Positions 1 through 64,000 of a DNA stretch of 64,000 nucleotides are shown here, piece after piece (position 1 is the first letter of the stretch; every line of letters starts with the position of its first letter). This DNA comes from Streptomyces fulvoviolaceus (GTDB taxonomy: Bacteria; Actinomycetota; Actinomycetes; Streptomycetales; Streptomycetaceae). The position numbers and the translations under genes were made by a program. The DNA lies in the NCBI RefSeq assembly GCF_000718165.1, contig NZ_JOEY01000009.1, positions 153,745 to 217,744 of the forward strand, written 5' to 3'. The notes beneath the pieces were generated by a model. The model saw only the letters and a list, made by a program, of their open reading frames with translations. It was not told the origin of the DNA and searched no databases.

Positions 1-382
1 CGACCACGGAGTCGGGGGCCGGGCCGGCGAGAAGGACGCCTGCCTCCTCGTACGTCTCCCGTACGGCCGCGCAGACGATCGCCTGGGCCCCTGTCTCGTC
101 GACGCCGAGCCGCTCGGCCCACCACGCGCGCGTGGGGCCCGCCCAGCGGATGTGGTGCTCGTCGTCGCGGGGGTCCACGCCACCGCCCGGGTACGCGTAC
201 GCGCCTCCGGCGAAGGCCATGGAGGCGCGTCTGCGCAGCATGTGCACGACAGTGCCGGCCGCCGTGTCCTTCAACAGCATCACGGTCGCCGCGCGCCTGG
301 GGACCGCCGGCGTGAGCGTGCCGTCCGCAAGGGCGCGGATACGGTCCGGCCACTCCGCTGGGTACCACTGCCCGTTTGCCAT
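1..382 (-). CDS. Nudix hydrolase, partial (3' end outside window)
   Basis: The N-terminal 127 residues of a Nudix-family pyrophosphohydrolase are visible; the gene runs off the left edge. The ATG at 382 opens MANGQWYPAEWPDRIRAL. A stretch reading YPGGGVDP is followed about 35 residues later by AAVRETYEEAG, the REUXEE core of the Nudix box, whose glutamates bind the divalent metal used to cleave nucleoside diphosphate-X bonds. The spacing between the glycine loop and the REUXEE helix is longer than in classical MutT, as in CoA/NADH-type or actinobacterial extended Nudix proteins. Substrate cannot be deduced. It lies 528 bp downstream of the co-directional RidA gene, so it probably has its own promoter. 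Confidence 0.85.
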   Translation of the reverse strand, partial: MANGQWYPAEWPDRIRALADGTLTPAVPRRAATVMLLKDTAAGTVVHMLRRRASMAFAGGAYAYPGGGVDPRDDEHHIRWAGPTRAWWAERLGVDETGAQAIVCAAVRETYEEAGVLLAGPAPDSVV

Positions 383-456
383 GGGCGGAGGCTAACTCTT
401 GGAGCGCGGATGTTCGAGAGTGGCGCCGCTGGGGGTGCCACATGAGGTCGTAGGGC

Positions 457-509
457 GCCTGCGGCACCGTCGTGGCTGGTCGCGCAGTTCCCCGCGCCCC
501 TGAGGGGCG
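457..509 (+). repeat. Dispersed intergenic element, GTCGCGCAGTTCC family, copy 1
   Basis: Contains the phrase GGCTGGTCGCGCAGTTCC followed by a GCGCCCCTGAGGGGCG hairpin. Related copies occur at 34086-34143 (same strand) and, inverted and longer, at 21590-21703. All three sit at gene ends or between genes, so they probably act as terminators or are a mobile intergenic sequence. Confidence 0.6.
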
Positions 510-525
510 TTGCCGCGGCCGCCGA

Positions 526-728
526 CGGCGAGCAACCCCGCACGGGCGGGGGCATCAGCCGCATACGGCGAGCAACCCGGCAGGGGCCAGGGCGCCACCC
601 GCGTACGGCAAGCAACCCGACACGGGCATGAGCATCAACTGCGCACGGCGAGCAACCCCGCACAGGCCTCGGCGTCAGCCGCCGACGCTGAGCAACCCGG
701 CGCGGGCGTGGGCGTCGTCAGCCGCGTA
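526..728. repeat. Five tandem 40-bp repeats
   Basis: Units begin at 526, 566, 606 and 646 (each exactly 40 bp) and at 686 (43 bp). Each opens with CGGCGAGCAACCC or a close variant (CGGCAAGCAACCC, CGCTGAGCAACCC) followed by a divergent GC-rich half ending in CAGCCGC or similar. No gene spans the array. The units differ at several positions, so the array is not recent. Confidence 0.75.
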
Positions 729-910
729 CGGCGGCAAGGGGACGTGCCGGCGGGTGTCCGCCCGCAGCGGTGGGCGTCCGACACCGAGCACAGTTGGAGA
801 AACAGCACCGCCCGACCGAGGACGGACACCCCCCGGCACGGCCCCGACCCACCACACAACCGAACGCGCTACACACACCCCCACCACACCCGCACAGGCC
901 GCCGCAGGCA

Positions 911-1378
911 TCACACCTCGGCCAGTTCCACCTGCACCTCGACCTCGACCGGCGCGTCCAGCGGCAGGACCGCCACGCCCACCGCACTGCGGGCGTGCAC
1001 GCCCTTGTCGCCGAGGACCTCGCCGAGGAGTTCGCTCGCGCCGTTGATCACGGCAGGCTGGCCCGTGAAGTCCGAGGCGGACGCCACGAAGCCCACGACC
1101 TTCACCACGCGCGCGATGCGGTCGAGGTCACCCGCGACCGACTTGACCGCCGCGAGGGCGTTCAGCGCGCAGGTGCGGGCCAGTTCCTTGGCCTCCTCCG
1201 GGGTGACCTCCCCGCCCACCTTGCCGGTGACCGGAAGCTTGCCGTCCACCATGGGGAGCTGGCCGGAGGTGTACACGTACACACCGGACTGCACGGCCGG
1301 CTGGTACGCGGCGAGCGGCGGGACGACCGCCGGCAAGGTCAGGCCCAGTTCGGCCAGGCGCGCCTCGACCGCACTCAC
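911..1378 (-). CDS. RidA/YjgF-family enamine/imine deaminase-like protein
   Basis: A 155-residue protein of the RidA (YjgF/YER057c/UK114) superfamily, whose archetype hydrolyses reactive enamine/imine intermediates made by PLP enzymes. The C-terminus carries ARSAVGVAVLPLDAPVEVE, matching the family signature that includes the arginine needed for deaminase activity. Typical RidA is about 130 residues; this belongs to the longer actinobacterial subgroup with an N-terminal VEARLAELGLTLP helix. The GTG start at 1378 is chosen because it overlaps the upstream DUF4177 stop by four bases (GTGA), indicating translational coupling; the open frame further upstream has no RidA character. Function beyond family level is inference. 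Confidence 0.88.
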   Translation of the reverse strand: MSAVEARLAELGLTLPAVVPPLAAYQPAVQSGVYVYTSGQLPMVDGKLPVTGKVGGEVTPEEAKELARTCALNALAAVKSVAGDLDRIARVVKVVGFVASASDFTGQPAVINGASELLGEVLGDKGVHARSAVGVAVLPLDAPVEVEVQVELAEV

Positions 1379-1533
1379 GCCTTCTCCCGCTTCAGGTAGG
1401 CCACGAGCTGCTCGGGGTTGTTCGGCCCGGGCACGACCTGGACGAGCTCCCAGCCATCTTCGCCCCAGGTGTCCAGAATCTGCTTCGTGGCGTGGACGAG
1501 CAGCGGCACAGTCGAGTATTCCCACTTGGTCAT
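1375..1533 (-). CDS. DUF4177 small protein
   Basis: A 52-residue protein reading MTKWEYSTVPLLVHATKQIL and ending YLKREKA. The WEY opening and the central GEDGWELVQVVPG are characteristic of DUF4177, a small family of unknown function. It is coupled by a GTGA overlap to the RidA gene and is the first gene of that minus-strand unit, which diverges from the ArsA-type ATPase operon starting at 1629. The intervening 95 bp must carry promoters for both directions. No function should be inferred beyond association with RidA. Confidence 0.85.
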   Translation of the reverse strand: MTKWEYSTVPLLVHATKQILDTWGEDGWELVQVVPGPNNPEQLVAYLKREKA

Positions 1534-1628
1534 GCGGCCGACTTTAGCCGCTGCTCACCCACAGGCACTGCCCGCGTTATCCACAGCCTGCTGCTTAGTC
1601 CGCGCGCCGACTGGTTACGCTCGAATAC

Positions 1629-2606
1629 GTGAGCAGGCTCCAGGTCGTCAGCGGCAAGGGTGGGACCGGAAAGACCACGGTCGCCGCCGCCCTCGCGCTG
1701 GCTCTCGCCACCGAGGGGAAGCGGACGCTTCTCGTCGAGGTCGAGGGCCGGCAGGGCATCGCGCAGCTCTTCGAAACGGAAGCGCTGCCCTACGAGGAGC
1801 GGAAGATCGCCGTCGCTCCGGGGGGCGGGGAGGTGTACGCCCTCGCCATCGACCCCGAACTGGCCCTTCTGGACTACCTCCAGATGTTCTACAAGCTGGG
1901 AGGCGCCGGACGGGCCCTGAAGAAGCTCGGCGCGATCGACTTCGCCACCACCATCGCGCCCGGGCTCAGAGACGTGCTCCTCACCGGCAAGGCGTGCGAG
2001 GCGGTGCGGCGCAAGGAGAAGAGCGGGCGGTTCGCCTACGACTACGTCGTCATGGACGCGCCCCCGACCGGGCGCATCACCCGCTTCCTCAACGTCAACG
2101 ACGAGGTCGCCGGCCTCGCCAAGATCGGCCCGATACACAATCAGGCGCAGGCCGTGATGCGGGTGCTGAAGTCGCCGGAGACGGCCGTGCACCTGGTGAC
2201 GCTGCTCGAGGAGATGCCCGTCCAGGAGACCGCGGACGGGATCGCCGAGCTGCAGGCGGCGCGGCTGCCGGTGGGGCGGATCATCGTGAACATGGTGCGC
2301 CCCGAGGTGTTGGACCGGGCAGATCTGGAACTCGTACGCGACGCGCCGCGTTCTGCCGTAGCGAAGTCACTGTCCGCGGCCGGGCTCGGCGGGGCGCGCC
2401 GCGGCGGGAACGCCGAGAAGCTGGTGGCCCCGCTGCTGCGGCAGGCCGAGGAGTACGCCGAGCGGTACGAGCTGGAGCACGAACAGCGGGCGGCCCTCGG
2501 CGAACTGGGCCTGCCGCTGCACGAACTGCCGCTGCTCGCCGAGGGCATGGACCTGGCGGGACTGTACGAACTGGCCACCGAGCTTCGGGAACAGGGGATG
2601 AAATGA
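1629..2606 (+). CDS. ArsA/GET3-family ATPase, first of tandem pair
   Basis: A 325-residue P-loop ATPase of the ArsA/GET3/SIMIBI class. The deviant Walker A SGKGGTGKTT lies near residues 7-16, and DYVVMDAPPTGRITRFL near residue 140 carries the switch region. The protein is cytosolic. The arsenite-binding cysteines of true ArsA and an arsenical resistance context are absent, so the common label of anion- or ion-transporting ATPase is historical. A GTG start at 1629 fits the N-terminus, since SRLQVVSGKGG starts the first strand. Its stop overlaps the ATG of a second homologue by four bases (ATGA). This tandem pair beside wblA is a conserved actinobacterial arrangement; the client is unknown. Confidence 0.88.
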   Translation: MSRLQVVSGKGGTGKTTVAAALALALATEGKRTLLVEVEGRQGIAQLFETEALPYEERKIAVAPGGGEVYALAIDPELALLDYLQMFYKLGGAGRALKKLGAIDFATTIAPGLRDVLLTGKACEAVRRKEKSGRFAYDYVVMDAPPTGRITRFLNVNDEVAGLAKIGPIHNQAQAVMRVLKSPETAVHLVTLLEEMPVQETADGIAELQAARLPVGRIIVNMVRPEVLDRADLELVRDAPRSAVAKSLSAAGLGGARRGGNAEKLVAPLLRQAEEYAERYELEHEQRAALGELGLPLHELPLLAEGMDLAGLYELATELREQGMK

Positions 2607-3934
2607 GTCCGGACCCGGCGCACACCCACCATCGCCTCTCCCCCGCGCGCGTGCTCGCTCTCGATCCCCTGATCGACGACCCGAAGACCCGCATCGTCGT
2701 GTGCTGCGGCTCGGGCGGGGTCGGCAAGACCACCACCGCGGCCGCTCTCGGGCTGCGGGCCGCCGAGCGGGGCCGCAAGGTCGTCGTCCTCACCATCGAC
2801 CCGGCCCGCCGGCTCGCCCAGTCCATGGGCATCGACTCGCTCGACAACACCCCTCGCCGGGTCAAGGACGTCGACGGCGAGGGCCAGTTGGACGCCATGA
2901 TGCTCGACATGAAGCGCACCTTCGACGAGATCGTCGAGGCGCACGCGGATGCCGAGCGGGCGGCCGCGATCCTGAACAACCCCTTCTACCAGTCGCTTTC
3001 GGCGGGCTTCGCGGGCACGCAGGAGTACATGGCGATGGAGAAGCTGGGGCAGCTGCGGGCCCGGGACGAGTGGGACCTGATCGTGGTCGACACTCCGCCG
3101 TCCCGCTCGGCGCTCGACTTCCTGGACGCGCCCAAGCGGCTCGGGTCGTTCCTCGACGGCCGGCTGATCCGGCTGCTCACCGCCCCGGCCAAGCTGGGCG
3201 GTCGCGCGGGGATGAAGTTCCTGAACGTCGGGATGTCGATGATGACCGGCACCCTCGGCAAGCTGCTCGGAGGGCAGTTGCTGAAGGACGTCCAGACCTT
3301 CGTGGCCGCGATGGACACGACCTTCGGCGGGTTCCGTACGCGCGCGGACGCGACGTACAAGCTGCTGCAGGCGCCCGGGACGGCGTTCCTGGTGGTCGCG
3401 GCGCCGGAGCGGGACGCGCTGCGCGAGGCCGCGTACTTCGTGGAGCGGCTGGCCGCGGAGGACATGCCGCTGGCCGGTCTGGTGCTCAACCGGGTCCACG
3501 GCAGCGGCGCCGACCGGCTGTCGGCCGAGCGTGCGCTCGCCGCCGCAGAAAATCTTGAAGAGCCCCGCATTGTGGATCAGGAGGGCGGGAAAGCTGGACT
3601 TCGTAACTCTCCCGACACGTACGGCAGTTCAGAATCTCCCGCTTCCGAAACACCGGCTCCTGACGAAGGCTCCCCCGCCGTCGCGGAGAACACGGAGAAG
3701 GAGCGGTCCGTCGACCAACTCACCGCAGACCTCTTGAGGCTGCATGCCGAGCGCATGCAGCTGCTCTCCCGCGAGCAGCGCACGCGTGACCGCTTCACCG
3801 CGCTCCACCCCGAGGTGGCGGTGGCCGAAGTGGCCGCGCTGCCCGGCGATGTACACGATCTCGCAGGGCTGCGGGACATCGGAAACCGGCTCGCGGCCGG
3901 GCGGCCTGAGCTGCCCGAGGCTGCCGGGGAGTGA
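2603..3934 (+). CDS. ArsA/GET3-family ATPase, second of tandem pair
   Basis: A 443-residue paralogue of the preceding protein, translationally coupled through an ATGA overlap. The P-loop CGSGGVGKTTTAAALGL sits near residues 36-52, and DLIVVDTPPSRSALDFLDAP near residue 157 is the switch I/Walker B region. About 60 residues near 315-375 (bases about 3550-3720) form a low-complexity insert rich in Ser, Pro, Glu and Thr, with visibly lower GC than the flanks. A helical C-terminal segment follows. The insert is probably a disordered linker. The two ATPases may form a heterodimer, an inference from coupling and from the homodimers of GET3. It ends 17 bp before the convergent wblA stop. Confidence 0.88.
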   Translation: MSPDPAHTHHRLSPARVLALDPLIDDPKTRIVVCCGSGGVGKTTTAAALGLRAAERGRKVVVLTIDPARRLAQSMGIDSLDNTPRRVKDVDGEGQLDAMMLDMKRTFDEIVEAHADAERAAAILNNPFYQSLSAGFAGTQEYMAMEKLGQLRARDEWDLIVVDTPPSRSALDFLDAPKRLGSFLDGRLIRLLTAPAKLGGRAGMKFLNVGMSMMTGTLGKLLGGQLLKDVQTFVAAMDTTFGGFRTRADATYKLLQAPGTAFLVVAAPERDALREAAYFVERLAAEDMPLAGLVLNRVHGSGADRLSAERALAAAENLEEPRIVDQEGGKAGLRNSPDTYGSSESPASETPAPDEGSPAVAENTEKERSVDQLTADLLRLHAERMQLLSREQRTRDRFTALHPEVAVAEVAALPGDVHDLAGLRDIGNRLAAGRPELPEAAGE

Positions 3935-3951
3935 ACCGAGGGGCGTTGCCC

Positions 3952-4290
3952 TCAGCCCACCGCCGCGTAGTTCTCGTACACCTCGTCGTCGTCGAGGGGC
4001 AGGATGCCGACCCCTCGCTCGTATTCCGTACGCGCGGTCTCAAGCAGCCGGCGCCACGAGGTGACAGTGGGACGCCTGCGCAGCAGTGCGCGACGCTCCC
4101 GTTCCGTCATGCCTCCCCACACGCCGAACTCGACGCGGTTGTCGAGCGCATCGGCGAGGCACTCCGTGCGCACCGGACATCCGGTGCACACTGCCTTCGC
4201 CCGGTTCTGCGCTGCTCCTTGAACGAACAGTTCATCCGGATCGGTAGTGCGGCAGGCCGCCTGCGCACTCCAGTCGGTTACCCAGCCCAT
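3952..4290 (-). CDS. wblA: WhiB-like transcriptional regulator WblA
   Basis: A 112-residue WhiB-like iron-sulfur protein beginning MGWVTDWSAQAACRTTDPDE. Four cysteines (residues 13, 35, 38 and 44; C-x21-C-x2-C-x5-C) form the [4Fe-4S] site. The FGVWGGMTERERR segment near residues 55-67 is the G(V/I)WGG turn plus basic DNA-binding tail. WblA is a global regulator in Streptomyces that promotes the switch to aerial growth and represses antibiotic production (SCO3579 in S. coelicolor). The ATG at 4290 follows GAGAGGAC; in-frame starts at 4341 (ATG) and 4347 (GTG) would add 17 or 19 residues and cannot be excluded. The 3' end converges on the ArsA pair, and the penicillin-binding protein gene diverges upstream. 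Confidence 0.92.
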   Translation of the reverse strand: MGWVTDWSAQAACRTTDPDELFVQGAAQNRAKAVCTGCPVRTECLADALDNRVEFGVWGGMTERERRALLRRRPTVTSWRRLLETARTEYERGVGILPLDDDEVYENYAAVG

Positions 4291-4698
4291 ACCGGCGCCG
4301 TCCTCTCCCGAATCGAGGCTCCCCCACGGCGGCAGCGGCATATTCACCGCCGCCAGTTGAGGACGTTACGGAAGGTGGGCACAGCGCAACACCCCCTTCG
4401 GGCCCAATCTTGAATGGCCCGAACGGACTATGCGTAAGCGGCAGATCACCCGGGGGAGTGAGCTGACGGCATACGTGACTATCCCGACAGAACGGGACAA
4501 TTGTGTTGCGTCACAACGGGCACCTGATGACACACAAGGCCGATTCGGACACGCCCCCACCAAAAAAGTTGGGGAACCTCCGGAACGATTCGGGGTCGCC
4601 GGACGTATTGATACGTGGCCCTACTGCTGTGACAGTTGAGAGCAGCTTAGGCCAAGGCCTATACGCGTGTCCGGCGAATGAGAACGTAGGCTGCCCCT
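4291..4698. other. Divergent promoter region of wblA and the PBP gene
   Basis: 408 bp without a gene and with locally lower GC (4430-4650), as expected for a regulated promoter region. A short inverted repeat TTGTG-N6-CACAA lies at 4501-4516. An A-rich tract (CCAAAAAAG) follows near 4560. Promoter boxes cannot be fixed by eye, but the length suits the heavily regulated wblA promoter. Confidence 0.5.
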
Positions 4699-6954
4699 AT
4701 GCCTAAGAAGCGCTCCGGTGGTGGTCTGTCGACAACACAGCAGGCCGCGAAGTTCCTCGGTGTCAGTGTGCTCGCAGGAGCCGTGATGGCCGGCATCGCG
4801 CTGCCCGCGGCCGGTGCGCTGGGCCTTGCGGCCAAGGGGTCGGTGGAGAGCTTCGACGAGCTCCCGGCCAACCTGAAGACGCCGCCGCTGAGCCAGCGCA
4901 CCACGATCCTCGACAACAAGGGCAAGCAGATCGCCACGGTGTACTCGCGCGACCGTACGGTGGTCGATCTCAAGGAGATCTCGCCGTACATGCAGAAGGC
5001 GATCGTCGCGATCGAGGACTCGCGCTTCTACCAGCACGGCGCGGTCGACCTGAAGGGCATCCTGCGCGCGCTCAACAAGAACGCGCAGAGCGGCGGGGTC
5101 TCCCAGGGCGCGTCCACGCTCACGCAGCAGTACGTGAAGAACGTCTTCGTCGAGGAGGCCGGCGACGACCCGACGAAGGTCGCGCAGGCCACCCAGCAGA
5201 CCCTCGGCCGCAAGATCGCGGAGCTGAAGTACGCGATCCAGGTCGAGGAGGAGCTCGGCAAGAAGAAGATCCTCGAGAACTACCTGAACATCACGTTCTT
5301 CGGCCAGCAGGCGTACGGCGTCGAGGCCGCCGCCCAGCGCTACTTCTCGACGTCCGCCAAGGACCTCAACCTCCAGCAGTCCGCGCTGCTCGCCGGCATC
5401 GTCCAGTCGCCCAGCCGGTACGACCCGGTCAACGACGAGGCCGAGGCCACCAAGCGCCGTAACACCGTGCTGCAGCGCATGGCCGACGTCGGCGACGTCT
5501 CCCAGGCGGAGGCCGACAAGGCCAAGAAGCAGCCGCTGGGCCTCAAGGTCAGCCAGCCCAAGAACGGCTGCATCACGGCGGTCAAGGGCGCGGGCTTCTT
5601 CTGTGACTACGTCCGCGAGATCTTCCTGAACAACCCGGTCTTCGGCAAGACCCAGGAGGCCCGGGCCAAGGTCTGGAACCGGGGCGGCCTGACGATCCGT
5701 ACGACGCTGGACCCGCAGGCGCAGAAGTCGGCCCAGGCCTCCATCAAGGAGCACGTCTACCAGAGCGACGACGTGGCCACCGCCGCCACCATCGTCGAGC
5801 CCGGCACCGGCAAGATCCTGGCGATGGGCCAGTCGCGGCCGTACGGCATCAACAACAAGAAGAACGAGACGACGATCAACCTCTCCGTCGACCAGGACAT
5901 GGGCGGCGGCGCGGGCTACCAGCCCGGTTCGACGTTCAAGCCGATCGTGGCCGCGGCCGCGATCGAGGGCGGGATGCCGGCGACGAAGGAGTACGCCTCG
6001 CCGTACGAGATGGACTACCCGACCCCGGTCTCGGCCTGCGACGGCAAGACCTGGAACGAAAAGGGAGTCAAGCTCGCCAACGAGAACGAGTCCGAGGTCG
6101 GCCCGTACTCGATGAAGGAAGCGACCGCCAAGTCGGTCAACACCTACTACGTGCAGCTGATCAGCGACATCGGCATCTGCCCGGTCACGGAGATGGCGCA
6201 GAAGATGGGCGCCGAGCGGGCCAACGGCAAGGCGCTGGCGCAGGCCCCGTCGATCGCCCTCGGCACCCAGGAGATGTCGCCGCTGACCATGGCGAACGCG
6301 TACGCGACCTTCGCCTCGCGCGGTATGTACTGCACGCCGGTGGCCATCGAGTCGATCACCCAGCGCGTCGGCGAGAAGACGAAGTCGCTCGAGGTTCCGA
6401 AGTCGACCTGCTCGCGGGCGATGTCCGAGACCACCGCCGACACCATCAACACGCTCCTGAGGGGCGTGGTCGAGGACGGTACGGGCACGCAGGCGGGCCT
6501 CGGCAGCCGCCCCAGCGCCGGTAAGACCGGTACGACCGACTTCCGTTACGCGGCCTGGTTCGTGGGCTACACGCCGAACATGGCCGGCGCCGTCTGGGTC
6601 GGCGACCCCGCGCACAAGCGCCAGATGACGAACATCACCATCGGTGGTGTCTGGAACGAGAAGGTGTACGGCGGTCAGGTCCCCGGCCCGATCTGGCGGG
6701 ACATGATGAACGGCGCGCTGGAAGGCAAGGACGCCCCCGACTTCACCTACGTCAACATCCCCGACCGCCAGAAGGACAAGGGCAACGACGACGGCGACAA
6801 CGGTGACAACGGCGGCAATGACGGCGACGACGACGGCCAGAACAACGGCGGCACCGACGGCGGCACCACGTTCCCGACGCCCACCTTCTCCATCCCGGAG
6901 AACTTCATCCAGGGCACGAGCAACGGGAACAGCAACGGGGGCGGGCGCGGCTGA
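4699..6954 (+). CDS. Class A penicillin-binding protein (transglycosylase/transpeptidase)
   Basis: A 751-residue bifunctional PBP that polymerises and cross-links peptidoglycan outside the membrane. After a short basic N-terminus one TM segment follows (FLGVSVLAGAVMAGIALP, about residues 15-35). The GT51 domain contains AIEDSRFYQHG near residue 108 with the catalytic glutamate, and GASTLTQQYVKN near 135. The transpeptidase domain has SxxK in GSTFKP (Ser near 411), SVN near 480 and KTGTT near 608. The C-terminal 50 residues are a disordered Asp/Gly/Asn tail rich in DGDNGDN repeats. Length and domain order are normal for actinobacterial PonA-type proteins. It diverges from wblA, a conserved pairing. 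Confidence 0.95.
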   Translation: MPKKRSGGGLSTTQQAAKFLGVSVLAGAVMAGIALPAAGALGLAAKGSVESFDELPANLKTPPLSQRTTILDNKGKQIATVYSRDRTVVDLKEISPYMQKAIVAIEDSRFYQHGAVDLKGILRALNKNAQSGGVSQGASTLTQQYVKNVFVEEAGDDPTKVAQATQQTLGRKIAELKYAIQVEEELGKKKILENYLNITFFGQQAYGVEAAAQRYFSTSAKDLNLQQSALLAGIVQSPSRYDPVNDEAEATKRRNTVLQRMADVGDVSQAEADKAKKQPLGLKVSQPKNGCITAVKGAGFFCDYVREIFLNNPVFGKTQEARAKVWNRGGLTIRTTLDPQAQKSAQASIKEHVYQSDDVATAATIVEPGTGKILAMGQSRPYGINNKKNETTINLSVDQDMGGGAGYQPGSTFKPIVAAAAIEGGMPATKEYASPYEMDYPTPVSACDGKTWNEKGVKLANENESEVGPYSMKEATAKSVNTYYVQLISDIGICPVTEMAQKMGAERANGKALAQAPSIALGTQEMSPLTMANAYATFASRGMYCTPVAIESITQRVGEKTKSLEVPKSTCSRAMSETTADTINTLLRGVVEDGTGTQAGLGSRPSAGKTGTTDFRYAAWFVGYTPNMAGAVWVGDPAHKRQMTNITIGGVWNEKVYGGQVPGPIWRDMMNGALEGKDAPDFTYVNIPDRQKDKGNDDGDNGDNGGNDGDDDGQNNGGTDGGTTFPTPTFSIPENFIQGTSNGNSNGGGRG

Positions 6955-7036
6955 CCTCGGGGCTGCTGTGCCCGATCGAGGTCGCGGCTGCTGCGCCCGG
7001 TCGGGCTCAGTGCTGCTGCACCAGGTCGGGCCGGCC

Positions 7037-7201
7037 TCAGGGGACGATGGCGGCGATGGCGACGCCGATCGGCAGGAACACGCCCGCCGCGGCCATGAGC
7101 CAGCCCACCTTCCATGAGGTCCTGTCACCCACCTTGACGCACAACAGCGCCATCAGGACGAGGTAGACGGTCAGCGGCACGATGAGGATGCCCGCGCCCA
7201 T
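7037..7201 (-). CDS. Small two-TM membrane protein
   Basis: A 54-residue protein starting MGAGILIVPLTVYLVLMALL and ending VAIAAIVP. Two hydrophobic segments (about residues 4-22 and 33-52) flank a short polar loop CVKVGDRTSWK, giving a hairpin membrane protein. The ATG at 7201 is preceded by GAAGGAGCC, a good ribosome binding site. It is downstream of the co-directional GatB/YqeY gene, separated by 101 bp. No family can be assigned with confidence. Confidence 0.7.
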   Translation of the reverse strand: MGAGILIVPLTVYLVLMALLCVKVGDRTSWKVGWLMAAAGVFLPIGVAIAAIVP

Positions 7202-7302
7202 GATCGGCTCCTTCACGAACTGTGCCGGGGGCCGCCGAGAGAGCGACCCCCGGCACCTTTCGGCCTGCGGAGAAGTGCGGGACGGGGCTGCTGATCGCCC
7301 TC

Positions 7303-7767
7303 TCAGCCCGCCAGGAGCTGCTTGACCACGGCGGCGACACGGCCGCCCTCGGCCAGGCCGGCCACCTTCGGGTTCACGATCTTCATGACGGCGCCCATGG
7401 CCCGCGGCCCCTCGGCACCGGCCGCCTTCGCCTCCTCGACGGCCTGGGCGACGATGTCGTTCAGCTCCTCGTCGCTGAGCTGCTTGGGCAGGTACGTGGC
7501 GAGCACCTCGCCCTCCGCCTTCTCCCGCTCGGCCGACTCGGCACGACCACCCTGCGCGAAGGCCTCGGCCGCCTCGCGGCGCTTCTTCGCCTCGCGGGTG
7601 ATCACCTTCTGCACCTCGTCGTCGGAGAGCTCGCGCTTGGTCTTGCCCGCGACCTCCTCCTTGGTGATCGCGGTGAGCGTCAGCCTGAGCGTCGAGGAGC
7701 GGAGCTCGTCGCGCTCCTTGATCGCGGCGTTGAGGTCTTCCTGCAGCTTCGACTTGAGCGTGGTCAT
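7303..7767 (-). CDS. GatB/YqeY domain-containing protein
   Basis: A 154-residue YqeY-family protein. It opens MTTLKSKLQEDLNAAIKERD and contains LRLTLTAITKEEVAGKTKREL and VITREAKKRREAAEAFAQGG, the helical core shared with the C-terminal tRNA-binding domain of GatB, then the small C-terminal helical subdomain ending VVKQLLAG. YqeY proteins are freestanding versions of the amidotransferase tail; their role is unresolved, though a tRNA link is often suggested. Length is normal (about 150). It diverges from the metallophosphoesterase gene at 7871; the two share about 100 bp of promoter sequence. Confidence 0.92.
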   Translation of the reverse strand: MTTLKSKLQEDLNAAIKERDELRSSTLRLTLTAITKEEVAGKTKRELSDDEVQKVITREAKKRREAAEAFAQGGRAESAEREKAEGEVLATYLPKQLSDEELNDIVAQAVEEAKAAGAEGPRAMGAVMKIVNPKVAGLAEGGRVAAVVKQLLAG

Positions 7768-7870
7768 GCGTTTGATTGTCGCAGGTGTCTCGGCGTGGAC
7801 GCCCCTTCATTTAAAGGGCGATGGGGCACAGACGTTCAGGGGCACCCGCGGGGTCTGACACGATGGACGT

Positions 7871-8797
7871 ATGCGCGCGCGATACGGAGTACCTCTGTCG
7901 ATTGCGGCGGCCGGCGCCGCCGGTCTGGTGTACGCGGCGGGCTTCGAGGCCCGCTCCTTCCGCCTCCGACGGGTGACCGTCCCCGTCCTCCCCTCCGGAA
8001 TGCGCCCGCTGCGCGTGCTCCAGGTCTCCGACATCCACATGGTCGGCGGCCAGCACAAGAAGCAGCGCTGGCTGCGCTCACTGGCGGGGCTGCGCCCCGA
8101 CTTCGTGATCAACACGGGCGACAACCTGTCGGACCCGGAGGGCGTGCCGGAGGTCCTGGACGCACTCGGCCCCCTCATGGAGTTCCCGGGGGCGTACGTC
8201 TTCGGCTCCAACGACTACTACGGCCCCAAACTCCGCAACCCCGCCCTCTACTTGATCGAGAAGGCCCAGGGTCGCCACGGCCTGAACGGCAACGCCCCCG
8301 CCGTACACGCGATCCACAACCCGTGGGAGAACCTGCGCGACGGCTTCGACGCGGCGGGCTGGCAGAACCTGACGAACACGCGGGGCACGCTGAAGATCGA
8401 GGGCGTGTCCGTGGAGCTGACGGGCCTGGACGACCCGCACATCAAGAGGGACCGCTACGCGGAGGTGGCCGGCGGCCCGTCGGGCGTCGCCGACTTCTCG
8501 ATGGGGGTCGTCCACGCCCCGTATCTCCGCGTCCTGGACTCCTTCACGGCCGACGACTACCCCCTGGTCCTGGCCGGCCACACCCACGGCGGCCAGCTGT
8601 GCCTGCCCTTCTACGGCGCCTTCGTCACCAACTGCGACCTGGACACGGAGCGGGTGAAGGGCCTGTCCACGCACACGTCGGAGGGCCGTACGTCGTATCT
8701 GCACGTGTCGGCGGGCTGCGGCACGAACCGCTACACGCCGGTGCGCTTCGCGTGCCCGCCGGAGGCGACGCTGCTGACACTGGTGCCGCGGAGCTGA
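7871..8797 (+). CDS. Calcineurin-like metallophosphoesterase
   Basis: A 308-residue metallophosphoesterase with the full set of metal-ligand motifs: DIHMVGGQ (residues about 57-64), NTGDNLSDPEG (about 80), GSNDYYG (about 115), VVHAPY (about 213) and AGHTHGGQ (about 236). The N-terminal hydrophobic stretch SIAAAGAAGLVYAAG suggests membrane anchoring with the catalytic domain outside, as in the YkuE-like group whose members act on phospholipid headgroups. That substrate assignment is inference. The ATG at 7871 lies in a short spacer opposite the YqeY gene. It is usually next to the class A PBP cluster in streptomycetes, which would fit an envelope role. Confidence 0.9.
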   Translation: MRARYGVPLSIAAAGAAGLVYAAGFEARSFRLRRVTVPVLPSGMRPLRVLQVSDIHMVGGQHKKQRWLRSLAGLRPDFVINTGDNLSDPEGVPEVLDALGPLMEFPGAYVFGSNDYYGPKLRNPALYLIEKAQGRHGLNGNAPAVHAIHNPWENLRDGFDAAGWQNLTNTRGTLKIEGVSVELTGLDDPHIKRDRYAEVAGGPSGVADFSMGVVHAPYLRVLDSFTADDYPLVLAGHTHGGQLCLPFYGAFVTNCDLDTERVKGLSTHTSEGRTSYLHVSAGCGTNRYTPVRFACPPEATLLTLVPRS

Positions 8798-8895
8798 CGC
8801 CGGCGCCTCGGAGGTGACCGGGGCGGGCGGGCCGGGGTTAACCCGCACGGCCCGCCCGTATCGCCCCTTTTGTCGGCCCTGCTTAGCGTGAGGGC

Positions 8896-9681
8896 ATGAC
8901 CGCCCCGATACCCAGGGACATCCCGGACCTCCCCGCCGTCCCGCGCATGCCCGCGCTGCTGCCGTCCCCCGTCCCCGCCACGGCGGTGGTGACTCCCGTA
9001 CGCCACCCGCTGGCCGCCGTCTACCGCCTGCTGGTCGCCCTCGCGGCGTCGGCGGCCGTGACGATCGAACTGGTCCTGGGCAGCCCGCTCCGGACCCTGA
9101 GCTACTTCTCGATCCAGAGCAACATCCTGCTGGCCCTGGTCCTCGCGGTCTCGGCCCGCCGCGCATGGTCGGCCCGCCGTCCTCTGCCATCGGCCCTGGC
9201 CGGCGCGGCCCTCCTCTACATCACCCTCACGGGCCTGGTGTACCACCTGCTCCTGGCGAACGCCTCAAGCCCGTTCGCGATCACGGACGAGACGTCGACA
9301 CCGACCGGCTGGCACGCCCTCACCAACCTGATCCTGCATACGGCGGTCCCCGCGGCCGCACTCCTGGACTGGCTCCTGCTCACCGCCCCCGGCCGCCTGC
9401 ACCTGCGCCAGGCCGCGACCTGGCTGCTCTATCCGCTGGCCTACCTGACCTTCTCCTTCACCCGCGGCGAGCTGATCCCACCCGGCACCGCGGACCGCTA
9501 TCTCTACCCGTTCCTGGACGTCGACCAGCTCGGCTACAAGAGCGTCCTCGGCAACGCCCTCCTCCTCGGTCTCTCCTTCTACGCCCTCGCCATCCTCCTC
9601 GTCGCCCTCGACCACGCCCGCCCGAACCCGGTCCGCCACCGCGCCAAAACCGGATTTCGCCTCCAGCCACCGGTGGGCTAA
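8896..9681 (+). CDS. Pr6Pr-family integral membrane protein
   Basis: A 261-residue multi-spanning membrane protein. After a polar N-terminus of about 35 residues there are six predicted hydrophobic segments, including PLAAVYRLLVALAASAAVTI, NILLALVLAVSARRAW, ALLYITLTGLVYHLLL, LILHTAVPAAALLDWLLL, LLYPLAYLTFSFTRG and LLGLSFYALAILLVAL. The phrase YFSIQSN after the first TM and the late YPLAYLTFS are hallmarks of the Pr6Pr family of unknown function. It is monocistronic and ends 34 bp before the tRNA-Pro gene. No enzymatic motif is visible. Confidence 0.8.
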   Translation: MTAPIPRDIPDLPAVPRMPALLPSPVPATAVVTPVRHPLAAVYRLLVALAASAAVTIELVLGSPLRTLSYFSIQSNILLALVLAVSARRAWSARRPLPSALAGAALLYITLTGLVYHLLLANASSPFAITDETSTPTGWHALTNLILHTAVPAAALLDWLLLTAPGRLHLRQAATWLLYPLAYLTFSFTRGELIPPGTADRYLYPFLDVDQLGYKSVLGNALLLGLSFYALAILLVALDHARPNPVRHRAKTGFRLQPPVG

Positions 9682-9715
9682 AGTAAACGACGTCGCCGCG
9701 ACAAGCAGCGACGAT

Positions 9716-9789
9716 CGGGGTGTAGCGCAGCTTGGCAGCGCGCTTCGTTCGGGACGAAGAGGTCGTGGGTTCAAATCCCGCCACCCCGA
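9716..9789 (+). tRNA. tRNA-Pro (anticodon CGG)
   Basis: A complete 74-nt cloverleaf: acceptor CGGGGTG pairs with CACCCCG, discriminator A at 9789. The anticodon stem CTTCG/CGAAG encloses loop TTCGGGA, giving anticodon CGG for proline. The T arm reads GTGGG-TTCAAAT-CCCGC. CCA is not encoded. Streptomyces tRNA-Pro genes are known attachment sites for integrative elements such as pSAM2. Confidence 0.97.
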
Positions 9790-9796
9790 CGCTGGT

Positions 9797-9832
9797 CAGA
9801 GGGCACATTCGGAGATCCGTATGTGCCCTCTG
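9797..9832 (+). terminator. Hairpin terminator after tRNA-Pro
   Basis: A perfect 12-bp inverted repeat, CAGAGGGCACAT and ATGTGCCCTCTG, encloses a 12-nt loop that can itself pair (CGGA/TCCG). It starts 8 bp after the tRNA, which is the usual position for a tRNA terminator. Confidence 0.8.
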
Positions 9833-10123
9833 TCATGCCCGGGGGCCAAACAGGGGGCCAAGGGAAGTAGATCTCGGCGCCCCAGCCGCTGCGCCTGCAC
9901 CTGCACCTGCGGTAGCTGAAAGCGACACGTGAGAGGCCGAGCAGCGGGCCGAGTGAAGTCGTTCGAGGTACGGCGGCCCCCTTGCCGGCCCTGCCCTCGC
10001 CCCCCGTCCGGCAGCCGCATGATCGGCTGACAGGTTCTTCAACGGTTCTTCATCGGGTCCGGCCTACGGTCGGCCTGCCCGGCGTGGTCGCGGACGGGTT
10101 TGGTGGGAGAGCGGGGGGAACCG
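9833..10123. other. Leader region of the efflux operon
   Basis: About 290 bp without a gene. Just after the terminator is a GGGGGCCAAACAGGGGGCCAA repeat, encoding GAKQGAK in one frame, that resembles the 3' tail of an integrase gene and may be an integration scar. The right half carries an 11-bp direct repeat (10033-10054) and presumably the promoter of the lipoprotein-ABC operon. Confidence 0.45.
10033..10054 (+). promoter_or_regulatory. Pair of 11-bp direct repeats, OmpR/PhoB-type site
   Basis: GGTTCTTCAAC (10033-10043) is followed immediately by GGTTCTTCATC (10044-10054). Head-to-tail 11-bp repeats are the usual binding architecture of winged-helix OmpR/PhoB regulators (for example Streptomyces PHO boxes). 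The site lies 70 bp upstream of the first gene of the operon that includes a sensor kinase; the cognate regulator is probably encoded at 15474-16181. Confidence 0.5.
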
Positions 10124-10690
10124 ATGGGGACGTATCGGATAGTGCCAGTCGTGGCGGCCTCGGTTGTCGTCTTTGTGTTGGGTGGTTGTGGGAGCGGTGG
10201 TGGCGGGGCGGGCGTTCCGACGGTCGACGGCGGGACCGGTGTGTCGGCCTCGCCGAGTGGTGGGGACGATGTGGCCGCGTATGTGCAGGCCCGGCGGGAG
10301 TACGTGAAGTGCCTGCGGGAGAACGGGGTCGACGCGCCGGATCCGGACGCCAAGGGGAACATCGACTTCGGTAGCGGCGACATTCTGCGCACCTTGAAGA
10401 AGGACCCGAAGTTCCTGGCCGCCACGGAGAAGTGCGGCAAGGATCTGCCGGCCGTCCCCGAGAGCATCGAGAAGGACAACCAGCCCCCGCTCTCTGCCGA
10501 GCAGATCGAGGTGGAGCGCGAGTACGCCGAGTGCATGCGGAAGAACGGCGCCGCCGACTTCCCCGACCCGGGGCCCGACGGTCTCGGTCAGGGCGAGTGG
10601 GACCAGACCTCGGCCGGCGCGCAGCGGGCCACCCGTATCTGTGGGCCGATCATCGGAGTTCCGGCGACTCCGAGCCCCGGCAAGGGCTGA
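10124..10690 (+). CDS. Lipoprotein with duplicated Cys motif
   Basis: A 188-residue lipoprotein. The signal peptide MGTYRIVPVVAASVVVFVLGGC ends in an LGGC lipobox, so it is anchored to the outer membrane face. The mature part has two copies of the motif Y-x-x-C-(L/M)-x-x-x-G-x(4,6)-P-D: EYVKCLRENGVDAPDPD and EYAECMRKNGAADFPDP. Each is followed by another Cys (EKCGKDLP, RICGPIIG), consistent with two disulfide-bonded repeats. The ATG at 10124 is preceded by GGGGGAA; an upstream GTG would place residues before the signal peptide. It is the first gene of the efflux operon, two bases before the adaptor. A related motif occurs in the sensor kinase of this operon. Confidence 0.85.
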   Translation: MGTYRIVPVVAASVVVFVLGGCGSGGGGAGVPTVDGGTGVSASPSGGDDVAAYVQARREYVKCLRENGVDAPDPDAKGNIDFGSGDILRTLKKDPKFLAATEKCGKDLPAVPESIEKDNQPPLSAEQIEVEREYAECMRKNGAADFPDPGPDGLGQGEWDQTSAGAQRATRICGPIIGVPATPSPGKG

Positions 10691-10692
10691 TC

Positions 10693-11832
10693 ATGGCCAA
10701 CACAACAGATACGTTGCCGGAGCCGGCGCGTGGCAGAGCAGGGCGGCGTACCGCGCTCATCGCCTCCGCCGTCCTCATCGTGACGGCCGTCGCCGTGGTC
10801 GGTGCTCTCGGGCTCGGCGGTGGTGGGGAGGAGGGGCCGAGCGCACCGTCCCGGGCCGGCTCGGTCGTCCCGGTCACCCGCGCGACGCTGACCGAACGCA
10901 CCCAGGTGGACGGCCAGTTGGGATACGGCACGGAGATACCGTTGCCGGTCAAGGCGGCCGGCACGGTGACCTGGCTGCCCGAGCCGGGCAGTTCGGCGAA
11001 GCGTGGCGACACGCTGTTGCGTGTCGACGACCGCCCTGTGGTGCTCCTCTACGGGAGGCTGCCCATGTACCGGGACCTGGGGCTGACCGCCACCACAGCC
11101 ACGGAGTCCCGGGAAGACGGTGAGAGCGCGGCGCCGACCGAGCTCACCGGCATGGACGTCCTGCAGTTCGAGACCAACCTCGCCGCCCTCGGCTACACCG
11201 GCTTCACGGTGGACGAGACCTTCACCGCGAGTACCGCCCAGGCGGTAGAGCGCTGGCAGAGGTCGCTCGGCCTGCCCGAGACCGGCACGGTCGGCATCGG
11301 TGACGTCCTCTACTCCGCGGGAGCGGTGAGGATCGGTCAGCCGGGCGTCCGGCTCGGTGACGCCGCCGGCGAGAACACCCTCACGTACACCGGTACGACC
11401 CGGAAGGTCGTCGTCGACGCCTCGGCCGGGGACGCCTCCTGGGCCGTACGCGGCACGGCGGTCCGTGTCCAACTGCCCGACGGGAAGACCGTGAAGGGCG
11501 AGGTGGCGTCGGTGGGGAAGCAGGCGACCGCGCCCGAGGGGGGCGCCGAAGGCGACACCGCCACGGTGCCGGTGACCGTCACCATCAAGGACCAGAAGTC
11601 CGTGGGGCGCTTGGAGAGCGGACCCGTCACCGTCGAGTACGTGGGCCGTGAGGTCAAGGACGCCCTGGCCGTTCCGGTCGCCGCGCTGGTCGCCCTCGCC
11701 GAGGGCGGGCACGGCCTGGAGACCGCGGAGGGCCGGTTCGTCGCCGTGCGGACGGGGCTCTTCGCGGACGGCGAGGTGGAGGTCAGCGGCTCCGCGGTCC
11801 GCGAGGGCATGAAGGTGAGGATCCCGGAGTGA
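10693..11832 (+). CDS. Efflux adaptor with peptidoglycan-binding domain
   Basis: A 379-residue membrane-fusion/adaptor protein, the extracytoplasmic partner of MacB-like ABC permeases. One TM anchor lies near residues 17-38 ([20 protein letters not shown]). Then come a lipoyl/barrel-sandwich-like half ([20 protein letters not shown], near 95), a peptidoglycan_binding_1 domain ([19 protein letters not shown] to [15 protein letters not shown], near 150-200), and a C-terminal beta domain ending [10 protein letters not shown], typical of RND/MacA-type adaptors. The ATG at 10693 is 2 bp after the lipoprotein stop, and its own stop overlaps the ATPase start by four bases. Peptidoglycan binding fits an envelope-spanning export or sensing system. 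Confidence 0.88.
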
Positions 11833-12539
11833 GCGAAGGTCCGCCCGCGGTCGTGGAGTTCGACGCGGTCTCCAAGACGTATCCGGGCCCGGTGGCCGCG
11901 GTCCGGGATGTGAGTCTGCGCATCGGGCGCGGCGAACTGGTCGGCGTGGTCGGCCCGTCGGGCTCCGGCAAGTCCAGCGTGCTCCATCTCATGGGCAGCC
12001 TCGACCGGCCCTCCACGGGCCGCGTCCTGATCGACGGCCACGACGTGGCGAAGCTGTCCGACCGCGAGGTCTCCGCACTGCGGGCCACCCGGATCGGCTT
12101 CGTCTTCCAGCAGTTCCATCTGGCGGTCGGTGTGCCGGTGCTGGACTCGGTGGCGGACGGCCTGCTCTACGCGGGCGTCCCGTTGCGCCTCCGCCGCGCC
12201 AGGGCCGCGGCCGCGCTGGCCCGGGTCGGGCTCAGCCACCGCGTCCGTCATCTGCCGCACCAGCTCTCCGGCGGCGAGCGGCAGCGGGTCGCGGTCGCCC
12301 GCGCGGTGGTCGGCGGACCGTCGGTTCTGCTGGCGGACGAACCGACCGGAAACCTCGACTCCGGGTCGGGGGCCGCCGTACTGGACCTGCTGCGCGAACT
12401 GCACGCGGGCGGTACGACGGTCGTGGTCATCACCCATGACCGGGAGATCGCCGCCCGGCTCCCCCGCCGTATCGAGATGCGCGACGGCCGGCTGGTCGGC
12501 GACACGGCGCAGAACACGACGATCGGGGCGCACCGGTGA
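11829..12539 (+). CDS. MacB/LolD-type ABC transporter ATP-binding protein
   Basis: A 236-residue ABC ATPase. Walker A is GPSGSGKSS (about residues 42-50), the Q-loop FVFQQFHL near 95, signature [14 protein letters not shown] near 145, Walker [13 protein letters not shown] near 165, and the switch His is in [11 protein letters not shown] near 200. The LSGGERQR and DEPTGNLD forms are typical of the MacB/LolD/FtsE family that powers non-canonical permeases. The GTG start overlaps the adaptor stop (GTGA), and the stop overlaps the permease start in the same way, so the three proteins are translationally coupled. Confidence 0.93.
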
Positions 12540-13747
12540 CGGACCGCGGGACGCATTCCAGGCCGCTGCGCGCCGCGCGGCTCCGGCCCGCCGATGTCGT
12601 ACGGCTCGGTGGGACCGGACTGCGGACCCGGCCGCTGCGGGTCTTCCTGTCCGCGCTCGGTATCGCCATCGGCGTCGCCGCCATGATCGCGGTGGTCGGG
12701 ATCTCGGGCTCCGGACAGGCGGAGGTGGACCGGCGGCTCGACGCCCTCGGGACGAACCTGCTGCGGGTCGCGCCCGGCGAGTCGCTCGAGGGCGGAAAGG
12801 TCGAACTGCCGTACGAGGCCGTCCCGATGATCCGCCGGATTCCACCGGTCCAGCAGGTCGCGGCCACCGGCGCGGTCGCCGCCCACGTGTACCGCAACGA
12901 GCGCATCGCCATCGGCCGCACCGGCTCACTGACCGTTCTCGCGGCCGGCCGCGAACTCCTCCCCGCCGTCGGTGGTCAGGTCGGCAAGGGCCGCTGGCTG
13001 GACTCCGCCACCGACGGGTATCCCGCGGTCGTCCTCGGGGCCACGGCCGCCCAGCGGCTCGACGTGTACACCCCGGGAACCCGGCTCTGGCTCGGCGGTC
13101 GCTGGTTCTCGCTGATCGGCGTCCTCGATCCGGTGGCGCTCGCGCCCGAGCTCGACAGCGCCGCGCTCGTCGGCTGGTCGGCCGCCCGGACCTATCTGCG
13201 CTTCGAGGGCCATCCGTCGACGGTGTACGTCCGCGCCCAGGACAGCGAGGTCACGGCGGTACGCGCGGTACTCCCGGCCACCGCCTACCCCGAGAACCCG
13301 GGCGAGGTACGGATCTCACGGCCCTCCGACGCACTCGCGGCCCGCGAGGCCACCGAGTCGGCGCTGACCGGGCTGCTGCTCGGCCTCGGTGGGGTCGCCC
13401 TGCTCGTCGGTGGCGTGGGCGTGGGCAACACCATGGTCATCTCGGTCCTGGAACGGCGTCCGGAGATCGGCCTGCGCCGCGCCCTCGGAGCGACCCGGGG
13501 CCAGATCCGTACGCAGTTCGTGACGGAGTCACTGCTGCTCTCGCTCCTCGGCGGTCTGGCGGGGACGGTGCTCGGGACGCTCATCACGGCGGGGTACGCC
13601 CTCGGCCGCGACTGGCCTACGGTCGTCCCGGTGTGGGCGAGCTCGGCGGGTATCGGCTCGACCCTGGTCATCGGCATGATCGCCGGGTTGTATCCGGCGG
13701 TCCGGGCGAGCAGGCTCGCGCCGACGGAGGCGCTGTCCGGCGTATGA
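12536..13747 (+). CDS. MacB-like ABC permease (FtsX domain)
   Basis: A 403-residue permease of the MacB/FtsX type. TM1 is near residues 30-55 ([21 protein letters not shown]). A large extracytoplasmic MacB_PCD domain follows (about 60-275). Three more TMs form the FtsX core: [20 protein letters not shown] (about 280), [20 protein letters not shown] (about 335) and a last one ending [21 protein letters not shown], the usual C-terminal signature. Members work by mechanotransmission, moving or releasing periplasmic substrates rather than translocating across the membrane. The short C-terminus ends SGV, and two tiny reading frames follow before the kinase gene. Confidence 0.92.
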
Positions 13748-13763
13748 GCAAAGAGCCAGGTGC

Positions 13764-13847
13764 ATGAGCAGAGAACCGACAGAGCCGAAAGAAGGAGCCA
13801 CGGTGAGCGGACCCGGCACCCCGACCGGACCCGACGGGACGCGATGA
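13764..13847 (+). CDS. Possible 27-residue coupling peptide upstream of the kinase
   Basis: A short frame from ATG 13764 encodes a Pro/Gly/Thr-rich peptide and ends with TGA overlapping the ATG of the kinase (ATGA). Inside it a GTG at 13803 has a strong AAGGAG ribosome binding site. It may serve only to deliver ribosomes to the kinase start, which lacks a good Shine-Dalgarno of its own. Codon use gives no independent proof of a functional product. Confidence 0.3.
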   Translation: MSREPTEPKEGATVSGPGTPTGPDGTR

Positions 13848-15460
13848 GCTTCCGCCTCCGCGTCCTCGGCCTGCTCATGCTGGTCGCGCTGGCCGCCACC
13901 GCCGCCACCGCCTGGCTGACCCTGCGGCAGGCGAACCGCCAGGTCCAGGAGACCGTCACGGCCGGCCGGCAGGAGGTCTCCCGGATCACGGGCCAGCTCC
14001 GTGCGTACGGATTCGCCCACGGCACCTGGGACGGGCTCTCGCCCACGGTGGCCGAGCTCGCGAAGGACACCGGCCAGCGCATCCGGGTCGCCACGGAGTC
14101 CGACGTCCTGCTCGCCGACTCCGACGCCCTCGCCGGCCGCGATCCCCGCGCACTGAGCGGCCAGCCCGCGGTGCTGGTCGACGCACGCCCCGTCCTGAGC
14201 GTCCCCGAGGGCCAGGTGCCCCGGTTGACGCTGAAGCAGACCGCCGCCGCGATCGCCGACTACCGCGCCACCGTGGCGTACGCGGCCTGCCTGACGCGGG
14301 CGGGAGCCGAGGTGACGGCCCGGCCGGACACCATGGGTGTGCCCCGGATCAGCACGGACCGTCGCCCCTCGCAGTGCCGGGAGCCGAAAGGAACAGCGGA
14401 CCCGCGGATCCAGCAGGATCTCGACGCGCTCCGGCCGTGCGAGTCCGAGCAGCCGATCACGGCCTGTCTGCAGCGGGTGTTCAACGAGCGCGTCGGTTCC
14501 GCCGCCCCGCCCCGCCTCGAGATCCGCCTCGGGGTCCGCAACGAGTCACCGCCCGCCCTGGCCACCGCGCCCACCGTGGCCGTCGCGGTGGGGGTCGCCC
14601 TCGCGGTCATCCTCGGCGCCCTGCTGCTGAGCAGGGCCGTCCTGCATCCGGTGCGGGCCATGACACTCGCCGCCAAGGAGCTGGGCGAGGGTGATCTGGC
14701 CCGGCGGGTCCCCGTCTCCGGCCGGGACGAGATCGCGCAGCTCGGCGGCGCGTTCAACCGCATGGCCGACTCCATCCAGGCCGGCGAGGAGCGCCAGCGC
14801 CGTCTCACCGGTGACATCGCGCACGAGCTGCGCACCCCGCTGGCCAATCTGCGCGGCTATCTGGAGGCGCTGCGGGACGGGGTCGTCGACCCGACCCCCG
14901 AACTGCTCGCCTCCCTCCACGAGGAGACACTGCTGCAGCAGCGGATCGTGGACGACCTCCAGGACCTCGCCCTGGCGGAGGCCGGCGCGCTCACCTACCA
15001 CCCCGCCGAGATCGACCTGCGTGAGCTTCTGGAGGCCGGCCGTACGGCGCACCACGCCCAGGCCGAGACGGCGGGCATCACGCTCGAACTGGAAGCGCCG
15101 CGGCCGGTGTTCGTGACCGCGGACCCGGACCGGCTGCGCCAGGTCGTCGGCAATCTGGTCGGCAACGCGCTGGGGGCCACCGCGGCGGGCGGCACCGTGG
15201 CCCTGTCCCTGGTCCCGCGGGGCGAGCTGGCCGTCGTGGAGGTACGGGACACCGGCAAGGGGATATCGGCGCAGGACCTGCCGCACCTCTTCGACCGCTT
15301 CTGGCGGGCGGACGCGTCCCGGGGCCGGGCGACCGGCGGCAGCGGCCTGGGGCTGTCCATCGCACGCCAGATCGTCACCGACCACCGGGGGACGATCGAG
15401 GTACGCAGCACGGTCGGCGTGGGCACGACCTTCACGGTCGTACTGCCCAGGGCTCACTAG
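13844..15460 (+). CDS. Sensor histidine kinase with Cys-containing extracellular domain
   Basis: A 538-residue membrane kinase. TM1 (residues about 5-25) and TM2 (about 241-266, VAVAVGVALAVILGALLLS) bracket a sensor of about 210 residues that contains several cysteines, including AYAACLTRAGAEVTARPD, close to the repeat motif of the operon lipoprotein. HAMP follows (LAAKELGEGDLARRVPVSG), then HisKA with the phosphoacceptor in DIAHELRTPLANLRGY (His near 327), N box VGNLVGNALGA, and G boxes DTGKGIS and GGSGLGLSIA. The ATG at 13844 is chosen because TM1 starts at once; the longer GTG frame adds a basic non-family tail. The kinase presumably phosphorylates the convergent regulator next door. Confidence 0.92.
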   Translation: MSFRLRVLGLLMLVALAATAATAWLTLRQANRQVQETVTAGRQEVSRITGQLRAYGFAHGTWDGLSPTVAELAKDTGQRIRVATESDVLLADSDALAGRDPRALSGQPAVLVDARPVLSVPEGQVPRLTLKQTAAAIADYRATVAYAACLTRAGAEVTARPDTMGVPRISTDRRPSQCREPKGTADPRIQQDLDALRPCESEQPITACLQRVFNERVGSAAPPRLEIRLGVRNESPPALATAPTVAVAVGVALAVILGALLLSRAVLHPVRAMTLAAKELGEGDLARRVPVSGRDEIAQLGGAFNRMADSIQAGEERQRRLTGDIAHELRTPLANLRGYLEALRDGVVDPTPELLASLHEETLLQQRIVDDLQDLALAEAGALTYHPAEIDLRELLEAGRTAHHAQAETAGITLELEAPRPVFVTADPDRLRQVVGNLVGNALGATAAGGTVALSLVPRGELAVVEVRDTGKGISAQDLPHLFDRFWRADASRGRATGGSGLGLSIARQIVTDHRGTIEVRSTVGVGTTFTVVLPRAH

Positions 15461-15473
15461 CGCACCGGGTGTC

Positions 15474-16181
15474 TCAGGGGCGCGCCGGATCCGAACCGTC
15501 CGCGAGCCGGTACCCGCGCCCATACACCGTCTCCAGGAGATGCGGCCGCCCCGGATCCGTCTCCAGCTTCCGTCGCATGTTCATCACATGGGCGTCGACG
15601 GTCCGCTCCAGCACGTCCCGGTCGAAGCCGAAGACGCGCTCGATGATCTGCGCCCGGGTGAAGACGCGGCCCGGTTCACGGGCCAGCGTCTCCAGGATGG
15701 CGAACTCCTTCGCGGTCAGCGGGACCGGCCGCCCGGCCACCCGGACCTCGAAACGCGCGGTGTCCAGCTCCAGCTCGCCGACCCGCAGCACCACGGGCTG
15801 GGCCGCGTCGCGGGCCTTCCCGGACCGGCGCAGCAACGCCCGCACCCGTGCGGTCAGTTCGCGGGGGCTGTACGGCTTGGTGAGGTAGTCGTCGGCACCG
15901 AGGTCGAGGCCGAGGAGCATGTCCTCCTCGGTGGTGCGGGCGGTGAGCAGCAGGATCGGGACGTCCGACTCGGTGCGCAGGATGCGGCACACGTCCAGTC
16001 CGTCGACCAGCGGCAGCATCACATCGAGCACGATGAGATCCGGCTTCGTCGACCGGGCCCGTTCCAGCGCCGCACGGCCGTCGGCCACGACCTGGACCGC
16101 GTTTCCCTCGCGCTCCAGATAGATCCTGATCAGTCGCGACTGCTTCTCGTCGTCTTCGGCGACCAGTATCCGAGCGCTCAA
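15474..16181 (-). CDS. OmpR-family response regulator (TTG start)
   Basis: A 235-residue two-domain regulator. The receiver opens LSARILVAEDDEKQSRLI with acidic residues 10-11 and the phosphorylatable Asp53 in LIVLDVMLP. Thr and Lys of the conserved switch are in LLTARTTEE and LTKPYSPREL. The winged-helix domain runs from about 135 to 230 and ends with VYGRGYRLAD. The TTG at 16181 is supported by GGGGGAGAA seven bases upstream and by the position where receiver homology begins; the open frame continues upstream without similarity. The gene converges on the kinase (13 bp between stops), unlike the usual co-directional pair. Its likely target is the 11-bp repeat upstream of the efflux operon. 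Confidence 0.9.
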   Translation of the reverse strand: MSARILVAEDDEKQSRLIRIYLEREGNAVQVVADGRAALERARSTKPDLIVLDVMLPLVDGLDVCRILRTESDVPILLLTARTTEEDMLLGLDLGADDYLTKPYSPRELTARVRALLRRSGKARDAAQPVVLRVGELELDTARFEVRVAGRPVPLTAKEFAILETLAREPGRVFTRAQIIERVFGFDRDVLERTVDAHVMNMRRKLETDPGRPHLLETVYGRGYRLADGSDPARP

Positions 16182-16595
16182 CGCTTCTCCCCCACCAAGG
16201 CCTCGCACACTTCCGGAACCGTAGTACAGAAGAGCCGACGGCTCGCTTCGTCCGGCACCGGTCCCTCCCCTCGTGGGGACCGGTGCCGAACGACGCGGCG
16301 GCGTCGGTCCGTGCCGGGTGGGCCGGACCGAGGAGAGCCGGCGCCGTCTCGTCCTCCCGACGTTCCGACGGGAGATGACCGAGAACATGCGGCGGCATGA
16401 GTGGTGTGTGCGAGCGTTGGGCAGGTTGCCTCCCTGGGCGACGCCCAGGTGATGTGTACCTGCGTCATGATCCTGCCAGCTGTGGCCCCCGCAGAGGAGG
16501 TTCCGGTTTCCGGACTACGGCTTCGCCGCAGGTCAGCCGTATAAAGTGAGTTTTCCGGTCCGGATCCGACTGCGGGGGTAGTAAGGGGTGGAACC
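16182..16595. other. Divergent intergenic region
   Basis: 414 bp between the response regulator and the STAND-WD40 gene. No gene is convincing. A GCCTCCCTGGGCGACGCCCAGG hairpin-like stretch lies near 16430-16450, and GTATAAAGTGAG near 16540 is unusually AT-rich and could be part of a -10 region for the rightward gene. Confidence 0.4.
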
Positions 16596-19500
16596 TTGAG
16601 TTCCGACTCAGGGGCACGCACGGCCTTCGCGGAACGGCTCGCGCTGCTGTACCGGGAGGCCGGCAACCCTCCCCTCAAGCGCGTGTCCGAAGCGGTCGGA
16701 CGGCTTCAGCGCGTCGACGAACGGGGGCGGCCCGTACGGGTGTCCGCCCAGCGCATCAGCGACTGGCGGCGGGCCAGGAACGTACCCGCCCAGTTCACCG
16801 CCCTCGCGGCGGTGCTGCACATCCTCATCCCGGAAGCACGACGGCTCAGGCCCGCTCCGGTGTCCACCGGCCTGTACGACCCGACCCACTGGCAGCGCCT
16901 GTGGGAGCGGGCGGTGGCCGACCCGACCTCCGCGGAAGCGGGTGAGGCGGAGGCCGAGCCCTCGGCCGTCCCCGGTGTGTGTCCGTACCGCGGGCTCGCC
17001 TCCTACCGTCAGGAGGACGCCCGCTGGTTCTTCGGCCGGGAGCGGAGCACGGACACGCTCGTCGCGCTGCTCCGCTCGGCCGAGGAGGCGGAGGCCGGCG
17101 GTCTGGTCATGCTCGTGGGCGCCTCGGGGGCCGGCAAGTCCTCCGTGCTGAACGCCGGGTTGGTGCCCGCCCTGGAGGACGGCGCGCGGGACGTGCTCCA
17201 GCTCGTGCCGGGCGCCGATCCGGTCAAGGAACTGTCCCGCCGTATACCCGAGCTCTCCCATGTCCTCTCCGACACGGACCGGCTCGGCGTTCCGGAGCCC
17301 GGTACCCCGCGGTTCGCCCAGGCCGTGCGCGAGGCCGTGGCCGCGTGGGCACAACGCGAGGCCCCCGCCGCCCGTCCGGTCGTCATCGTGGACCAGTTCG
17401 AGGAGGCGTTCACGCTCTCCTCCGACGAGGCGGACCGGCGTGCGTTCATCCAGATGCTGCACGCCGCGGCCACCCCCGCCGGTCCGGGTGAGGCGGCGCC
17501 GGTGCTGGTGGTGCTCGGTATCCGGGCGGACTTCTACGAGCAGTGCCTCGGGTATCCCGAGCTGGCCGACGCGCTGCAGCACCGGCACATGGTGCTCGGG
17601 CCGTTGACCACCTCGGAGCTGCGGGAAGCGGTGAACAGCCCCGCCAAGGCCGTCGGCCTGGAGCTCGAACCGGGGCTGGCGGAGCTGATCGTGCGGGAGG
17701 TGAGCGCCGACGGTCCGCGCGGGGCGCACGACGCGGGCGTGCTGCCGTTGCTCTCGCACGCCCTGCTCGCCACCTGGCAGCGGCGCAAGGGCGGCCGGCT
17801 GACGCTGGCCGGCTATCGCGCGGCGGGCGGGATCCAGGGCGCGGTGGCGGCCACCGCCGAGCAGGCCTGGTCCGGTCTCGATCCGGCGGCGCGTACGGCC
17901 GCGCGGCTGCTCCTGCTCCGGCTGGTGCGGCTGGGCGAGGACACCCAGGCCACCCGCAGGCGGGGGACGCGGCGGCAGCTGTCGGCGGAGTCCACGGATC
18001 CCGGCAAGATGGAGGAGTCCCTCGAAGCGCTGGTGCATGCCCGGCTGGTGACGCTCGACGCGGACACCGTGGAGATCACCCACGAGGCGCTGCTGACCGC
18101 CTGGCCGCGGCTGCGCGACTGGATCGACGAGGGCCGGGGCGACCATCTGCTGCGCCAGCGGCTGGAGGAGGACGGCCGGGCCTGGGAGGGCTCGAACCGC
18201 GACTCGTCGCTGCTGTACCGGGGCTCACGTCTCGAACAGGCCCATATCTGGGCGAAGTCCGCCGGTGACACCTTCCTGACCCGCGGCGCGGTGGAGTTCC
18301 TGGCCGCCTCGGTCAGGCTGCGCAAACGTACGGTGTGGATCCGCCGTTCCGCGGTGTCGGCACTGGTCGTCCTGGCGATGGTGGCCGTCGGTTCGGCGGT
18401 CGTCGCGTGGCAGCAGCGCAACGACGCGGTGTTCGAGCAGGTGGTCGCCGAGGCCGACCGCGTGCAGTACACGGATCCCTCGCTGTCCGCCCAGATAGAC
18501 CTGGTCGCGCACCGGTTGCGGCCGAACGACGAGGGCACCAACAACCGGCTGATCTCCATAGTCAACGCGCCGCTGGCCACCCCGCTCCTCGGCCACACCG
18601 GCGCCGTCTATCTCACGACGTTCAGCCCGGACGGGAAGACCCTCGCGACCGCCAGCTACGACCGCACCGTACGGCTGTGGGACGTCAGCGACCGGGCCCG
18701 CCCGAAGGCGCTGGGCAAACCGCTGGCCGGCGGCACGAGTTGGGTGAGCAGCGCGGTCTTCAGCCCGGACGGGCACACGCTCGCCAGCGCCGGGGACGAC
18801 GGCGCGATCCGGCTGTGGGACGTACGGGACCCCGCGCACCCGAAGTCGCTGGGCGCTCCCCTGACCGGCCATCGCGGCACGATCTACCTGATCGCGTTCA
18901 GCCCGGACGGGCGCACGCTGGCCTCCGTCGGCGAGGACAACACCGTACGTCTGTGGGACACGAGCGACCCGGCCCGGGCGGCGGCGCTGCGCACGCTGAC
19001 CGGGCACACCGCCCCCGTGCGCTCCGTGGCGTGGAGCCCCGACGGGCACACACTGGCGGCCGGTGGCGACGACAACACGATCCGGCTGTGGGACACCACC
19101 GATCCACGGCAGCCGAAGGCGTACGACACCGTGCTGACCGGACACACCGACCTGGTGCACTCCGTGGCCTTCAGCCCGGACGGCACCGTGCTGGCCAGCG
19201 GCAGCGCGGACGACAGCATCCGGCTGTGGGACGTCGAGGACCCCGCCCACGCGAAGGCCATCGGCTCTCCGCTCACCGGCCACACCGGTCCCATCTGGTC
19301 CGTGGCCTTCAGCCCCGACGGCAGCATGCTCGCCGCGGCCAGCGCGGACAGCACGGCGAGCCTGTGGAACGTGAGCGATCCGTCGTACCCGTCGCAGGTC
19401 GGCGAGCCCCTCGCCGGGAGCAGCGGCGAGATGTACGCGCTGGGCTTCAGCCCCGACGGCCGTACGCTCGCCACCGGCAGCGGTGACAGCAAGGTGCGTC

Positions 19501-20549
19501 TGTGGTCGATCCCCACGACGGACATGGTCGGCCGCAGCGGGGCGTTCCGTCCGGACGGCAAGGTGCTCTCCACGGCCGGGCGCGACGGACGGATCCGGCT
19601 GTGGGACGTACGGGCTCCCGCCCGGCCGGTGGCGCTGAGCAAGCCGTTCATGTCCGACGGCGACACACAGGCGTTCTCGCCCGACGGCCACACCCTCGCG
19701 GTGCTGACGGGCGACCGGACGGTGTACCTGTGGAACGTCACCGACCCGGCCCACCCGGCCCCCTACGGCTCCCCGCTCGCCCTGCGCACCCGGTTCATGG
19801 GCCCCGACGCGCTGGCGTACAGCCCGGACGGGCGCACGCTGGCCACCGCCTACACCGACCGCACCCTGCAGCTGTGGGACGTCAGCGACCCGGCGCATCC
19901 GCGCGCGCTCGGCGCGCCGCTCACCGGCCACAAGGGCTACATCAACGCCCTCGTCTTCAGCCCGGACGGCAGCACGCTGGCCAGCGGCAGCGCGGACGGC
20001 ACCATCCGGCTGTGGAACATGGCGGACCGGCGTCACCCGACCCTGCTCGGCAAACCGCTCACCGGGCACTCCGGCCCCGTCAACGTGCTCGCCTACAGTC
20101 CGGACGGCCACACCCTGGCCAGCGGCAGCGACGACGACTCGGTGCGGCTCTGGGACGTGACCGATCCGCGTGCGGCCGCCGGGATCGGCAAGCAGCTCAC
20201 CGGTCACACCGAGGCGGTCGTGTCGCTGACCTTCAGCCAGGACGGCCGCACCCTGGCGAGCGGTGGCAACGACAACACGGTCCGACTCTGGGACGTGGCC
20301 CGGCCGTCCTCGGCCACGCCCATCGGGCAGTCGATGAGCCCCAACGCCAAGACCGGCAACTTCCTGTCGTTCAGCCCGAACAGCCAGATGCTCGGGGTGT
20401 CGAGCGGCGCCGACACGGTCCGGCTGTGGAATCTCGACGTCGACGACGCGATCGGCCACATCTGCTCGACCACGCGGGATGTGCTGACGAAGGAGAAATG
20501 GCACGAGTATCTGCCGCGTCTTTCCTACGACCCTCCGTGCGGCCGATGA
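16596..20549 (+). CDS. HTH-STAND NTPase-TM-WD40 (14-blade) protein
   Basis: A 1317-residue multidomain protein. Residues about 8-85 form a helix-turn-helix-like domain (RVSAQRISDWRRARNVP). A novel-STAND (nSTAND1) NTPase follows: CPYRGLASYRQEDARWFFGR near 128, Walker A GASGAGKSS near 173-181 and Walker B VVIVDQFEEAF near 265. A single TM helix (SALVVLAMVAVGSAVVAW) lies near 584-603. Fourteen WD40 repeats (about 660-1290), mostly LTGH...FSPDG.TLA.G..D..IRLWDV, make two seven-bladed propellers. A short Cys-containing tail ends the protein. STAND proteins are signal-integrating switches; here the NTPase would be cytosolic and the propellers probably outside. TTG at 16596 follows AAGGGGTGG. Ligand and output are unknown. 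Confidence 0.88.
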   Translation: MSSDSGARTAFAERLALLYREAGNPPLKRVSEAVGRLQRVDERGRPVRVSAQRISDWRRARNVPAQFTALAAVLHILIPEARRLRPAPVSTGLYDPTHWQRLWERAVADPTSAEAGEAEAEPSAVPGVCPYRGLASYRQEDARWFFGRERSTDTLVALLRSAEEAEAGGLVMLVGASGAGKSSVLNAGLVPALEDGARDVLQLVPGADPVKELSRRIPELSHVLSDTDRLGVPEPGTPRFAQAVREAVAAWAQREAPAARPVVIVDQFEEAFTLSSDEADRRAFIQMLHAAATPAGPGEAAPVLVVLGIRADFYEQCLGYPELADALQHRHMVLGPLTTSELREAVNSPAKAVGLELEPGLAELIVREVSADGPRGAHDAGVLPLLSHALLATWQRRKGGRLTLAGYRAAGGIQGAVAATAEQAWSGLDPAARTAARLLLLRLVRLGEDTQATRRRGTRRQLSAESTDPGKMEESLEALVHARLVTLDADTVEITHEALLTAWPRLRDWIDEGRGDHLLRQRLEEDGRAWEGSNRDSSLLYRGSRLEQAHIWAKSAGDTFLTRGAVEFLAASVRLRKRTVWIRRSAVSALVVLAMVAVGSAVVAWQQRNDAVFEQVVAEADRVQYTDPSLSAQIDLVAHRLRPNDEGTNNRLISIVNAPLATPLLGHTGAVYLTTFSPDGKTLATASYDRTVRLWDVSDRARPKALGKPLAGGTSWVSSAVFSPDGHTLASAGDDGAIRLWDVRDPAHPKSLGAPLTGHRGTIYLIAFSPDGRTLASVGEDNTVRLWDTSDPARAAALRTLTGHTAPVRSVAWSPDGHTLAAGGDDNTIRLWDTTDPRQPKAYDTVLTGHTDLVHSVAFSPDGTVLASGSADDSIRLWDVEDPAHAKAIGSPLTGHTGPIWSVAFSPDGSMLAAASADSTASLWNVSDPSYPSQVGEPLAGSSGEMYALGFSPDGRTLATGSGDSKVRLWSIPTTDMVGRSGAFRPDGKVLSTAGRDGRIRLWDVRAPARPVALSKPFMSDGDTQAFSPDGHTLAVLTGDRTVYLWNVTDPAHPAPYGSPLALRTRFMGPDALAYSPDGRTLATAYTDRTLQLWDVSDPAHPRALGAPLTGHKGYINALVFSPDGSTLASGSADGTIRLWNMADRRHPTLLGKPLTGHSGPVNVLAYSPDGHTLASGSDDDSVRLWDVTDPRAAAGIGKQLTGHTEAVVSLTFSQDGRTLASGGNDNTVRLWDVARPSSATPIGQSMSPNAKTGNFLSFSPNSQMLGVSSGADTVRLWNLDVDDAIGHICSTTRDVLTKEKWHEYLPRLSYDPPCGR

Positions 20550-20572
20550 CGCGGCGCCGGCCCCGGCGGGTC

Positions 20573-20647
20573 AGGGCCTGTCCGCCGGATCGGGCCGCAG
20601 CGCGTGCCGGACCCCGCGACGCCGGCATGATCCGCCGGACAAGCCCT
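20573..20647. repeat. Decayed MITE copy
   Basis: A 75-bp remnant of the element at 23012-23195. It keeps both ends (AGGGCCTGTCCGCCGGATC on the left, TGATCCGCCGGACAAGCCCT on the right) and about 38 bp of one arm (CCCGCGACGCCGGCATGATC), but the interior is gone. It lies 24 bp after the STAND-WD40 stop and can fold into a long hairpin that may now act as terminator. Confidence 0.75.
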
Positions 20648-20729
20648 GAGTGATCCCGGTCACAACTCCTCGATGCAGCTGAGCAGTCCGCTCCCGCCGT
20701 TCCATTTGCCTTGTTAGTCTTGGCCACAG

Positions 20730-20767
20730 CCCGACCGCTGGTGCATCCCCCGTCGCCAGCGGTCGGG
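20730..20767 (+). terminator. Strong hairpin upstream of glycosyltransferase gene
   Basis: A perfect 12-bp stem, CCCGACCGCTGG and CCAGCGGTCGGG, with a 14-nt loop, is followed by TCTTCT. It is 42 bp before the glycosyltransferase start. It could terminate transcription from the STAND-WD40 side or act as a 5' leader structure. Confidence 0.55.
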
Positions 20768-20809
20768 TCTTCTCATGCCCGTTTCCCGCAGGTCGTAGGG
20801 TGAGCCATC

Positions 20810-21556
20810 ATGAGCCGGCGCATCGTCATCGTCACCGCGGTCCACGCCCCCTCGGCGCACTTCCTGCGGGAGGCGTACGAGTCGCTGCTGGCCCAGGAGT
20901 TGCCCGGAGGCTGGGAGTGGCACTGGGTCGTGCAGGAGGACGGGCTGACCGACGCCGTCGCCCCGTACGTCCCCGACGACGCCCGGGTGACCTTCCGGCA
21001 GGGGCGGCCCGGCGGCCCCGGTGCCGCCCGCACGATCGCGCTCGCGCACGCGGAGGGCGAGTACGTGAAGGTCCTGGACGCCGACGACCAGCTCACCCCG
21101 GGCACCCTGGCGCGCGACCTGGCCGCCCTCGAGGCCGACCGCACCCTCGGCTGGGCGACCTCCCGCGCCCTGGACCGGCTGCCGGACGGCTCGACGGTCG
21201 GCTTCCCCGGGGATCCCGCGCACGGGCCGGTCGAGCGCGGGACCGTCCTCGACCACTGGAAGTCCAACAACCACAGCGCCCAGGTCCACCCCGCGACCCT
21301 CTTCGCCCGCCGGGAACTCGTCCTCGCCCTCGGCGGCTGGATGGCGTTGCCGGCCTCCGAGGACACGGGGTTGCTGCTGGCCCTGAACGCGGTCAGCCGC
21401 GGATGGTTCTCGGCGGAGGTGGGGCTGCTGTACCGGAAGTGGGAGGGCCAGGCGACCGGCCAGGCCGCACATGTGGACGCGGGCGAGCGGGACGCGCGGA
21501 TGGCGGTGGTGGAGGCGCGGGCACGGGCGTTGACGGGGTTCGGGTGGGGCTTCTGA
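20810..21556 (+). CDS. Family 2 glycosyltransferase
   Basis: A 248-residue GT-A fold (GT2) glycosyltransferase without TM segments. It opens MSRRIVIVTAVHAPSAHFLR, has HWVVQEDG near 40, GGPGAARTIALAHAEGEYV near 68-86, and the nucleotide-sugar/metal-binding VLDADDQL (DADD at residues 90-93). A later ALPASEDTGLLLAL segment (near 183) carries the ED dyad typical of the acceptor side. The length is that of a minimal GT2 domain. It is a single gene between repeat elements, so donor and acceptor cannot be inferred. Confidence 0.85.
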   Translation: MSRRIVIVTAVHAPSAHFLREAYESLLAQELPGGWEWHWVVQEDGLTDAVAPYVPDDARVTFRQGRPGGPGAARTIALAHAEGEYVKVLDADDQLTPGTLARDLAALEADRTLGWATSRALDRLPDGSTVGFPGDPAHGPVERGTVLDHWKSNNHSAQVHPATLFARRELVLALGGWMALPASEDTGLLLALNAVSRGWFSAEVGLLYRKWEGQATGQAAHVDAGERDARMAVVEARARALTGFGWGF

Positions 21557-21589
21557 GCGGGTCCGGCGAAGTCGACTGCGGTTCGGCAG

Positions 21590-21703
21590 CGCCCCTGAAG
21601 GGGCGCGGGGCTGTGTCGATCTGCGGCTCCGCCGCGATGGGGGTCCCCCGCTCGAGCGCAGCCGAGAGTGGGGGAGCGACCAGCCACGATGGTGCCGCAG
21701 ACA
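21590..21703 (-). repeat. Dispersed intergenic element, GTCGCGCAGTTCC family, inverted long copy
   Basis: Read on the minus strand it contains CTGCGGCACCATCGTGGCTG then GGTCGCTCCCCCACTCTCGG and the GCGCCCCTTCAGGGGCGC hairpin, the same module as at 457-509 with an internal insertion. It lies between convergent genes (glycosyltransferase and amidohydrolase) and may terminate both. Confidence 0.6.
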
Positions 21704-21738
21704 GCTGACGGCCCATCGCGGCACTTCCAGCAGAGCGC

Positions 21739-22998
21739 TTAGGCGCCCAGGCCCCTTGGCCTTCCCCGGTCGAATCGGCCTCCCTTGTCGAAGGGCAGCT
21801 CCAGCATCCGGATCGCGTTCCCGCGCAGCAGCTTGTACGTGACCTCGTCGGAGAGGCCGGCCACATGCTCCGCCGCGACCTCCTTCGTGTGCGGCCAGGT
21901 CGAGTCGACGTGCGGGTAGTCCGTCTCGAAGGTCGCGTTGTCCACGCCCACGGTGTCGATCGACGCGATGCCGTGCTTGTCGCGGAAGAAGCAGCAGAAG
22001 ATCTGCCGGTAGTAGTACGTCGACGGCGGCTCCGGGATCAGATCCTTGACGCCGCCCCACGCCCGGTGCTCCTCCCAGACGTCGTCGGCGCGTTCCAGGG
22101 CGTACGGGATCCAGCCCATCTGCCCTTCGCTGTACGCCAGTTTGAGCCGTGGGAACTTCACCAGGACCCCGGAGAAGAGGAAGTCCATCATCGACGCCAT
22201 GGCGTTGTTGAAGCTGAGGGCGGCCTGGACGGCCGGGGGCGCGTCGGGGGACGCGGCCGGCATCTGGGAGCTCGACCCGATGTGCATGTTGACCACGGTC
22301 CCGGTCTCCTGGCACGCCGCGAAGAACGGGTCCCAGTAACCGGAGTGGATCGACGGCAGTCCCAGATACGTCGGGATCTCGCTGAACGTCACGGCCCGTA
22401 CGCCCCGTTCGGCATTGCGGCGGATCTCCGCGACCGCCAGGTCGATGTCCCAGAGAGGGATGAGGCACAGCGGGATCAGCCGCCCCCCGCTGTCGCCGCA
22501 CCACTCCTCGACCATCCAGTCGTTGTAGGCGCGGACGCAGGCCAGCCCGACCTCCTTGTCCTTGGCCTCCGCGAAGGTCTGGCCGCAGAAGCGGGGGAAG
22601 CTCGGGAAGCAGAGACTCGCCTCGACGTGGTTGAGGTCCATGTCCTCGAGCCGCGCCTTCGGGTCCCAGCAGCCCCGCCGCATCTGCTCGCGCGTGATCC
22701 CGTCGAGCGTCATCTCGTCCCGGGAGAAGCCGACGGCCGCGATGATGCGCTTGTACGGGAAGAGGTTGCCCTCGTACTCCCACCAGTCGGTGAGCTGGCC
22801 GTCCGGGTCGGTGGTGAACCGGTACTTCCCGCCGACGTACGCGAGCTCACCGATTCCCGCGGTGAAGGCCTTCGGCCCCTTGTCCCGGTACTTCTCCGGG
22901 AGCCAGGTCTCGAAGAGGTGCGCGGGCTCGATGACGTGGTCGTCCACGCTGATGACCTTGGGGAGTTCCGTGGTGCCGCTCTCGGTGGTGACGGCCAT
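21739..22998 (-). CDS. Amidohydrolase-family metal-dependent hydrolase A
   Basis: A 419-residue TIM-barrel hydrolase of the amidohydrolase-2 group (PF04909: ACMSD, gamma-resorcylate decarboxylase and relatives). The N-terminal VISVDDHVIEPAHLF supplies the first metal-ligand region; IHSGYWDPFFAACQETGT and MHIGSSSQMP contain the central His, and FETDYPHVDSTWP near the C-terminus carries the catalytic Asp motif. It is a clear paralogue of the gene at 23268-24566. Substrate is unknown. The ATG at 22998 is preceded by GGGGGCAGGC; the frame extends upstream only into a MITE, whose end lies 13 bp before the start. Confidence 0.9.
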   Translation of the reverse strand: MAVTTESGTTELPKVISVDDHVIEPAHLFETWLPEKYRDKGPKAFTAGIGELAYVGGKYRFTTDPDGQLTDWWEYEGNLFPYKRIIAAVGFSRDEMTLDGITREQMRRGCWDPKARLEDMDLNHVEASLCFPSFPRFCGQTFAEAKDKEVGLACVRAYNDWMVEEWCGDSGGRLIPLCLIPLWDIDLAVAEIRRNAERGVRAVTFSEIPTYLGLPSIHSGYWDPFFAACQETGTVVNMHIGSSSQMPAASPDAPPAVQAALSFNNAMASMMDFLFSGVLVKFPRLKLAYSEGQMGWIPYALERADDVWEEHRAWGGVKDLIPEPPSTYYYRQIFCCFFRDKHGIASIDTVGVDNATFETDYPHVDSTWPHTKEVAAEHVAGLSDEVTYKLLRGNAIRMLELPFDKGGRFDRGRPRGLGA

Positions 22999-23011
22999 TG
23001 CCTGCCCCCTA

Positions 23012-23195
23012 GGGTCTGTCCGGCGGATCATGCCGGCGTCGCGGGGTCTGGTGCGCACATCTGCCGCGTTGTCGTCGGTTGCCGACGCTCCGCGTCGACG
23101 CCCTCCTCCGCCTTGCAGCTGCACGCACCAGACCCCGCTCGGCTGCGCTGATCAGTGCCGCTTCTCGCAGCCGGCCTGATCCGCCGGACAGACCC
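23012..23195. mobile_element. Intact MITE with TA target duplication
   Basis: A 184-bp non-coding element. Its ends GGGTCTGTCCGGCGGATCA and TGATCCGCCGGACAGACCC are perfect 19-bp inverted repeats, extending imperfectly to about 26 bp. A second nested perfect repeat (GCGGGGTCTGGTGCG at 23041-23055, complement at 23124-23138) lies inside. It is flanked by TA dinucleotides (23010-23011 and 23196-23197), the hallmark of IS630/Tc1-mariner insertion. It separates the two paralogous amidohydrolase genes. Confidence 0.85.
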
Positions 23196-23267
23196 TAGCC
23201 GGTATCTGATGGATCGTCAGATGCAGGCTAGGGCGAGGGCCCTACGACAGCAAGGGCTCTGTGGGGT

Positions 23268-24566
23268 TCAGCGTGCCGCGGCGGCCACCGCGGCACGCGC
23301 CCGCTCACGGAACGCCTCCAGCTTGTCCACCGGTTCCTTCAGCTGGTGACTGCGGGGGCGGATGGCGACGTCGTGCCCCTCGGCGGCCCTGCGCAGGGCG
23401 CCGACGGTGGCCCGGTCGCGCGGGATGTGGGCGAAGGGGTCGAAGGAGTACCAGCGCATGGCGTTCTCGTGGGTCATCTTCACGGTGTCCGCGTCCGGGA
23501 CCTCGCAGCTCGTCAGGATGTCGTGGAGCTGCTCCGGCGCGTCCGGCCACAGGGAGTCGCTGTGCGGGTAGTCGCCCTCCCAGCAGATGTTGTCGATGCC
23601 GATGTCGTGGCGGAGCCGTACGCCGAGTTTGTCGGTGATGAAGCAGGTCAGGAAGTGCTCACGGAAGACCTCGGAGGGGAGCTTGCCGCCGAAGTCCTGG
23701 AGGGTCCAGGTCGCGTGCATCTCGAAGGTGCGGTCGACGCGCTCCAGGAAGTAGGGGATCCAGCCCGTACCGCCCTCCGAGAGGGCGATCTTCAGGTCCG
23801 GGAACTCCTTGAGGGCCCTGGACCACAGCAGGTCCGCGGCCGCCTGGACGAGGTTGATCGGCTGGAGCGTGATCATCACGTCCGGCGGTGAGTCGACGGC
23901 CGGGATGGCGAGGCGGCCCGAGGAGCCGATGTGCACCGACAGCACGGTGTCGGTGTCGCAGGCCGCCTGCCACACCGGGTTCCAGTACGGGTCGTGGAAG
24001 CTCGGGTAGCCGAGGGCCGCCGGGTTCTCCGGGAAGGTCATCGAGTGACAGCCCTTGGCCGCCACCCGCCGTATCTCGGCGGCGGTGAGCTCGGCGCTCC
24101 AGATGGCGGGCAGGGCCATGGGAATGAAGCGGCCCGGGTAGGCGCCGCACCACTCGTCGATGTGCCAGTCGTTGTACGCCCGCACCAGCGCGAGGGAGAA
24201 GTCGCTGTCCTCGGTGGCGAACATCCGCGCCGAGAAGCCGGGGAAGGACGGGAAGTTCATCTGGGCGAGGACACCGCCCGCGTTCATGTCCTTGATCCGC
24301 TCATGGACGTCGTAGCAGCCGGGCCGGATCTCGTCCAGGCCTTGCGGGTCGAGGCCGTACTCCTCCTTGGGTCGCCCGGCGACCGCGTTGAGCGCGGCAT
24401 TGCCGACGCTGTTGTCCCGGAACTGCCACCGGTCGCTGCCGTCCTCCCGGCGGACGAGCTTCGGGGCGTCGTCCAGGTACCGCTTCGGCAGGTGGTGCAC
24501 GAAGATGTCCGGCGGCTCGATGATGTGGTCGTCCACGCTGATCAGGATCAGGTCGTCCCGCTCCAT
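23268..24566 (-). CDS. Amidohydrolase-family metal-dependent hydrolase B
   Basis: A 432-residue paralogue of the preceding hydrolase with the same motif order: ILISVDDHIIEPPDIFVHHL at the N-terminus, SFHDPYWNPVWQAACDTDTV, VHIGSSGRLAIPA and WEGDYPHSDSLWPDAPEQLH near the C-terminus. Family knowledge points to metal-dependent C-C or C-N bond hydrolysis or decarboxylation of a small cyclic or aromatic substrate; nothing here identifies it. The ATG at 24566 follows GAAGGGAAC and is preferred over an upstream in-frame start. It is transcribed toward gene A, with 269 bp between them now mostly occupied by the MITE, so they probably once formed a tighter operon. Confidence 0.9.
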   Translation of the reverse strand: MERDDLILISVDDHIIEPPDIFVHHLPKRYLDDAPKLVRREDGSDRWQFRDNSVGNAALNAVAGRPKEEYGLDPQGLDEIRPGCYDVHERIKDMNAGGVLAQMNFPSFPGFSARMFATEDSDFSLALVRAYNDWHIDEWCGAYPGRFIPMALPAIWSAELTAAEIRRVAAKGCHSMTFPENPAALGYPSFHDPYWNPVWQAACDTDTVLSVHIGSSGRLAIPAVDSPPDVMITLQPINLVQAAADLLWSRALKEFPDLKIALSEGGTGWIPYFLERVDRTFEMHATWTLQDFGGKLPSEVFREHFLTCFITDKLGVRLRHDIGIDNICWEGDYPHSDSLWPDAPEQLHDILTSCEVPDADTVKMTHENAMRWYSFDPFAHIPRDRATVGALRRAAEGHDVAIRPRSHQLKEPVDKLEAFRERARAAVAAAAR

Positions 24567-24664
24567 GACGGTTCCCTTCAGTCCCACGTCATGCAAAATT
24601 CCCACTCTCGATGAGCGATAATTCCATTCTCACCAGAGGGGAATCAAGCATCCGGACGAAAGGA

Positions 24665-25405
24665 TCACAGGGTGCGGCCGAGCAGCTCCAGCAGCGCCGC
24701 CCAGTGACGGTCCGTCGCCTCAGCGCCGTACATCGCCGTGTCGGCCTGGGTGAAGCCGTGGTGGGCGCCTTCGTAGACCTCGGTGCGGTGCCGGACGCCC
24801 GCGGTGGCGAGGGCCTTGTCCAGGCGGGCGATCTGCTCGGCCGGATTGGTGGAGTCGTGGTCGGCGTGGCCGAAGTACAGCTCGGCGGTGATGCGTTCCG
24901 CCAGGAGGTGGGGGCTGTCGGGGGCGTCCGTGGCGAGGTACGCGCCGTGGAAGCCGGCCGCCGCGGCGACGCGGTCGGGGTGGGTGCCGGCGGTGCGCAG
25001 GGCCAGGCCCGCGCCCATGCAGTAGCCGGTGACGCCCACGGGGCCGTCGGTGGTCAGCGGGGAGGCGGCCAGCCAGTCCAGATAGACGGCGGCGTCCCGC
25101 ATGGCGCCCTCGGGGGTGAGGGTGCGGGCGGCGGGGCCGAGCTGCTGGATGATCTCCGGGCGCTCGGCCGGGTTGATGAACTCCGGGAGTTCGACGACGG
25201 GGGCGCGGCCATGGCGGTAGAAGACGTTGGGGACCAGGACGGTGTAGCCGGCCTCGGCCAGCCGGTCCGCCATCGACTTCAGGTGCGGGCGCAGGCCGAA
25301 GGCGTCCATGTAGAGGAGGACGGCGGGGTGCGGGGCGCCGTCGGCAGGGAAGGCGAGGTAGGCGTCGGCGGTGCCGTCGGGGGTGGGGATGTCGAGCATG
25401 GTCAT
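24665..25405 (-). CDS. Dienelactone hydrolase family protein
   Basis: A 246-residue alpha/beta hydrolase of the dienelactone hydrolase family. The nucleophile is Cys129 in GVTGYCMGAG; Asp182 or Asp184 in GHADHDSTNP and His215 or His216 in EGAHHGF complete the triad. LLYMDAFGLRPHLKSMADRL near residue 31 and FYRHGRAP near 62 are typical of the group. The family cleaves cyclic esters in chlorocatechol breakdown, but many actinobacterial members have other ester substrates. It shares direction with the oxidoreductase gene at 25438-26157, which it follows by 32 bp, suggesting one operon under the divergent TetR regulator. Confidence 0.9.
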   Translation of the reverse strand: MTMLDIPTPDGTADAYLAFPADGAPHPAVLLYMDAFGLRPHLKSMADRLAEAGYTVLVPNVFYRHGRAPVVELPEFINPAERPEIIQQLGPAARTLTPEGAMRDAAVYLDWLAASPLTTDGPVGVTGYCMGAGLALRTAGTHPDRVAAAAGFHGAYLATDAPDSPHLLAERITAELYFGHADHDSTNPAEQIARLDKALATAGVRHRTEVYEGAHHGFTQADTAMYGAEATDRHWAALLELLGRTL

Positions 25406-25437
25406 GTCGTGCCTTTCGTACGGTGGTTCAGCGGCGG

Positions 25438-26157
25438 TCAGCTGGGGGCGACAGCGGCGTCGATGAGTTCCTTCACGCGCGCGGCAGGGACCGGGACGCC
25501 GCGCGACGCGAAGAACCAGCGCTGCGACTCCTCCTGGCTCAGGCCCTCGGGGCGCTCCCCCATGTACGGCTGGACATAGGCCGGGGTGCCGGGCGCGGTG
25601 CGCCAGCTGTCGGCGAGGGCGCCGGCGTCCACCGCGTCGTAGCCGAGGACGTCCAGCAGTTCCGTGACCTGCGCCTTGGCTGCCGCGTCCGCGCCTGCGA
25701 CGGGCAGGGCGCTGCGGTCGGCCGCGCCGGCGGGACGGGCGAGGGTGGACAGGTGGTGGAAGTCGATGGTGTTGAACGCCTTCACCACGCGGGAGCCGGC
25801 GAGGTGCCGCTGCACCAGGGCGCTGGAGGTCAGCTCGCCCGAGTCCAGCTCGGCGAGGGGGCCGTCGCGGTCGGGGTAGTAGACCAGCGCGTCGATCACG
25901 GTCCGGTCGGCCAGGGCGGCTGCGGGCAGTTGCCCGTAGGCGTGGAACGGGACAGCCGCCACCACCAGGTCGCCGGCCCGCGCGGCCTCTTCGGGCGTGG
26001 CCGCGCGGGCGTTCGGGCCGAGGCCGGCGACGAGGTCGGCGAGGGTCTCGGGCCCGCGGGAGTTACTGACGACGACGTTCAGTCCGGCGGCGGCGGCCAG
26101 CCGGGCCACCGTGCCGCCGATCATGCCGCTGCCGATGATTCCGAGGGTGTGGGGCAT
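25438..26157 (-). CDS. NADPH-dependent F420 reductase-like/dinucleotide-binding oxidoreductase
   Basis: A 239-residue Rossmann-fold protein starting MPHTLGIIGSGMIGGTVARL, with the GSGMIG nucleotide loop at the N-terminus. VVVSNSRGPETL (near 30) fits the basic residues that select NADP(H) or F420-type partners. FNTIDFHHL in the middle is characteristic of the NADPH:F420 oxidoreductase-like (NAD_binding_10/F420_oxidored) group. The ATG at 26157 is chosen; a GTG at 26166 would add three residues. It diverges from the TetR gene and is probably its target, a common arrangement for redox enzymes induced by small molecules. Confidence 0.85.
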   Translation of the reverse strand: MPHTLGIIGSGMIGGTVARLAAAAGLNVVVSNSRGPETLADLVAGLGPNARAATPEEAARAGDLVVAAVPFHAYGQLPAAALADRTVIDALVYYPDRDGPLAELDSGELTSSALVQRHLAGSRVVKAFNTIDFHHLSTLARPAGAADRSALPVAGADAAAKAQVTELLDVLGYDAVDAGALADSWRTAPGTPAYVQPYMGERPEGLSQEESQRWFFASRGVPVPAARVKELIDAAVAPS

Positions 26158-26178
26158 GGAGGTCACGGCCTCTCAGAA

Positions 26179-26219
26179 AGTGAGCGCTAGATATGAAACT
26201 GAGTGTCACGCTAGCCACT
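26179..26219. promoter_or_regulatory. Candidate TetR operator in divergent promoter
   Basis: AGTGAGCGCTAG (26179-26190) and CTAGCCACT (26211-26219) form an imperfect inverted repeat in the 111-bp gap between the oxidoreductase and TetR genes. The location suits an autoregulatory operator; the symmetry is modest, so confidence is low. Confidence 0.3.
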
Positions 26220-26268
26220 GAGATCCGCTCCTGCAAGTAAGGGTCGGACTGGGCGGTACGATCGCCGG

Positions 26269-26862
26269 GTGACCGGAACCGGGCGTACGACCACGAGAGA
26301 CATCGCACGGGCCGCCGTACGGGCCGAGCTGGCCCAGGTGGCCTTCGAGCTGTTCCGCCGCGACGGCTTCGACAAGGTGACCCTCGATGACCTGGCCTCG
26401 GCCGCCGGGGTGTCCCGGAGCACCTTCCTGCGGTACTTCGGGACCAAGGAGGACGCCGTCCTCGGGGCGTTCGAGGGGCAGGACCAGCGGGTCGCCGACG
26501 CCCTGCGGGGGCGCCCTGCCGACGAGGACGACTGGACGGCCCTGCGGCACGCCCTGGACACCGTCATCGCGCGCTACCGGGAGGACCCGGACGGTGCGCT
26601 GGCCACGACACGGCTCGTGCGGGAGACACCGGCGCTGTGCGCCCGGCACCTGGAGAAGCAGCACGGCTGGGGGCCCGCGCTGGCCCAGGCACTCGCCGAC
26701 CGGGCCGGTTCCGCCGAGCCGCCGACGCTCGGCCAGTCCGTACGGGCGGGCGCCGCGCTGCACTGCCTGAACGTCGCCATCGACCACTGGACCGCGTCCG
26801 ACGGGCGTCTGGACCTGGTCACGTTGCTGGACGAGGCATTCGCGGCGCTCTCGGGCCGTTGA
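26269..26862 (+). CDS. TetR/AcrR-family regulator
   Basis: A 197-residue TetR-type repressor. The N-terminal HTH reads RAELAQVAFELFRRDGFDKV and LDDLASAAGVSRSTFLRYFG (residues about 17-60), a textbook TetR three-helix domain, followed by an all-helical ligand-binding half. The GTG at 26269 is the first start placing the HTH at the normal distance from the N-terminus. It diverges from the oxidoreductase/dienelactone hydrolase pair, which it likely represses. It is followed by 13 bp and the convergent stop of the TIGR03943 gene. Confidence 0.9.
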   Translation: MTGTGRTTTRDIARAAVRAELAQVAFELFRRDGFDKVTLDDLASAAGVSRSTFLRYFGTKEDAVLGAFEGQDQRVADALRGRPADEDDWTALRHALDTVIARYREDPDGALATTRLVRETPALCARHLEKQHGWGPALAQALADRAGSAEPPTLGQSVRAGAALHCLNVAIDHWTASDGRLDLVTLLDEAFAALSGR

Positions 26863-26875
26863 CCTGCAGCGACCG

Positions 26876-27580
26876 TCAGTTGTTCCAGGTCTCGTCGTAG
26901 GGGTCGTGCGGGGTCGGGACCGGTTTGGCCGACGTGACCTCGATGAACGGGATCGGGCCCTTGTTGACCGGATCCCTGGTCTGCTTCGTGGTGTACGTGC
27001 CGGTGATCTCCAGCCAGCTGTCCGGTTGGAGGACCGGCGGGATCGTGCCGGTCAGGCCCACCTTGACCGGCTGGGCGTCCGCCGCACAGCAGTTGAGGGC
27101 CATGCGGACCAGATAGGGCGCACCGGAGCGGTCCAGGGCCACGAAGCCGCTGATTCTGATCTGGCGGTCGGCGAGGTCACGGCCGTGTTCGTAGACCGCG
27201 CGGCCCGCGTAGTCGGCCAGGCTGAGGCGGAGCGGACCGTCGGCGGGGAGTTGCGCGTAGCCGTACGACTGCTGCAGTGCCGTACCGGTGCGCATGGCGC
27301 TGTAGGAGCCGAGGGCCGGCGGGGCGACCAGGATCAGGGCGAAGAGGGGGAGGACCAGGAGCCAGGAGACGCGCGGTTCGTGGTGAGCGTGCTCTTCCTT
27401 CTTGGCCCGCCACTCGTACCACGCCGTCGCCAGCGCCGTCGCGATCAGTACGACACCTGCCGCGAGGACCAGCGGGCGCAGGCCCGCCTTGACGTAGCGC
27501 AGGTAGAGGTCGGTGAGGCCGGCGTGGAGCAGGGCCGCGCCGAGGAGGAACAGGATCGCCGCCTGTGCCTGGCGGTTCAC
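26876..27580 (-). CDS. TIGR03943/DUF1980 putative permease subunit
   Basis: A 234-residue protein starting VNRQAQAAILFLLGAALLHA. Two or three N-terminal TM segments (about residues 5-22, 33-52 and 70-90) precede a soluble C-terminal domain with the conserved MALNCCAADAQPVKVGL (near residue 160) and WLEITGTY (near 190). These are signatures of TIGR03943, which always accompanies UPF0718 permeases. The vicinal cysteines may bind metal. The GTG start overlaps the permease stop by four bases (GTGA). Substrate is unknown; in several actinobacteria this pair is linked to zinc limitation, but no Zur-like box is visible here. Confidence 0.88.
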   Translation of the reverse strand: MNRQAQAAILFLLGAALLHAGLTDLYLRYVKAGLRPLVLAAGVVLIATALATAWYEWRAKKEEHAHHEPRVSWLLVLPLFALILVAPPALGSYSAMRTGTALQQSYGYAQLPADGPLRLSLADYAGRAVYEHGRDLADRQIRISGFVALDRSGAPYLVRMALNCCAADAQPVKVGLTGTIPPVLQPDSWLEITGTYTTKQTRDPVNKGPIPFIEVTSAKPVPTPHDPYDETWNN

Positions 27581-28602
27581 AGGAGCACCGCCCCGGTCAG
27601 GACCGACACCAGGACGGCCAGGGTGAAGGTGGCCGGGGCGAAGCGCAGGGCGAAGGCCCGGCCGAAGGTGCCCGCCTGCATCGCGAAGAGCTTGAGGTCG
27701 ATCATCGGGCCCACCACCAGGAACGTCAGACGGGCGGTGAGCGAGAACTGGGTGAGTGACGCCGCCACGAACGCGTCCGCCTCCGAACAGATCGACAGGA
27801 CCACGGCGAGGATCGCCAGGGCCAGGACGGACACGACCGGGTTGTCCGCCGCCGTGCTCAGCCAGGTCGCCGGGACCATGGCCTTGAGGGTCGCGGCCGC
27901 CATCGCGCCCACGACCAGGAACCCGCCCGCGTGCATCAGGTCGTGCCGGACCGAGCCCCAGAACGCCGCTCCCCTGCCCTGGCCTTCGTACGACTCCCGC
28001 GCCGGCGGGCGCAGCCAGTCGGGGTGGCCGAGGCGCAGCCACAGCCAGCCCATCGCGCAGGCCACCAGCAGGCTCGCGACGAGACGGGCCAGGACCATCT
28101 CCGGGTTGCCGGGGAAGGCCACGGCCGTCGCCGTCAGCACGATCGGGTTGATCGCAGGGGCGGAGAGCAGGAACGCCAGCGCCGCGGCCGGGGTGACACC
28201 CCGGCGGACCAGTGCCCCGGCCACCGGCACGGACGCGCATTCACAGCCGGGCAGCACCACGCCCGCCACGCCGGCCACCGGGACCGCCAGGGCCGGTCTC
28301 TTCGGCAGCGCGCGGGCGAAGAACGACGGCGGCACGAACACCGCGATCGCCGCCGACAGCAGGACACCGAGCACCAGGAAAGGCAGGGCCTGTACGAGCA
28401 CCGCGACGAACACCGTCATCCAGCTCTGCATCACCGGCGCGCCGAGCGCCTGGCGGACCGGCCCCTGGAACAGCACGACCAGGACCATCAACAGGGTCAG
28501 GACGAGCGGGGAGTTGAGCCGTCGGCCTTCTCCGTCGTCCGGTGCGGGAGCCTTTTCCTCGCCGGTTTCCCGCGTGGGCGGCGGTGCTTTGGTGACGGCC
28601 AC
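27577..28602 (-). CDS. UPF0718/DUF318 permease
   Basis: A 341-residue polytopic membrane protein with about eight TM segments. The family-defining VLPGCECASVPVAGALVRRG (near residue 118) contains a CxC pair inside the membrane region. A second half repeats the pattern around SICSEADAFVAASL (near 273) and GPMIDLKLFAMQ (near 300). Polar residues within the TMs suggest a transport path, possibly for a metal or metal complex; this is inference. It is coupled to the downstream TIGR03943 gene. A disordered N-terminus of about 30 residues precedes TM1. Confidence 0.9.
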   Translation of the reverse strand: MAVTKAPPPTRETGEEKAPAPDDGEGRRLNSPLVLTLLMVLVVLFQGPVRQALGAPVMQSWMTVFVAVLVQALPFLVLGVLLSAAIAVFVPPSFFARALPKRPALAVPVAGVAGVVLPGCECASVPVAGALVRRGVTPAAALAFLLSAPAINPIVLTATAVAFPGNPEMVLARLVASLLVACAMGWLWLRLGHPDWLRPPARESYEGQGRGAAFWGSVRHDLMHAGGFLVVGAMAAATLKAMVPATWLSTAADNPVVSVLALAILAVVLSICSEADAFVAASLTQFSLTARLTFLVVGPMIDLKLFAMQAGTFGRAFALRFAPATFTLAVLVSVLTGAVLL

Positions 28603-28663
28603 GGCCGAGGTACCTCCGTAGGGCGCTGGTTTCCCTCCCCTCCAGTACGGCGGAGAGAGTGTG

Positions 28664-28685
28664 GACGTTCAGTCGACGTTCGATC
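28664..28685. promoter_or_regulatory. 11-bp direct repeat in a divergent promoter
   Basis: GACGTTCAGTC and GACGTTCGATC are adjacent 11-bp repeats between the permease gene (minus) and the RCK-domain gene (plus). The spacing suits a winged-helix regulator site, but the regulator is unknown. Confidence 0.3.
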
Positions 28686-28727
28686 CGTGCTGGAACCACC
28701 CGTCCCGGTAAGGCACTCTTTCCCCTC

Positions 28728-30707
28728 GTGGGGAGCGTTCCTAATCAGGGTCCAGGGCTGCCGGGCGATGCGTCGGCGCACATGGTGGTGTGCGGCGACG
28801 ACGGGCTCGCGCACCGGCTGGCCGCCGAGCTGCGGGGTGTGTACGGCGAGCAGGTCACGCTCGTCGTGCCGCCGTCCGAACGGTCCGTGCGGCCGCCGGT
28901 GGTCGGACGGGCCCGGGCGGCGTCCGCGCTGCTCGACCGGGTGGTGAACGCCGCCGCGGGCCTGACCGGCAACGGCAACGGCGGCGGCGCGAGCAGTGAA
29001 CCGCCCGGGAACGTACGGGTCATGGAGGCCGCCGAGCCGACCGAGGACGCGCTGGGTGAGGCGGGCGTCGAACGGGCCGCCGCGCTCGCGCTCGTGTACG
29101 ACGACGACGAGACCAACATCCGCGCCGCCCTCACCGCACGTCGGCTCAATCCCCGACTGCGGCTCGTCCTGCGGCTCTACAACCGGCGGTTGGGACTGCA
29201 CATCGAGGAACTCCTCGACCAGACCGCCGCGTTGGCGACCGGGGGCGGGGGCGCCGCCGGCTCCGGCTTCGACGCTTCCACGACCGTCCTGTCCGACGCC
29301 GACACCGCCGCACCCGCGCTGGCCGCCACCGCCCTCGCCGGCACCAGCAAGGTCGTCCAGACGGACGGGCTGCTGCTGCGGGCCGTGGAGCGGCCCCCGG
29401 CGCCGCCCGGGGCGGTGTCCGATCCGGGGCTGGCCACGCTCGCCCTGCTGTCCAGGACCGTCAACGACCCGGCCTTCGCGGACGGTTCCGAGTCCCTGGG
29501 CGATCAGGGACCCCAGTTGCTGCCGGACGCGGCGACGGTGCGGGACGCCGTCGGGCGCGGGACCGTCGTGCTGGAACAGGTGTCGTACTCGGGGCCCTCC
29601 CTGTCCTCGGGGCGTGGTGGTGTCGTGCCGCCGTTCGCCTCGCTGTTCTCGCGGCGGCTTCGGTGGTCGCTGGCGGGGCTCGTGGGGTGCGTGGTCGCAC
29701 TGGCCGTCGCTTTGTGGCTGGTGACCGGGATCCATCCGTTGAGTGCCTTCTATCTGACGCTGCTCGACCTGTTCGCCATCGACGACCCCGCGATCGGGGA
29801 GTCCGTCGGGCGGCAGATCCTCCAACTGCTGTCCGGGCTCGTCGGGTTGCTGCTCCTTCCTGTGCTGTTGGCGGCGGTGCTCGAGGCGCTCGGTACCTTC
29901 CGGACCGCGTCCGCCCTGCGGAAGCCGCCGCGTGGGCTGAGTGGACATGTGGTGCTGCTCGGGCTCGGGAAGATCGGTACGCGGGTGCTGACCCGGTTGC
30001 GGGAGCTGCACATTCCCGTGGTGTGTGTCGAGTCGGATCCCGAGGCTCGTGGGCTTGCCACTGCTCGGCGGTTGCGGGTGCCCGTGGTGCTCGGGGACGT
30101 CACTCAGGAGGGGGTGCTGGAGGCCGCGAAGGTTCATCGGGCGGATGCGTTGCTCGCGGTGACCAGCGCGGACACGACGAATCTCGAGGCCGTGCTGTAC
30201 GCGCGGGCCGTGCGGCCCGATCTGCGGGTGGTGCTGCGGCTGTACGACGACGACTTCGCGACCGCGGTGTACCGGACGCTGCGGGCCGCCCATCCCGGGG
30301 CCTCGACCCGGAGCCGGAGTGTGTCGCATCTGGCCGCGCCCGCGTTTGCCGGGGCGATGATGGGGCGGCAGATTCTGGGGGCCATTCCGGTCGAGCGGCG
30401 GGTGTTGTTGTTCGCGGCTGTGGATGTGGGCGGGCATCCGCAGTTGGAGGGGAAGACGGTGGGCGCGGCGTTTCGGGCGGGGGCGTGGCGGGTGCTCGCC
30501 CTGGATACGGCTGCATCGGCCTCCGGCGGGCGGCGGGAGGAGCCAGCCGTGGAGGAGGCGTATGAGGACGCTCCGGCGTCCGGGCTGGTGTGGGGGCTGC
30601 CGGATACGTATGTGTTGAAGGGGTCGGATCGGGTTGTGCTGGCGGCTACGCGGCGGGGGTTGGCGGAGTTGCTGGGGCGGCGGCCTCGGGAGCGGGCGGG
30701 CGCCTAG
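28728..30707 (+). CDS. RCK-2TM-RCK (TrkA-N) membrane protein
   Basis: A 659-residue protein with two NAD-binding TrkA-N/RCK domains flanking a membrane hairpin. The first Rossmann domain opens HMVVCGDDGLAHRLAAEL near residue 19. After Gly-rich linkers, two hydrophobic segments (SLAGLVGCVVALAVALWLV and LLSGLVGLLLLPVLLAAVL, about 325-400) surround FYLTLLDLFAIDDP where a potassium channel would have a TVGYG filter. The second domain starts GHVVLLGLGKIGTRVLTRL (near 425). The GTG at 28728 is the best-supported start, though no strong ribosome binding site is visible; an ATG at 28782 begins directly at the Rossmann strand. The missing filter argues against a simple potassium channel. Confidence 0.82.
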   Translation: MGSVPNQGPGLPGDASAHMVVCGDDGLAHRLAAELRGVYGEQVTLVVPPSERSVRPPVVGRARAASALLDRVVNAAAGLTGNGNGGGASSEPPGNVRVMEAAEPTEDALGEAGVERAAALALVYDDDETNIRAALTARRLNPRLRLVLRLYNRRLGLHIEELLDQTAALATGGGGAAGSGFDASTTVLSDADTAAPALAATALAGTSKVVQTDGLLLRAVERPPAPPGAVSDPGLATLALLSRTVNDPAFADGSESLGDQGPQLLPDAATVRDAVGRGTVVLEQVSYSGPSLSSGRGGVVPPFASLFSRRLRWSLAGLVGCVVALAVALWLVTGIHPLSAFYLTLLDLFAIDDPAIGESVGRQILQLLSGLVGLLLLPVLLAAVLEALGTFRTASALRKPPRGLSGHVVLLGLGKIGTRVLTRLRELHIPVVCVESDPEARGLATARRLRVPVVLGDVTQEGVLEAAKVHRADALLAVTSADTTNLEAVLYARAVRPDLRVVLRLYDDDFATAVYRTLRAAHPGASTRSRSVSHLAAPAFAGAMMGRQILGAIPVERRVLLFAAVDVGGHPQLEGKTVGAAFRAGAWRVLALDTAASASGGRREEPAVEEAYEDAPASGLVWGLPDTYVLKGSDRVVLAATRRGLAELLGRRPRERAGA

Positions 30708-30730
30708 GGGGCGGGCCGGGCTTCTTTTCT

Positions 30731-30858
30731 CGCCCCCGCCGCCCCTACCCGTCCCATCCCCAGGGGGCTCCGCCCCCTGGACCCCCGATCGGCCCTGAAG
30801 GGGCGTCGTCCTCAAACGCCGGACGGGCTGGAAGTGCCTGGACCGGCGTTGAGGAGGC
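30731..30858. repeat. Dispersed 3'-end element, CCTCAAACGCCGGACGG family, copy 1
   Basis: The order is CGCCCCCGCCGCCCCTACCC, a CAGGGGGCTCCGCCCCCTG hairpin, GGCCCTGAAGGGGC, and CGTCCTCAAACGCCGGACGG followed by an imperfect complementary arm. Copies with the same order occur at 47894-48022 and 63904-64000. It lies between convergent genes and can form at least three hairpins, so a bidirectional terminator role is likely. Confidence 0.75.
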
Positions 30859-30865
30859 GCCCCGG

Positions 30866-32695
30866 CTACTTCTCTCCGCCTCCTCCCAAATACCGCTCCG
30901 CGAAGTCCAGTTCCAGCCTCACCTGCTTGATCCGCTCGTCCACCACCAGTGAGCCGTGGCCCGCGTCGTAGCGGTACACCTCGTGTGCCGCTCCTCTCGC
31001 CTCCAGGCGCTTGACGTAGTTGTCGATCTGGCGGATCGGGCAACGGGGGTCGTTGACGCCGGCGGAGATGTAGACCGGGGCCTTGACCTGGTCGACGTAG
31101 GTCAGGGGAGACGATGCCTCGAAGCGTTCCGGGACCTCCTCGGGTGTGCCGCCGAGCAGCGTGCGGTCCATCGCCTTCAGCGCTTCCATTTCGTCGTGGT
31201 AGGCCGTGACGTAGTCGGCGACCGGGACCGCCGCGATGCCCAGGGTCCAGGCGTCCGGCTGGGTGCCGAGGCCGAGGAGGGTGAGGTAGCCGCCCCAGGA
31301 GCCGCCGGTGAGGATCAGGCGGGCGGGGTCCGCGAGGCCGGACTTGATGGCCCATTCGCGGACTGCGGCGATGTCCTCCAGCTCGATCAGGCCGACGCGG
31401 TGCTTCAACGCGTCCGTCCAGGCCCGGCCGTAGCCCGTCGAACCCCGGTAGTTGACGCGGATCACCGCGTACCCGTGGTCCACCCATGCCGCCGGGCCCG
31501 CCGCGAACGCGTCGCTGTCGTGCCAGGTCGGGCCGCCGTGGATGTCGAAGATCGTCGGGAGGGGGCCGGTTGTTCCCGCCGGCTTCTGGATCAGGGCGTG
31601 GATGCGGCCGCCCGGGCCGTCCACCCAGATGTCCTCCACCGCCACCGAACCCGGCGACTTCATGCCCGGCGGGTCGAGAACGACCTCGCCCGTCGTCGAG
31701 CGGACCACTGAGGGCTCGGCAGCCGAGGACCAGAGGTACTCCACGCTGCCGTCGGGGCGGGCCGTCGCCCCGGAGACGGTGCCGGGCGGGGTCGGGACCT
31801 TCACGAGTTCGCGGGTGGCGAGGTCGTAGCGGAAGAGTTCGCTGCGGGCCTCGAAGCTGTGGGCGATCAGCAGGCCGGTGCCGTCCGGGTACCACTCCGC
31901 GCCCACGTCGCCGGGCAGGTCCAGGGCGAGGTCGGACTCCTCGCCCGTCGCCACGTCCCACACCAGGGGCTCCCAGCGGCCCCTGCGCTGATGCCCGATC
32001 AGCAGTCTGGTGTCGCCGTTCACCGGGGCGAAGCCCAGCACCTCCAGGCCCAGCTCCTCCGTGCCGCCCTTGGTGTCGTCGAGTTCGGCGACCGCCGTGC
32101 CGTCAGGGCGCAGGACGCGCAGCGCCGAGTGCATCGCGTCGCCGTGCTCGGTGTGCTCGACGGCGATCAGCGAGCCGTCGTGGGAGAGGTCGCCGACGCC
32201 CGCCGACTCGCGGTGGCGGTAGATCTCCACCGGGTCCTCGCCGGCGTGCGCGACATAGATCGTCGTGCCGTCCTCGTCGGTCGAACGGCCCACGACCGAC
32301 GTACGGCCGTCCCTGCCGATCGCGACGCCCGACGGATACGACGGCTCCAGGCCCGGCACCGCGAAGTCGTCCGGCCCGCCCTCGAAGGGCTGGCGGCGCC
32401 AGACTCCGAACTCGTCGCCGTCCTTGTCGTCGAACCACCACACCCAGGCGCCGTCCGGGGAGAGCACGCCGTCCGTCGTGCCGTTGGGCCGGTCGGTGAC
32501 CTGGCGCTGGGCGCCGGTCGATCTGTCCCAGGCGTACAGCTCGTACGTCCCGGTCGCGTTGGACACGAACAAGGAGCGGTCGGGTGCGTCCTCCGCCCAG
32601 TCGGGCAGCGACACCCGGGGCGCCCGGAAGCGCTTCTCCCAGTCCGGCATCTCCTCGTTCCGCTCGGCCGCGGCGGACTCGTTGCTCTCAGTCAT
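30866..32695 (-). CDS. S9 family (prolyl oligopeptidase-like) peptidase
   Basis: A 609-residue cytosolic serine peptidase. A beta-propeller region of about 350 residues with repeated LSPDGAWVWWFDD, PDGTAVAEL and YPDGTGLLI elements precedes the alpha/beta-hydrolase domain. The nucleophile is in LTGGSWGGYLTLLG (near residue 465), the Asp in VNDPRCPI and the His in AGHGSLVVDE (near 590). LPTIFDIHGGPTWHDSDAFA is the oxyanion/HGGP motif of acylaminoacyl-peptidase-like S9C enzymes. No signal peptide is present. It ends beside a GC-rich repeat and diverges from the SnoaL-like gene. Substrates are probably short peptides. Confidence 0.93.
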   Translation of the reverse strand: MTESNESAAAERNEEMPDWEKRFRAPRVSLPDWAEDAPDRSLFVSNATGTYELYAWDRSTGAQRQVTDRPNGTTDGVLSPDGAWVWWFDDKDGDEFGVWRRQPFEGGPDDFAVPGLEPSYPSGVAIGRDGRTSVVGRSTDEDGTTIYVAHAGEDPVEIYRHRESAGVGDLSHDGSLIAVEHTEHGDAMHSALRVLRPDGTAVAELDDTKGGTEELGLEVLGFAPVNGDTRLLIGHQRRGRWEPLVWDVATGEESDLALDLPGDVGAEWYPDGTGLLIAHSFEARSELFRYDLATRELVKVPTPPGTVSGATARPDGSVEYLWSSAAEPSVVRSTTGEVVLDPPGMKSPGSVAVEDIWVDGPGGRIHALIQKPAGTTGPLPTIFDIHGGPTWHDSDAFAAGPAAWVDHGYAVIRVNYRGSTGYGRAWTDALKHRVGLIELEDIAAVREWAIKSGLADPARLILTGGSWGGYLTLLGLGTQPDAWTLGIAAVPVADYVTAYHDEMEALKAMDRTLLGGTPEEVPERFEASSPLTYVDQVKAPVYISAGVNDPRCPIRQIDNYVKRLEARGAAHEVYRYDAGHGSLVVDERIKQVRLELDFAERYLGGGGEK

Positions 32696-32823
32696 GGCCC
32701 CATACTGCCCGCCCCGACCGACAATCCGCCGGGCAGGTCCTCAGCCTGTGGACAACTTCCACCGATCCCGCCGCTGATACCGCCCAGAGCCGATTGTCAG
32801 TGGCGGGGTGCAGACTCGTCCGC

Positions 32824-33198
32824 ATGACCGATCTGCGAAAAACAGTGGAGACATTCTGGGCCACCGCCGAGGCCCGGGACTGGGACGCGTTCGCGGAGAC
32901 GCTGGCCGAGGACGTGGTGTACACGCTGCCGCAGACGCGGGAGCGGATCAGCGGGCGGGAGCGGTTCGTCGAGTTCAACCGGGAGTATCCGGGCGACTGG
33001 CACCTGCGGATCGAGCGGATCATCGCCGAGCCGGGTCAGGTGGTCAGCTGGACCCTGTTCACGGTGGGGCTGGAGGAGATGTACGCCATCTCGTTCTTCA
33101 CGGGGGACGAGAACGGCCGTATATCCGCCATGACCGACTTCTGGCCGGAGCCGTACGAACCGCCGGCGGGCCGCGACCACCTCACCGAGCGGTACTGA
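32824..33198 (+). CDS. SnoaL-like/NTF2-fold protein
   Basis: A 124-residue NTF2-like protein. The pattern VETFWATAEARDWDAFAETL followed by VVYTLPQTRERISGRERFVE and a C-terminal YAISFFTGDENGRISAMTDF matches SnoaL_2-like domains: a helical N-terminus, then a curved sheet forming a small-molecule pocket. Such proteins act as isomerases, cyclases or simple binding domains; no function can be chosen here. The ATG at 32824 is near the promoter shared with the S9 peptidase. It is followed 43 bp later by the SURF1 gene in the same direction. Confidence 0.82.
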   Translation: MTDLRKTVETFWATAEARDWDAFAETLAEDVVYTLPQTRERISGRERFVEFNREYPGDWHLRIERIIAEPGQVVSWTLFTVGLEEMYAISFFTGDENGRISAMTDFWPEPYEPPAGRDHLTERY

Positions 33199-33241
33199 CC
33201 CCGCGCCCCGGCGCCTCGCCGCGGCCCCGTACCGTGGAGGT

Positions 33242-34045
33242 GTGTACCGGTTTCTGCTGACACCCCGCTGGTGGGGCATCAACGTCTTCGTGCTGCTCGC
33301 CATCCCCTTCTGTGTGTACATGGGGTCGTGGCAGCTGAGCCGGTTCGAGGACCGGGTGCAGGACCACCAGAACGCCGAGACGCAGGCCTCGTCCAACGAG
33401 CGGGCGGCCGCCCGGCCGCTGGCCGAACTGCTGCCCGTGGACAAGGCGACGTCCGGCAGGACGGCCACCGCGACCGGCAGGTACGGCAAGCAGCTGCTCG
33501 TGCCGGACCGCGAACTGGACGGAAAGCAGGGCTACTACGTCCTGACGCTGCTGCGCACCGACGACGGCAAGGCACTGCCGGTCGTCCGGGGCTGGCTGCC
33601 GGGCACACCCGACGCGGCGAAGGTCCCGGCCGCGCCCACCGGCGAGGTCGCCGTCACGGGTGCGCTGCAGGCGTCCGAGACCCCGGGCGACAACGGCGTC
33701 AGTGCGCAGGGCGGGCTGCCGGCCGGGCAGACCGCGGCGATCAGCGCGGCCTCACTGGTGAACCTCGTGCCGTACGACCTGTACGACGCGTGGATCACGC
33801 TCGACAAGGCCGACTCCGGGATGACGGCCGTACCGGCGAAGGCGGCACAGGACACCGGACTCGACCTGAAGGCGTTCCAGAACCTCGGCTACACCGGTGA
33901 GTGGTTCGTCTTCGCGGGCTTCGTGGTGTTCATGTGGTTCCGGCTGCTGCGCCGCGAGGCGGAGTTCGCCCGGGACGCGGAACTGGGACTGCTGCCGGAG
34001 GAAGAGCCCGAGCTCACCCAGGACCAGGAGAAGGCTTCCGCGTAA
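33242..34045 (+). CDS. SURF1-family cytochrome oxidase assembly protein
   Basis: A 267-residue SURF1 protein. TM1 (WGINVFVLLAIPFCVYMGSW, about residues 11-30) ends in the conserved GSWQLSRFEDR, equivalent to the G-x-WQ-x-x-R heme-binding signature. TM2 (EWFVFAGFVVFMWFRLLRR, about 221-240) is near the C-terminus; the loop between lies outside and includes LPVVRGWLPG. SURF1 helps insert heme a into cytochrome aa3 oxidase. The GTG at 33242 is chosen because it gives the short cytosolic VYRFLLTPRWW tail typical of actinobacterial members. A GC-rich terminator-like repeat follows the stop. Confidence 0.92.
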   Translation: MYRFLLTPRWWGINVFVLLAIPFCVYMGSWQLSRFEDRVQDHQNAETQASSNERAAARPLAELLPVDKATSGRTATATGRYGKQLLVPDRELDGKQGYYVLTLLRTDDGKALPVVRGWLPGTPDAAKVPAAPTGEVAVTGALQASETPGDNGVSAQGGLPAGQTAAISAASLVNLVPYDLYDAWITLDKADSGMTAVPAKAAQDTGLDLKAFQNLGYTGEWFVFAGFVVFMWFRLLRREAEFARDAELGLLPEEEPELTQDQEKASA

Positions 34046-34085
34046 ACGCTCCGCCGGGTTGGGCGGTTCGTTTGCTGCGGGTGAG

Positions 34086-34143
34086 TGGGGGCTGGTCGCG
34101 CAGTTCCACGCGCCCCTTACGGGGCGCGGTTCCGCAGCCCCCT
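34086..34143. repeat. Dispersed intergenic element, GTCGCGCAGTTCC family, copy 3
   Basis: GGGGGCTGGTCGCGCAGTTC is followed by a GCGCCCC-TTAC-GGGGCGC hairpin and CAGCCCCC, which pairs with the first bases. It lies between the convergent SURF1 and membrane-protein genes and probably terminates both. Confidence 0.65.
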
Positions 34144-34176
34144 TCACCAGGTCCGTCCGGAGACCCGGGCCGCCGC

Positions 34177-35328
34177 TCAGGACGCCGTCAGCAGGCCCGT
34201 CCAGTACACAACCCCCGCGCACGCGTCCGACACCGTCGCCGTGACCGTCGGGGCGCCGCCCTCCGCCGTGTTGGTGACCAGGACGCTGCCGTCGGTCGTG
34301 CTGTCCTCGGTGACCAACTGGGTCGAGGTGCCGGTGTCGCCGCCCGTGGAGCTTCCGTCGGTGGTGGACGTGTCCTCGGTGGCCGTCGGATCAGGAGTGG
34401 GGGTCTCGGTGCCGGGGTCGGTCGTGGGGCACGTCTCGGAGGGCACCCAGGCGAACTTCACGTCGTAGGCCGAGCCGGGCTGCACCAGCAGCTGGGCGAC
34501 CTCGAGGGACGGGTCGGGCAGACTCGCCGCCGCGTCGCCGGAGACATGGCGGACCGTGCTGATCTTGCTGCTGTCAGCGGCGCCCTGCGCGGTGAGGACC
34601 ACGGTGCCGGGGCCGGTGACGGTGCAGCCGGAGGAGGAGACGTTGGTGATGCGGAAGGTGCCGTAGACCGTGCCGGCGGAGTCGGGGACGTCGGTGGTCC
34701 CGGTCGGGGAACCGAGCTGTTCGGCGGTACAGACGGGGGCACTGGCGGCGGTGCTCGCGGACGGATCGGCGCCGCTGCTCGCACCGGTGGTGGTGCCGGC
34801 GGTCTTGCCCTTCTGGTCCTGCTTCGTCTCGCCCGAGCCCTTGTCCTCGGCCTTGCCCGAGGAGCCGCCGGAGGTGGACTCGCCGCCCTCCGTCTCCTTG
34901 CCCTGGCCGGCGCCGCCCTGCGCCTGCGAGCCGTGGCCGGCGATGGACGGATCGGCGCCGAGGAGGCCGGTGGAGTTGGAGACGTGCAGAAGGGCCGGGA
35001 TCGCGGTGCCGACGAAGAGGGCCGCGGCGGCCATGCCGACGACGGCGTGCCGCTTGCGGGCCCGCCGGGCGGGCACCGCCTTGCGCAGGTGGTCCAGGGT
35101 GCCGTCGCGCGGCTCGATCTCCTGGACCGTCCGCTGCAGCAGGTCGCGCAGCGCCAGCTCGTCCGAGTCGAGTCCTTCGGGGCTCGGGTCGTCGGGGCCG
35201 TGGTTCACAGTTCCGTTCCCAGCGTGCGATTGCGTCGGCTCTTGCTTGCCTGCCCATGTCGGCTCGTGCCACTCATAGGGCTCGTGCTCGTGCGGGACGT
35301 GGCGCCGTCCCTCGTGGTCCCCACTCAT
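34177..35328 (-). CDS. Single-pass membrane protein coupled to sigma factor
   Basis: A 383-residue protein with a cytosolic N-terminus of about 110 residues (acidic, containing ALRDLLQRTVQEIEPRDGTL), one TM helix (AVVGMAAAALFVGTAIPALL, about 118-137) and an extracellular part. That part begins with a Gly/Ser/Lys/Glu-rich linker and continues as a beta-rich domain with paired cysteines (APVCTAEQL, SSSGCTVTG, SETCPTTD, DACAGVVYW) and a Thr/Asp/Ser-rich spacer. It is coupled by ATGA to the sigma factor gene upstream. The position is that of an anti-sigma factor, but no zinc-anti-sigma motif is present, so it may instead be a regulated envelope protein. Confidence 0.8.
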   Translation of the reverse strand: MSGDHEGRRHVPHEHEPYEWHEPTWAGKQEPTQSHAGNGTVNHGPDDPSPEGLDSDELALRDLLQRTVQEIEPRDGTLDHLRKAVPARRARKRHAVVGMAAAALFVGTAIPALLHVSNSTGLLGADPSIAGHGSQAQGGAGQGKETEGGESTSGGSSGKAEDKGSGETKQDQKGKTAGTTTGASSGADPSASTAASAPVCTAEQLGSPTGTTDVPDSAGTVYGTFRITNVSSSGCTVTGPGTVVLTAQGAADSSKISTVRHVSGDAAASLPDPSLEVAQLLVQPGSAYDVKFAWVPSETCPTTDPGTETPTPDPTATEDTSTTDGSSTGGDTGTSTQLVTEDSTTDGSVLVTNTAEGGAPTVTATVSDACAGVVYWTGLLTAS

Positions 35329-35999
35329 GCGGACGCCTCCATGGCGACGCGCAGGGCGGCGATGCCGCGCGAGCCGTACGCCTTGACGGAGCCCAGCGAT
35401 ATGCCGAGCGTCTCGGCGACCTGAGCCTCGGTCATGTCCGCGAAGTAGCGCAGGGACAGGACCTCGCGCTGGCGGCGCTGCAGGCCCTTCATCGCCTTGA
35501 TCAGGGAGTCGCGCTCCAGCTGGTCGTAGGCCCCCTCCTCGGCGCTCGCCATGTCCGGCATCGGCTTGGACAGCAGCTTCAGTCCGAGGATGCGGCGGCG
35601 CAGGGCCGAGCGGGAGAGGTTGACGACCGTCTGACGGAGATACGCGAGGGTCTTCTCCGGGTCGCGGACGCGTTTGCGCGCCGAGTGGACCCGGATGAAG
35701 GCCTCCTGGACGACGTCCTCGCAGGAGGCGGTGTCGTCGAGGAGCAGGGCCGCGAGACCCAGCAGCGAACGGTAGTGCGCCCGGTAGGTCTCGGTGAGAT
35801 GGTCGACGGTCGTGCCGGCCGCCGCGAGGTCGTCGGCGCCGTCACGCGGGTTCGGTATGCGGGCCGGCCGCGCTGCGGGCATGGGCGCGATCACCGGCAT
35901 GCCACCGGGCGTGCCGGGCATACGGGGTCGTAGGGTCGCGCGGGGCGGCCGTAGAGCCGTACCGCCTGAGACCGCTGTGAAGTCGAGAACCTCTGCCAC
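35325..35999 (-). CDS. SigE-family (ECF-type) RNA polymerase sigma factor
   Basis: A 224-residue sigma-70 family protein. After a Pro/Arg-rich N-terminal extension of about 55 residues, region 2 reads LTETYRAHYRSLLGLAALLL and DTASCEDVVQEAFIRVHSAR. Region 4 is LQRRQREVLSLRYFADMTEA followed by the helix-turn-helix ETLGISLGSVKAYGSRGIAA. The SLGSVK...RG form is typical of the actinobacterial SigE-70 (SigE family) group. The GTG at 35999 is used; no strong ribosome binding site precedes it, so a shorter start within the extension is possible. It is coupled to the membrane protein gene. A strong terminator separates it from asd. Confidence 0.9.
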   Translation of the reverse strand: MAEVLDFTAVSGGTALRPPRATLRPRMPGTPGGMPVIAPMPAARPARIPNPRDGADDLAAAGTTVDHLTETYRAHYRSLLGLAALLLDDTASCEDVVQEAFIRVHSARKRVRDPEKTLAYLRQTVVNLSRSALRRRILGLKLLSKPMPDMASAEEGAYDQLERDSLIKAMKGLQRRQREVLSLRYFADMTEAQVAETLGISLGSVKAYGSRGIAALRVAMEASA

Positions 36000-36348
36000 G
36001 CCAGTTGGACACGGTTACCCCCTTGAGGGTTGTACGCCACCGTCCATCTTCTCTCAGGCAGCACAACTGACCGTGCGTCAAACGCGCTCATGCCCTACCC
36101 GCTCTTCCCCTATGTCCTGAATGACCGGGGCGTCCCCACGCCCCTTGGTGCATCCCCGCGCCCCCGAAGGGCGTCCGCAAAGACGCTCCCCGCCCTCCGC
36201 GCGGTTGCGGAGGGCGGGGAGCAAATCTTCGGATGCCTAGGCGGCTCGGAGCAAGTGGTACGGACCAGCGGCCGTACAGCACACGTTCTGCACAGATCCT
36301 ACAAACGAAATCGGCCAGGGCCAGGAGTTTTCCCGAGTGACTCCCGCC
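36000..36348. other. Intergenic region between asd and the sigma factor gene
   Basis: 349 bp without a gene. It holds the asd terminator (36185-36222) and, to its left, the presumed promoter of the sigma factor gene, including CTTGAGGGTTGTACGCCACC near the start codon. I recognise no promoter consensus. Confidence 0.5.
36185..36222 (-). terminator. Terminator of the ask-asd operon
   Basis: A perfect 16-bp stem, GCTCCCCGCCCTCCGC and GCGGAGGGCGGGGAGC, encloses a 6-nt loop. It lies 127 bp downstream of the asd stop on the minus strand and has no U-run on that side (GTCTTTGCGG follows), as is common in Streptomyces. Confidence 0.85.
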
Positions 36349-37416
36349 TCACGCGAAGTCTGCCGCCACCAGTTCCGCGATCTGGGCGGTGTTGAGGGCG
36401 GCTCCCTTGCGCAAATTGTCTCCGCACACGAAGAGTTCGAGCGCGGTCGGGTCGTCGAGCGCCCGTCGTACCCGTCCGACCCAGGTCGGGTCGGTGCCCA
36501 CCACGTCGGCGGGTGTGGGGAACTCCCCCGCCGCCGGGTCGTCGAAGAGGACGACCCCGGGGGCGGTGGCGAGGATCTCGCGCGCCTTGCCGACGGTGAC
36601 CTCGCCCTCGAAGCGGGCGTGGACGGTGAGGGAGTGCGTGGTGACGACCGGCACGCGCACACAGGTGACGGCGACCGGCAGCTGCGGCAGTCCGAGGATC
36701 TTGCGGGACTCGTCCCGCACCTTCATCTCCTCCGAGGACCACCCGTCCTCGCGCAGCGAACCGGCCCACGGTACGACGTTCAGCGCGACCGGCTCCGGGA
36801 ACGGCCCGGTGTTGTCGCCGACGGCCCGCCGTACGTCACCGGGGTTGGTCCCCAGCTCGGTGCCGGCGACCAGCTTCAGCTGCTGGCGCAGGGTCTCGAC
36901 ACCGGCGCGGCCGGCCCCGCTCACGGCCTGGTAGGAGGAGACGACCAGCTCGCGCAGCCCGAACTCGGCGTGCAGCGCGCCCAGGGCCACGATCATGGAG
37001 AGGGTCGTGCAGTTGGGGTTGGCGATGATGCCGCGCGGCCGGACGCGGGCCGCGTGCGGATTGACCTCGGGGACGACCAGGGGCACGTCCGGGTCCATCC
37101 GGAAGGCGCCCGAGTTGTCCACGACGACGGCACCTCTGGACGCTGCGACCGGCGCCCAGCGCTCGGCGACTTCGTCCGGTACGTCGAACATCGCGACGTC
37201 GACCCCGTCGAAGGCCTCCTCCGACAGGGCCACCACCTCGACCTGCTCACCGCGCACGGCCAGCTTGCGGCCGGCCGAGCGCGGTGAGGCGATCAGACGG
37301 ATCTCGCCCCAGATGTCCGCGTGCTGGGACAGGATCTGGAGCATGACCGTGCCGACGGCTCCGGTCGCACCCACGACCGCGAGCGTCGGGCGTAGGGTCC
37401 GTCCGGTTCCGGCCAT
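36349..37416 (-). CDS. asd: Aspartate-semialdehyde dehydrogenase
   Basis: A 355-residue enzyme that reduces aspartyl-4-phosphate to aspartate semialdehyde with NADPH, the second step toward lysine/diaminopimelate, threonine and methionine. The N-terminal [16 protein letters not shown] is the dinucleotide loop. [12 protein letters not shown] near residue 134 carries the catalytic Cys, and [20 protein letters not shown] precedes it. [17 protein letters not shown] near 260 includes the active-site His region. Length is normal. The ATG shares one base with the aspartokinase stop (TGATG), so the two consecutive enzymes are coupled. A strong hairpin terminator follows. Confidence 0.96.
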
Positions 37417-37937
37417 CAGCGGCCGGTGCCTCCGTAGACGACGGCCTCGTCGCTGTCGGAGTCGAGCCCGAAGGCGCTGTGGACGGCGCGGACGGCCTCG
37501 TTGACGTCGTCGGCGCGGGTGACGACCGAGATGCGGATCTCGGAGGTCGAGATCAGCTCGATGTTGACGCCCGCGTCGGACAGGGCGGTGAAGAAGTCGG
37601 CCGTGACGCCGGGGTTCGTCTTCATGCCCGCGCCCACGAGCGAGATCTTCCCGATCTGGTCGTCGTAGCGCAGCGACTCGAAGCCGATGCCGTGCTTGTT
37701 CTTCTCCAGGGCGTCGATGGCCTTGCGGCCCTCCGCCTTGGGGAGCGTGAAGGAGATGTCCGTCAGCCCGGTGGAGGCGGCGGACACGTTCTGCACGATC
37801 ATGTCGATGTTGATCTCGGCGTCGGAGATCGTACGGAAGATCGCGGCGGCCTCGCCCGGCTTGTCCGGCACACCGACGACCGTGACCTTGGCCTCGGAGG
37901 TGTCGTGCGCGACACCGGAGATGATGGCCTGCTCCAC
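37416..37937 (-). other. Predicted internal start: aspartokinase beta subunit
   Basis: An in-frame GTG at 37937 begins [20 protein letters not shown] and is preceded by GGGGACCAGAAG, a well-placed ribosome binding site. It would give 173 residues containing both ACT domains. Class alpha2beta2 aspartokinases of Corynebacterium and other actinobacteria use the equivalent internal start for the regulatory beta subunit. Confidence 0.6.
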
Positions 37938-38687
37938 CTTCTGGTCCCCAATCGGCTCACTGCTGACCCACGTGCCCTGCAGCCCACTGAAGGACGAGCG
38001 GACGTGGATCGGGATGTTGTAGCGACGGGCGTACTCCACACAGCGGTGGAGCAGCACCTTGGACCCGGAGGCCGCGAGTTCCAGCATGTCCTCGAAGGCG
38101 ATCCAGTCGATCTTCTGCGCCTTCTTCACCACCCGCGGGTCGGCGGTGAACACGCCGTCGACGTCGGTGTAGATCTCGCAGACCTCGGCGTCCAGCGCGG
38201 CGGCGAGGGCGACGGCCGTGGTGTCACTGCCGCCGCGGCCGAGCGTGGTGATGTCCTTCTTGTCCTGGCTGACACCCTGGAACCCGGCGACGATGGCGAT
38301 GTTGCCCTTGTCGAGGGACTCCCGGATGCGGCCCGGCGTGACGTCGATGATCCGGGCTTTGTTGTGGACCGAGTCGGTGATGACGCCTGCCTGGCTACCG
38401 GTGAACGACTGGGCTTCGTGCCCCAGCTTTTTGATCGCCATGGCCAGAAGTGCCATGGAGATTCGCTCTCCGGCGGTCAGCAGCATGTCGAACTCACGCC
38501 CAGCGGGCATCGGAGATACCTGCTCGGCGAGATCGATCAGCTCGTCCGTCGTGTCGCCCATCGCGGAAACGACGACGACCACCTGGTGGCCGTTCTTCTT
38601 CGCTTCCACGATCCGCTTGGCGACGCGCTTGATGCCCTCGGCATCGGCTACGGAGGAGCCTCCGTACTTCTGCACGACAAGGCCCAC
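37416..38687 (-). CDS. lysC: Aspartate kinase (alpha subunit)
   Basis: A 423-residue aspartokinase that phosphorylates aspartate. It opens [20 protein letters not shown], the kinase signature; [19 protein letters not shown] near residue 150 and [15 protein letters not shown] near 178 are also diagnostic. The C-terminal third has two ACT domains ([20 protein letters not shown] near 270 and [19 protein letters not shown] near 350), where lysine and threonine exert feedback. It is first in the ask-asd operon and diverges from the two-component system at 38888. In S. coelicolor and relatives the gene is usually called ask. An internal start probably yields a separate beta subunit. Confidence 0.96.
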
Positions 38688-38887
38688 GTGCGCTCCTCGC
38701 TCAGTCCGTGTGTGTCGGCTCAGTTTAACGAGCGTCCGAATTTACCTTCCGAGGTATCGGATGGTGAGATGTCCGGCCCGCTCTGTCCCGGACAGCACAT
38801 GCCCTCATCGCACGGTCGCCACTCGGAAAAGTGCCACGGGTCACAAACGGAATCCGTGAATTAAGTTTCAAGCACTAGTGTGCGGCT

Positions 38888-39574
38888 GTGCGCGTACTTC
38901 TTGTGGAAGACGATGAGCCGGTCGCTCAGTCGCTCAGGCGCGGCCTGATCCGCTACGGCTTCGAGGTCGAGTGGGTCGAGACGGGCGGGGCGGCGCTCAG
39001 CCATGAGGGCCCCTACGACGTCGTACTCCTCGATCTCGGTCTGCCCGACACCGACGGCCTCGACGTCTGCAAGGTGCTGCGCGAGCGCGGGGACGTGCCG
39101 ATCATCGTGATCAGCGCGCGCAGCGACGAGACGGACCGGGTGGTCGGGCTCGAGCTCGGCGCGGACGACTATGTGTCGAAGCCGTTCGGCGTCCGCGAGG
39201 TCATCGCGCGGATACGGGCCGTGATGCGGCGCATGCAGCCGCGTGCCGCCAGTGCGGAGAGCGGGCCCGACCGGTACGGCGACCGCCTCACCATCGACCG
39301 CAAGGCGGCCCGTGTCCGTCTGGACGGCGAGGAAGTGGCCCTCGCGCCCAAGGAGTACGACCTGCTGGCCTTCCTCACCGAGGAGCCGGGGGCGCTGATG
39401 TCGCGCGAGCAGATCATGGAAGCGGTCTGGGACGCGAACTGGTTCGGGCCGACGAAGACGCTGGACGTGCATGTGGCGGCACTGCGGCGGAAGCTCGCGG
39501 GGGCGATCACCATCGAGGCGGTGCGGGGCGTCGGCTTCCGGCTGGAGATCGTCAAGGACGCCGAGCCCTCATGA
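38888..39574 (+). CDS. OmpR-family response regulator
   Basis: A 228-residue regulator. The receiver starts VRVLLVEDDEPVAQSL with acidic pocket residues 8-9 and Asp49 in YDVVLLDLGLP; the switch Lys is in YVSKPFGVREV. The C-terminal winged helix includes LAPKEYDLLAFLTEEPGALM and THVAALRRKL-like HVAALRRKLAG, ending VRGVGFRLEIV. The GTG at 38888 begins at the first beta strand. It is coupled to the following kinase by an ATGA overlap and diverges from ask, with a 200-bp region between. The stimulus is unknown. Confidence 0.93.
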   Translation: MRVLLVEDDEPVAQSLRRGLIRYGFEVEWVETGGAALSHEGPYDVVLLDLGLPDTDGLDVCKVLRERGDVPIIVISARSDETDRVVGLELGADDYVSKPFGVREVIARIRAVMRRMQPRAASAESGPDRYGDRLTIDRKAARVRLDGEEVALAPKEYDLLAFLTEEPGALMSREQIMEAVWDANWFGPTKTLDVHVAALRRKLAGAITIEAVRGVGFRLEIVKDAEPS

Positions 39575-40941
39575 ACCGCCAGCTCATCCGCAGCTACATC
39601 CTGCTCGTCGCGGTGGCCATCCTGCTGTTCACCGTTCCGGTCGCCTTCACGCTCACCAAGCAGCTGCGGGACGACACCAAGCAGTCCGTCCAGCGCGAGG
39701 CCGCCACCATGGCGCTGCTCCTCGGCAACAGCGACCCCACCTCGTGCGACGCCCTGGTGGAGGTGGCCAAGGCATACGCCAGTGCGACACCCGGCACGGT
39801 CCAGGTCACCGCCACCGACAGCTGCACGCCGAAGCTGCCCCGGCCGGACGCGGACGCGGCCCTGACCCGGGCCACGGAGAACGACAAGGTCACGGCCGAC
39901 TGGGGTTCCGACTTCATCTGGGGCAAGCACCTGGTGGTCACCGTCCCCGCACACCAGCCGGGGGACGGCCCGGTCGTCGGTGCCGTACGCATCGTGTACT
40001 CGACCTCGGGCATGACCAGCAGGCTCTGGGGCATCTGGGGCTTCCGCGCGGGGCTGGCCGTGCTCGTGCTGGCCGCGGCGGCCGCGATCGGCGCGATCGC
40101 CGCCCGCCGCATCACCGCCCCCCTCCGCGAACTCAACGGCATGGCAAGCAAGTTCAGCGACGGCGACCTGACCGCGCGTTCGCCGGTGACGGGTCCGCCC
40201 GAGACCCAGACGCTGGCCCGCACCCTCAACCAGGGCGCTGAACGCCTGGACACCCTCGTCGCCTCGCAGCGGATCTTCGTGGCGGACGCCTCGCACCAAC
40301 TCCGCACCCCGCTCACGGCGTTGCGGCTGTCCCTGGACAACATCGCGGACGGCGTCGACGACGAGTTCGTACGGGAGGACGTCGAGCAGGCGACGGCCGA
40401 AGTGGTGCGAATGAGCCGACTGGTCAACGGACTTCTGGTGCTCGCGCGGGCCGAGGCCAAGGTGACGGCCGCGGAGCCGCTGTCCCTCAGGGACATCGTG
40501 GACGAGCGTCTGACGATGTGGAGGCCGGCCGCCGACGAGCGAGGAGTCACCGTCGCTCTTGGGGGGAGTATCGACGGCCGGCTGCTTGTGCTGGCCAGCC
40601 CCGGTCACCTGGACCAGGTGCTGGACAACGTGCTCTCGAACGCCCTGGAGGTCTCGCCAGACGGTGGCAGGATCACCTTGCGGGTCGAGTCACGGGCGGA
40701 TGCGGTGGTGCTGTCGGTGCTGGACGAGGGACCCGGCATGTCGGATGCCGAGAAGCCCCGCGCCTTCGACCGCTTCTGGCGCGGCCAGGGCCTCACCGGG
40801 CGCTCCGGCTCCGGCCTGGGCCTCGCCGTCGTCAAACAGTTGGTGACCGACGACGGCGGGACCGTGACGCTGGCGGATGCTCCCGGGGGCGGGCTGCAGG
40901 TGGTGATCAGCCTTCGGGCATCGCAGAAGAGTGGTGGTTGA
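39571..40941 (+). CDS. Sensor histidine kinase
   Basis: A 456-residue membrane kinase. TM1 is near residues 6-27 (YILLVAVAILLFTVPVAFTL) and TM2 near 157-180 (GLAVLVLAAAAAIGAIAARR). The extracellular sensor of about 130 residues has two cysteines (DPTSCDALVEV, TDSCTPKLP), perhaps a disulfide. HAMP follows, then the phosphoacceptor in DASHQLRTPLTALRL (His near 242), N box LDNVLSNALEVSP, and G boxes DEGPGMSD and GRSGSGLGLAVVKQL. It is coupled to its regulator by ATGA. Its last 35 bp overlap the convergent gene at 40907-41407 on the opposite strand. Confidence 0.93.
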   Translation: MNRQLIRSYILLVAVAILLFTVPVAFTLTKQLRDDTKQSVQREAATMALLLGNSDPTSCDALVEVAKAYASATPGTVQVTATDSCTPKLPRPDADAALTRATENDKVTADWGSDFIWGKHLVVTVPAHQPGDGPVVGAVRIVYSTSGMTSRLWGIWGFRAGLAVLVLAAAAAIGAIAARRITAPLRELNGMASKFSDGDLTARSPVTGPPETQTLARTLNQGAERLDTLVASQRIFVADASHQLRTPLTALRLSLDNIADGVDDEFVREDVEQATAEVVRMSRLVNGLLVLARAEAKVTAAEPLSLRDIVDERLTMWRPAADERGVTVALGGSIDGRLLVLASPGHLDQVLDNVLSNALEVSPDGGRITLRVESRADAVVLSVLDEGPGMSDAEKPRAFDRFWRGQGLTGRSGSGLGLAVVKQLVTDDGGTVTLADAPGGGLQVVISLRASQKSGG

Positions 40942-41407
40942 CGATCTTCCACTCGCCGTCCCGCTTCTCGTACTCGTACGTGTAGCGGGCCGTGACGACG
41001 CTCTTCTCTCCGGTGTCGTGGTTGGTGAGCGCGAACTCGTAGACGCCGGTGTCGATCGCCGAGTTGTCGTCGAGGACGTTGACGATCGTCTGGACCTTCG
41101 TACCGACCGGCTTGTTCTCCAGGAAGTGGTCGAAGTAGTCGACGATCCCGGCGCGGTCGGTGCGGACCTTGTTGGAGACGGTGGGCAGGAGGACCGCGTC
41201 CTTCGCGTACAGGTCCGCGACCTTCTCCGAGTCACCGGTCTGCAGCGCGGCGTTCCAGGTGTCGAAGAGCGCCGCGATCTGCTTCTTGGAGGCCTTGGAC
41301 TCGCCCTCCGACCCGGCCAGGCTGACGCCCGCGGTGACCGTGCCGACGGCGACGAGGGCGGTGGCGGTGACGAGGGCTGCGCGCTTGGTTATGGAACGAC
41401 GGGTCAT
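40907..41407 (-). CDS. Exported SnoaL/NTF2-like (DUF4440-type) protein
   Basis: A 166-residue protein with an N-terminal signal or anchor (SITKRAALVTATALVAVGTV TAGVSLAG region, residues about 5-30). The NTF2-like domain begins KKQIAALFDTWNAALQTGDS and continues EKVADLYAKDAVLLPTVSN, ending in EYEKRDGEWKIVNHHSS. That pattern matches the SgcJ/EcaC or CaMKII-association type NTF2 family. The ATG at 41407 follows GGAGACAGCG. Its 3' end overlaps the kinase gene tail by 35 bp in antisense, so expression of either gene could affect the other. Function is unknown; residence outside the membrane is likely. Confidence 0.82.
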   Translation of the reverse strand: MTRRSITKRAALVTATALVAVGTVTAGVSLAGSEGESKASKKQIAALFDTWNAALQTGDSEKVADLYAKDAVLLPTVSNKVRTDRAGIVDYFDHFLENKPVGTKVQTIVNVLDDNSAIDTGVYEFALTNHDTGEKSVVTARYTYEYEKRDGEWKIVNHHSSAMPEG

Positions 41408-41567
41408 CGCTGTCTCCAGTGCGGTTAGAGGTGGGTCCTTCTCCCTCCGCATCCGGTGCGGTGTGGAGTGACTCCAGACTCTCTTTGCGCTGGTTAGGGC
41501 CCGTGCAGCGGAAGTACAGGGCCGAGACAGGACGCATCCAATTGACGTTCCGCTTACGGCTGCTCAC

Positions 41568-41759
41568 TCACTGTGCGGCAACTCCCTGGCCACCGTTCCG
41601 CAGCAGGCTGACCCCGGCACCGAGCGAGACTACGCCCATTCCCACGGCGGTCATGATGCCCTGCGCGCCCTCGACGACGAACGGCGCGGCCGCGGCGACG
41701 ACGAGGTTGAAGAGGAAGAGGAACCAGAGGACGGGCTTGGAGGAGAGGAGCTGCTTCAT
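41568..41759 (-). CDS. Small two-TM membrane protein
   Basis: A 63-residue protein, MKQLLSSKPVLWFLFLFNLV and then AAAAPFVVEGAQGIMTAVGM, with two hydrophobic segments (about residues 9-26 and 32-52) and a polar C-terminus. The ATG at 41759 is preceded by AAGGAAACCGCC. It is co-directional with the exported NTF2-like gene 160 bp downstream. No family recognised. Confidence 0.65.
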   Translation of the reverse strand: MKQLLSSKPVLWFLFLFNLVVAAAAPFVVEGAQGIMTAVGMGVVSLGAGVSLLRNGGQGVAAQ

Positions 41760-41894
41760 GGCGGTTTCCTTGGGGTGAGTGCCGTTGACCTTGTGCCTTC
41801 TACGATCCCGTCTCCCGGCGGGTGTCACGAGGGAGTGCTCTCCCGAACCCATGGTGTAGCGGGCTACACCATCGAAGGCGCAGGATGCCGATTC

Positions 41895-42611
41895 ATGAAC
41901 GACCTACTGCTGGCGGCGATCGTGCTGCTCGGATCGTCGGTGCAGTGGCTCACGGGGATGGGCTTCGCCCTGGTCGCCGTACCGGCGCTGGTGCTGCTGC
42001 TCGGACCGGCGCAGGGGGTCGTCCTCGCCAACTGCGCGGCCGGGGCGATCAGTGTCGTGGGGCTGATGGGCGGTTGGCGCCGGGTCCGGGTGGCCGCGAT
42101 GGTGCCGCTGTGCGGGGCGGCGGCGTGCACGGTGCCGGCGGGGACGTGGCTGACCCGCCAACTCCCGGAGCCCGTCCTGCTGTTGGTCATGGGCGCGCTG
42201 GTGACAGCGGCCGTGCTGCTGGTCATGCGGGGTGCGCGGATACCCGCGTTGCGGGGCAGGCGGGGAGCGGTGGTCGCCGGCGCGGCGGGCGGGTTCATGA
42301 ACTCGGCGGCAGGGGTCGGTGGGCCGCCGGTCTCGCTGTACGCGGTCAACGCGGGCTGGACGGTACGGGAGTTCGTGCCGAACGCGCAGTTCTACGGCGT
42401 CGTCGTCAACGCGTTCTCCGTCGCCTCGAACGGGGTGCCGTCGCTGAGCGCGCCGAAGTGGGCGTCGGTGGGCGCTGCGATGGTCGTGGGCGCACTGATC
42501 GGCCGGGGACTCGCGGGGCGGCTGCCGGAGGAACGGGCCCGGCTGCTGGTGCTGTTGCTGGCGTTGGGGGGTGGGGTCACGGCGGTGGGGAAGGGGGTCT
42601 GGGGGTTGTGA
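41895..42611 (+). CDS. TauE/SafE-family sulfite/organosulfonate exporter-like permease
   Basis: A 238-residue membrane protein with about seven or eight TMs. Family signatures are QWLTGMGFALVAVPALVLLL near the N-terminus and AAGGFMNSAAGVGGPPVSLY near residue 130, the duplicated G-x-x-x-G-x-GG-P segments of TauE/SafE (DUF81) proteins. These proteins move sulfur-containing anions; the specific substrate is not visible. The ATG at 41895 is preceded by GCAGGA; longer frames upstream lack family similarity. Confidence 0.88.
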   Translation: MNDLLLAAIVLLGSSVQWLTGMGFALVAVPALVLLLGPAQGVVLANCAAGAISVVGLMGGWRRVRVAAMVPLCGAAACTVPAGTWLTRQLPEPVLLLVMGALVTAAVLLVMRGARIPALRGRRGAVVAGAAGGFMNSAAGVGGPPVSLYAVNAGWTVREFVPNAQFYGVVVNAFSVASNGVPSLSAPKWASVGAAMVVGALIGRGLAGRLPEERARLLVLLLALGGGVTAVGKGVWGL

Positions 42612-42724
42612 TCAGTCCGCGAACTGCTTGAGGGGCTCGGTGTCCCACACCTGGCCCCTGCGCCGGTACGGCGAGCCGGCGTCGACCGCCCCCTGGGTCG
42701 ACGCCGGCCTCCTCGTGGGCGTGG

Positions 42725-42979
42725 TCAGGGACGCCGCAGGCGTGCGGCGCGGGTCCCCGTGATGCGGGCGCCGAGCGTACGGGCGTAGGCGCGCATGGTC
42801 TCCAGGTCGTGGATCTCGCCTCCCTCGATCTGGGATATCCAGGTCGGGAAGAGGTCGGCGGCGTCGGCCGCCTGCCCCCGGGTCAGGCCCTGTTCCTCGC
42901 GGACCGCGCGCAGTCGGTGCCCCAGGGCGTACGCCTGCGGGGCCGACAACGCGCCGCCGCGAACGCCTCCGCGGATCAC
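42725..42979 (-). CDS. XRE-family helix-turn-helix protein
   Basis: An 84-residue protein consisting almost wholly of one XRE/Cro HTH: HRLRAVREEQGLTRGQAADA followed by LFPTWISQIEGGEIHDLETM and a short YARTLGARI tail. The GTG start at 42979 overlaps the stop of the upstream SsgA-like gene by four bases (GTGA). A small DNA-binding partner coupled to an SsgA-like protein suggests control of that gene or of sporulation genes, which is inference. The 113 bp downstream hold a further minus-strand frame without a credible start. Confidence 0.8.
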   Translation of the reverse strand: MIRGGVRGGALSAPQAYALGHRLRAVREEQGLTRGQAADAADLFPTWISQIEGGEIHDLETMRAYARTLGARITGTRAARLRRP

Positions 42980-43392
42980 ACCCGCCCCCCGAACAGCGCG
43001 ACCAGTCCGTGGTCCAGCTCCGCGCCCACGGCCTCCTCGCCGGGGGCGATCACGGTGTACGTACGCGCCAGGAAACGGAGCAGATCGGCGGAGGCGAACC
43101 GGAGGCGGGCCATGCCCTGCGGCGCGTGGAACTCCACGTACGTGTGGGAGTCCCCGCACGGCCGCACCCGCACGCTGCCGATCCCGGCGGGCGCCCGCAG
43201 CCCCTCCCCCAGCAGCACCCGGGCGAACGTCCAGGTCGTGACCTCGCCGTCGAGCGTGACGTGCGGCGGGAAGTCGATGTGCACGGCCAGGGGGTCTTCG
43301 GAGGTGTACCGAAGGGTGGCGGGTATCGCGATCTCCTGGTCCGTGGCGGTGACCAGACGAGCGCCGGTTGGCTGCTCCAAGGTGACGTACAT
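42976..43392 (-). CDS. SsgA-family sporulation/cell division protein
   Basis: A 138-residue SALP (SsgA-like protein). The core shows LRYTSEDPLAVHIDFPPHVT, VTTWTFARVLLGEGLRAPAG, GSVRVRPCG and ARLRFASADLLRFLARTYTV, the usual signature of this sporulating-actinomycete family. Members guide septum-site selection, FtsZ positioning and wall remodelling (SsgA, SsgB and others). Which of the SALP subgroups this is cannot be decided by eye; pairing with a small XRE gene suggests a lineage-specific member rather than SsgA, SsgB or SsgG. The ATG at 43392 follows GGAGCCCCCGC. Confidence 0.9.
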   Translation of the reverse strand: MYVTLEQPTGARLVTATDQEIAIPATLRYTSEDPLAVHIDFPPHVTLDGEVTTWTFARVLLGEGLRAPAGIGSVRVRPCGDSHTYVEFHAPQGMARLRFASADLLRFLARTYTVIAPGEEAVGAELDHGLVALFGGRV

Positions 43393-43524
43393 GCGGGGGC
43401 TCCGATTCGGGCGGGGGCGGCACGGGCCGGGTGTGGCCGTTGTGAAGTGAGAGCTCCTGGGGGGCGTGTGCATTACGCCATTCCCGAAGCCTTCTTGAGT
43501 GACCCGCGTCACACCGGCAGGGGA

Positions 43525-43551
43525 TGTCACAGGCGTCGTCGCTGTCTCGTC
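43525..43551 (+). promoter_or_regulatory. ECF41-type promoter (TGTCACA-N16-CGTC)
   Basis: TGTCACA at 43525-43531 and CGTC at 43548-43551 are separated by exactly 16 bp, matching the published consensus for promoters recognised by ECF41 sigma factors. It lies 39 bp upstream of the DoxX gene, whose operon encodes an ECF41 sigma factor, so autoregulation is predicted. Confidence 0.8.
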
Positions 43552-43589
43552 CTACGGGGTGCAGGCAATCCTCGATCAAGGAGTGGACG

Positions 43590-43967
43590 ATGGACCTCGC
43601 GCTGTGGATCGGTGCCGGACTGCTGGCCGCAGTGGCCCTGGCCGGCGGCGTCACAAAGACCTTCGTGCCGAAGGAGAGGCTGGCTGCGGCTCCTGGCGGG
43701 GGATGGACGGCAGACATCAGCGCCGGCTTCGTCAGGTCCCTCGGCATCCTCGAACTCCTGGCCGCGGTGGGCCTGATCCTGCCCGCCGCGCTCGACATCG
43801 CACCGGTGATGGTGCCGGTGACCGCCGTCTGCTGGGTCCTGCTGATGGCCGGCGCGATGATCACCCACGGCCGGCTCGGCGAATACAAGTTCGTGGCACT
43901 GAACCTGATCTATCTTGCGCTGGCGACATTCATCGCGTGGGGCCGCTTCGAGGGAGCCGGATCATGA
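43590..43967 (+). CDS. DoxX-like membrane protein
   Basis: A 125-residue protein with four TM segments, starting MDLALWIGAGLLAAVALAGG and including FVRSLGILELLAAVGLILPA and MVPVTAVCWVLLMAGAMITH. This is the DoxX_2/DoxX-like pattern. AAGGAG precedes the ATG at 43590 by 7 bp. The stop overlaps the sigma factor ATG (ATGA). ECF41 sigma factors are typically co-encoded with DoxX-like proteins, carboxymuconolactone decarboxylases or oxidoreductases, which are presumed targets or signal-related proteins. Its biochemical role is not established. Confidence 0.88.
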   Translation: MDLALWIGAGLLAAVALAGGVTKTFVPKERLAAAPGGGWTADISAGFVRSLGILELLAAVGLILPAALDIAPVMVPVTAVCWVLLMAGAMITHGRLGEYKFVALNLIYLALATFIAWGRFEGAGS

Positions 43968-44884
43968 GCAGAACCGATGAGTTCCAGGAACTGCGACCGC
44001 TGTTGTTCTCGATCGCCTACCGGATCCTGGGCAGCGTCAGCGAGGCCGAGGACGCGGTCCAGGAGACCTGGCTGCGTTACGAGGCCTCCCCGGCGGAGAT
44101 CAGATCGGCCAAGGCCTTCCTCTCGGCCGCGGTGACCCGGATATCGATCGACGTGCTGCGCTCGGCCCGCGTCCGGCGGGAGGAGTACGTCGGTCCGTGG
44201 TTCCCCGAGCCGTTGCTCACCGACCCCTACGAGGATCCGGAGCGCTCGGCGGAGCTGGCCGACTCGGTGTCGATGGCGGCCCTGTTGTTGCTGGAGCGGC
44301 TGAGCCCGCTGGAGCGCGCGGTCTTCGTGCTGCGGGAGGTCTTCGACTTCGGCTTCCTCGAGGTCGCGTCGGCGGTGGGGCGCTCGGAGGCGGCGTGCCG
44401 GCAACTCGCGGTGCGGGCACGGCGTCACATGGCCGAAGGCCGCCCCCGTTTCGACGCGGACCGCAAGGAGCGGGAGGAACTGGCGTCTCGGTTCTTCGAC
44501 GCCCTGCGCGAAGGGGACGTCCTCGGCCTGCAGGACCTCCTCGCCGCCGACGTGTCGATGGTCGGCGACGGCGGCGGCAAGGCCCCGCAGCTCGCCAGGG
44601 CCGTCGTCGGCGCCCAGAACGTGGCCCGGCTGCTCGCCTCCGTCTTCCCCCGGATGGCCCGGATCGACGTCACGTTCGAGCCCCACGAGCTCAACGGCCA
44701 GCCGGGCGCGATCTTCCGCGACCGGGACGGCAGGGTGCTCCACACCATGGCACTCGACGTCCTGGACGGCCGGATCCAGGCGATCCGTACGGTGATCAAC
44801 CCCGACAAGCTCGGGCACGTGGGGCCGGTGGCGGACGCGTGGGCAGTCCACCGCGCATTCAGGCTCCGGACCGACCCGCGGTAA
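43964..44884 (+). CDS. ECF41-family sigma factor with C-terminal SnoaL domain (SigJ-like)
   Basis: A 306-residue ECF sigma factor. Region 2 is LRPLLFSIAYRILGSVSEAE and VQETWLRYEA, region 4 LSPLERAVFVLREVFDFGFL and SEAACRQLAVRARRHM. A C-terminal NTF2/SnoaL-like extension (about residues 170-300) carries MVGDGGGKAPQLARAVVGA and VINPDKLGHVG, which match the DGGGR/K and NPDKL motifs known for ECF41. In that group the extension replaces an anti-sigma factor and controls activity. The DoxX gene and a matching promoter precede it. The signal remains unknown. Confidence 0.95.
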   Translation: MSRTDEFQELRPLLFSIAYRILGSVSEAEDAVQETWLRYEASPAEIRSAKAFLSAAVTRISIDVLRSARVRREEYVGPWFPEPLLTDPYEDPERSAELADSVSMAALLLLERLSPLERAVFVLREVFDFGFLEVASAVGRSEAACRQLAVRARRHMAEGRPRFDADRKEREELASRFFDALREGDVLGLQDLLAADVSMVGDGGGKAPQLARAVVGAQNVARLLASVFPRMARIDVTFEPHELNGQPGAIFRDRDGRVLHTMALDVLDGRIQAIRTVINPDKLGHVGPVADAWAVHRAFRLRTDPR

Positions 44885-45158
44885 CTCCGGAGAGGAAGGC
44901 CGTCCAGGCGGGGGCGGCGACATGCAGCCCGGGGCTACTTCCTGCCGGCGCCGGGTGAGGTACGGCAGCACAACTGGCCTTGGGCGTACGGCGGTTCGGC
45001 GTACGAGGGGCGCGCGCCCGTCCGACGGGAGTGCGGGCAGGGACAGGGGCCCTGCGGGGCTCGTCGGGACGTCACCCGGGACCTGCGCGCGGGGCGCAGC
45101 GCACTCGCCACGCCCCCGCTGTCAGGCCGCGCCTGCCGCTTCATCACCCGGAACGGAA

Positions 45159-45821
45159 CTACTGCGTCGGCCGCAGCCCCAACGGCCCCGCGATCTCCTC
45201 CACCATCACCTTGCCGGCCTCGAACTCGAGGGTCTCGTCGCCCATGGCCGCCTGGTCGGTGTCGAGGCCGTCCAGTTCCTCCAGGGGCTGGTTCAGGCGG
45301 ACGTGGGCCACTACGGACTGGAGGGCGCGCAGGGTCGCGGACGCCGTGGAGCCCCAGTTGGAGAAGTAGGAGAACTGCCACCACCACAGGGCCTCCGTGG
45401 TGCGGCCGGCGCGGTAGTGGGCCATGCCGTGGCGAAGGTCGGCCATGACGTCCGCCAGGTCGTCCGAGATACGGGCCGGCACCGGGGCCTTGCGGGGCTC
45501 GTACGGGTCGAAGACCTCGGAGTAGACGTCGATCGGGTCGAGGAGGACCGCGAGGCGCTCGCGGAGTTCGTCCACGTCCGGTTCCGGGCCCAGGTCGGGC
45601 TCGTAGCGCTCGTCGGGGACGATGTCCTCGTGGGCGCCCAGGCGGCCGCCGGCCAGGAGCAGCTGGGAGACCTCCAGGAGGAGGAAGGGGACCGCCGAGT
45701 CCGGCTCGTCGCCCTTCGCGACCTCCTGGACGGCCACCAGGAAGCTCTCGACCTGGTCCGCGATCTGGACCGCGAAGTCGTCGGGGTTCTGGGCAGTCGC
45801 GTGCAGTGTGGCGTCAGACAT
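45159..45821 (-). CDS. DUF5063 domain-containing protein
   Basis: A 220-residue soluble acidic protein, mostly helical, with [20 protein letters not shown] near the N-terminus and [20 protein letters not shown] then [20 protein letters not shown] in the middle, typical of DUF5063. It contains no enzymatic motif. The start at 45821 overlaps the recR stop by eight bases, and conservation next to recR in actinobacteria suggests shared expression and perhaps a role connected with recombination, which is speculation. Confidence 0.85.
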
Positions 45822-46413
45822 CTAGGAGTCGTCTCCCCTCGAAGGCGCGGCCGAGGGTGACCTCGTCCGCGTATTCCAGGTCGCCACCCACCGGGAGGCC
45901 GCTGGCCAGGCGGGTGACCTTGAGGCCCATGGGCTTGATCATGCGGGCGAGGTAGGTGGCGGTCGCCTCGCCTTCCAGGTTCGGGTCCGTGGCCAGGATC
46001 AGCTCCGTGACCGTCCCGTCGGCCAACCGCGCGAGAAGTTCTCGTATACGCAGGTCGTCCGGACCAACCCCCTCGATCGGGCTGATCGCGCCGCCCAGGA
46101 CGTGGTACTTGCCCCGGAACTCACGCGTGCGCTCGATCGCGACGACGTCCTTCGGCTCCTCCACCACGCAGATGACGGTGAGGTCGCGGCGGGTGTCGCG
46201 GCAGATGTTGCACAGCTCCTCCTGCGCGACGTTGCCGCAGGTCGCGCAGAAGCGGACCTTCGCCTTGACCTCCATCAGGCACTGCGCGAGACGCCGTACG
46301 TCCGTCGGCTCCGCCTGCAGGATGTGGAAAGCGATCCGCTGCGCGCTCTTGGGACCGACGCCGGGCAGCCGCCCCAGTTCGTCGATGAGGTCCTGGACCA
46401 CGCCTTCGTACAA
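45814..46413 (-). CDS. recR: Recombination mediator RecR
   Basis: A 199-residue RecR. The helix-hairpin-helix [17 protein letters not shown] (near residues 17-33) binds DNA, the zinc finger [16 protein letters not shown] (near 57-72) follows, and the Toprim domain includes [16 protein letters not shown] (near 80) and [19 protein letters not shown] (near 137). RecR acts with RecF and RecO in loading RecA at single-strand gaps. Length is normal. It is followed with overlap by the DUF5063 gene and preceded, 95 bp upstream, by the YbaB gene in the same direction, the conserved ybaB-recR order. Confidence 0.96.
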
Positions 46414-46508
46414 CGGACTGCCGTCCTTCCTGGGGTTCCTTGCAGTACGTACGGTAGTTGGCCGGGGCCGCTCTTAGAAAGGCGGACCGGGCCGGGGATC
46501 TCCGGAGA

Positions 46509-46853
46509 TCAGAACGGCAGGCCGGGGATGCCGCTGCCGCCGCCGAGGCCCTGGGCGAGCGGGCCGAGCTTCTGCTGCTGGAGGGTCTGGGCGTTCTCGT
46601 TGGCCGCCTGGACCGCCGCGACGATCAGGTCCGCGAGGGTCTCGGTGTCCTCGGGGTCCACCGCCTTCGGGTCGATCTTGAGGGCGCGGAGCTCGCCGGA
46701 GCCGGTGACGGTGGCCTTCACCAGACCGCCGCCCGCCTGGCCGTCGACCTCGGTCCGGGCGAGTTCCTCCTGCGCGTTCGCCAGGTCCTGCTGCATCTTC
46801 TGGGCCTGCTGGAACAGCTGCTGCATATTGGGCTGGCCACCACCGGGGATCAC
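46509..46853 (-). CDS. YbaB/EbfC nucleoid-associated protein
   Basis: A 114-residue YbaB family protein: [20 protein letters not shown] then [20 protein letters not shown], with the central [20 protein letters not shown] and a Gly-rich tail. The GTG at 46853 follows CAGGAGCTGATC (good ribosome binding site, seven-base spacing). An ATG at 46826 would give a shorter form lacking the VIPGGGQPN leader. YbaB dimers bind DNA without strong specificity. The ybaB-recR pairing is widespread, often with dnaX upstream, which is not present here. Confidence 0.92.
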
Positions 46854-47080
46854 GATCAGCTCCTGGTTCGTACGGCTGTCTGGACGAGGTTTTTTCCCGC
46901 CTGGCACGAGCCTACGTGGTCCGCGCGGGCCTCGCCCCGGCACTCTTTCGAGTGAGTCGGCCCTGTGTCCTATACCTGATCAAGGCCCTCTTGCGGGCGG
47001 AAAAGCGGTGAAACCCACGCCTTCGCCACCCATTGGGCGGTAGGAAGGATCCGGCACATCAGCATCAGGTGTCACGCAAC

Positions 47081-47120
47081 GTGAGCAGTCGTGAGCAGCC
47101 GTGATCAGTCGTGATCAGTA
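47081..47120 (+). repeat. Four tandem 10-bp repeats before the SLATT-like gene
   Basis: GTGAGCAGTC, GTGAGCAGCC, GTGATCAGTC and GTGATCAGTA follow each other without gap and end 11 bp before the gene start at 47132. Near-helical spacing places the copies on one DNA face, so it may be a regulator array or a translational slippage site. Confidence 0.7.
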
Positions 47121-47131
47121 GGGAGCGCCGG

Positions 47132-47884
47132 GTGGGTCAGCCTGAGATGCAGCCCGAGGGTCCTCCTCAGGACGGGCGGGGCGAGGGCGTGGCCGGGCTG
47201 CGGCCGGGCGATCTGACCGGGCGGGAGTTTCCGCTCGGGGACTGGGGCGAGCCCGCCCGGCGGCTGGACGAGCTGTACCGGTGGGTGGAGTGCGGGGCGC
47301 TGCAGACGGCGGCCTGGTATCTCGCGGACCGGGTGTGGAAGCGGCGGTCGGCGCGGGTACTGCGGGGCGGTGCGGCGGTGGGGGCGGTCGTCGGCGCTTC
47401 GCTGCCGCTCCTTGGCCTGACGGGCGTCGTGGGCGGTCCGGTCGCGCCCTGGGGGTATCTGGCGCTGCTGCTCGCGGTGGCGTGCGTGGCCGTGGACCGG
47501 TTCTTCGGTGTGACCTCCGGGTGGATAAGGGACGTGGCGACCGCGCAGGCCGTGCAGCGGCGGCTTCAGGTGCTGCAGTTCGACTGGGCCTCGGAGTGTG
47601 TGCGGGAGGTTCTGGGGCCTTCGGAGGGGACTGCGGGGGAGGCGGTCGAGCGGTGTCTGGGGGTGCTGCGGAGGTTTTCGGAGGACGTGACGGAGTTGGT
47701 GCGGGTGGAGACCGTGGACTGGATGGTGGAGTTCCGGAACGGGTCGGCGCCCATGGGGATTCAGGGGGTGGTGACTTCTGGGGGACGGCCGGATGCGGGA
47801 ACCGGTCAGGGCCGCTTCCCGCTGCCCCCGGGGCCTGCGGCCCGCCCGAACATGCCTCGACAGCGGCCGCCGGAGCCGCGGTGA
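47132..47884 (+). CDS. SLATT-like 2TM protein
   Basis: A 250-residue protein with a soluble N-terminus, a helix LDELYRWVECGALQTAAWYL (about residues 46-65), then two TM helices (VLRGGAAVGAVVGASLPLLG and PWGYLALLLAVACVAVDRFF, about 75-132), a long helix WIRDVATAQAVQRRLQVLQF and a disordered Pro/Gly/Arg-rich tail. This is the architecture of SLATT domains (SMODS- and SLOG-associating 2TM effectors), whose better-known members are proposed pore formers in nucleotide-signal defence systems. This one stands alone, without a SMODS or SLOG partner in view, so a housekeeping role is at least as likely. GTG at 47132 follows GGGAGC. Confidence 0.68.
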   Translation: MGQPEMQPEGPPQDGRGEGVAGLRPGDLTGREFPLGDWGEPARRLDELYRWVECGALQTAAWYLADRVWKRRSARVLRGGAAVGAVVGASLPLLGLTGVVGGPVAPWGYLALLLAVACVAVDRFFGVTSGWIRDVATAQAVQRRLQVLQFDWASECVREVLGPSEGTAGEAVERCLGVLRRFSEDVTELVRVETVDWMVEFRNGSAPMGIQGVVTSGGRPDAGTGQGRFPLPPGPAARPNMPRQRPPEPR

Positions 47885-47893
47885 GCGGTTTTT

Positions 47894-48022
47894 CGCCCCC
47901 GCCGCCCCTACCCGTCCCTACCCCGTCCCTACCCGTCCCTACCCGTCCCGTCCCTGGGGGCTGCGCCCCCAGACCCCCGCTGTCGGCCTGAACGGCCTCG
48001 TCCTCAAACGCCGGACGGGCTG
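47894..48022. repeat. Dispersed 3'-end element, CCTCAAACGCCGGACGG family, copy 2
   Basis: Same module order as at 30731-30858, with a tandem ACCCGTCCCT tract (47910-47955), the GGGGGCTGCGCCCCC hairpin and CGTCCTCAAACGCCGGACGG. It sits between the convergent SLATT-like and M28 peptidase genes. Confidence 0.75.
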
Positions 48023-48069
48023 AAATGCCTGGTCTGCGCCTCGTCCTCGGACGCCCGACAGGCCGGGGC

Positions 48070-49470
48070 TCACGCCTGTGGGTCCGGGAAGGCCACCGGG
48101 CTTCGTAGGCCCGAGCCGTTGACCGCTCGTACCCCGAGGAACACGTTGTCCTTCGACAGGTCGACCTCGTGCGTCGTCGCATCGCCGACCGGGATGACAT
48201 GGGTCCACTCCGGCGCCGTCGTCTCGCGCCATACGACCTCGTAGCCGGCCAGGTCCGGTTCCGTGCCCCGCGTCCAGACCAGCTCCGTGGCGTTGGTCAG
48301 GTTGGTGGTGATGATCTTCGCGCCCCGAGGGGTGCCGGGGGCCTGCGCCAGGGTCCACAGGGCCGCGCCGTTCACCTTGGCCACCCGGCCGACGTAGTCG
48401 AAGTCGCAGAACTCCGGCAGGTCGCCGTACTGCTTGCCGGTCTCGTCGACGCGTACGTCCTGGTGCTGGTGGGCGAAGTCCTCGGCGGGCTCGGTGAAGC
48501 GGGCGGCGGGGTAGCCGCGTTCGAGGAAGGGGATGTGGTCGCCGCCTCGCCGGTAGCGGTCCCGGCGGTAGATCACCCGGATGTTCATGTCCGTCGCGTC
48601 GTTGTCGGCCACGTCGCGCACGAAACGGGCCAGTTGGCGGGTCGCCGAGTCGTTCTCGCCGCCCACCGAGCGGCGGATCGCGGCCTGTTCGGCGGTTTCG
48701 GAGGAGGGGACCCCCTCCGCGAACAGGCGGATCGTGTACGGGTCCCGCGTGCCGTCGTCCGCCGTCGAGCTGCCCACGATGTCGTTCGTGAACATGCCCT
48801 GGACGTCCGACCCCGCCGCCTTCAACTGCTGGGCCAGGTACGCCGATCCGAACAGCCCCTGTTCCTCCCCCGCCACCGCCGCGAACACGATCGTCGACGC
48901 CGGGCGGCGCTTCGCCATCACCCGGGCCAGCTCCAGTACGACCGCCACGCCGGACGCGTCGTCGTCCGCGCCCGGTGCGTCGGAGGTCGCGTCCATGACG
49001 TCGGTGACCCGGGAGTCGTAGTGCCCCGAGACGACGTAGATCCGGTCCGGGGTGACCGAGCCGCGGAGGGTCGCCAGGACGTTCGTGATGCGGGTGGCCT
49101 CCGGGATGCGGGGGCCGGGTTCCTGGACGTACGACTGGAGTTCGGCCGTCATCCGGCCGCCGGAGGCCGCCGCGTACGAGCTCAGCTCGGCCAGCAGCCA
49201 GTCGCGGGCCGCGCCGATGCCGCGGGCCGGGTCGTCCTGGACCGAGAGGGTGTGACGGGTGCCGAAGGAGACGAGTTTGCGGACCATCGCCTCGATGCGG
49301 GCCGAGTCGATCTCGCGGAGGAGGGCGCGGAGTTCACGGGTGGGGGGCTGTGCGGTCGCGGGTGGGCGGCTGCCCGCCGGTGCCGCCTCGGCCGGGGTGG
49401 AGACCCCGAGTGCCGTCGCACCCGCCGCCGTCGCGGTCAGGACCGTTCTCCTGCTGGGACTGGGACGCAT
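48070..49470 (-). CDS. Secreted M28-family zinc aminopeptidase
   Basis: A 466-residue peptidase. The N-terminus MRPSPSRRTVLTATAAGATA has a twin-arginine motif (SRRTVL) and an AEA-A cleavage region, so it is exported by Tat. The M28 domain contains VSGHYDSRVTDVMDATSDAP (first zinc His/Asp), GADDDASGVAVVLELA, AVAGEEQGLFGS and later DHIPFLERGYPAARFTE. A fibronectin-III-like C-terminal domain follows (TELVWTRGTEPDLAGYEVVW and onward, last 90 residues). The ATG at 49470 follows GGGAGGACAC. It probably removes N-terminal residues from extracellular peptides; specificity is not visible. Confidence 0.92.
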   Translation of the reverse strand: MRPSPSRRTVLTATAAGATALGVSTPAEAAPAGSRPPATAQPPTRELRALLREIDSARIEAMVRKLVSFGTRHTLSVQDDPARGIGAARDWLLAELSSYAAASGGRMTAELQSYVQEPGPRIPEATRITNVLATLRGSVTPDRIYVVSGHYDSRVTDVMDATSDAPGADDDASGVAVVLELARVMAKRRPASTIVFAAVAGEEQGLFGSAYLAQQLKAAGSDVQGMFTNDIVGSSTADDGTRDPYTIRLFAEGVPSSETAEQAAIRRSVGGENDSATRQLARFVRDVADNDATDMNIRVIYRRDRYRRGGDHIPFLERGYPAARFTEPAEDFAHQHQDVRVDETGKQYGDLPEFCDFDYVGRVAKVNGAALWTLAQAPGTPRGAKIITTNLTNATELVWTRGTEPDLAGYEVVWRETTAPEWTHVIPVGDATTHEVDLSKDNVFLGVRAVNGSGLRSPVAFPDPQA

Positions 49471-49540
49471 GTGTCCTCCCGGTGCTGGGGATGCCGACCG
49501 ACCCTGCAATGGTCGTGTACACCTCAGAAACCGGCAAGGG

Positions 49541-51061
49541 TCACCCGCAGGACTCCTCCTCCTGGGCGCACGGGAGATGCCCCTGCTCACGGATCACGTT
49601 CTGGCTGGCGGTCTCGTCGAGGTAGGCGAGGAAGGCCGCGGTGAGCGAACCCGGTCGCGGCGAGCGGTAGGTGTAGGCGTACTCGACCCCCCGGTACGGA
49701 TAGCGGTCGGCCTGTACGGAGGGGGTGACGCCGTCGAGGGGCACGACCCGCAGGCCCTTGTGGCCGTCGGCGACGCCGAGTTCGCTGTAGCCGACGGCGC
49801 CGGCGACGTCCGCGACCGTGTCCAGGACCTTCTCCGTGGAGCCGAGTTCGCAGCGCACGACGGGCGCGGACCGGTCGTCCTTGTGGACGCAGTCCAGTGA
49901 CGTGCTCGGGACCCGCTCCCAGGTGTCGAGCACCCGCTGCTGGAAGACCTGCCGGGTGCCGGAGTCGGCGTTCCGGCTGACCAGGACGACCGGCAGGTCG
50001 GGGAGGGACGGGTCCAACTGCCGCCAGCGCGTGATCTCGCCGCCGTAGAGCCGCCTCACCTCCCCCCGGGACAGGCCCTCGGGCCCGAGGTCGATGCCGT
50101 CGTTGACGACGAGGGCGAAGGCGGACAGCGCGATCTTCTCGCCGTGCAGCCCCAGCCGGGTGCCCATCGGGCCGTCGGAGAAGGCGATCACGTTCGACTC
50201 GTCGCCCTCGGCGGCGAGTTCGGAGACCCCCGCCTCGCTGCCGCGCGCCTCGACCGTGATGTCGGCGCCCTCGCAGTCCTTCTCGTACTCCTTCGCGAGC
50301 GTCCTGACCACGGGGGCGAAGGCGGTCGAGCCGGTCACCGTCAGGTCGCCCCGCTCGCAGCCGAGCGGCGGCCGGGTGTCGTCACGGGCGACGATGATGC
50401 CGGCCAGCGCGACGACGGAGAGCGTGAGCAGGGCCGTGAAGATCCGCGCCGGACCGTTGAGCAGGGGCGGCGTCTCGTCGGGGGTCGCGCTGCGGTTGGG
50501 GTGGACCTCGCCCTCGCGCAGGCCGCCGGTCAGCCTGATCTCGCGGCCCACATCGCCGCCGGACAGCAGCACGAGCAGCTTGAAGTGGTCGCCGCGGTTG
50601 AGGGGGACGCGCGGGATGCGCAGCCGGTTGCCCTCGTAGGCGAAGCCGCGTTCCGGGGTGAAGTGGTCCATGAGGTGGTCGCGGTCGTTGGGCTGGGTGA
50701 CCGAGACGCCGCGGATGGTGCGGTCGGTGAAGACCGCGGTCAGGCCGTGGGTCGTGGGGCCCGTGTAGTCGTCGCGGTCGATGCCCTGCGAGCCGTCGTT
50801 CTCGACGCGGAGGAGGACGAGGGTGGCGTCGGTCATGTCCGGGGCCTCGTCGAAGAGCCCGAGGCGTACTCCCTCAGAGGGGGGACCCCCAGCCCGGCCC
50901 GAACGCACGCCGTCACCGATGGGGTTGTCCATCTGGACGCGGTAGCCGATCCGTTTGCGGCGCGGCACCCGGCGCTCATACCAGACCATGACGCCGGAGG
51001 CGCCGATGCCCAGGACCGCCGTCGCGACGGCCACCAGGTTCTCCGCGCTGAACCACTCCAC
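49541..51061 (-). CDS. Membrane-tethered PstS-like substrate-binding protein
   Basis: A 506-residue protein with an unusual architecture. An N-terminal TM (ENLVAVATAVLGIGASGVMV, about residues 7-26) is followed by a beta-rich domain (LVLLRVENDGSQGIDRDDYT, RGDHFKLLVLLSGGD). A second TM (TALLTLSVVALAGIIVARDD, about 210-230) leads to a PstS-like periplasmic-binding domain: LTVTGSTAFAPVVRTLAKEY, GVSELAAEGDESNVIAFSDG, LYGGEITRWRQLDPSLPDLP and VLVSRNADSGTRQVF. The last two match the PBP_like_2 phosphate-binding type. No phosphate transporter genes are near, so it may sense rather than transport. The GTG at 51061 follows GCGGGGGCAC; a TTG at 51076 is possible. Confidence 0.85.
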   Translation of the reverse strand: MEWFSAENLVAVATAVLGIGASGVMVWYERRVPRRKRIGYRVQMDNPIGDGVRSGRAGGPPSEGVRLGLFDEAPDMTDATLVLLRVENDGSQGIDRDDYTGPTTHGLTAVFTDRTIRGVSVTQPNDRDHLMDHFTPERGFAYEGNRLRIPRVPLNRGDHFKLLVLLSGGDVGREIRLTGGLREGEVHPNRSATPDETPPLLNGPARIFTALLTLSVVALAGIIVARDDTRPPLGCERGDLTVTGSTAFAPVVRTLAKEYEKDCEGADITVEARGSEAGVSELAAEGDESNVIAFSDGPMGTRLGLHGEKIALSAFALVVNDGIDLGPEGLSRGEVRRLYGGEITRWRQLDPSLPDLPVVLVSRNADSGTRQVFQQRVLDTWERVPSTSLDCVHKDDRSAPVVRCELGSTEKVLDTVADVAGAVGYSELGVADGHKGLRVVPLDGVTPSVQADRYPYRGVEYAYTYRSPRPGSLTAAFLAYLDETASQNVIREQGHLPCAQEEESCG

Positions 51062-51157
51062 GGTGTGCCCCCGCAACTGCCGCAGTTCGATCGAGTGATC
51101 ACCGTACGACTGTGCGAGGGCGCATTCCGGTCCGGTGGGGCGAAGTTCGCCTGGCGT

Positions 51158-51754
51158 TCACGACGACGCCGGCCGAGTGAAGTGCAGCTTCGCCTGCTCC
51201 AGACTGCCGTCCGGCAGGAGCCTGATCGCGGTCGTCCCGCCGGGCGAACAGGAGGGATCCGACGCTCCGGTCGTCACCATGGACGGACCGACCGTCAACG
51301 GCCCTTTCCCGACCGGGGCTTTGAGCAACACGGCCTCGAACACGCAGTGGTAGGTGCTGTGTTGAGTGGTCCCGTCGGCGACCATGGTCAGGACCGGGTC
51401 TCCCACCTCGCCCTGCCGGATGGTCAGTCGGCGTGTGTTCGCACCGTCGGCGGTCGCCCAGTCGCCCAGGTAACCCACCGGGATCACGCCGGCCACCGGC
51501 TCGACGGGGTCGCCGCCCTTCAGGACGGTGTGGACCGTGGCTCCCGCCCCGACCGCCACCACCAGGGCCACCGCGACGAGCGCCGCCGTGGAACGCCCGC
51601 TGCGCCGCCACGGCTCCGACTCCTCCTCCGGCACGGCGGGGTAGTAGTACGGCGTCCCGGGCGCGTCGGGGGACGAGGGGTGCTGCTGGGGGTCGCCGTA
51701 CGCGGGACGGGCGGGCGCGTGCTCCCGCGCATCCCCGGCCCCCGACCTCTCCAT
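51158..51754 (-). CDS. Single-pass membrane protein with extracellular domain
   Basis: A 198-residue protein. A Pro/Tyr-rich cytosolic N-terminus (PGTPYYYPAVPEEESEPW) precedes a TM helix (TAALVAVALVVAVGAGATVH, about residues 56-75). The extracellular domain of about 110 residues contains the pattern YLGDWATADGANTRR, YHCVFEAVLLKAP and GASDPSCSPGGTT, which recurs in the secreted protein at 60655-61488 as FLGDWYDTRGS, HCEWEAALLDVRP and ESDPACRSAKV. The two cysteines probably form a disulfide. No known family is recognised. The ATG at 51754 follows GGGGAGGGCC. Confidence 0.78.
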   Translation of the reverse strand: MERSGAGDAREHAPARPAYGDPQQHPSSPDAPGTPYYYPAVPEEESEPWRRSGRSTAALVAVALVVAVGAGATVHTVLKGGDPVEPVAGVIPVGYLGDWATADGANTRRLTIRQGEVGDPVLTMVADGTTQHSTYHCVFEAVLLKAPVGKGPLTVGPSMVTTGASDPSCSPGGTTAIRLLPDGSLEQAKLHFTRPASS

Positions 51755-51825
51755 CGCAGGCCCTCCCCCGAGACCCGAGCCGCGCCGCACCGCGCCGCGC
51801 CGCATATGCGCGACAACGCCAGTGT

Positions 51826-52287
51826 CTACGGTTCCGCAGCAGCCGTCGACAGCGCGTCGAGCACCTTCGACAGCCGTTCCAGAGTCCGTACGGCGTCGGC
51901 GAGTTCGCCCTCGCCGAAGGCGTCCGCCAGCCGGTCGGCGAAGGCGGCGTGCTGGGGATTGATCCGGTGCACGGCGGCCCGTCCCTCCTCGGTGGGCGCG
52001 AGGAGCTTGGCCCGGCGGTGGGCCGGGTTGGGGCGGTACTCGGCGAGCCCCTTCTCCACGAGCAGATCGGCGATGCGCTGCACACTCTGCCGCGTGATCC
52101 CCATCTCGCGCGCGATCCCGGAGACGGAAAGCGGCTCCCCGAGCACCGCGCCGAGCACCTGCCACCAGGCGGCGGTGAGCCCGGCGGGTCCGGCCAACTC
52201 CTCGGCCACGGCGAGGAATTGGCCGTTGAGCCGGAAGACGCCGAGCGCGCTACGGCTGAGCAGTTCCTGTCGCTCCCGACTCACCAC
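51826..52287 (-). CDS. MarR-family regulator
   Basis: A 153-residue MarR-type winged-helix protein. LTAAWWQVLGAVLGEPLSVS and IAREMGITRQSVQRIADLLV (about residues 37-78) form the HTH, EYRPNPAHRRAKLLAPTEEG (about 85-104) the wing, and flanking helices the dimer interface. The GTG at 52287 shares one base with the DJ-1 gene stop, and that gene is upstream in the same direction, so both are co-transcribed. Paired palindromes at 52914-52947, upstream of the DJ-1 gene, are the likely operators, implying autoregulation of the DJ-1/MarR operon and possibly of the divergent aminotransferase. Confidence 0.9.
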   Translation of the reverse strand: MVSRERQELLSRSALGVFRLNGQFLAVAEELAGPAGLTAAWWQVLGAVLGEPLSVSGIAREMGITRQSVQRIADLLVEKGLAEYRPNPAHRRAKLLAPTEEGRAAVHRINPQHAAFADRLADAFGEGELADAVRTLERLSKVLDALSTAAAEP

Positions 52288-52889
52288 TACATTCCTGCCT
52301 TCTCCAGCACGGCGTACGCCTCCGGGTCGGAGTCGTGGAACAGCCGGTACCAGGCGTCCAGCACCTCACCGTCGTACACCTCGAGAAGCCGGAAGATCTC
52401 CCGCGCGAAGGCGACGGGCTCGGTGGGTCCGGCGGTGATCAGTCCACGGTCGCTCACGGCGTCCGCGTCGACGTACCGCGCACCGCCGCCGTATCCCGTC
52501 GCCGCCAGATAGAAGGAGACCGCGCTGGTGTGGTCCCGGTCGTCGAGCAGCCCCTCGCGCGCGAGCCCGGCGGTGGCCCCGCAGATCGCGGCGACGGGGG
52601 CGCCGGAGTCGAGGAAGGCACGGGCCTTGCGGGCGAAGGGGGCGAGGTCGCCACTGGTGTCCCAGAGATCGGCGCCCGGGAGGATCAGGAGAGCGCTGTC
52701 CTCGGGGCGTACGTCGTCCAGGGCCAGGTCGGGCTGGACGCGGAGACCGCCGACGGACGTCACCGGCTCACGGCTCGGGCCGACGGTCCGGATCTCGTAG
52801 CCGGCGCGGGCGAGATACGCGGTCGCGTACCCCGTCTCCCAGTCGGCGTAGGTGTCGTACACGGCGAGATGGACGGGCTTGCGGCTCAT
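52287..52889 (-). CDS. DJ-1/PfpI-family protein
   Basis: A 200-residue class I glutamine amidotransferase-like protein of the DJ-1/PfpI superfamily. AAICGATAGLAREGLLDDRD (near residue 101) carries the nucleophile-elbow Cys, with upstream LLILPGADLWDTSGD and an acidic residue near the N-terminus. VYDTYADWETGYATAYLARA is typical of the YDeA/ThiJ-like subgroup. Some members are glyoxalase III-like or chaperone-like; no specific activity can be assigned. The ATG at 52889 follows GAGGAGGCAACC. A MarR gene follows directly, in keeping with stress-inducible control. Confidence 0.9.
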   Translation of the reverse strand: MSRKPVHLAVYDTYADWETGYATAYLARAGYEIRTVGPSREPVTSVGGLRVQPDLALDDVRPEDSALLILPGADLWDTSGDLAPFARKARAFLDSGAPVAAICGATAGLAREGLLDDRDHTSAVSFYLAATGYGGGARYVDADAVSDRGLITAGPTEPVAFAREIFRLLEVYDGEVLDAWYRLFHDSDPEAYAVLEKAGM

Positions 52890-52913
52890 GGTTGCCTCCT
52901 CGGACCGATCCGA

Positions 52914-52947
52914 TGACAGCAGACTGTCATTTCGACAGCATGCTGTC
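52914..52947. promoter_or_regulatory. Tandem palindromic operators for the MarR regulator
   Basis: TGACAG-CAGA-CTGTCA (52914-52929) and the perfect palindrome GACAGCATGCTGTC (52934-52947) have their centres 19 bp apart, near two helical turns, in the promoter of the DJ-1/MarR operon. A further CCTGTC/GACAGG repeat with reversed arms lies at 52984-52999, closer to the divergent aminotransferase. Confidence 0.65.
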
Positions 52948-53043
52948 AATAGAAATGTCTTGGACAACCTGTCGCGGAAAGCCCCTGTCCACAGACAGGA
53001 CGCCGATACCGCTTCCGCATCGCGGACATTTACGCTCGAGCGC

Positions 53044-54399
53044 ATGACCCCTCAGCCAAACCCCGAGGTCGGCGCCGCCGTGAAGGCCGCGGACCGTGCG
53101 CACGTGTTCCACTCCTGGTCCGCGCAGGAACTCATCGACCCGCTCGCCGTCGCCGGTGCGGAGGGGTCGTACTTCTGGGACTACGACGGCAAGCGGTACC
53201 TCGACTTCACCAGCGGGCTCGTCTACACCAACATCGGCTACCAGCACCCGAAGGTCGTCGCCGCGATACAGGAGCAGGCCGCAACCCTGACCACCTTCGC
53301 GCCCGCCTTCGCCATCGAGTCCCGCTCGGAGGCGGCCCGGCTGATCGCCGAGCGGACCCCCGGCGACCTGGACAAGATCTTCTTCACCAACGGTGGCGCG
53401 GACGCGGTGGAGCACGCCGTGCGCATGGCCCGGCTGCACACCGGACGCCCGAAGGTGCTGTCGGCGTACCGCTCGTACCACGGCGGTACCCAGCAGGCGA
53501 TCAACATCACCGGTGACCCGCGCCGCTGGGCCTCCGACGGTGCGGCCGCCGGTGTCGTGCACTTCTGGGCGCCGTACCTGTACCGCTCCCGCTTCTACGC
53601 GGAGACGGAGGAGCAGGAGTGCGCCCGGGCGCTGGAGCACCTGGAGACGACCATCGCCTTCGAGGGGCCGGGCACGGTCGCCGCGATCATCCTGGAGACC
53701 ATTCCGGGGACCGCCGGGATCATGGTCCCGCCGCCCGGTTACCTCGCCGGGGTCCGTGAGATCTGCGACAAGTACGGCATCGTCTTCGTCCTGGACGAGG
53801 TCATGGCCGGGTTCGGGCGGACCGGTGAGTGGTTCGCGGCGGACCTGTTCGACGTGACGCCCGACCTGATCACCTTCGCCAAGGGCGTGAACAGCGGTTA
53901 CGTGCCGCTCGGCGGTGTCGCCATCTCCGGCGCCATCGCGGAGACCTTCGCCAAGCGGCCGTACCCCGGCGGTCTGACGTACTCCGGGCACCCGCTGGCC
54001 TGCGCCGCCGCCGTCGCCACGCTCAACGTGATGGCGGAGGAGGGCGTCGTCGACAACGCGGCCCGGCTCGGCGCGGACGTCGTCGAACCGGCGCTGCGGG
54101 CGCTGGCCGAGCGGCACCCGAGCATCGGCGAGGTGCGCGGCGTCGGCATGTTCTGGGCGCTCGACCTGGTGAAGAACAGGGAGACCCGCGAGCCGCTGGT
54201 GCCGTACAACGCGGCCGGTGAGGCGAACGCCCCGATGGCCGCCTTCGGCGCCGCCGCGAAGCAGCAGGGCATCTGGCCGTTCATCAACATGAACCGCACC
54301 CACGTCGTGCCGCCGTGCAACGTGAGCGAGGCGGAGCTCAAGGAAGGCCTGGCCGCGCTGGACGTGGCGCTGTCCGTGGCCGACGAGTACACGGAGTAG
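53044..54399 (+). CDS. Class III (omega) aminotransferase
   Basis: A 451-residue PLP enzyme of aminotransferase class III. Landmarks are SYFWDYDGKRYLDFTSGLVY near 41, FFTNGGADAVEHAVRMAR near 115, SAYRSYHGGTQQAINITGD near 142, VFVLDEVMAGFGRTGEWFAA near 245 with the PLP-contacting Asp, and ITFAKGVNSGYVPLGGVAIS near 278 with the Schiff-base Lys. TYSGHPLACAAAVATLNVM follows. Members transfer amino groups from taurine, beta-alanine, GABA or diamines. The substrate cannot be chosen. It diverges from the MarR/DJ-1 operon, and a GntR gene follows 88 bp later, possibly as its regulator. Confidence 0.93.
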   Translation: MTPQPNPEVGAAVKAADRAHVFHSWSAQELIDPLAVAGAEGSYFWDYDGKRYLDFTSGLVYTNIGYQHPKVVAAIQEQAATLTTFAPAFAIESRSEAARLIAERTPGDLDKIFFTNGGADAVEHAVRMARLHTGRPKVLSAYRSYHGGTQQAINITGDPRRWASDGAAAGVVHFWAPYLYRSRFYAETEEQECARALEHLETTIAFEGPGTVAAIILETIPGTAGIMVPPPGYLAGVREICDKYGIVFVLDEVMAGFGRTGEWFAADLFDVTPDLITFAKGVNSGYVPLGGVAISGAIAETFAKRPYPGGLTYSGHPLACAAAVATLNVMAEEGVVDNAARLGADVVEPALRALAERHPSIGEVRGVGMFWALDLVKNRETREPLVPYNAAGEANAPMAAFGAAAKQQGIWPFINMNRTHVVPPCNVSEAELKEGLAALDVALSVADEYTE

Positions 54400-54487
54400 G
54401 TCTGCCGCGAACCCGAACGCGTAAGGTGGCGTGTTCGTACACATACACGTGCACGCCACCCGACCGCGACGAGGAGACGCCCCGACC

Positions 54488-55189
54488 ATGCCCGCCAGCA
54501 GCGGTACCGGTGCCGTGACCCGCAGCACTCTGCGGCAGCAGATCGCGGACGCGTTGCGGGACGAGGTGCTGGGCGGGCGGCTGCAGCCGGGGCAGGAGTT
54601 CACCGTCAAGGAGATCGCCGAGCAGTACGGCGTCTCCGCGACCCCCGTGCGCGAAGCACTCGTCGACCTGTCCGCGCAGGGGCTCCTCGAAGCCGACCAG
54701 CACCGCGGCTTCCGGGTGCACGAGTACTCGCTCGACGACTTCCGCGGCATGCTCGAGGCCCGCAGCCTGGTCACCGACGGGATGTTCCACGCGCTCGACA
54801 CCGGCCACAAGGGTTTCCAGGAGCCCGACGACCCCCGTACGGCAGCCGCCGTAGCGGGCGTACGACGGCGCGGCGAGGAGGCCCAGCGGGCCGCCGGCGC
54901 CGGTGACCTGACCGTCCTGATCGGCTACGACCTGCGCTTCTGGCGCGAGCTGAGCACCCTGTTCGGCAACCCCTACCTCGCCGACTTCCTGCACCGGCTA
55001 CGCGTGCAGACCTGGGTGTGCACGGTGCAGCACCTGCACCGGCTGACCGATCTGCGCGGCCGGCTGTGGTCCGGGCACACCGAGATCGTGGACGCCCTCT
55101 CCGCACGGGACACCGTGGCCGCCCGCGCGCTCCTCGCCGCGTACAACGGGCACTACCTGACCCTCATCGAGCGCCTCGCCGCCGAGTGA
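54488..55189 (+). CDS. GntR-family regulator (FadR/FCD subfamily)
   Basis: A 233-residue GntR regulator. The winged HTH LRQQIADALRDEVLGGRLQP then FTVKEIAEQYGVSATPVREA and LVDLSAQGLLEADQHRGFRV (about residues 15-75) is textbook. An all-helical FCD ligand domain follows with YDLRFWRELSTLFGNPYL and GHTEIVDALSARDTVAARAL, whose acidic and His residues usually bind a metal and a carboxylate ligand. The ATG at 54488 follows GAGGAG. It is downstream of the class III aminotransferase and could control it; the target is not proven. Confidence 0.92.
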   Translation: MPASSGTGAVTRSTLRQQIADALRDEVLGGRLQPGQEFTVKEIAEQYGVSATPVREALVDLSAQGLLEADQHRGFRVHEYSLDDFRGMLEARSLVTDGMFHALDTGHKGFQEPDDPRTAAAVAGVRRRGEEAQRAAGAGDLTVLIGYDLRFWRELSTLFGNPYLADFLHRLRVQTWVCTVQHLHRLTDLRGRLWSGHTEIVDALSARDTVAARALLAAYNGHYLTLIERLAAE

Positions 55190-55322
55190 CGGGCGCGGGC
55201 CCGGGTATGGGTCCTGCACCCGGACCTGCACGACCGGATCCGCCTCGGCGCCACGGCGGCTACCCTTCCTTGACCACTGTGTGACGACGTCCGCGTACCG
55301 CGCGTATCCGAGGAGCTGACCT

Positions 55323-55973
55323 TTGGCCTGTGACCTGTGGCTGGTGCCGCTCGTCGACGTGTTGTGCCACACCCCGGACAACCCGTTCGCCGAGGAACTC
55401 GCGCAATACAACAAGGTGCTCGCCGAGGCCGGGTTGCCGCCGGTGCCGGTGTACCAGTACATGCCGGGTCTGTCCGGCGAGGTCGCCCCGGTGGCCGGGT
55501 TCGACTACGACGCGCTGCACTTCCTGCGCCGCGCGTATCTGTTGCAGGTGTGCGGTCTCCCGGTCACCCCCGTCGACGAACTCGGCGGCGACTACGAGCA
55601 GTTGCTGGAGATGTTCGAGACGACGGCCCAGCAGTCGCACCTGGTCTGGCACTACGACCACGCGGGCGCGTACGTCCCGGTGGACTTCCCGCATCCGCTG
55701 GCCGACGACGAGCTCCTCGCGGGCGGCGGCCCGTTGGGCTCGTCCCAGGCCCTGCTGCGCGAGCTGGACTTCGTGGCCCCGGTGATCGGCATCGACCCGG
55801 CCAACCCCCCGACTCCCCCCGAAGCACCGCTCGCGCCCACGGAGTTGGAGGAACCGGCCGTCCCCGCGCCGTACGACCCCAGCCCCTTCGCCCGCGAACG
55901 GCACGTCTGGCTCGGCCTGCACGCGGCGGCGACGCGGAGCCTGGCGCAGGGGTCGATGATCATCTTCAGCTGA
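55323..55973 (+). CDS. Conserved hypothetical protein
   Basis: A 216-residue soluble acidic protein starting MACDLWLVPLVDVLCHTPDN. It has an LRRAYLLQVCGLPVTPVDEL segment and a central Trp/His/Tyr-rich WHYDHAGAYVPVDFPHPLAD, then a Pro/Glu-rich stretch and ARERHVWLGLHAAATRSLAQ. No TM, signal or recognised catalytic motif is visible. The TTG at 55323 follows GAGGAGCTGACC. The last bases are 3 bp from the convergent stop of the small gene at 55977. I do not recognise a family. Confidence 0.72.
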   Translation: MACDLWLVPLVDVLCHTPDNPFAEELAQYNKVLAEAGLPPVPVYQYMPGLSGEVAPVAGFDYDALHFLRRAYLLQVCGLPVTPVDELGGDYEQLLEMFETTAQQSHLVWHYDHAGAYVPVDFPHPLADDELLAGGGPLGSSQALLRELDFVAPVIGIDPANPPTPPEAPLAPTELEEPAVPAPYDPSPFARERHVWLGLHAAATRSLAQGSMIIFS

Positions 55974-55976
55974 GGG

Positions 55977-56270
55977 TCAGCGCCCCAGCTGGGCAAGCCC
56001 CTTCTGCAGGTCCTCGGCGTTCATGACCGGCGTGTACGAGACGTCGGCGCCCAGATCGAGGAAGAACGGCTCGGCGATCGACGGCATCTGGGAGCTGTCC
56101 TGCATGTCGAAGACGAGGAAGCAGGTGCGGTGGCCGTTGTCGGCGGTGAAATAGGCCGCCTCCGGCTTGACCTGCTCCATGGAGGCCTGCATCAGCTTCG
56201 CCAAAGTGCCGTTCCGGATGGCCTCGTTCGACCTCTCCGTGTCGAGTTGTGCCCTGAACAGAACGCGCAT
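55977..56270 (-). CDS. Small ferredoxin-like-fold (DUF3303-type) protein
   Basis: A 97-residue protein beginning MRVLFRAQLDTERSNEAIRN with AAYFTADNGHRTCFLVFDMQ in the middle, then SIAEPFFLDLGADVSYTPVM. The beta-alpha-beta rhythm and the EPFFLDLGADVSYTPVM ending resemble small ferredoxin-like dimers such as muconolactone-isomerase/DUF3303-type proteins. Function is unknown. The ATG at 56270 follows AGGAGAAGGTGAG. It converges on the 55323 gene and diverges from the truncated NmrA-like gene. Confidence 0.7.
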   Translation of the reverse strand: MRVLFRAQLDTERSNEAIRNGTLAKLMQASMEQVKPEAAYFTADNGHRTCFLVFDMQDSSQMPSIAEPFFLDLGADVSYTPVMNAEDLQKGLAQLGR

Positions 56271-56448
56271 CGCACTCACCTTCTCCTGATCGACGCACGC
56301 AGATATCACCAGAATATGCCTGTATGTGGCATTTCTCCCTACCTACTCCCTGCCTACTCCGGCGGGAGCAGACAGGGAGCCTCCCCCGGTGCGACGTCCG
56401 TCGCGGTCCCCGCGCGCAGGCTGGAGTCATCGACGAAGGGAGACCGCG

Positions 56449-56889
56449 ATGATCCTGGTGACCGGAGCGACGGGCCATGTGGGCGGCGAGCTGATACGGC
56501 GACTGGCGGCGGCCGGAGAGCCGGTGCGGGCGATGACCCGACGCCCGGGCGAGGCACGGCTCCCCGCCGGCGTGGCGGCGGTGTACGGCGACGCCGCCGA
56601 CCCGGCGAGCCTCGACGCGGCGTTCGCTGGCACGTCCGGGGCCTTCCTGATGTCGGCGCAGGCGGTGGGCACGGCCCCCGAGCCCACCCACGACCTCGCG
56701 CTCGCCGCGGCGGCGGCGCGGGCGGGCCTCCGCCGGGTGGTGAAGCTGTCCACGCTGGACGGCGGAACGGGCGACGACCCGATCGCCCGCTGGCAGACGA
56801 CGGCGGAGGCGGCGGTGACCGACCCGGCCCGCGGCTTCGCCTGGACGCTCCTGCGCCCCGGCCGCTTCATGTCCAACGCCCTTCATTGA
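56449..56889 (+). pseudogene. NmrA-like NAD(P)H-binding protein, truncated by insertion
   Basis: The first 146 residues of an atypical short-chain dehydrogenase (NmrA/YtfG type). MILVTGATGHVGGELIRRLA carries the G-x-x-G-x-x-G nucleotide loop; VVKLSTLDGGTG and WTLLRPGRFMSNALH are typical of the fold's middle. Full-length members have about 250-290 residues. Here the frame stops in the TGA that is the first codon of an IS200/IS605-type element end (TGACATCC...). The missing C-terminal half is not found on the other side of the element, so a deletion accompanied or followed the insertion. The ATG at 56449 follows AAGGGAGACC. Confidence 0.85.
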
Positions 56890-56894
56890 CATCC

Positions 56895-56916
56895 TCCCCC
56901 TCTTAAAAGAGGGGGA
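56895..56916 (-). ncRNA. Right-end hairpin and presumed reRNA (omega-RNA) scaffold 3' part
   Basis: TCCCCCTCTT and AAGAGGGGGA form a 10-bp stem around AA. It overlaps the tnpB stop (TAA) at the element end. In characterised IS200/IS605 elements this region is transcribed as the omega-RNA scaffold, with the guide just beyond the end. Here the guide would come from the disrupted NmrA-like gene. Confidence 0.45.
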
Positions 56917-58192
56917 TTCCAACCCAGTTGAGTTGAGGTTCACGGGTGCTCGAACGGCTGGTGGCCGTTGTCACCCCTCCGACACCGGCTGAGCGCCGGG
57001 GGCGGGGAATCCCGCCCTGTCCTGCCGCGACGTTGACTGCTGCGTTGCTGTCCGCGTTGCAGGTGAAACCACAGAAGGAACAGACGAACTCGGCTTGGCT
57101 CTTGCGCGAGTTCTTGTCGATCCATCCGCAGGCACTGCACCGCAGGCTGGTGTAGGCGGCGGGCACGTCCTCGACCCGCCCAGGGGCCTTGTCCTCGGTG
57201 CGCTGCCGGAGCAGGCCCCAGCCCTGGGCGAGGATCGCCCGGTTCAGCCCGGCTTTCTGCCGCACCTGTCTGCCCGGCTCCTGAACGGTGCCCTTCGCCG
57301 AGCGGGTCATGTTCTTGATGTTCAGCTTCTCGAACCGCACCAGGTCACAGGTGCGGGCGAGCATGGTCGATGTCTTCTCGCACCAGTCCTTGCGCCGGTT
57401 GGCCTCGCGGGCTTTGAACCTGGCGACCATGGCGTACTCGGCCGTCTTCCGCGCGCTGCCCTTCGGAGCGCGGGCGGCACACCGCTGGTGCTTGCGGATC
57501 TGGGCCCGCTCCCTGGCCGTGAGCTGCGGACAGTTCAGCTTCCGCCCGTCCGACAGAGCGGCGGTGATCGTCACGCCACGGTCGATACCGATGACCTCGC
57601 CGGTGCCCGGTGCGTCGACCGGCTCGGGGATGACGGCGAATGCGGCATGCCACTGCCCGTTCCGGAAGGTGACCCGGAACGTCTTCGACCCGGGCAGTTC
57701 GGGGCGGGTGAGGCGAAATCGCACCCAGCCGCAGCCGGGCACCTTGACCTGCGCCCACCGGCGGTTCAGCTTGTGCACCACCACCGAACGCCCCATGACC
57801 TGTTTGCCGGTCGTCGGGTTGACCTTGGGCGTGCCGTCGTCGTTGAACTCCGCGACCCGGTCGGTGCCGATGACGCGGAAGCCCTCGTGCCGGAACTTCT
57901 TGCGCCAGGTCGGCTCACCGAAGCCCGAGTTGAACCGGGCGTTCTTGGCCTTGGCGAAGTCCTTGAGCGCCTGCTGCTGCACGTCGGCGTTTCCTTCACG
58001 CAGCCACTCGTTCTCACGGCGGGCTTCGGTGAGCTGGCGGCACTGCTCGGCGAACCCCGGTGCCGACTTCCGTCCGGGCTGCCAGTGCGCATGCTGCTCG
58101 ACCGCCAGGTTCCACACGTACCGGGCGTGCGCGCAGTGCAGGAGCATCGTCTGCTCCTGCTGCGGCGTCGGGTACATGCGAAACCTTGCCAT
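56903..58192 (-). CDS. tnpB: RNA-guided endonuclease TnpB (intact catalytic site)
   Basis: A 429-residue TnpB/OrfB. The N-terminal HTH_OrfB_IS605 region reads RMYPTPQQEQTMLLHCAHAR and YVWNLAVEQH. RuvC motifs are VIGIDRGVTITAALSDG (Asp204), LVRFEKLNIKNMTRSAKGT (Glu288) and CNADSNAAVNVAAGQG (Asp381). The zinc ribbon is CSACGW (Cys352, Cys355) and CSFCGF (Cys371, Cys374). All catalytic residues are present, so this is not a nuclease-dead TldR. The length is normal. Start ATG 58192 lies inside a palindrome shared with the divergent ribbon-helix-helix gene. Known TnpBs cleave DNA guided by omega-RNA and help retain the element. Confidence 0.92.
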   Translation of the reverse strand: MARFRMYPTPQQEQTMLLHCAHARYVWNLAVEQHAHWQPGRKSAPGFAEQCRQLTEARRENEWLREGNADVQQQALKDFAKAKNARFNSGFGEPTWRKKFRHEGFRVIGTDRVAEFNDDGTPKVNPTTGKQVMGRSVVVHKLNRRWAQVKVPGCGWVRFRLTRPELPGSKTFRVTFRNGQWHAAFAVIPEPVDAPGTGEVIGIDRGVTITAALSDGRKLNCPQLTARERAQIRKHQRCAARAPKGSARKTAEYAMVARFKAREANRRKDWCEKTSTMLARTCDLVRFEKLNIKNMTRSAKGTVQEPGRQVRQKAGLNRAILAQGWGLLRQRTEDKAPGRVEDVPAAYTSLRCSACGWIDKNSRKSQAEFVCSFCGFTCNADSNAAVNVAAGQGGIPRPRRSAGVGGVTTATSRSSTREPQLNWVGIPLF

Positions 58193-58222
58193 GGGACCAT
58201 TCTAGCTCAAGAATGGTCCCAT
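58191..58222. promoter_or_regulatory. Perfect 13-bp palindrome shared by tnpB and RHH start codons
   Basis: ATGGGACCATTCT (58191-58203) and AGAATGGTCCCAT (58210-58222) are perfect inverted repeats separated by six bases. The initial CAT of tnpB on one strand and the ATG of the ribbon-helix-helix gene on the other fall in the outer ends. It could be an operator for the ribbon-helix-helix protein or a hairpin masking translation. Confidence 0.7.
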
Positions 58223-58391
58223 GAAGCATGTGAACCTGAGACTCCCCGACGATCTGCACGAACAGGCCCGGGCCGCGGCCGATGCCGACGACCGCTCCCT
58301 GAACTCCTGGCTGATCGCCGTCGTACGACGCGCCGTCACCCTGGGCGAGACGCCGAATCGCCCTGAAGGCGATTCGGCTACCCCTGCCTGA
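58221..58391 (+). CDS. Ribbon-helix-helix (Arc/HicB-like) protein
   Basis: A 56-residue protein reading MKHVNLRLPDDLHEQARAAA then DADDRSLNSWLIAVVRRAVT. The HVNLRLP strand followed by two helices is the Arc/MetJ (RHH) DNA-binding fold seen in HicB- and Arc-type repressors and antitoxins. The C-terminus overlaps a hairpin that may be the left end of the transposable element. It diverges from tnpB with start codons only 28 bp apart inside one palindrome. No leader or own ribosome binding site is visible outside the palindrome, so translation may be leaderless. A regulatory role on tnpB is inference. Confidence 0.75.
   Translation: MKHVNLRLPDDLHEQARAAADADDRSLNSWLIAVVRRAVTLGETPNRPEGDSATPA
58352..58378. 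repeat. Hairpin, possible IS left-end structure
   Basis: GCCGAATCGCC and GGCGATTCGGC form a perfect 11-bp stem with loop CTGAA, inside the last codons of the ribbon-helix-helix gene. Size and position fit an IS200/IS605 subterminal hairpin. It could alternatively be a terminator. Confidence 0.5.
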
Positions 58392-58453
58392 ACGACCTTG
58401 TCCTGGCAGCCGCCGGAAATCACGTTGCTGACGGCCCCAACACCGGTGGGCGC

Positions 58454-58699
58454 ATGAGGAGCCTGGCACGCCCTCGCCGTCCCCGACACAGGAGCCGACC
58501 ACACCGATACGGCTCCTGCGGGGCGGTGTACGTCATGGGGGAGGGCGACACGGTCTGGTTGCAGGGGCAGACGGACTTCCTGGGTGTCGGCAGCAACTCC
58601 AACTCCGTCTGGTGCCAGGAACCCGCCGACGAGGTGGTCACCTACCCGGCGTTGCCGGGCAGGTACTACACCAGCAGGTCGTACGGATGCCTTCGCTGA
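58454..58699 (+). pseudogene. C-terminal remnant of a secreted protein (possible)
   Basis: An 81-residue frame whose last 60 residues look protein-like: GSCGAVYVMGEGDTVWLQGQ and then VWCQEPADEVVTYPALPGRY ending YGCLR, with three cysteines and a beta-rich pattern suited to an extracellular module. The first 20 residues are Arg/Pro-rich and resemble out-of-frame sequence, and no signal peptide or ribosome binding site is present. I take it as the tail of a gene lost during the events around the IS element; a genuine small gene is possible. Confidence 0.4.
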
Positions 58700-58702
58700 G
58701 CC

Positions 58703-60511
58703 TCAGAACACCGCCGTCCCGTCCTGCGTCAGCTTCCAGTTGGTGGCGGCGAAGTCCGCCGGGTTCAGCGTCCCCTTGGCCGTCACGTAGTCGATCATCA
58801 GCTGGCGGATCTCGTTGGTCGAGCTGTAGGCGATGTCCGCGTCCGCGATGTGCGGGTAGCCCGAACCGCCGTTGGCCCGGTAGTTGTTGACGGCGACGAC
58901 GAAGACCTGGTCGTCGGTGACGGCAGTGCCGTCGTAGGCGAGGTTCTTGATCCTCGCCCCCTCCGCCTGGGCGATGTCGATGTCGTACGAGACGCCCGCG
59001 GCGGTGTCGTACATGTAGTCCCAGAAGCTGTTGGCGTTGGTGAGGGTCGCGGTGTCGACCTTGGTGCCGCTCGGGACCTTGGCGTAGTACTTCGCCGCGT
59101 ACTCCAGGTAGTCCTTCAGCTGGGCGCCGGTGAGCTTCTTGCCGTACAGGGTGTTGTCGTAGATGTAGAGCCCGGCGACGTCCCGGATGGTGACGTCACC
59201 GGCCGGGATGTCGGCGGTGCGGCTGAAGGGGGCCGCCACCGAGATCAGCGGGAGGGCGGCGTCCGAGGTGGACAGGCCGGCCGCGACCGTCTTCATCTGG
59301 ACCTCGTGGATGAAGTCCATGATCGGTACGTCCTTCCAGCAGGCCTCCGCGCCCGAGAGGTCCTCGGTGCAGGTGCCGACGGCGGTGTTGACGTACTTCA
59401 CCACCAACTCGTGGTCCGCCTGGAGGAGTTCGGTGATCTCGGGGTCCTCGTCCACCGTGTTCGGGTTGAGGGTCTGGGCCTTCTTGCTCGTCACCTTCCA
59501 CCGGCCGTGGTGGAGTTCGAGCTCGAAGTCGAAGACGGTGAGGCGGTAGCCCCAGCAGTACGGCTCGGAGAGCAGGACGTCCTCGCCGGTCTCCTCGTTG
59601 GTCACGGTGTACGACGGCACCTCGACGTGGGTGTGACCGACGAGGATCGCGTCGATGCCGGGGACCTGCTCGGCGACGAGGTTCGAGGCGTTCTCGACGT
59701 AGGGCAGCTCGTCGCCGTACGACGAACTCCCGTCCAGCCCCGAGTGGTCGGTCAGGAAGACGACGTCGCAGCCGAGCGCGCGGAGGCGGGGCACGTACTT
59801 CTTGGCCTGCTCGACCAGGCCCGGGAAGACCATCTTGCCGCTGACGTTGTCCTTGTCCCACAGCGCGATGCCGGGATTGGTCAGGCCGAGGATGCCGACC
59901 TTGATGTCGGGGGCGCCCGGCACACAGATCCGCTTCACGGTGTACGGGGCGAAGGCGGGCCGGAGCGTCTTCGCGTCGAGCGCGTTGGCGCCGAGCAGCG
60001 GGAAGTGACACTGCTGCTCGAACTTCCTCAGCACGTCGATGCCGTAGTTGAACTCGTGGTTGCCGAGGGCGGCGGCGTCGTAGCGCATGTGGTTCATGGC
60101 GACGGCCATCGGGTGCTCGGGAGCGTCGTCGCCGGTGATCGGGTCCACGCGCGCGTAGTAGTACGCCAGTGACGTGCCCTGGATGATGTCGCCGGCGTCG
60201 ACGAGCAGGACGCGGCCGGCGCCCTTGGCCTCGCGCTGCTGCTTGACGAGCGTGGCGACACGGGCGACGCCGACGGAGTTGCCCTTGCTGTCCTTGTAGG
60301 CCGCGTCGGTGTAGTAGTCCCAGTCGAAGACGTGGCTGTGCAGGTCGGTGGTGCCGAGGATGGAGAACGACCAGGTTCGGGGGGCCTTTTCGGGCTTGCG
60401 GTCGGCGGCCTGGGCGGGGCCTGCCGCGACGCTCCCCGCGGCGGCGACGGCCGCACCGGTGACGGCCGACTTCTTCACGAACTGCCTGCGGTTCATGGGA
60501 CTGACGGGCAT
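58703..60511 (-). CDS. Tat-exported 5'-nucleotidase/2',3'-cyclic phosphodiesterase-like enzyme
   Basis: A 602-residue secreted metallophosphatase. MNRRQFVKKSAVTGAAVAAA is a Tat signal (RRQFVKK), with cleavage near AQA-A at residue 35. The metallophosphoesterase domain has FSILGTTDLHSHVFDWDYY, LLVDAGDIIQGT, AALGNHEFNYG (GNHE), VVFLTDHSG and LVGHTHVEVPS. A 5'-nucleotidase C-terminal domain follows (VAAPFSRTADIPAGDVTIRD, LYIYDNTLYGKKLTGAQLKD, VVAVNNYRANGGSGYP). Such enzymes release phosphate from extracellular nucleotides. The ATG at 60511 follows GCAGGAGACCGC. It converges on the remnant at 58454-58699. No PHO box is evident in the upstream 140 bp. Confidence 0.94.
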   Translation of the reverse strand: MPVSPMNRRQFVKKSAVTGAAVAAAGSVAAGPAQAADRKPEKAPRTWSFSILGTTDLHSHVFDWDYYTDAAYKDSKGNSVGVARVATLVKQQREAKGAGRVLLVDAGDIIQGTSLAYYYARVDPITGDDAPEHPMAVAMNHMRYDAAALGNHEFNYGIDVLRKFEQQCHFPLLGANALDAKTLRPAFAPYTVKRICVPGAPDIKVGILGLTNPGIALWDKDNVSGKMVFPGLVEQAKKYVPRLRALGCDVVFLTDHSGLDGSSSYGDELPYVENASNLVAEQVPGIDAILVGHTHVEVPSYTVTNEETGEDVLLSEPYCWGYRLTVFDFELELHHGRWKVTSKKAQTLNPNTVDEDPEITELLQADHELVVKYVNTAVGTCTEDLSGAEACWKDVPIMDFIHEVQMKTVAAGLSTSDAALPLISVAAPFSRTADIPAGDVTIRDVAGLYIYDNTLYGKKLTGAQLKDYLEYAAKYYAKVPSGTKVDTATLTNANSFWDYMYDTAAGVSYDIDIAQAEGARIKNLAYDGTAVTDDQVFVVAVNNYRANGGSGYPHIADADIAYSSTNEIRQLMIDYVTAKGTLNPADFAATNWKLTQDGTAVF

Positions 60512-60654
60512 GCGGTCTCCTGCGAGAACGGGATGAGGGGTGAGCCGGGGTGAGCCATGCGGGGACTACACGCGTAGATGCTGGTCGCACACCCGTGCGC
60601 CGGGAACCAGGAACAGACCATGTCCAGGTCAATTTCCTGGCATGATCCCGGATC

Positions 60655-61488
60655 ATGAGAGCAAAACGGGCCGGACGTTGGGCGGCGACCGCCGTGGTGC
60701 CGGTGTTCGCCGTGCTGTGGCTGACGGTCGGACCCCGCGCTCTGGAGGACCACCTCGGCGTCGGGGTCGCGGCGAGCGACGAGGTGCCGGGCTCCAAGAC
60801 CTTCGCCGGCGCCTGGCAGACGGGCCTGGACGAGGACAGCGACCTCTTGAGCATCCGGCTCGACGTCCTGCCCGGCGCCCGGGCGGGCGAGGACGGCGCC
60901 ACGGTCGTCTCGGCCACGAGCGACACGGTCTGCTCGGGCCGCGCGACCGTGCAGTCCCGGTCGAAGGACACGCTGGTGCTCGGCGGGTTCGACGTACGGC
61001 GGACCGGACCGGGCGCCAGCTCCGGGACGACGTACGACTGCGGCCTGCCCGCCACCATGAAGCTGGTGTCGGACCCCGGCAACGGCGGGATCATGTGGGA
61101 GCAGAAGCCCATGACCTCCGTCCAGGTGGACCGGGTCTCGGCCGCGTCCGTCGCGGTCCCCGAGGCCTTCCTCGGCGACTGGTACGACACCCGCGGCAGC
61201 CTCCAGGTCACCGTCCGCCCGGGCACCGCGGGCACCCTCGCCGTGCAGGGCGTCGACGACGGGAACGGGCGGCACTGCGAGTGGGAGGCCGCGCTCCTGG
61301 ACGTACGGCCGACGACGCTCGCGACGACCGGCGCGCACGTGATCGCGGAGGAGTCGGACCCGGCCTGCCGGTCCGCGAAGGTGTCGTATCTCTACGACGT
61401 CGAGGGCGGCGGCGATTCCGCGACGCTCACCCGGCACTCCAACGCGGAGGTCACCACGCTGGAGTTGAAGCGGCGACCGTCATCGTGA
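60655..61488 (+). CDS. Secreted or membrane-anchored hypothetical protein
   Basis: A 277-residue protein with an N-terminal signal/anchor (RAGRWAATAVVPVFAVLWLT, residues about 5-24). Two similar extracellular halves are visible: FAGAWQTGLDEDSDLLSIRL with DTVCSGRATVQSR and YDCGLPATMKLV, then FLGDWYDTRGSLQVTVRPGT with HCEWEAALLDVRP and ESDPACRSAKVSY. The second half resembles the domain of the membrane protein at 51158-51754. The paired cysteines likely form disulfides. I recognise no named family. The ATG at 60655 is the first after the divergent phosphatase promoter; it ends 60 bp before the convergent purA stop. Confidence 0.78.
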   Translation: MRAKRAGRWAATAVVPVFAVLWLTVGPRALEDHLGVGVAASDEVPGSKTFAGAWQTGLDEDSDLLSIRLDVLPGARAGEDGATVVSATSDTVCSGRATVQSRSKDTLVLGGFDVRRTGPGASSGTTYDCGLPATMKLVSDPGNGGIMWEQKPMTSVQVDRVSAASVAVPEAFLGDWYDTRGSLQVTVRPGTAGTLAVQGVDDGNGRHCEWEAALLDVRPTTLATTGAHVIAEESDPACRSAKVSYLYDVEGGGDSATLTRHSNAEVTTLELKRRPSS

Positions 61489-61548
61489 TGAGGACGGCCG
61501 CCGCTTCTGGCCCTGCACCAGCAGGGATCCTGCTCCACAGAACTCTCT

Positions 61549-62868
<1,320 letters not shown>

Positions 62869-62958
62869 TCAGGGGCGTACGCGACACGGCACGTGCCTCG
62901 TACACCGGCGGCCTTCGTTGGCCGCAACCCGTCGGACCGGATGCCCCGGAATAGACGA

Positions 62959-62986
62959 AGCCCCTGGCGCAATAGCGCAAGGGGCT
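62959..62986 (-). promoter_or_regulatory. Hairpin in the purA leader/divergent promoter
   Basis: AGCCCCT and AGGGGCT form the outer stem, GCGC-AATA-GCGC the inner one. It lies 127 bp upstream of purA and 34 bp upstream of the divergent gene. No recognised riboswitch motif. It may be a terminator or attenuator, or a shared regulator site. Confidence 0.35.
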
Positions 62987-63019
62987 CTTGCACAAAGATG
63001 CTACCCGAGGAAGCGAGGC

Positions 63020-63871
63020 ATGGCCGAGGTGGCGACTTTCGCGACTTCCGATCACCTGCTGGTGGTCATCGATCCGGTCGCCCTTCAGACGGACGGCGAG
63101 TCCGTCCGGATCGCGAAAGACGTGCTCAGCGCGGGTGCCGGGGTCAAAGTGTGCATGCCGGAGGGGCCGGAGGAGTTCGCCCGGGTCCTGGCCCGGCGGG
63201 GCTCGCGGCGACCGGTGCTCGTCGGCGACGACCGCGCGCTGATGCGCACGGTGGCCCTGCTGCACCGGCAGCGGGAGCTGGCCGGATGCGTGCTGTCGGT
63301 GGTGCCGGTGGGGGCCGCCCTGTCGGTGGCGCGCTCCCTGGGCCTCCCCACGGGGGCGGTGGCGGCCGCGCGGGCCGTCCTCGACGGGGTCGAGCGGCGG
63401 CTGGACATGCTGGTGGACGACAGCGACGGGGTGGTGCTGGGCGCGTTGCGGATTCCGCCGGTTCCGGTGCCGGTGGCTGCGACGGAGGAGGCGCACGGCC
63501 GTCCCTGGCTGCGGACGTACCAGTCCCTCGTACGCACGCTGGTGCCGGCGCGGCCCGCCCGGGAGCCCGTGCCGCCGGTCGCCGGGCCCTCCCGTCTCCG
63601 GGTGGAGGTCGACGGAGTGACGCTGGTGGATCTGGACCAGCCCGTGGAGGCGGTGTCGGTGACTCCGGGCGAGTCGGGCCTGGCCGAGGTCGAGGTGCGG
63701 CCGGCGTCGGTGGGCGCGGAGGCGTCGCCGCTGCGGGCCTCGGGGAAGACGGTGACCGTGGTCGGCGCGGATTTTCGGTATCGGGCGGATGCGGGGGTGT
63801 GCGGGCCGGTGCGGAGGCGGACGTGGACGGTGCGGGAGGGGGCGTTGGGGTTGATGTTGCCGGGGCGGTGA
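63020..63871 (+). CDS. Degenerate diacylglycerol-kinase-like protein
   Basis: A 283-residue protein whose first half resembles the diacylglycerol/lipid kinase catalytic domain: DHLLVVIDPVALQTDGESVR, VLVGDDRALMRTVALLHRQR and CVLSVVPVGAALSVARSLGL. In active kinases a GGDGT loop binds ATP; the equivalent here is VGDDRALM, so catalytic function is doubtful. The second half is beta-rich (RLRVEVDGVTLVDLDQPVEA, GKTVTVVGADFRYRADAG). No TM. The ATG at 63020 follows GAGGAAGCGAGGC. Its conserved place beside purA suggests a maintained role, perhaps binding rather than phosphorylation. Confidence 0.8.
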   Translation: MAEVATFATSDHLLVVIDPVALQTDGESVRIAKDVLSAGAGVKVCMPEGPEEFARVLARRGSRRPVLVGDDRALMRTVALLHRQRELAGCVLSVVPVGAALSVARSLGLPTGAVAAARAVLDGVERRLDMLVDDSDGVVLGALRIPPVPVPVAATEEAHGRPWLRTYQSLVRTLVPARPAREPVPPVAGPSRLRVEVDGVTLVDLDQPVEAVSVTPGESGLAEVEVRPASVGAEASPLRASGKTVTVVGADFRYRADAGVCGPVRRRTWTVREGALGLMLPGR

Positions 63872-63903
63872 CGGTTGCGGGGGGGGTGCGCGTCCACCTG
63901 ACT

Positions 63904-64000
63904 CGCCCCCGCCGCCCCTTCCCATTCCCGTCCCTGGGGGCTGCGCCCCCAGACCCCCCTTTTCGGCCCTGAAGGGGCCTCGTCCTCAAACGCCGGACGG
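63904..64000. repeat. Dispersed 3'-end element, CCTCAAACGCCGGACGG family, copy 3 (truncated by window end)
   Basis: CGCCCCCGCCGCCCCTTCCC, the GGGGGCTGCGCCCCC hairpin, GGCCCTGAAGGGGC and CGTCCTCAAACGCCGGACGG appear in the same order as at 30731-30858 and 47894-48022. It starts 32 bp after the diacylglycerol-kinase-like gene stop and continues past the window. Confidence 0.75.

Follow-up and report, generated by a model that had tools for sequence, protein, structure and literature searches.

A conserved ribbon-helix-helix gene and its predicted operator as a putative repressor module of TnpB elements

Genes and features at the locus

The locus lies in a 64-kb window (the whole stretch of DNA that was analyzed) and holds two divergent genes, namely tnpB on the minus strand and a short gene for a ribbon-helix-helix (RHH) protein on the plus strand. 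The tnpB gene (56903..58192) encodes a protein of 429 amino acids with Pfam and NCBIfam domain matches, RuvC signature motifs and two CxxC zinc motifs. It scored above the Pfam cut-offs for OrfB_IS605, Cas12f1-like_TNB (53.7 and 50.8 bits, respectively) and HTH_OrfB_IS605, and reached 202.5 bits against the NCBIfam guided_TnpB model, for which the cut-off is 100; the RuvC signature motifs are GIDRG at residue 202, FEKLN at 287 and NADSNAA at 379. The probable omega-RNA region (56887..57013, minus strand) lies at the 3' end of tnpB, where omega-RNA is expected and where two Rfam models match below their gathering scores: sot0042 with 25.5 bits (E 5e-4; gathering score 88) and HgcC with 22.6 bits (E 0.02; gathering score 50). 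The right end of the element (56886..56915, minus strand) consists of the hairpin CCCCCTCTTTTAAGAGGGGG (56915-56896) and the GGATGTCAA tip (56894-56886), i.e., the window copy has an IS200/IS605-type right end (hairpin plus TCAA tip), and 59 of the 66 distinct loci that have a close TnpB carry the GGATGTCAA tip at the right-end position.

At the other side, the conserved left end of the relatives lies, by inspection, about 100 bp beyond the RHH core, which places the RHH gene inside the element. This left end is missing from the window copy: the match to four relatives stops at 58388, so the left end was lost here, with the junction at 58388..58389, and the truncated copy is probably immobile. 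No credible Y1 tnpA match was found in the RHH loci examined; weak Y1 matches in the second of the three TnpB lineages described below could be traced to a query overlapping antisense tnpB. Judged from its sequence, the window element is of the IS200/IS605 type, tnpB-only (IS1341-type), and truncated at its left end.

Several other features surround it. The right end of the element cuts into an NAD(P)-binding (NmrA-like) gene at 56449-56889. Reading on past the RHH gene, one does not meet the rest of this gene immediately, a picture that agrees with a deletion in which the left end was lost as well. A short open reading frame at 58454-58699 resembles the C-terminal end of a secreted protein and is possibly a remnant. 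Toward its 3' end, the RHH gene contains a perfect 11-bp inverted repeat with a 5-nt centre (58352-58378); locus L052 has it unchanged and other relatives keep it in part, and it is perhaps a left-end structure or a terminator.

In the genome of the window, 14 TnpB loci were counted, three of which carry the RHH gene (contigs C9, C18 and C6). Four other loci have a Y1 tnpA no more than about 2.5 kb from the tnpB match, and none of these four has an RHH match. In L007, L008 and L012 of this genome, a Y1 tnpA lies close and divergent to tnpB, and the RHH gene is absent; it is this place of tnpA that the RHH gene occupies.

The RHH gene (58221..58391, plus strand) encodes a protein of 56 amino acids of the Arc/Mnt type, with H3, N5 and R7 as the predicted DNA-facing residues. 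An earlier, sequence-only reading had described it as a 56-residue Arc/HicB-like protein, and both Pfam families indeed matched it above their cut-offs (Arc, 31.7 bits, cut-off 20.4; HicB, 27.7 bits, cut-off 21). Pfam Arc was also matched in 22 of 22 chosen RHH relatives, and a profile search of solved structures returned Mnt (1mnt, E 6e-9) and Arc (1arq, E 7e-5) among the closest. The structure model of the monomer was a poor one, with two helices, no strand and a pLDDT of 68.5. Over 12 loci of one class, the pooled pN/pS of the RHH core was 0.24, and the core is, by this measure, under purifying selection. The part beyond about residue 42 is variable or shortened, and is encoded near or in the element end; the protein has 67 amino acids in the near relatives L023 and L052. 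A protein search retrieved 730 RHH relatives at E 1e-5 or better, and the names among the 120 listed included Arc family, HicB family antitoxin and YlcI/YnfO. There was no match to the RHH protein in the phage collection, and one (E 1e-5) in the plasmid collection. Two groups of candidates were set aside as unrelated, having no adjacent TnpB match: the Arc-like stretches in longer open frames that are common in Streptomyces (L046-L049, L051, L003), and the C-terminal RHH stretches in Acidimicrobiia and Halopolyspora (L064-L071).

The two genes meet in a perfect inverted repeat (58190..58223), which we propose to be the RHH operator spanning two divergent promoters. The sequence-only reading had reported a perfect repeat of 13 bp with a 6-bp centre that holds both start codons; the repeat, its centre and the inclusion of the start codons were all confirmed by the coordinates, while the arms proved to be 14 nt long. 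The outermost triplets of the repeat are in fact the start codons themselves, the tnpB ATG at 58192-58190 on the minus strand and the RHH ATG at 58221-58223 on the plus strand. Perfect repeats with arms of at least 14 and a centre of at most 20 occur twice in the window, here and at 36185; the latter (36185-36222) is longer, with 16-bp arms and a 6-nt centre. When the whole 11.6-Mb genome was searched for both half-sites at the same spacing, they were found without mismatch in two places, i.e., at this locus and at the RHH-tnpB locus on contig C18, in no place with one mismatch, and in two places with two mismatches. The repeat is judged not to be due to chance, and the main argument is conservation rather than rarity.

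Conservation of the RHH-tnpB pair

The RHH protein was searched for in 392 Streptomyces genomes (from which the 30 best loci were taken), in genome contigs (20 loci) and in 293 genomes of the order, and a profile of it was run against 394 genomes from the family and 396 from the phylum. A profile of our own was built from the loci recovered by the RHH searches. Counting best matches only, 57 distinct RHH-search loci scored at least 50 with this profile, and 56 of them had a divergent TnpB within 400 nt. These 56 pairs were split 34, 6 and 16 over three TnpB lineages that are 25-31% identical to each other. Over all the loci collected, the corresponding count at a score of at least 50 was 63/64; for lower-scoring RHH-like matches, TnpB was the neighbor in 4 of 12 (score 35-50) and in 8 of 16 (below 35). 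The search for tnpB with an adjacent RHH gene, and the comparison of the palindromes, had been suggested along with the sequence-only reading; both came out in its favor, the pairing as just stated and the half-sites by tracking the RHH strand residues, as detailed below. The named hosts of the pair include Streptomyces, Nocardiopsis, Glycomyces and Actinomadura. With the 15 best candidates per genome scored, the RHH family was detected at E 1e-11 in 24 of 394 family genomes and in 2 of 396 phylum genomes, both of the latter belonging to the genus of the window; the family thus looks centered on Streptomycetaceae, with the named outliers.

A close TnpB (E 1e-120) was present in 34 of 392 Streptomyces genomes, four candidates per genome being scored. 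Removal of duplicates reduced 91 loci to 73, of which 66 were close relatives, and these 66 distinct loci, with TnpB at least 60% identical, formed the comparison set: 33 with the RHH gene intact (RHH+), 6 with it decayed and 27 without it (RHH-). RHH+ denotes a score above 50 with our own profile together with an intact start, and it includes L074 and L082, which may be decaying; L123 was counted as decayed, some of the 27 RHH- loci (L097, L103, L112, L113) carry remnants by eye, and L033, L037 and L043, which have no tnpB start, were left out. It is to be noted that the set mixes finds initiated by RHH and by TnpB, so that 33 versus 27 is not a frequency; the TnpB-initiated finds alone (54 matches) comprised 21 RHH+, 5 decayed and 28 without the gene, one of which (L043) is without a tnpB start. 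The sequence-only reading had held that absence of the RHH gene from other copies of the element would speak against it. Such absence does occur, in 27 of the 66 close tnpB loci, and to that extent it counts against the reading, but those 27 are without the operator too.

On a TnpB tree of 57 of the 66 rows (nine rows of at most 330 amino acids being left out), the RHH+ label needs 14 changes, 7 of which are forced by well-supported branches, with bootstrap values that are not settled. The RHH-operator cassette has therefore undergone repeated loss or exchange. In one genome (G024), three close tnpB copies (L074, L101, L103) were scored as RHH present, decayed and absent, respectively, and in these the RHH gene seems to decay after insertion. 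Five RHH- loci (L076, L085, L089, L093, L104) have a common GGGGAAC upstream of the -10, and in most of them a motif resembling GTCACTCNNNCGGGTG lies some 60 nt from tnpB; they represent another promoter and left-end layout.

Predicted divergent promoters and a proposed phased operator

A -10-like hexamer, TAGAAT (58199..58204, minus strand), is found 6 nt before the tnpB ATG, which predicts a leaderless start. The pattern TANNNT exactly 6 nt before the tnpB ATG was present in 30 of 33 RHH+ loci of lineage 1, in 4 of 6 of lineage 2 and in 7 of 9 of lineage 3; in the RHH- loci it occurred 6 or 7 nt before tnpB in 23 of 27. No consistent -35 was seen for tnpB, either in a promoter scan of 58100-58450 or in the comparison across loci. 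On the RHH side, the predicted promoter (58186..58214, plus strand) consists of TTGCCA (58186-58191), a 17-nt spacer and AAGAAT (58209-58214), the last again 6 nt before the ATG. It was the sole sigma-70-type match in 58100-58450, with 9 of 12 bases (mean of shuffles, 0.0), and its -35 falls within the first codons of tnpB. Of the 21 loci whose operator has the 34-bp spacing, 18 had 5 or 6 of the 6 consensus bases in this -35, and 45 of 48 loci carried NANNNT 6 nt ahead of the RHH start, 9 of 48 the complete TANNNT. Both genes are thus predicted to start leaderless.

Between and across these hexamers, the predicted operator is made of 8-bp TGNNNNCA sub-sites that are spaced 11 or 22 bp apart. 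Sub-site 1, TGGGACCA (58192..58199), is on the tnpB side, and TGNNNNCA was found at this position in 43 of 48 distinct RHH-tnpB intergenic regions. Sub-site 2, TGGTCCCA (58214..58221), is on the RHH side, 22 bp away, and a degenerate central sub-site, TAGCTCAA (58203..58210), lies 11 bp from sub-site 1 and is weak in the window copy. Over the 48 regions, identity to the first sub-site peaked at 11 and 22 bp and not at the neighboring offsets, with further peaks at offsets 28 and 39 where the RHH-tnpB gap is longer. Stacked RHH dimers would need such helical phasing of their sites. Since the central sub-site shares the TA of the tnpB -10, the operator could account for part of the conservation of this hexamer, although TANNNT is retained at 6 or 7 nt in 23 of 27 RHH- loci as well. 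Six loci (L025, L026, L121, L125, L032, L062) have 51-bp operators with extra sub-sites, and their RHH proteins begin with M/V-TKH; these longer operators are perhaps one dimer pair per promoter.

A locus was scored as having the operator if its first sub-site recurred at +11 or +22 bp with 6 or more of the 8 positions identical, within 60 nt outward from the tnpB start. This phased pattern was present in 32 of 33 RHH+ loci, in 2 of the 6 decayed ones and in none of the 27 RHH- loci. Similarly, an inverted repeat exceeding that of shuffled sequences (z over 2) was found in 27/33 RHH+ as against 1/27 RHH- loci.

Covariation of the RHH strand and its half-sites

The two arms match each other within loci more often than permutation allows (219/280, where permutation gave 167.3 on average, sd 7.2; p 5e-5, the smallest value that 20,000 permutations can yield), and did so as well when reduced to 21 distinct arm pairs (96/147 versus 79.1, p 5e-4). 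The sequence of the half-site, in turn, goes with the strand residues of the RHH protein, numbered here on MKHVNLRLP. The triplet H/N/R at residues 3, 5 and 7 occurs mostly with GGGACCA or GGTCCCA, K/T/R with GCCGCCA or GCCGTCA, and R/A/R with GATGTCA or GACGTCA. The clearest cross-lineage cases of a recognition code are the strand KLNLR, found with GGCCCCA in TnpB lineages 1 and 3, and NxNVR, found mostly with GGCTACA in lineages 2 and 3. Exceptions were also noted: in the HNR class, the tnpB-side sites of L029 and L062 are odd; the RHH-side sites of L030, L035 and L119 are poor, and L042 fits neither.

In Mantel tests on 46 of the 48 loci (L042 and L082 being left out), the half-site correlated with residues 3, 5 and 7 at r 0.64, and the partial r given the rest of the protein was 0.47 (p 5e-4). 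Protein and site are neighbors, so the association is inflated by common descent; in fact, the core-facing strand residues 4, 6 and 8 alone gave r 0.57 and the body alone 0.54, which means that descent explains part of it; body identity, for its part, retained a partial r of 0.25 (p 0.001). With residues 4, 6 and 8 removed, the partial r of residues 3, 5 and 7 was 0.47. Across lineages, pairs with equal strand residues shared 4.73 of 7 half-site positions (67 pairs) as against 3.74 for unequal ones (482 pairs; p 5e-4). Where the bodies were at least 60% similar, the corresponding values were 5.79 (213 pairs) and 4.57 (214 pairs); at a body identity below 50% the gain was modest, 4.58 (19 pairs) against 3.87 (504 pairs). 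An operator of helically phased sub-sites tied to β-strand residues, as belongs to Arc/Mnt proteins, is therefore what was found.

A putative autorepressor and the alternatives

We consider it highly probable that the RHH protein is a dedicated autorepressor carried by a tnpB-only element, whose dimers on phased sub-sites would block both divergent leaderless promoters and keep TnpB low. Specifically, RHH dimers would occupy two quasi-palindromic 8-bp TGNNNNCA sub-sites (up to three or more in relatives), 11 or 22 bp apart and on one face of the helix. These sub-sites cover the DNA from the -10 hexamers to the starts at both of the overlapping promoters, so that bound RHH would exclude RNA polymerase from both; by autorepression, the RHH protein would set its own level while holding TnpB low. 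What the sequences show directly is the layout, its conservation, the joint variation of protein and site, and the purifying selection; on these comparative grounds, binding to the operator is very likely, and repression of tnpB and of the RHH gene itself is likely. Points that weigh against the reading are the lack of a consistent tnpB -35, the RHH -10 that is complete in 9 of 48 loci, the share of descent in the association, the sites that break the code, and the lower-scoring RHH-like matches, many of which have no TnpB neighbor. In the part of Nety 2023 (PMC10278001) consulted, TnpB can cut omega-RNA from its own mRNA; a single operator could therefore hold down both components of the nuclease, and the repressor possibly limits omega-RNA as well. 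The biological reason may be to limit self-cutting, or to let TnpB surge when the element enters a naive cell. The proposal of the sequence-only reading that a dedicated RHH repressor acts at the palindrome gains support from the divergent pairing (56/57), the confinement of the operator to loci with the gene, and the half-sites that follow the strand residues.

A different role, which we regard as improbable, would be that of a toxin-antitoxin-like pair, in which RHH binds and neutralizes TnpB and the repeat is merely the usual autoregulatory operator. RHH-type antitoxins do autoregulate through palindromes, and among the matches listed the public records often name the RHH protein a HicB-family antitoxin. 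However, the RHH gene and tnpB are divergent rather than in an operon, no conserved partner-binding domain was seen in the RHH protein, its C-terminus past about residue 42 being variable or shortened, and PADLOC gave no match for it at E 0.01.

The sequence-only reading had itself offered a mutual RNA hairpin, in which a longer transcript would form a stem from the repeat and so hide the start codon of tnpB or RHH. A perfect 14-bp stem should be stable, its arms covary and the start codons are within it, and yet we give this explanation very little credence: the -10-like hexamers (TANNNT-N6-ATG in 30/33 RHH+ loci) predict leaderless mRNAs that miss one arm. Moreover, a hairpin does not predict the third site at 11 bp, the flipped sub-sites or the link to β-strand residues, and the inverted repeat exceeds shuffles in 1/27 RHH- against 27/33 RHH+ loci. 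Hardly tenable is the idea that the repeat is a subterminal left-end hairpin for TnpA acting in trans, such as IS200/IS605 elements have, even though Y1 transposase genes exist elsewhere in the genome, because the conserved left end of relatives is about 100 bp past the RHH core and 24 of 27 RHH- loci keep the same right end, yet RHH- relatives are without the repeat.

Returning to the autorepressor, a more speculative extension, which we hold to be possible but rather doubtful, is that recognition by the RHH repressors is diversifying as a code by which TnpB elements fall into immunity groups, the cassette moving between TnpB lineages into the divergent place of tnpA. Entry into a cell without a matching RHH would then give a burst of TnpB, and a resident element of the same group would silence the newcomer, much like phage heteroimmunity.

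Comparison with known systems and significance

Type II RHH antitoxins (HicB, ParD, FitA-like), which autoregulate via palindromes, resemble the RHH protein in that its Pfam HicB match is above the cut-off; they differ in that the RHH gene here has no toxin gene in an operon and its protein no conserved C-terminal toxin-binding part. Mnt and Arc of phage P22 are among the closest solved relatives, and H3, N5 and R7 align with what we take to be their N-terminal strand; they are, however, regulators of phage genes, and the alignment covers the core of 37-41 residues alone. The general RHH mode of DNA binding is described in the portion of PMC3325190 consulted.

The nearest parallel in arrangement is found in the V-K CAST systems. 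As stated in the sections of Ziemann et al. (2023, PMC9938897) consulted, the regulators divergent to cas12k are CvkR and two RHH types, Arc_1 and Arc_2, of 53-72 amino acids; repression is shown there for CvkR, a MerR-type protein that binds a palindrome. Both CvkR and Cas12k are translated from mRNAs that have no leader, and every regulator type goes with a single Cas12k group. In both systems, as far as those sections go, the effector is RNA-guided and has a divergent regulator gene upstream of it, and RHH types exist. On the same basis, they differ in that Cas12k belongs to Tn7-like transposons and its proven repressor is of the MerR type, whereas TnpB here belongs to small IS200/IS605-type elements of three lineages. 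The TnpB-RHH pair also shows an operator code and exchange; it is set beside Arc_1 and Arc_2 by their description in that source. Although it resembles the V-K CAST arrangement, the pair stands outside that group, the neighbor of the RHH gene being TnpB (guided_TnpB, 202.5 bits). The cis-inhibition by TnpB mRNA, as presented in the consulted part of PMC10278001, is likewise a possible element-borne control on TnpB activity; it acts through RNA, whereas the RHH module is proposed to act through a protein repressor.

Among the papers listed from the open-access literature searched, which covers few subscription papers, none on an RHH gene paired with tnpB was found, and no such pair is described in the consulted parts of PMC9956272, PMC3119063, PMC13092281 and PMC8987985. 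Divergent RHH genes beside cas12k are already known from the sections of PMC9938897 consulted, and the pairing with TnpB appears to be new within that open-access literature.

Overall, the locus is best described as a conserved, dedicated module of TnpB elements that consists of a putative repressor and its predicted operator. To our knowledge, the control of the nuclease in small tnpB-only elements is largely open, and the known controls act on RNA. The module combines a proposed protein repressor with a predicted operator, and its residue-to-base code exists in natural variants, which makes binding, specificity swapping, and copy-number or zygotic control directly testable. Its parallel to the RHH genes beside cas12k, as far as the consulted account of these goes, suggests that divergent leaderless repressors recur for TnpB-derived nucleases, and a small RHH switch with a readable code may help control TnpB-type nucleases.
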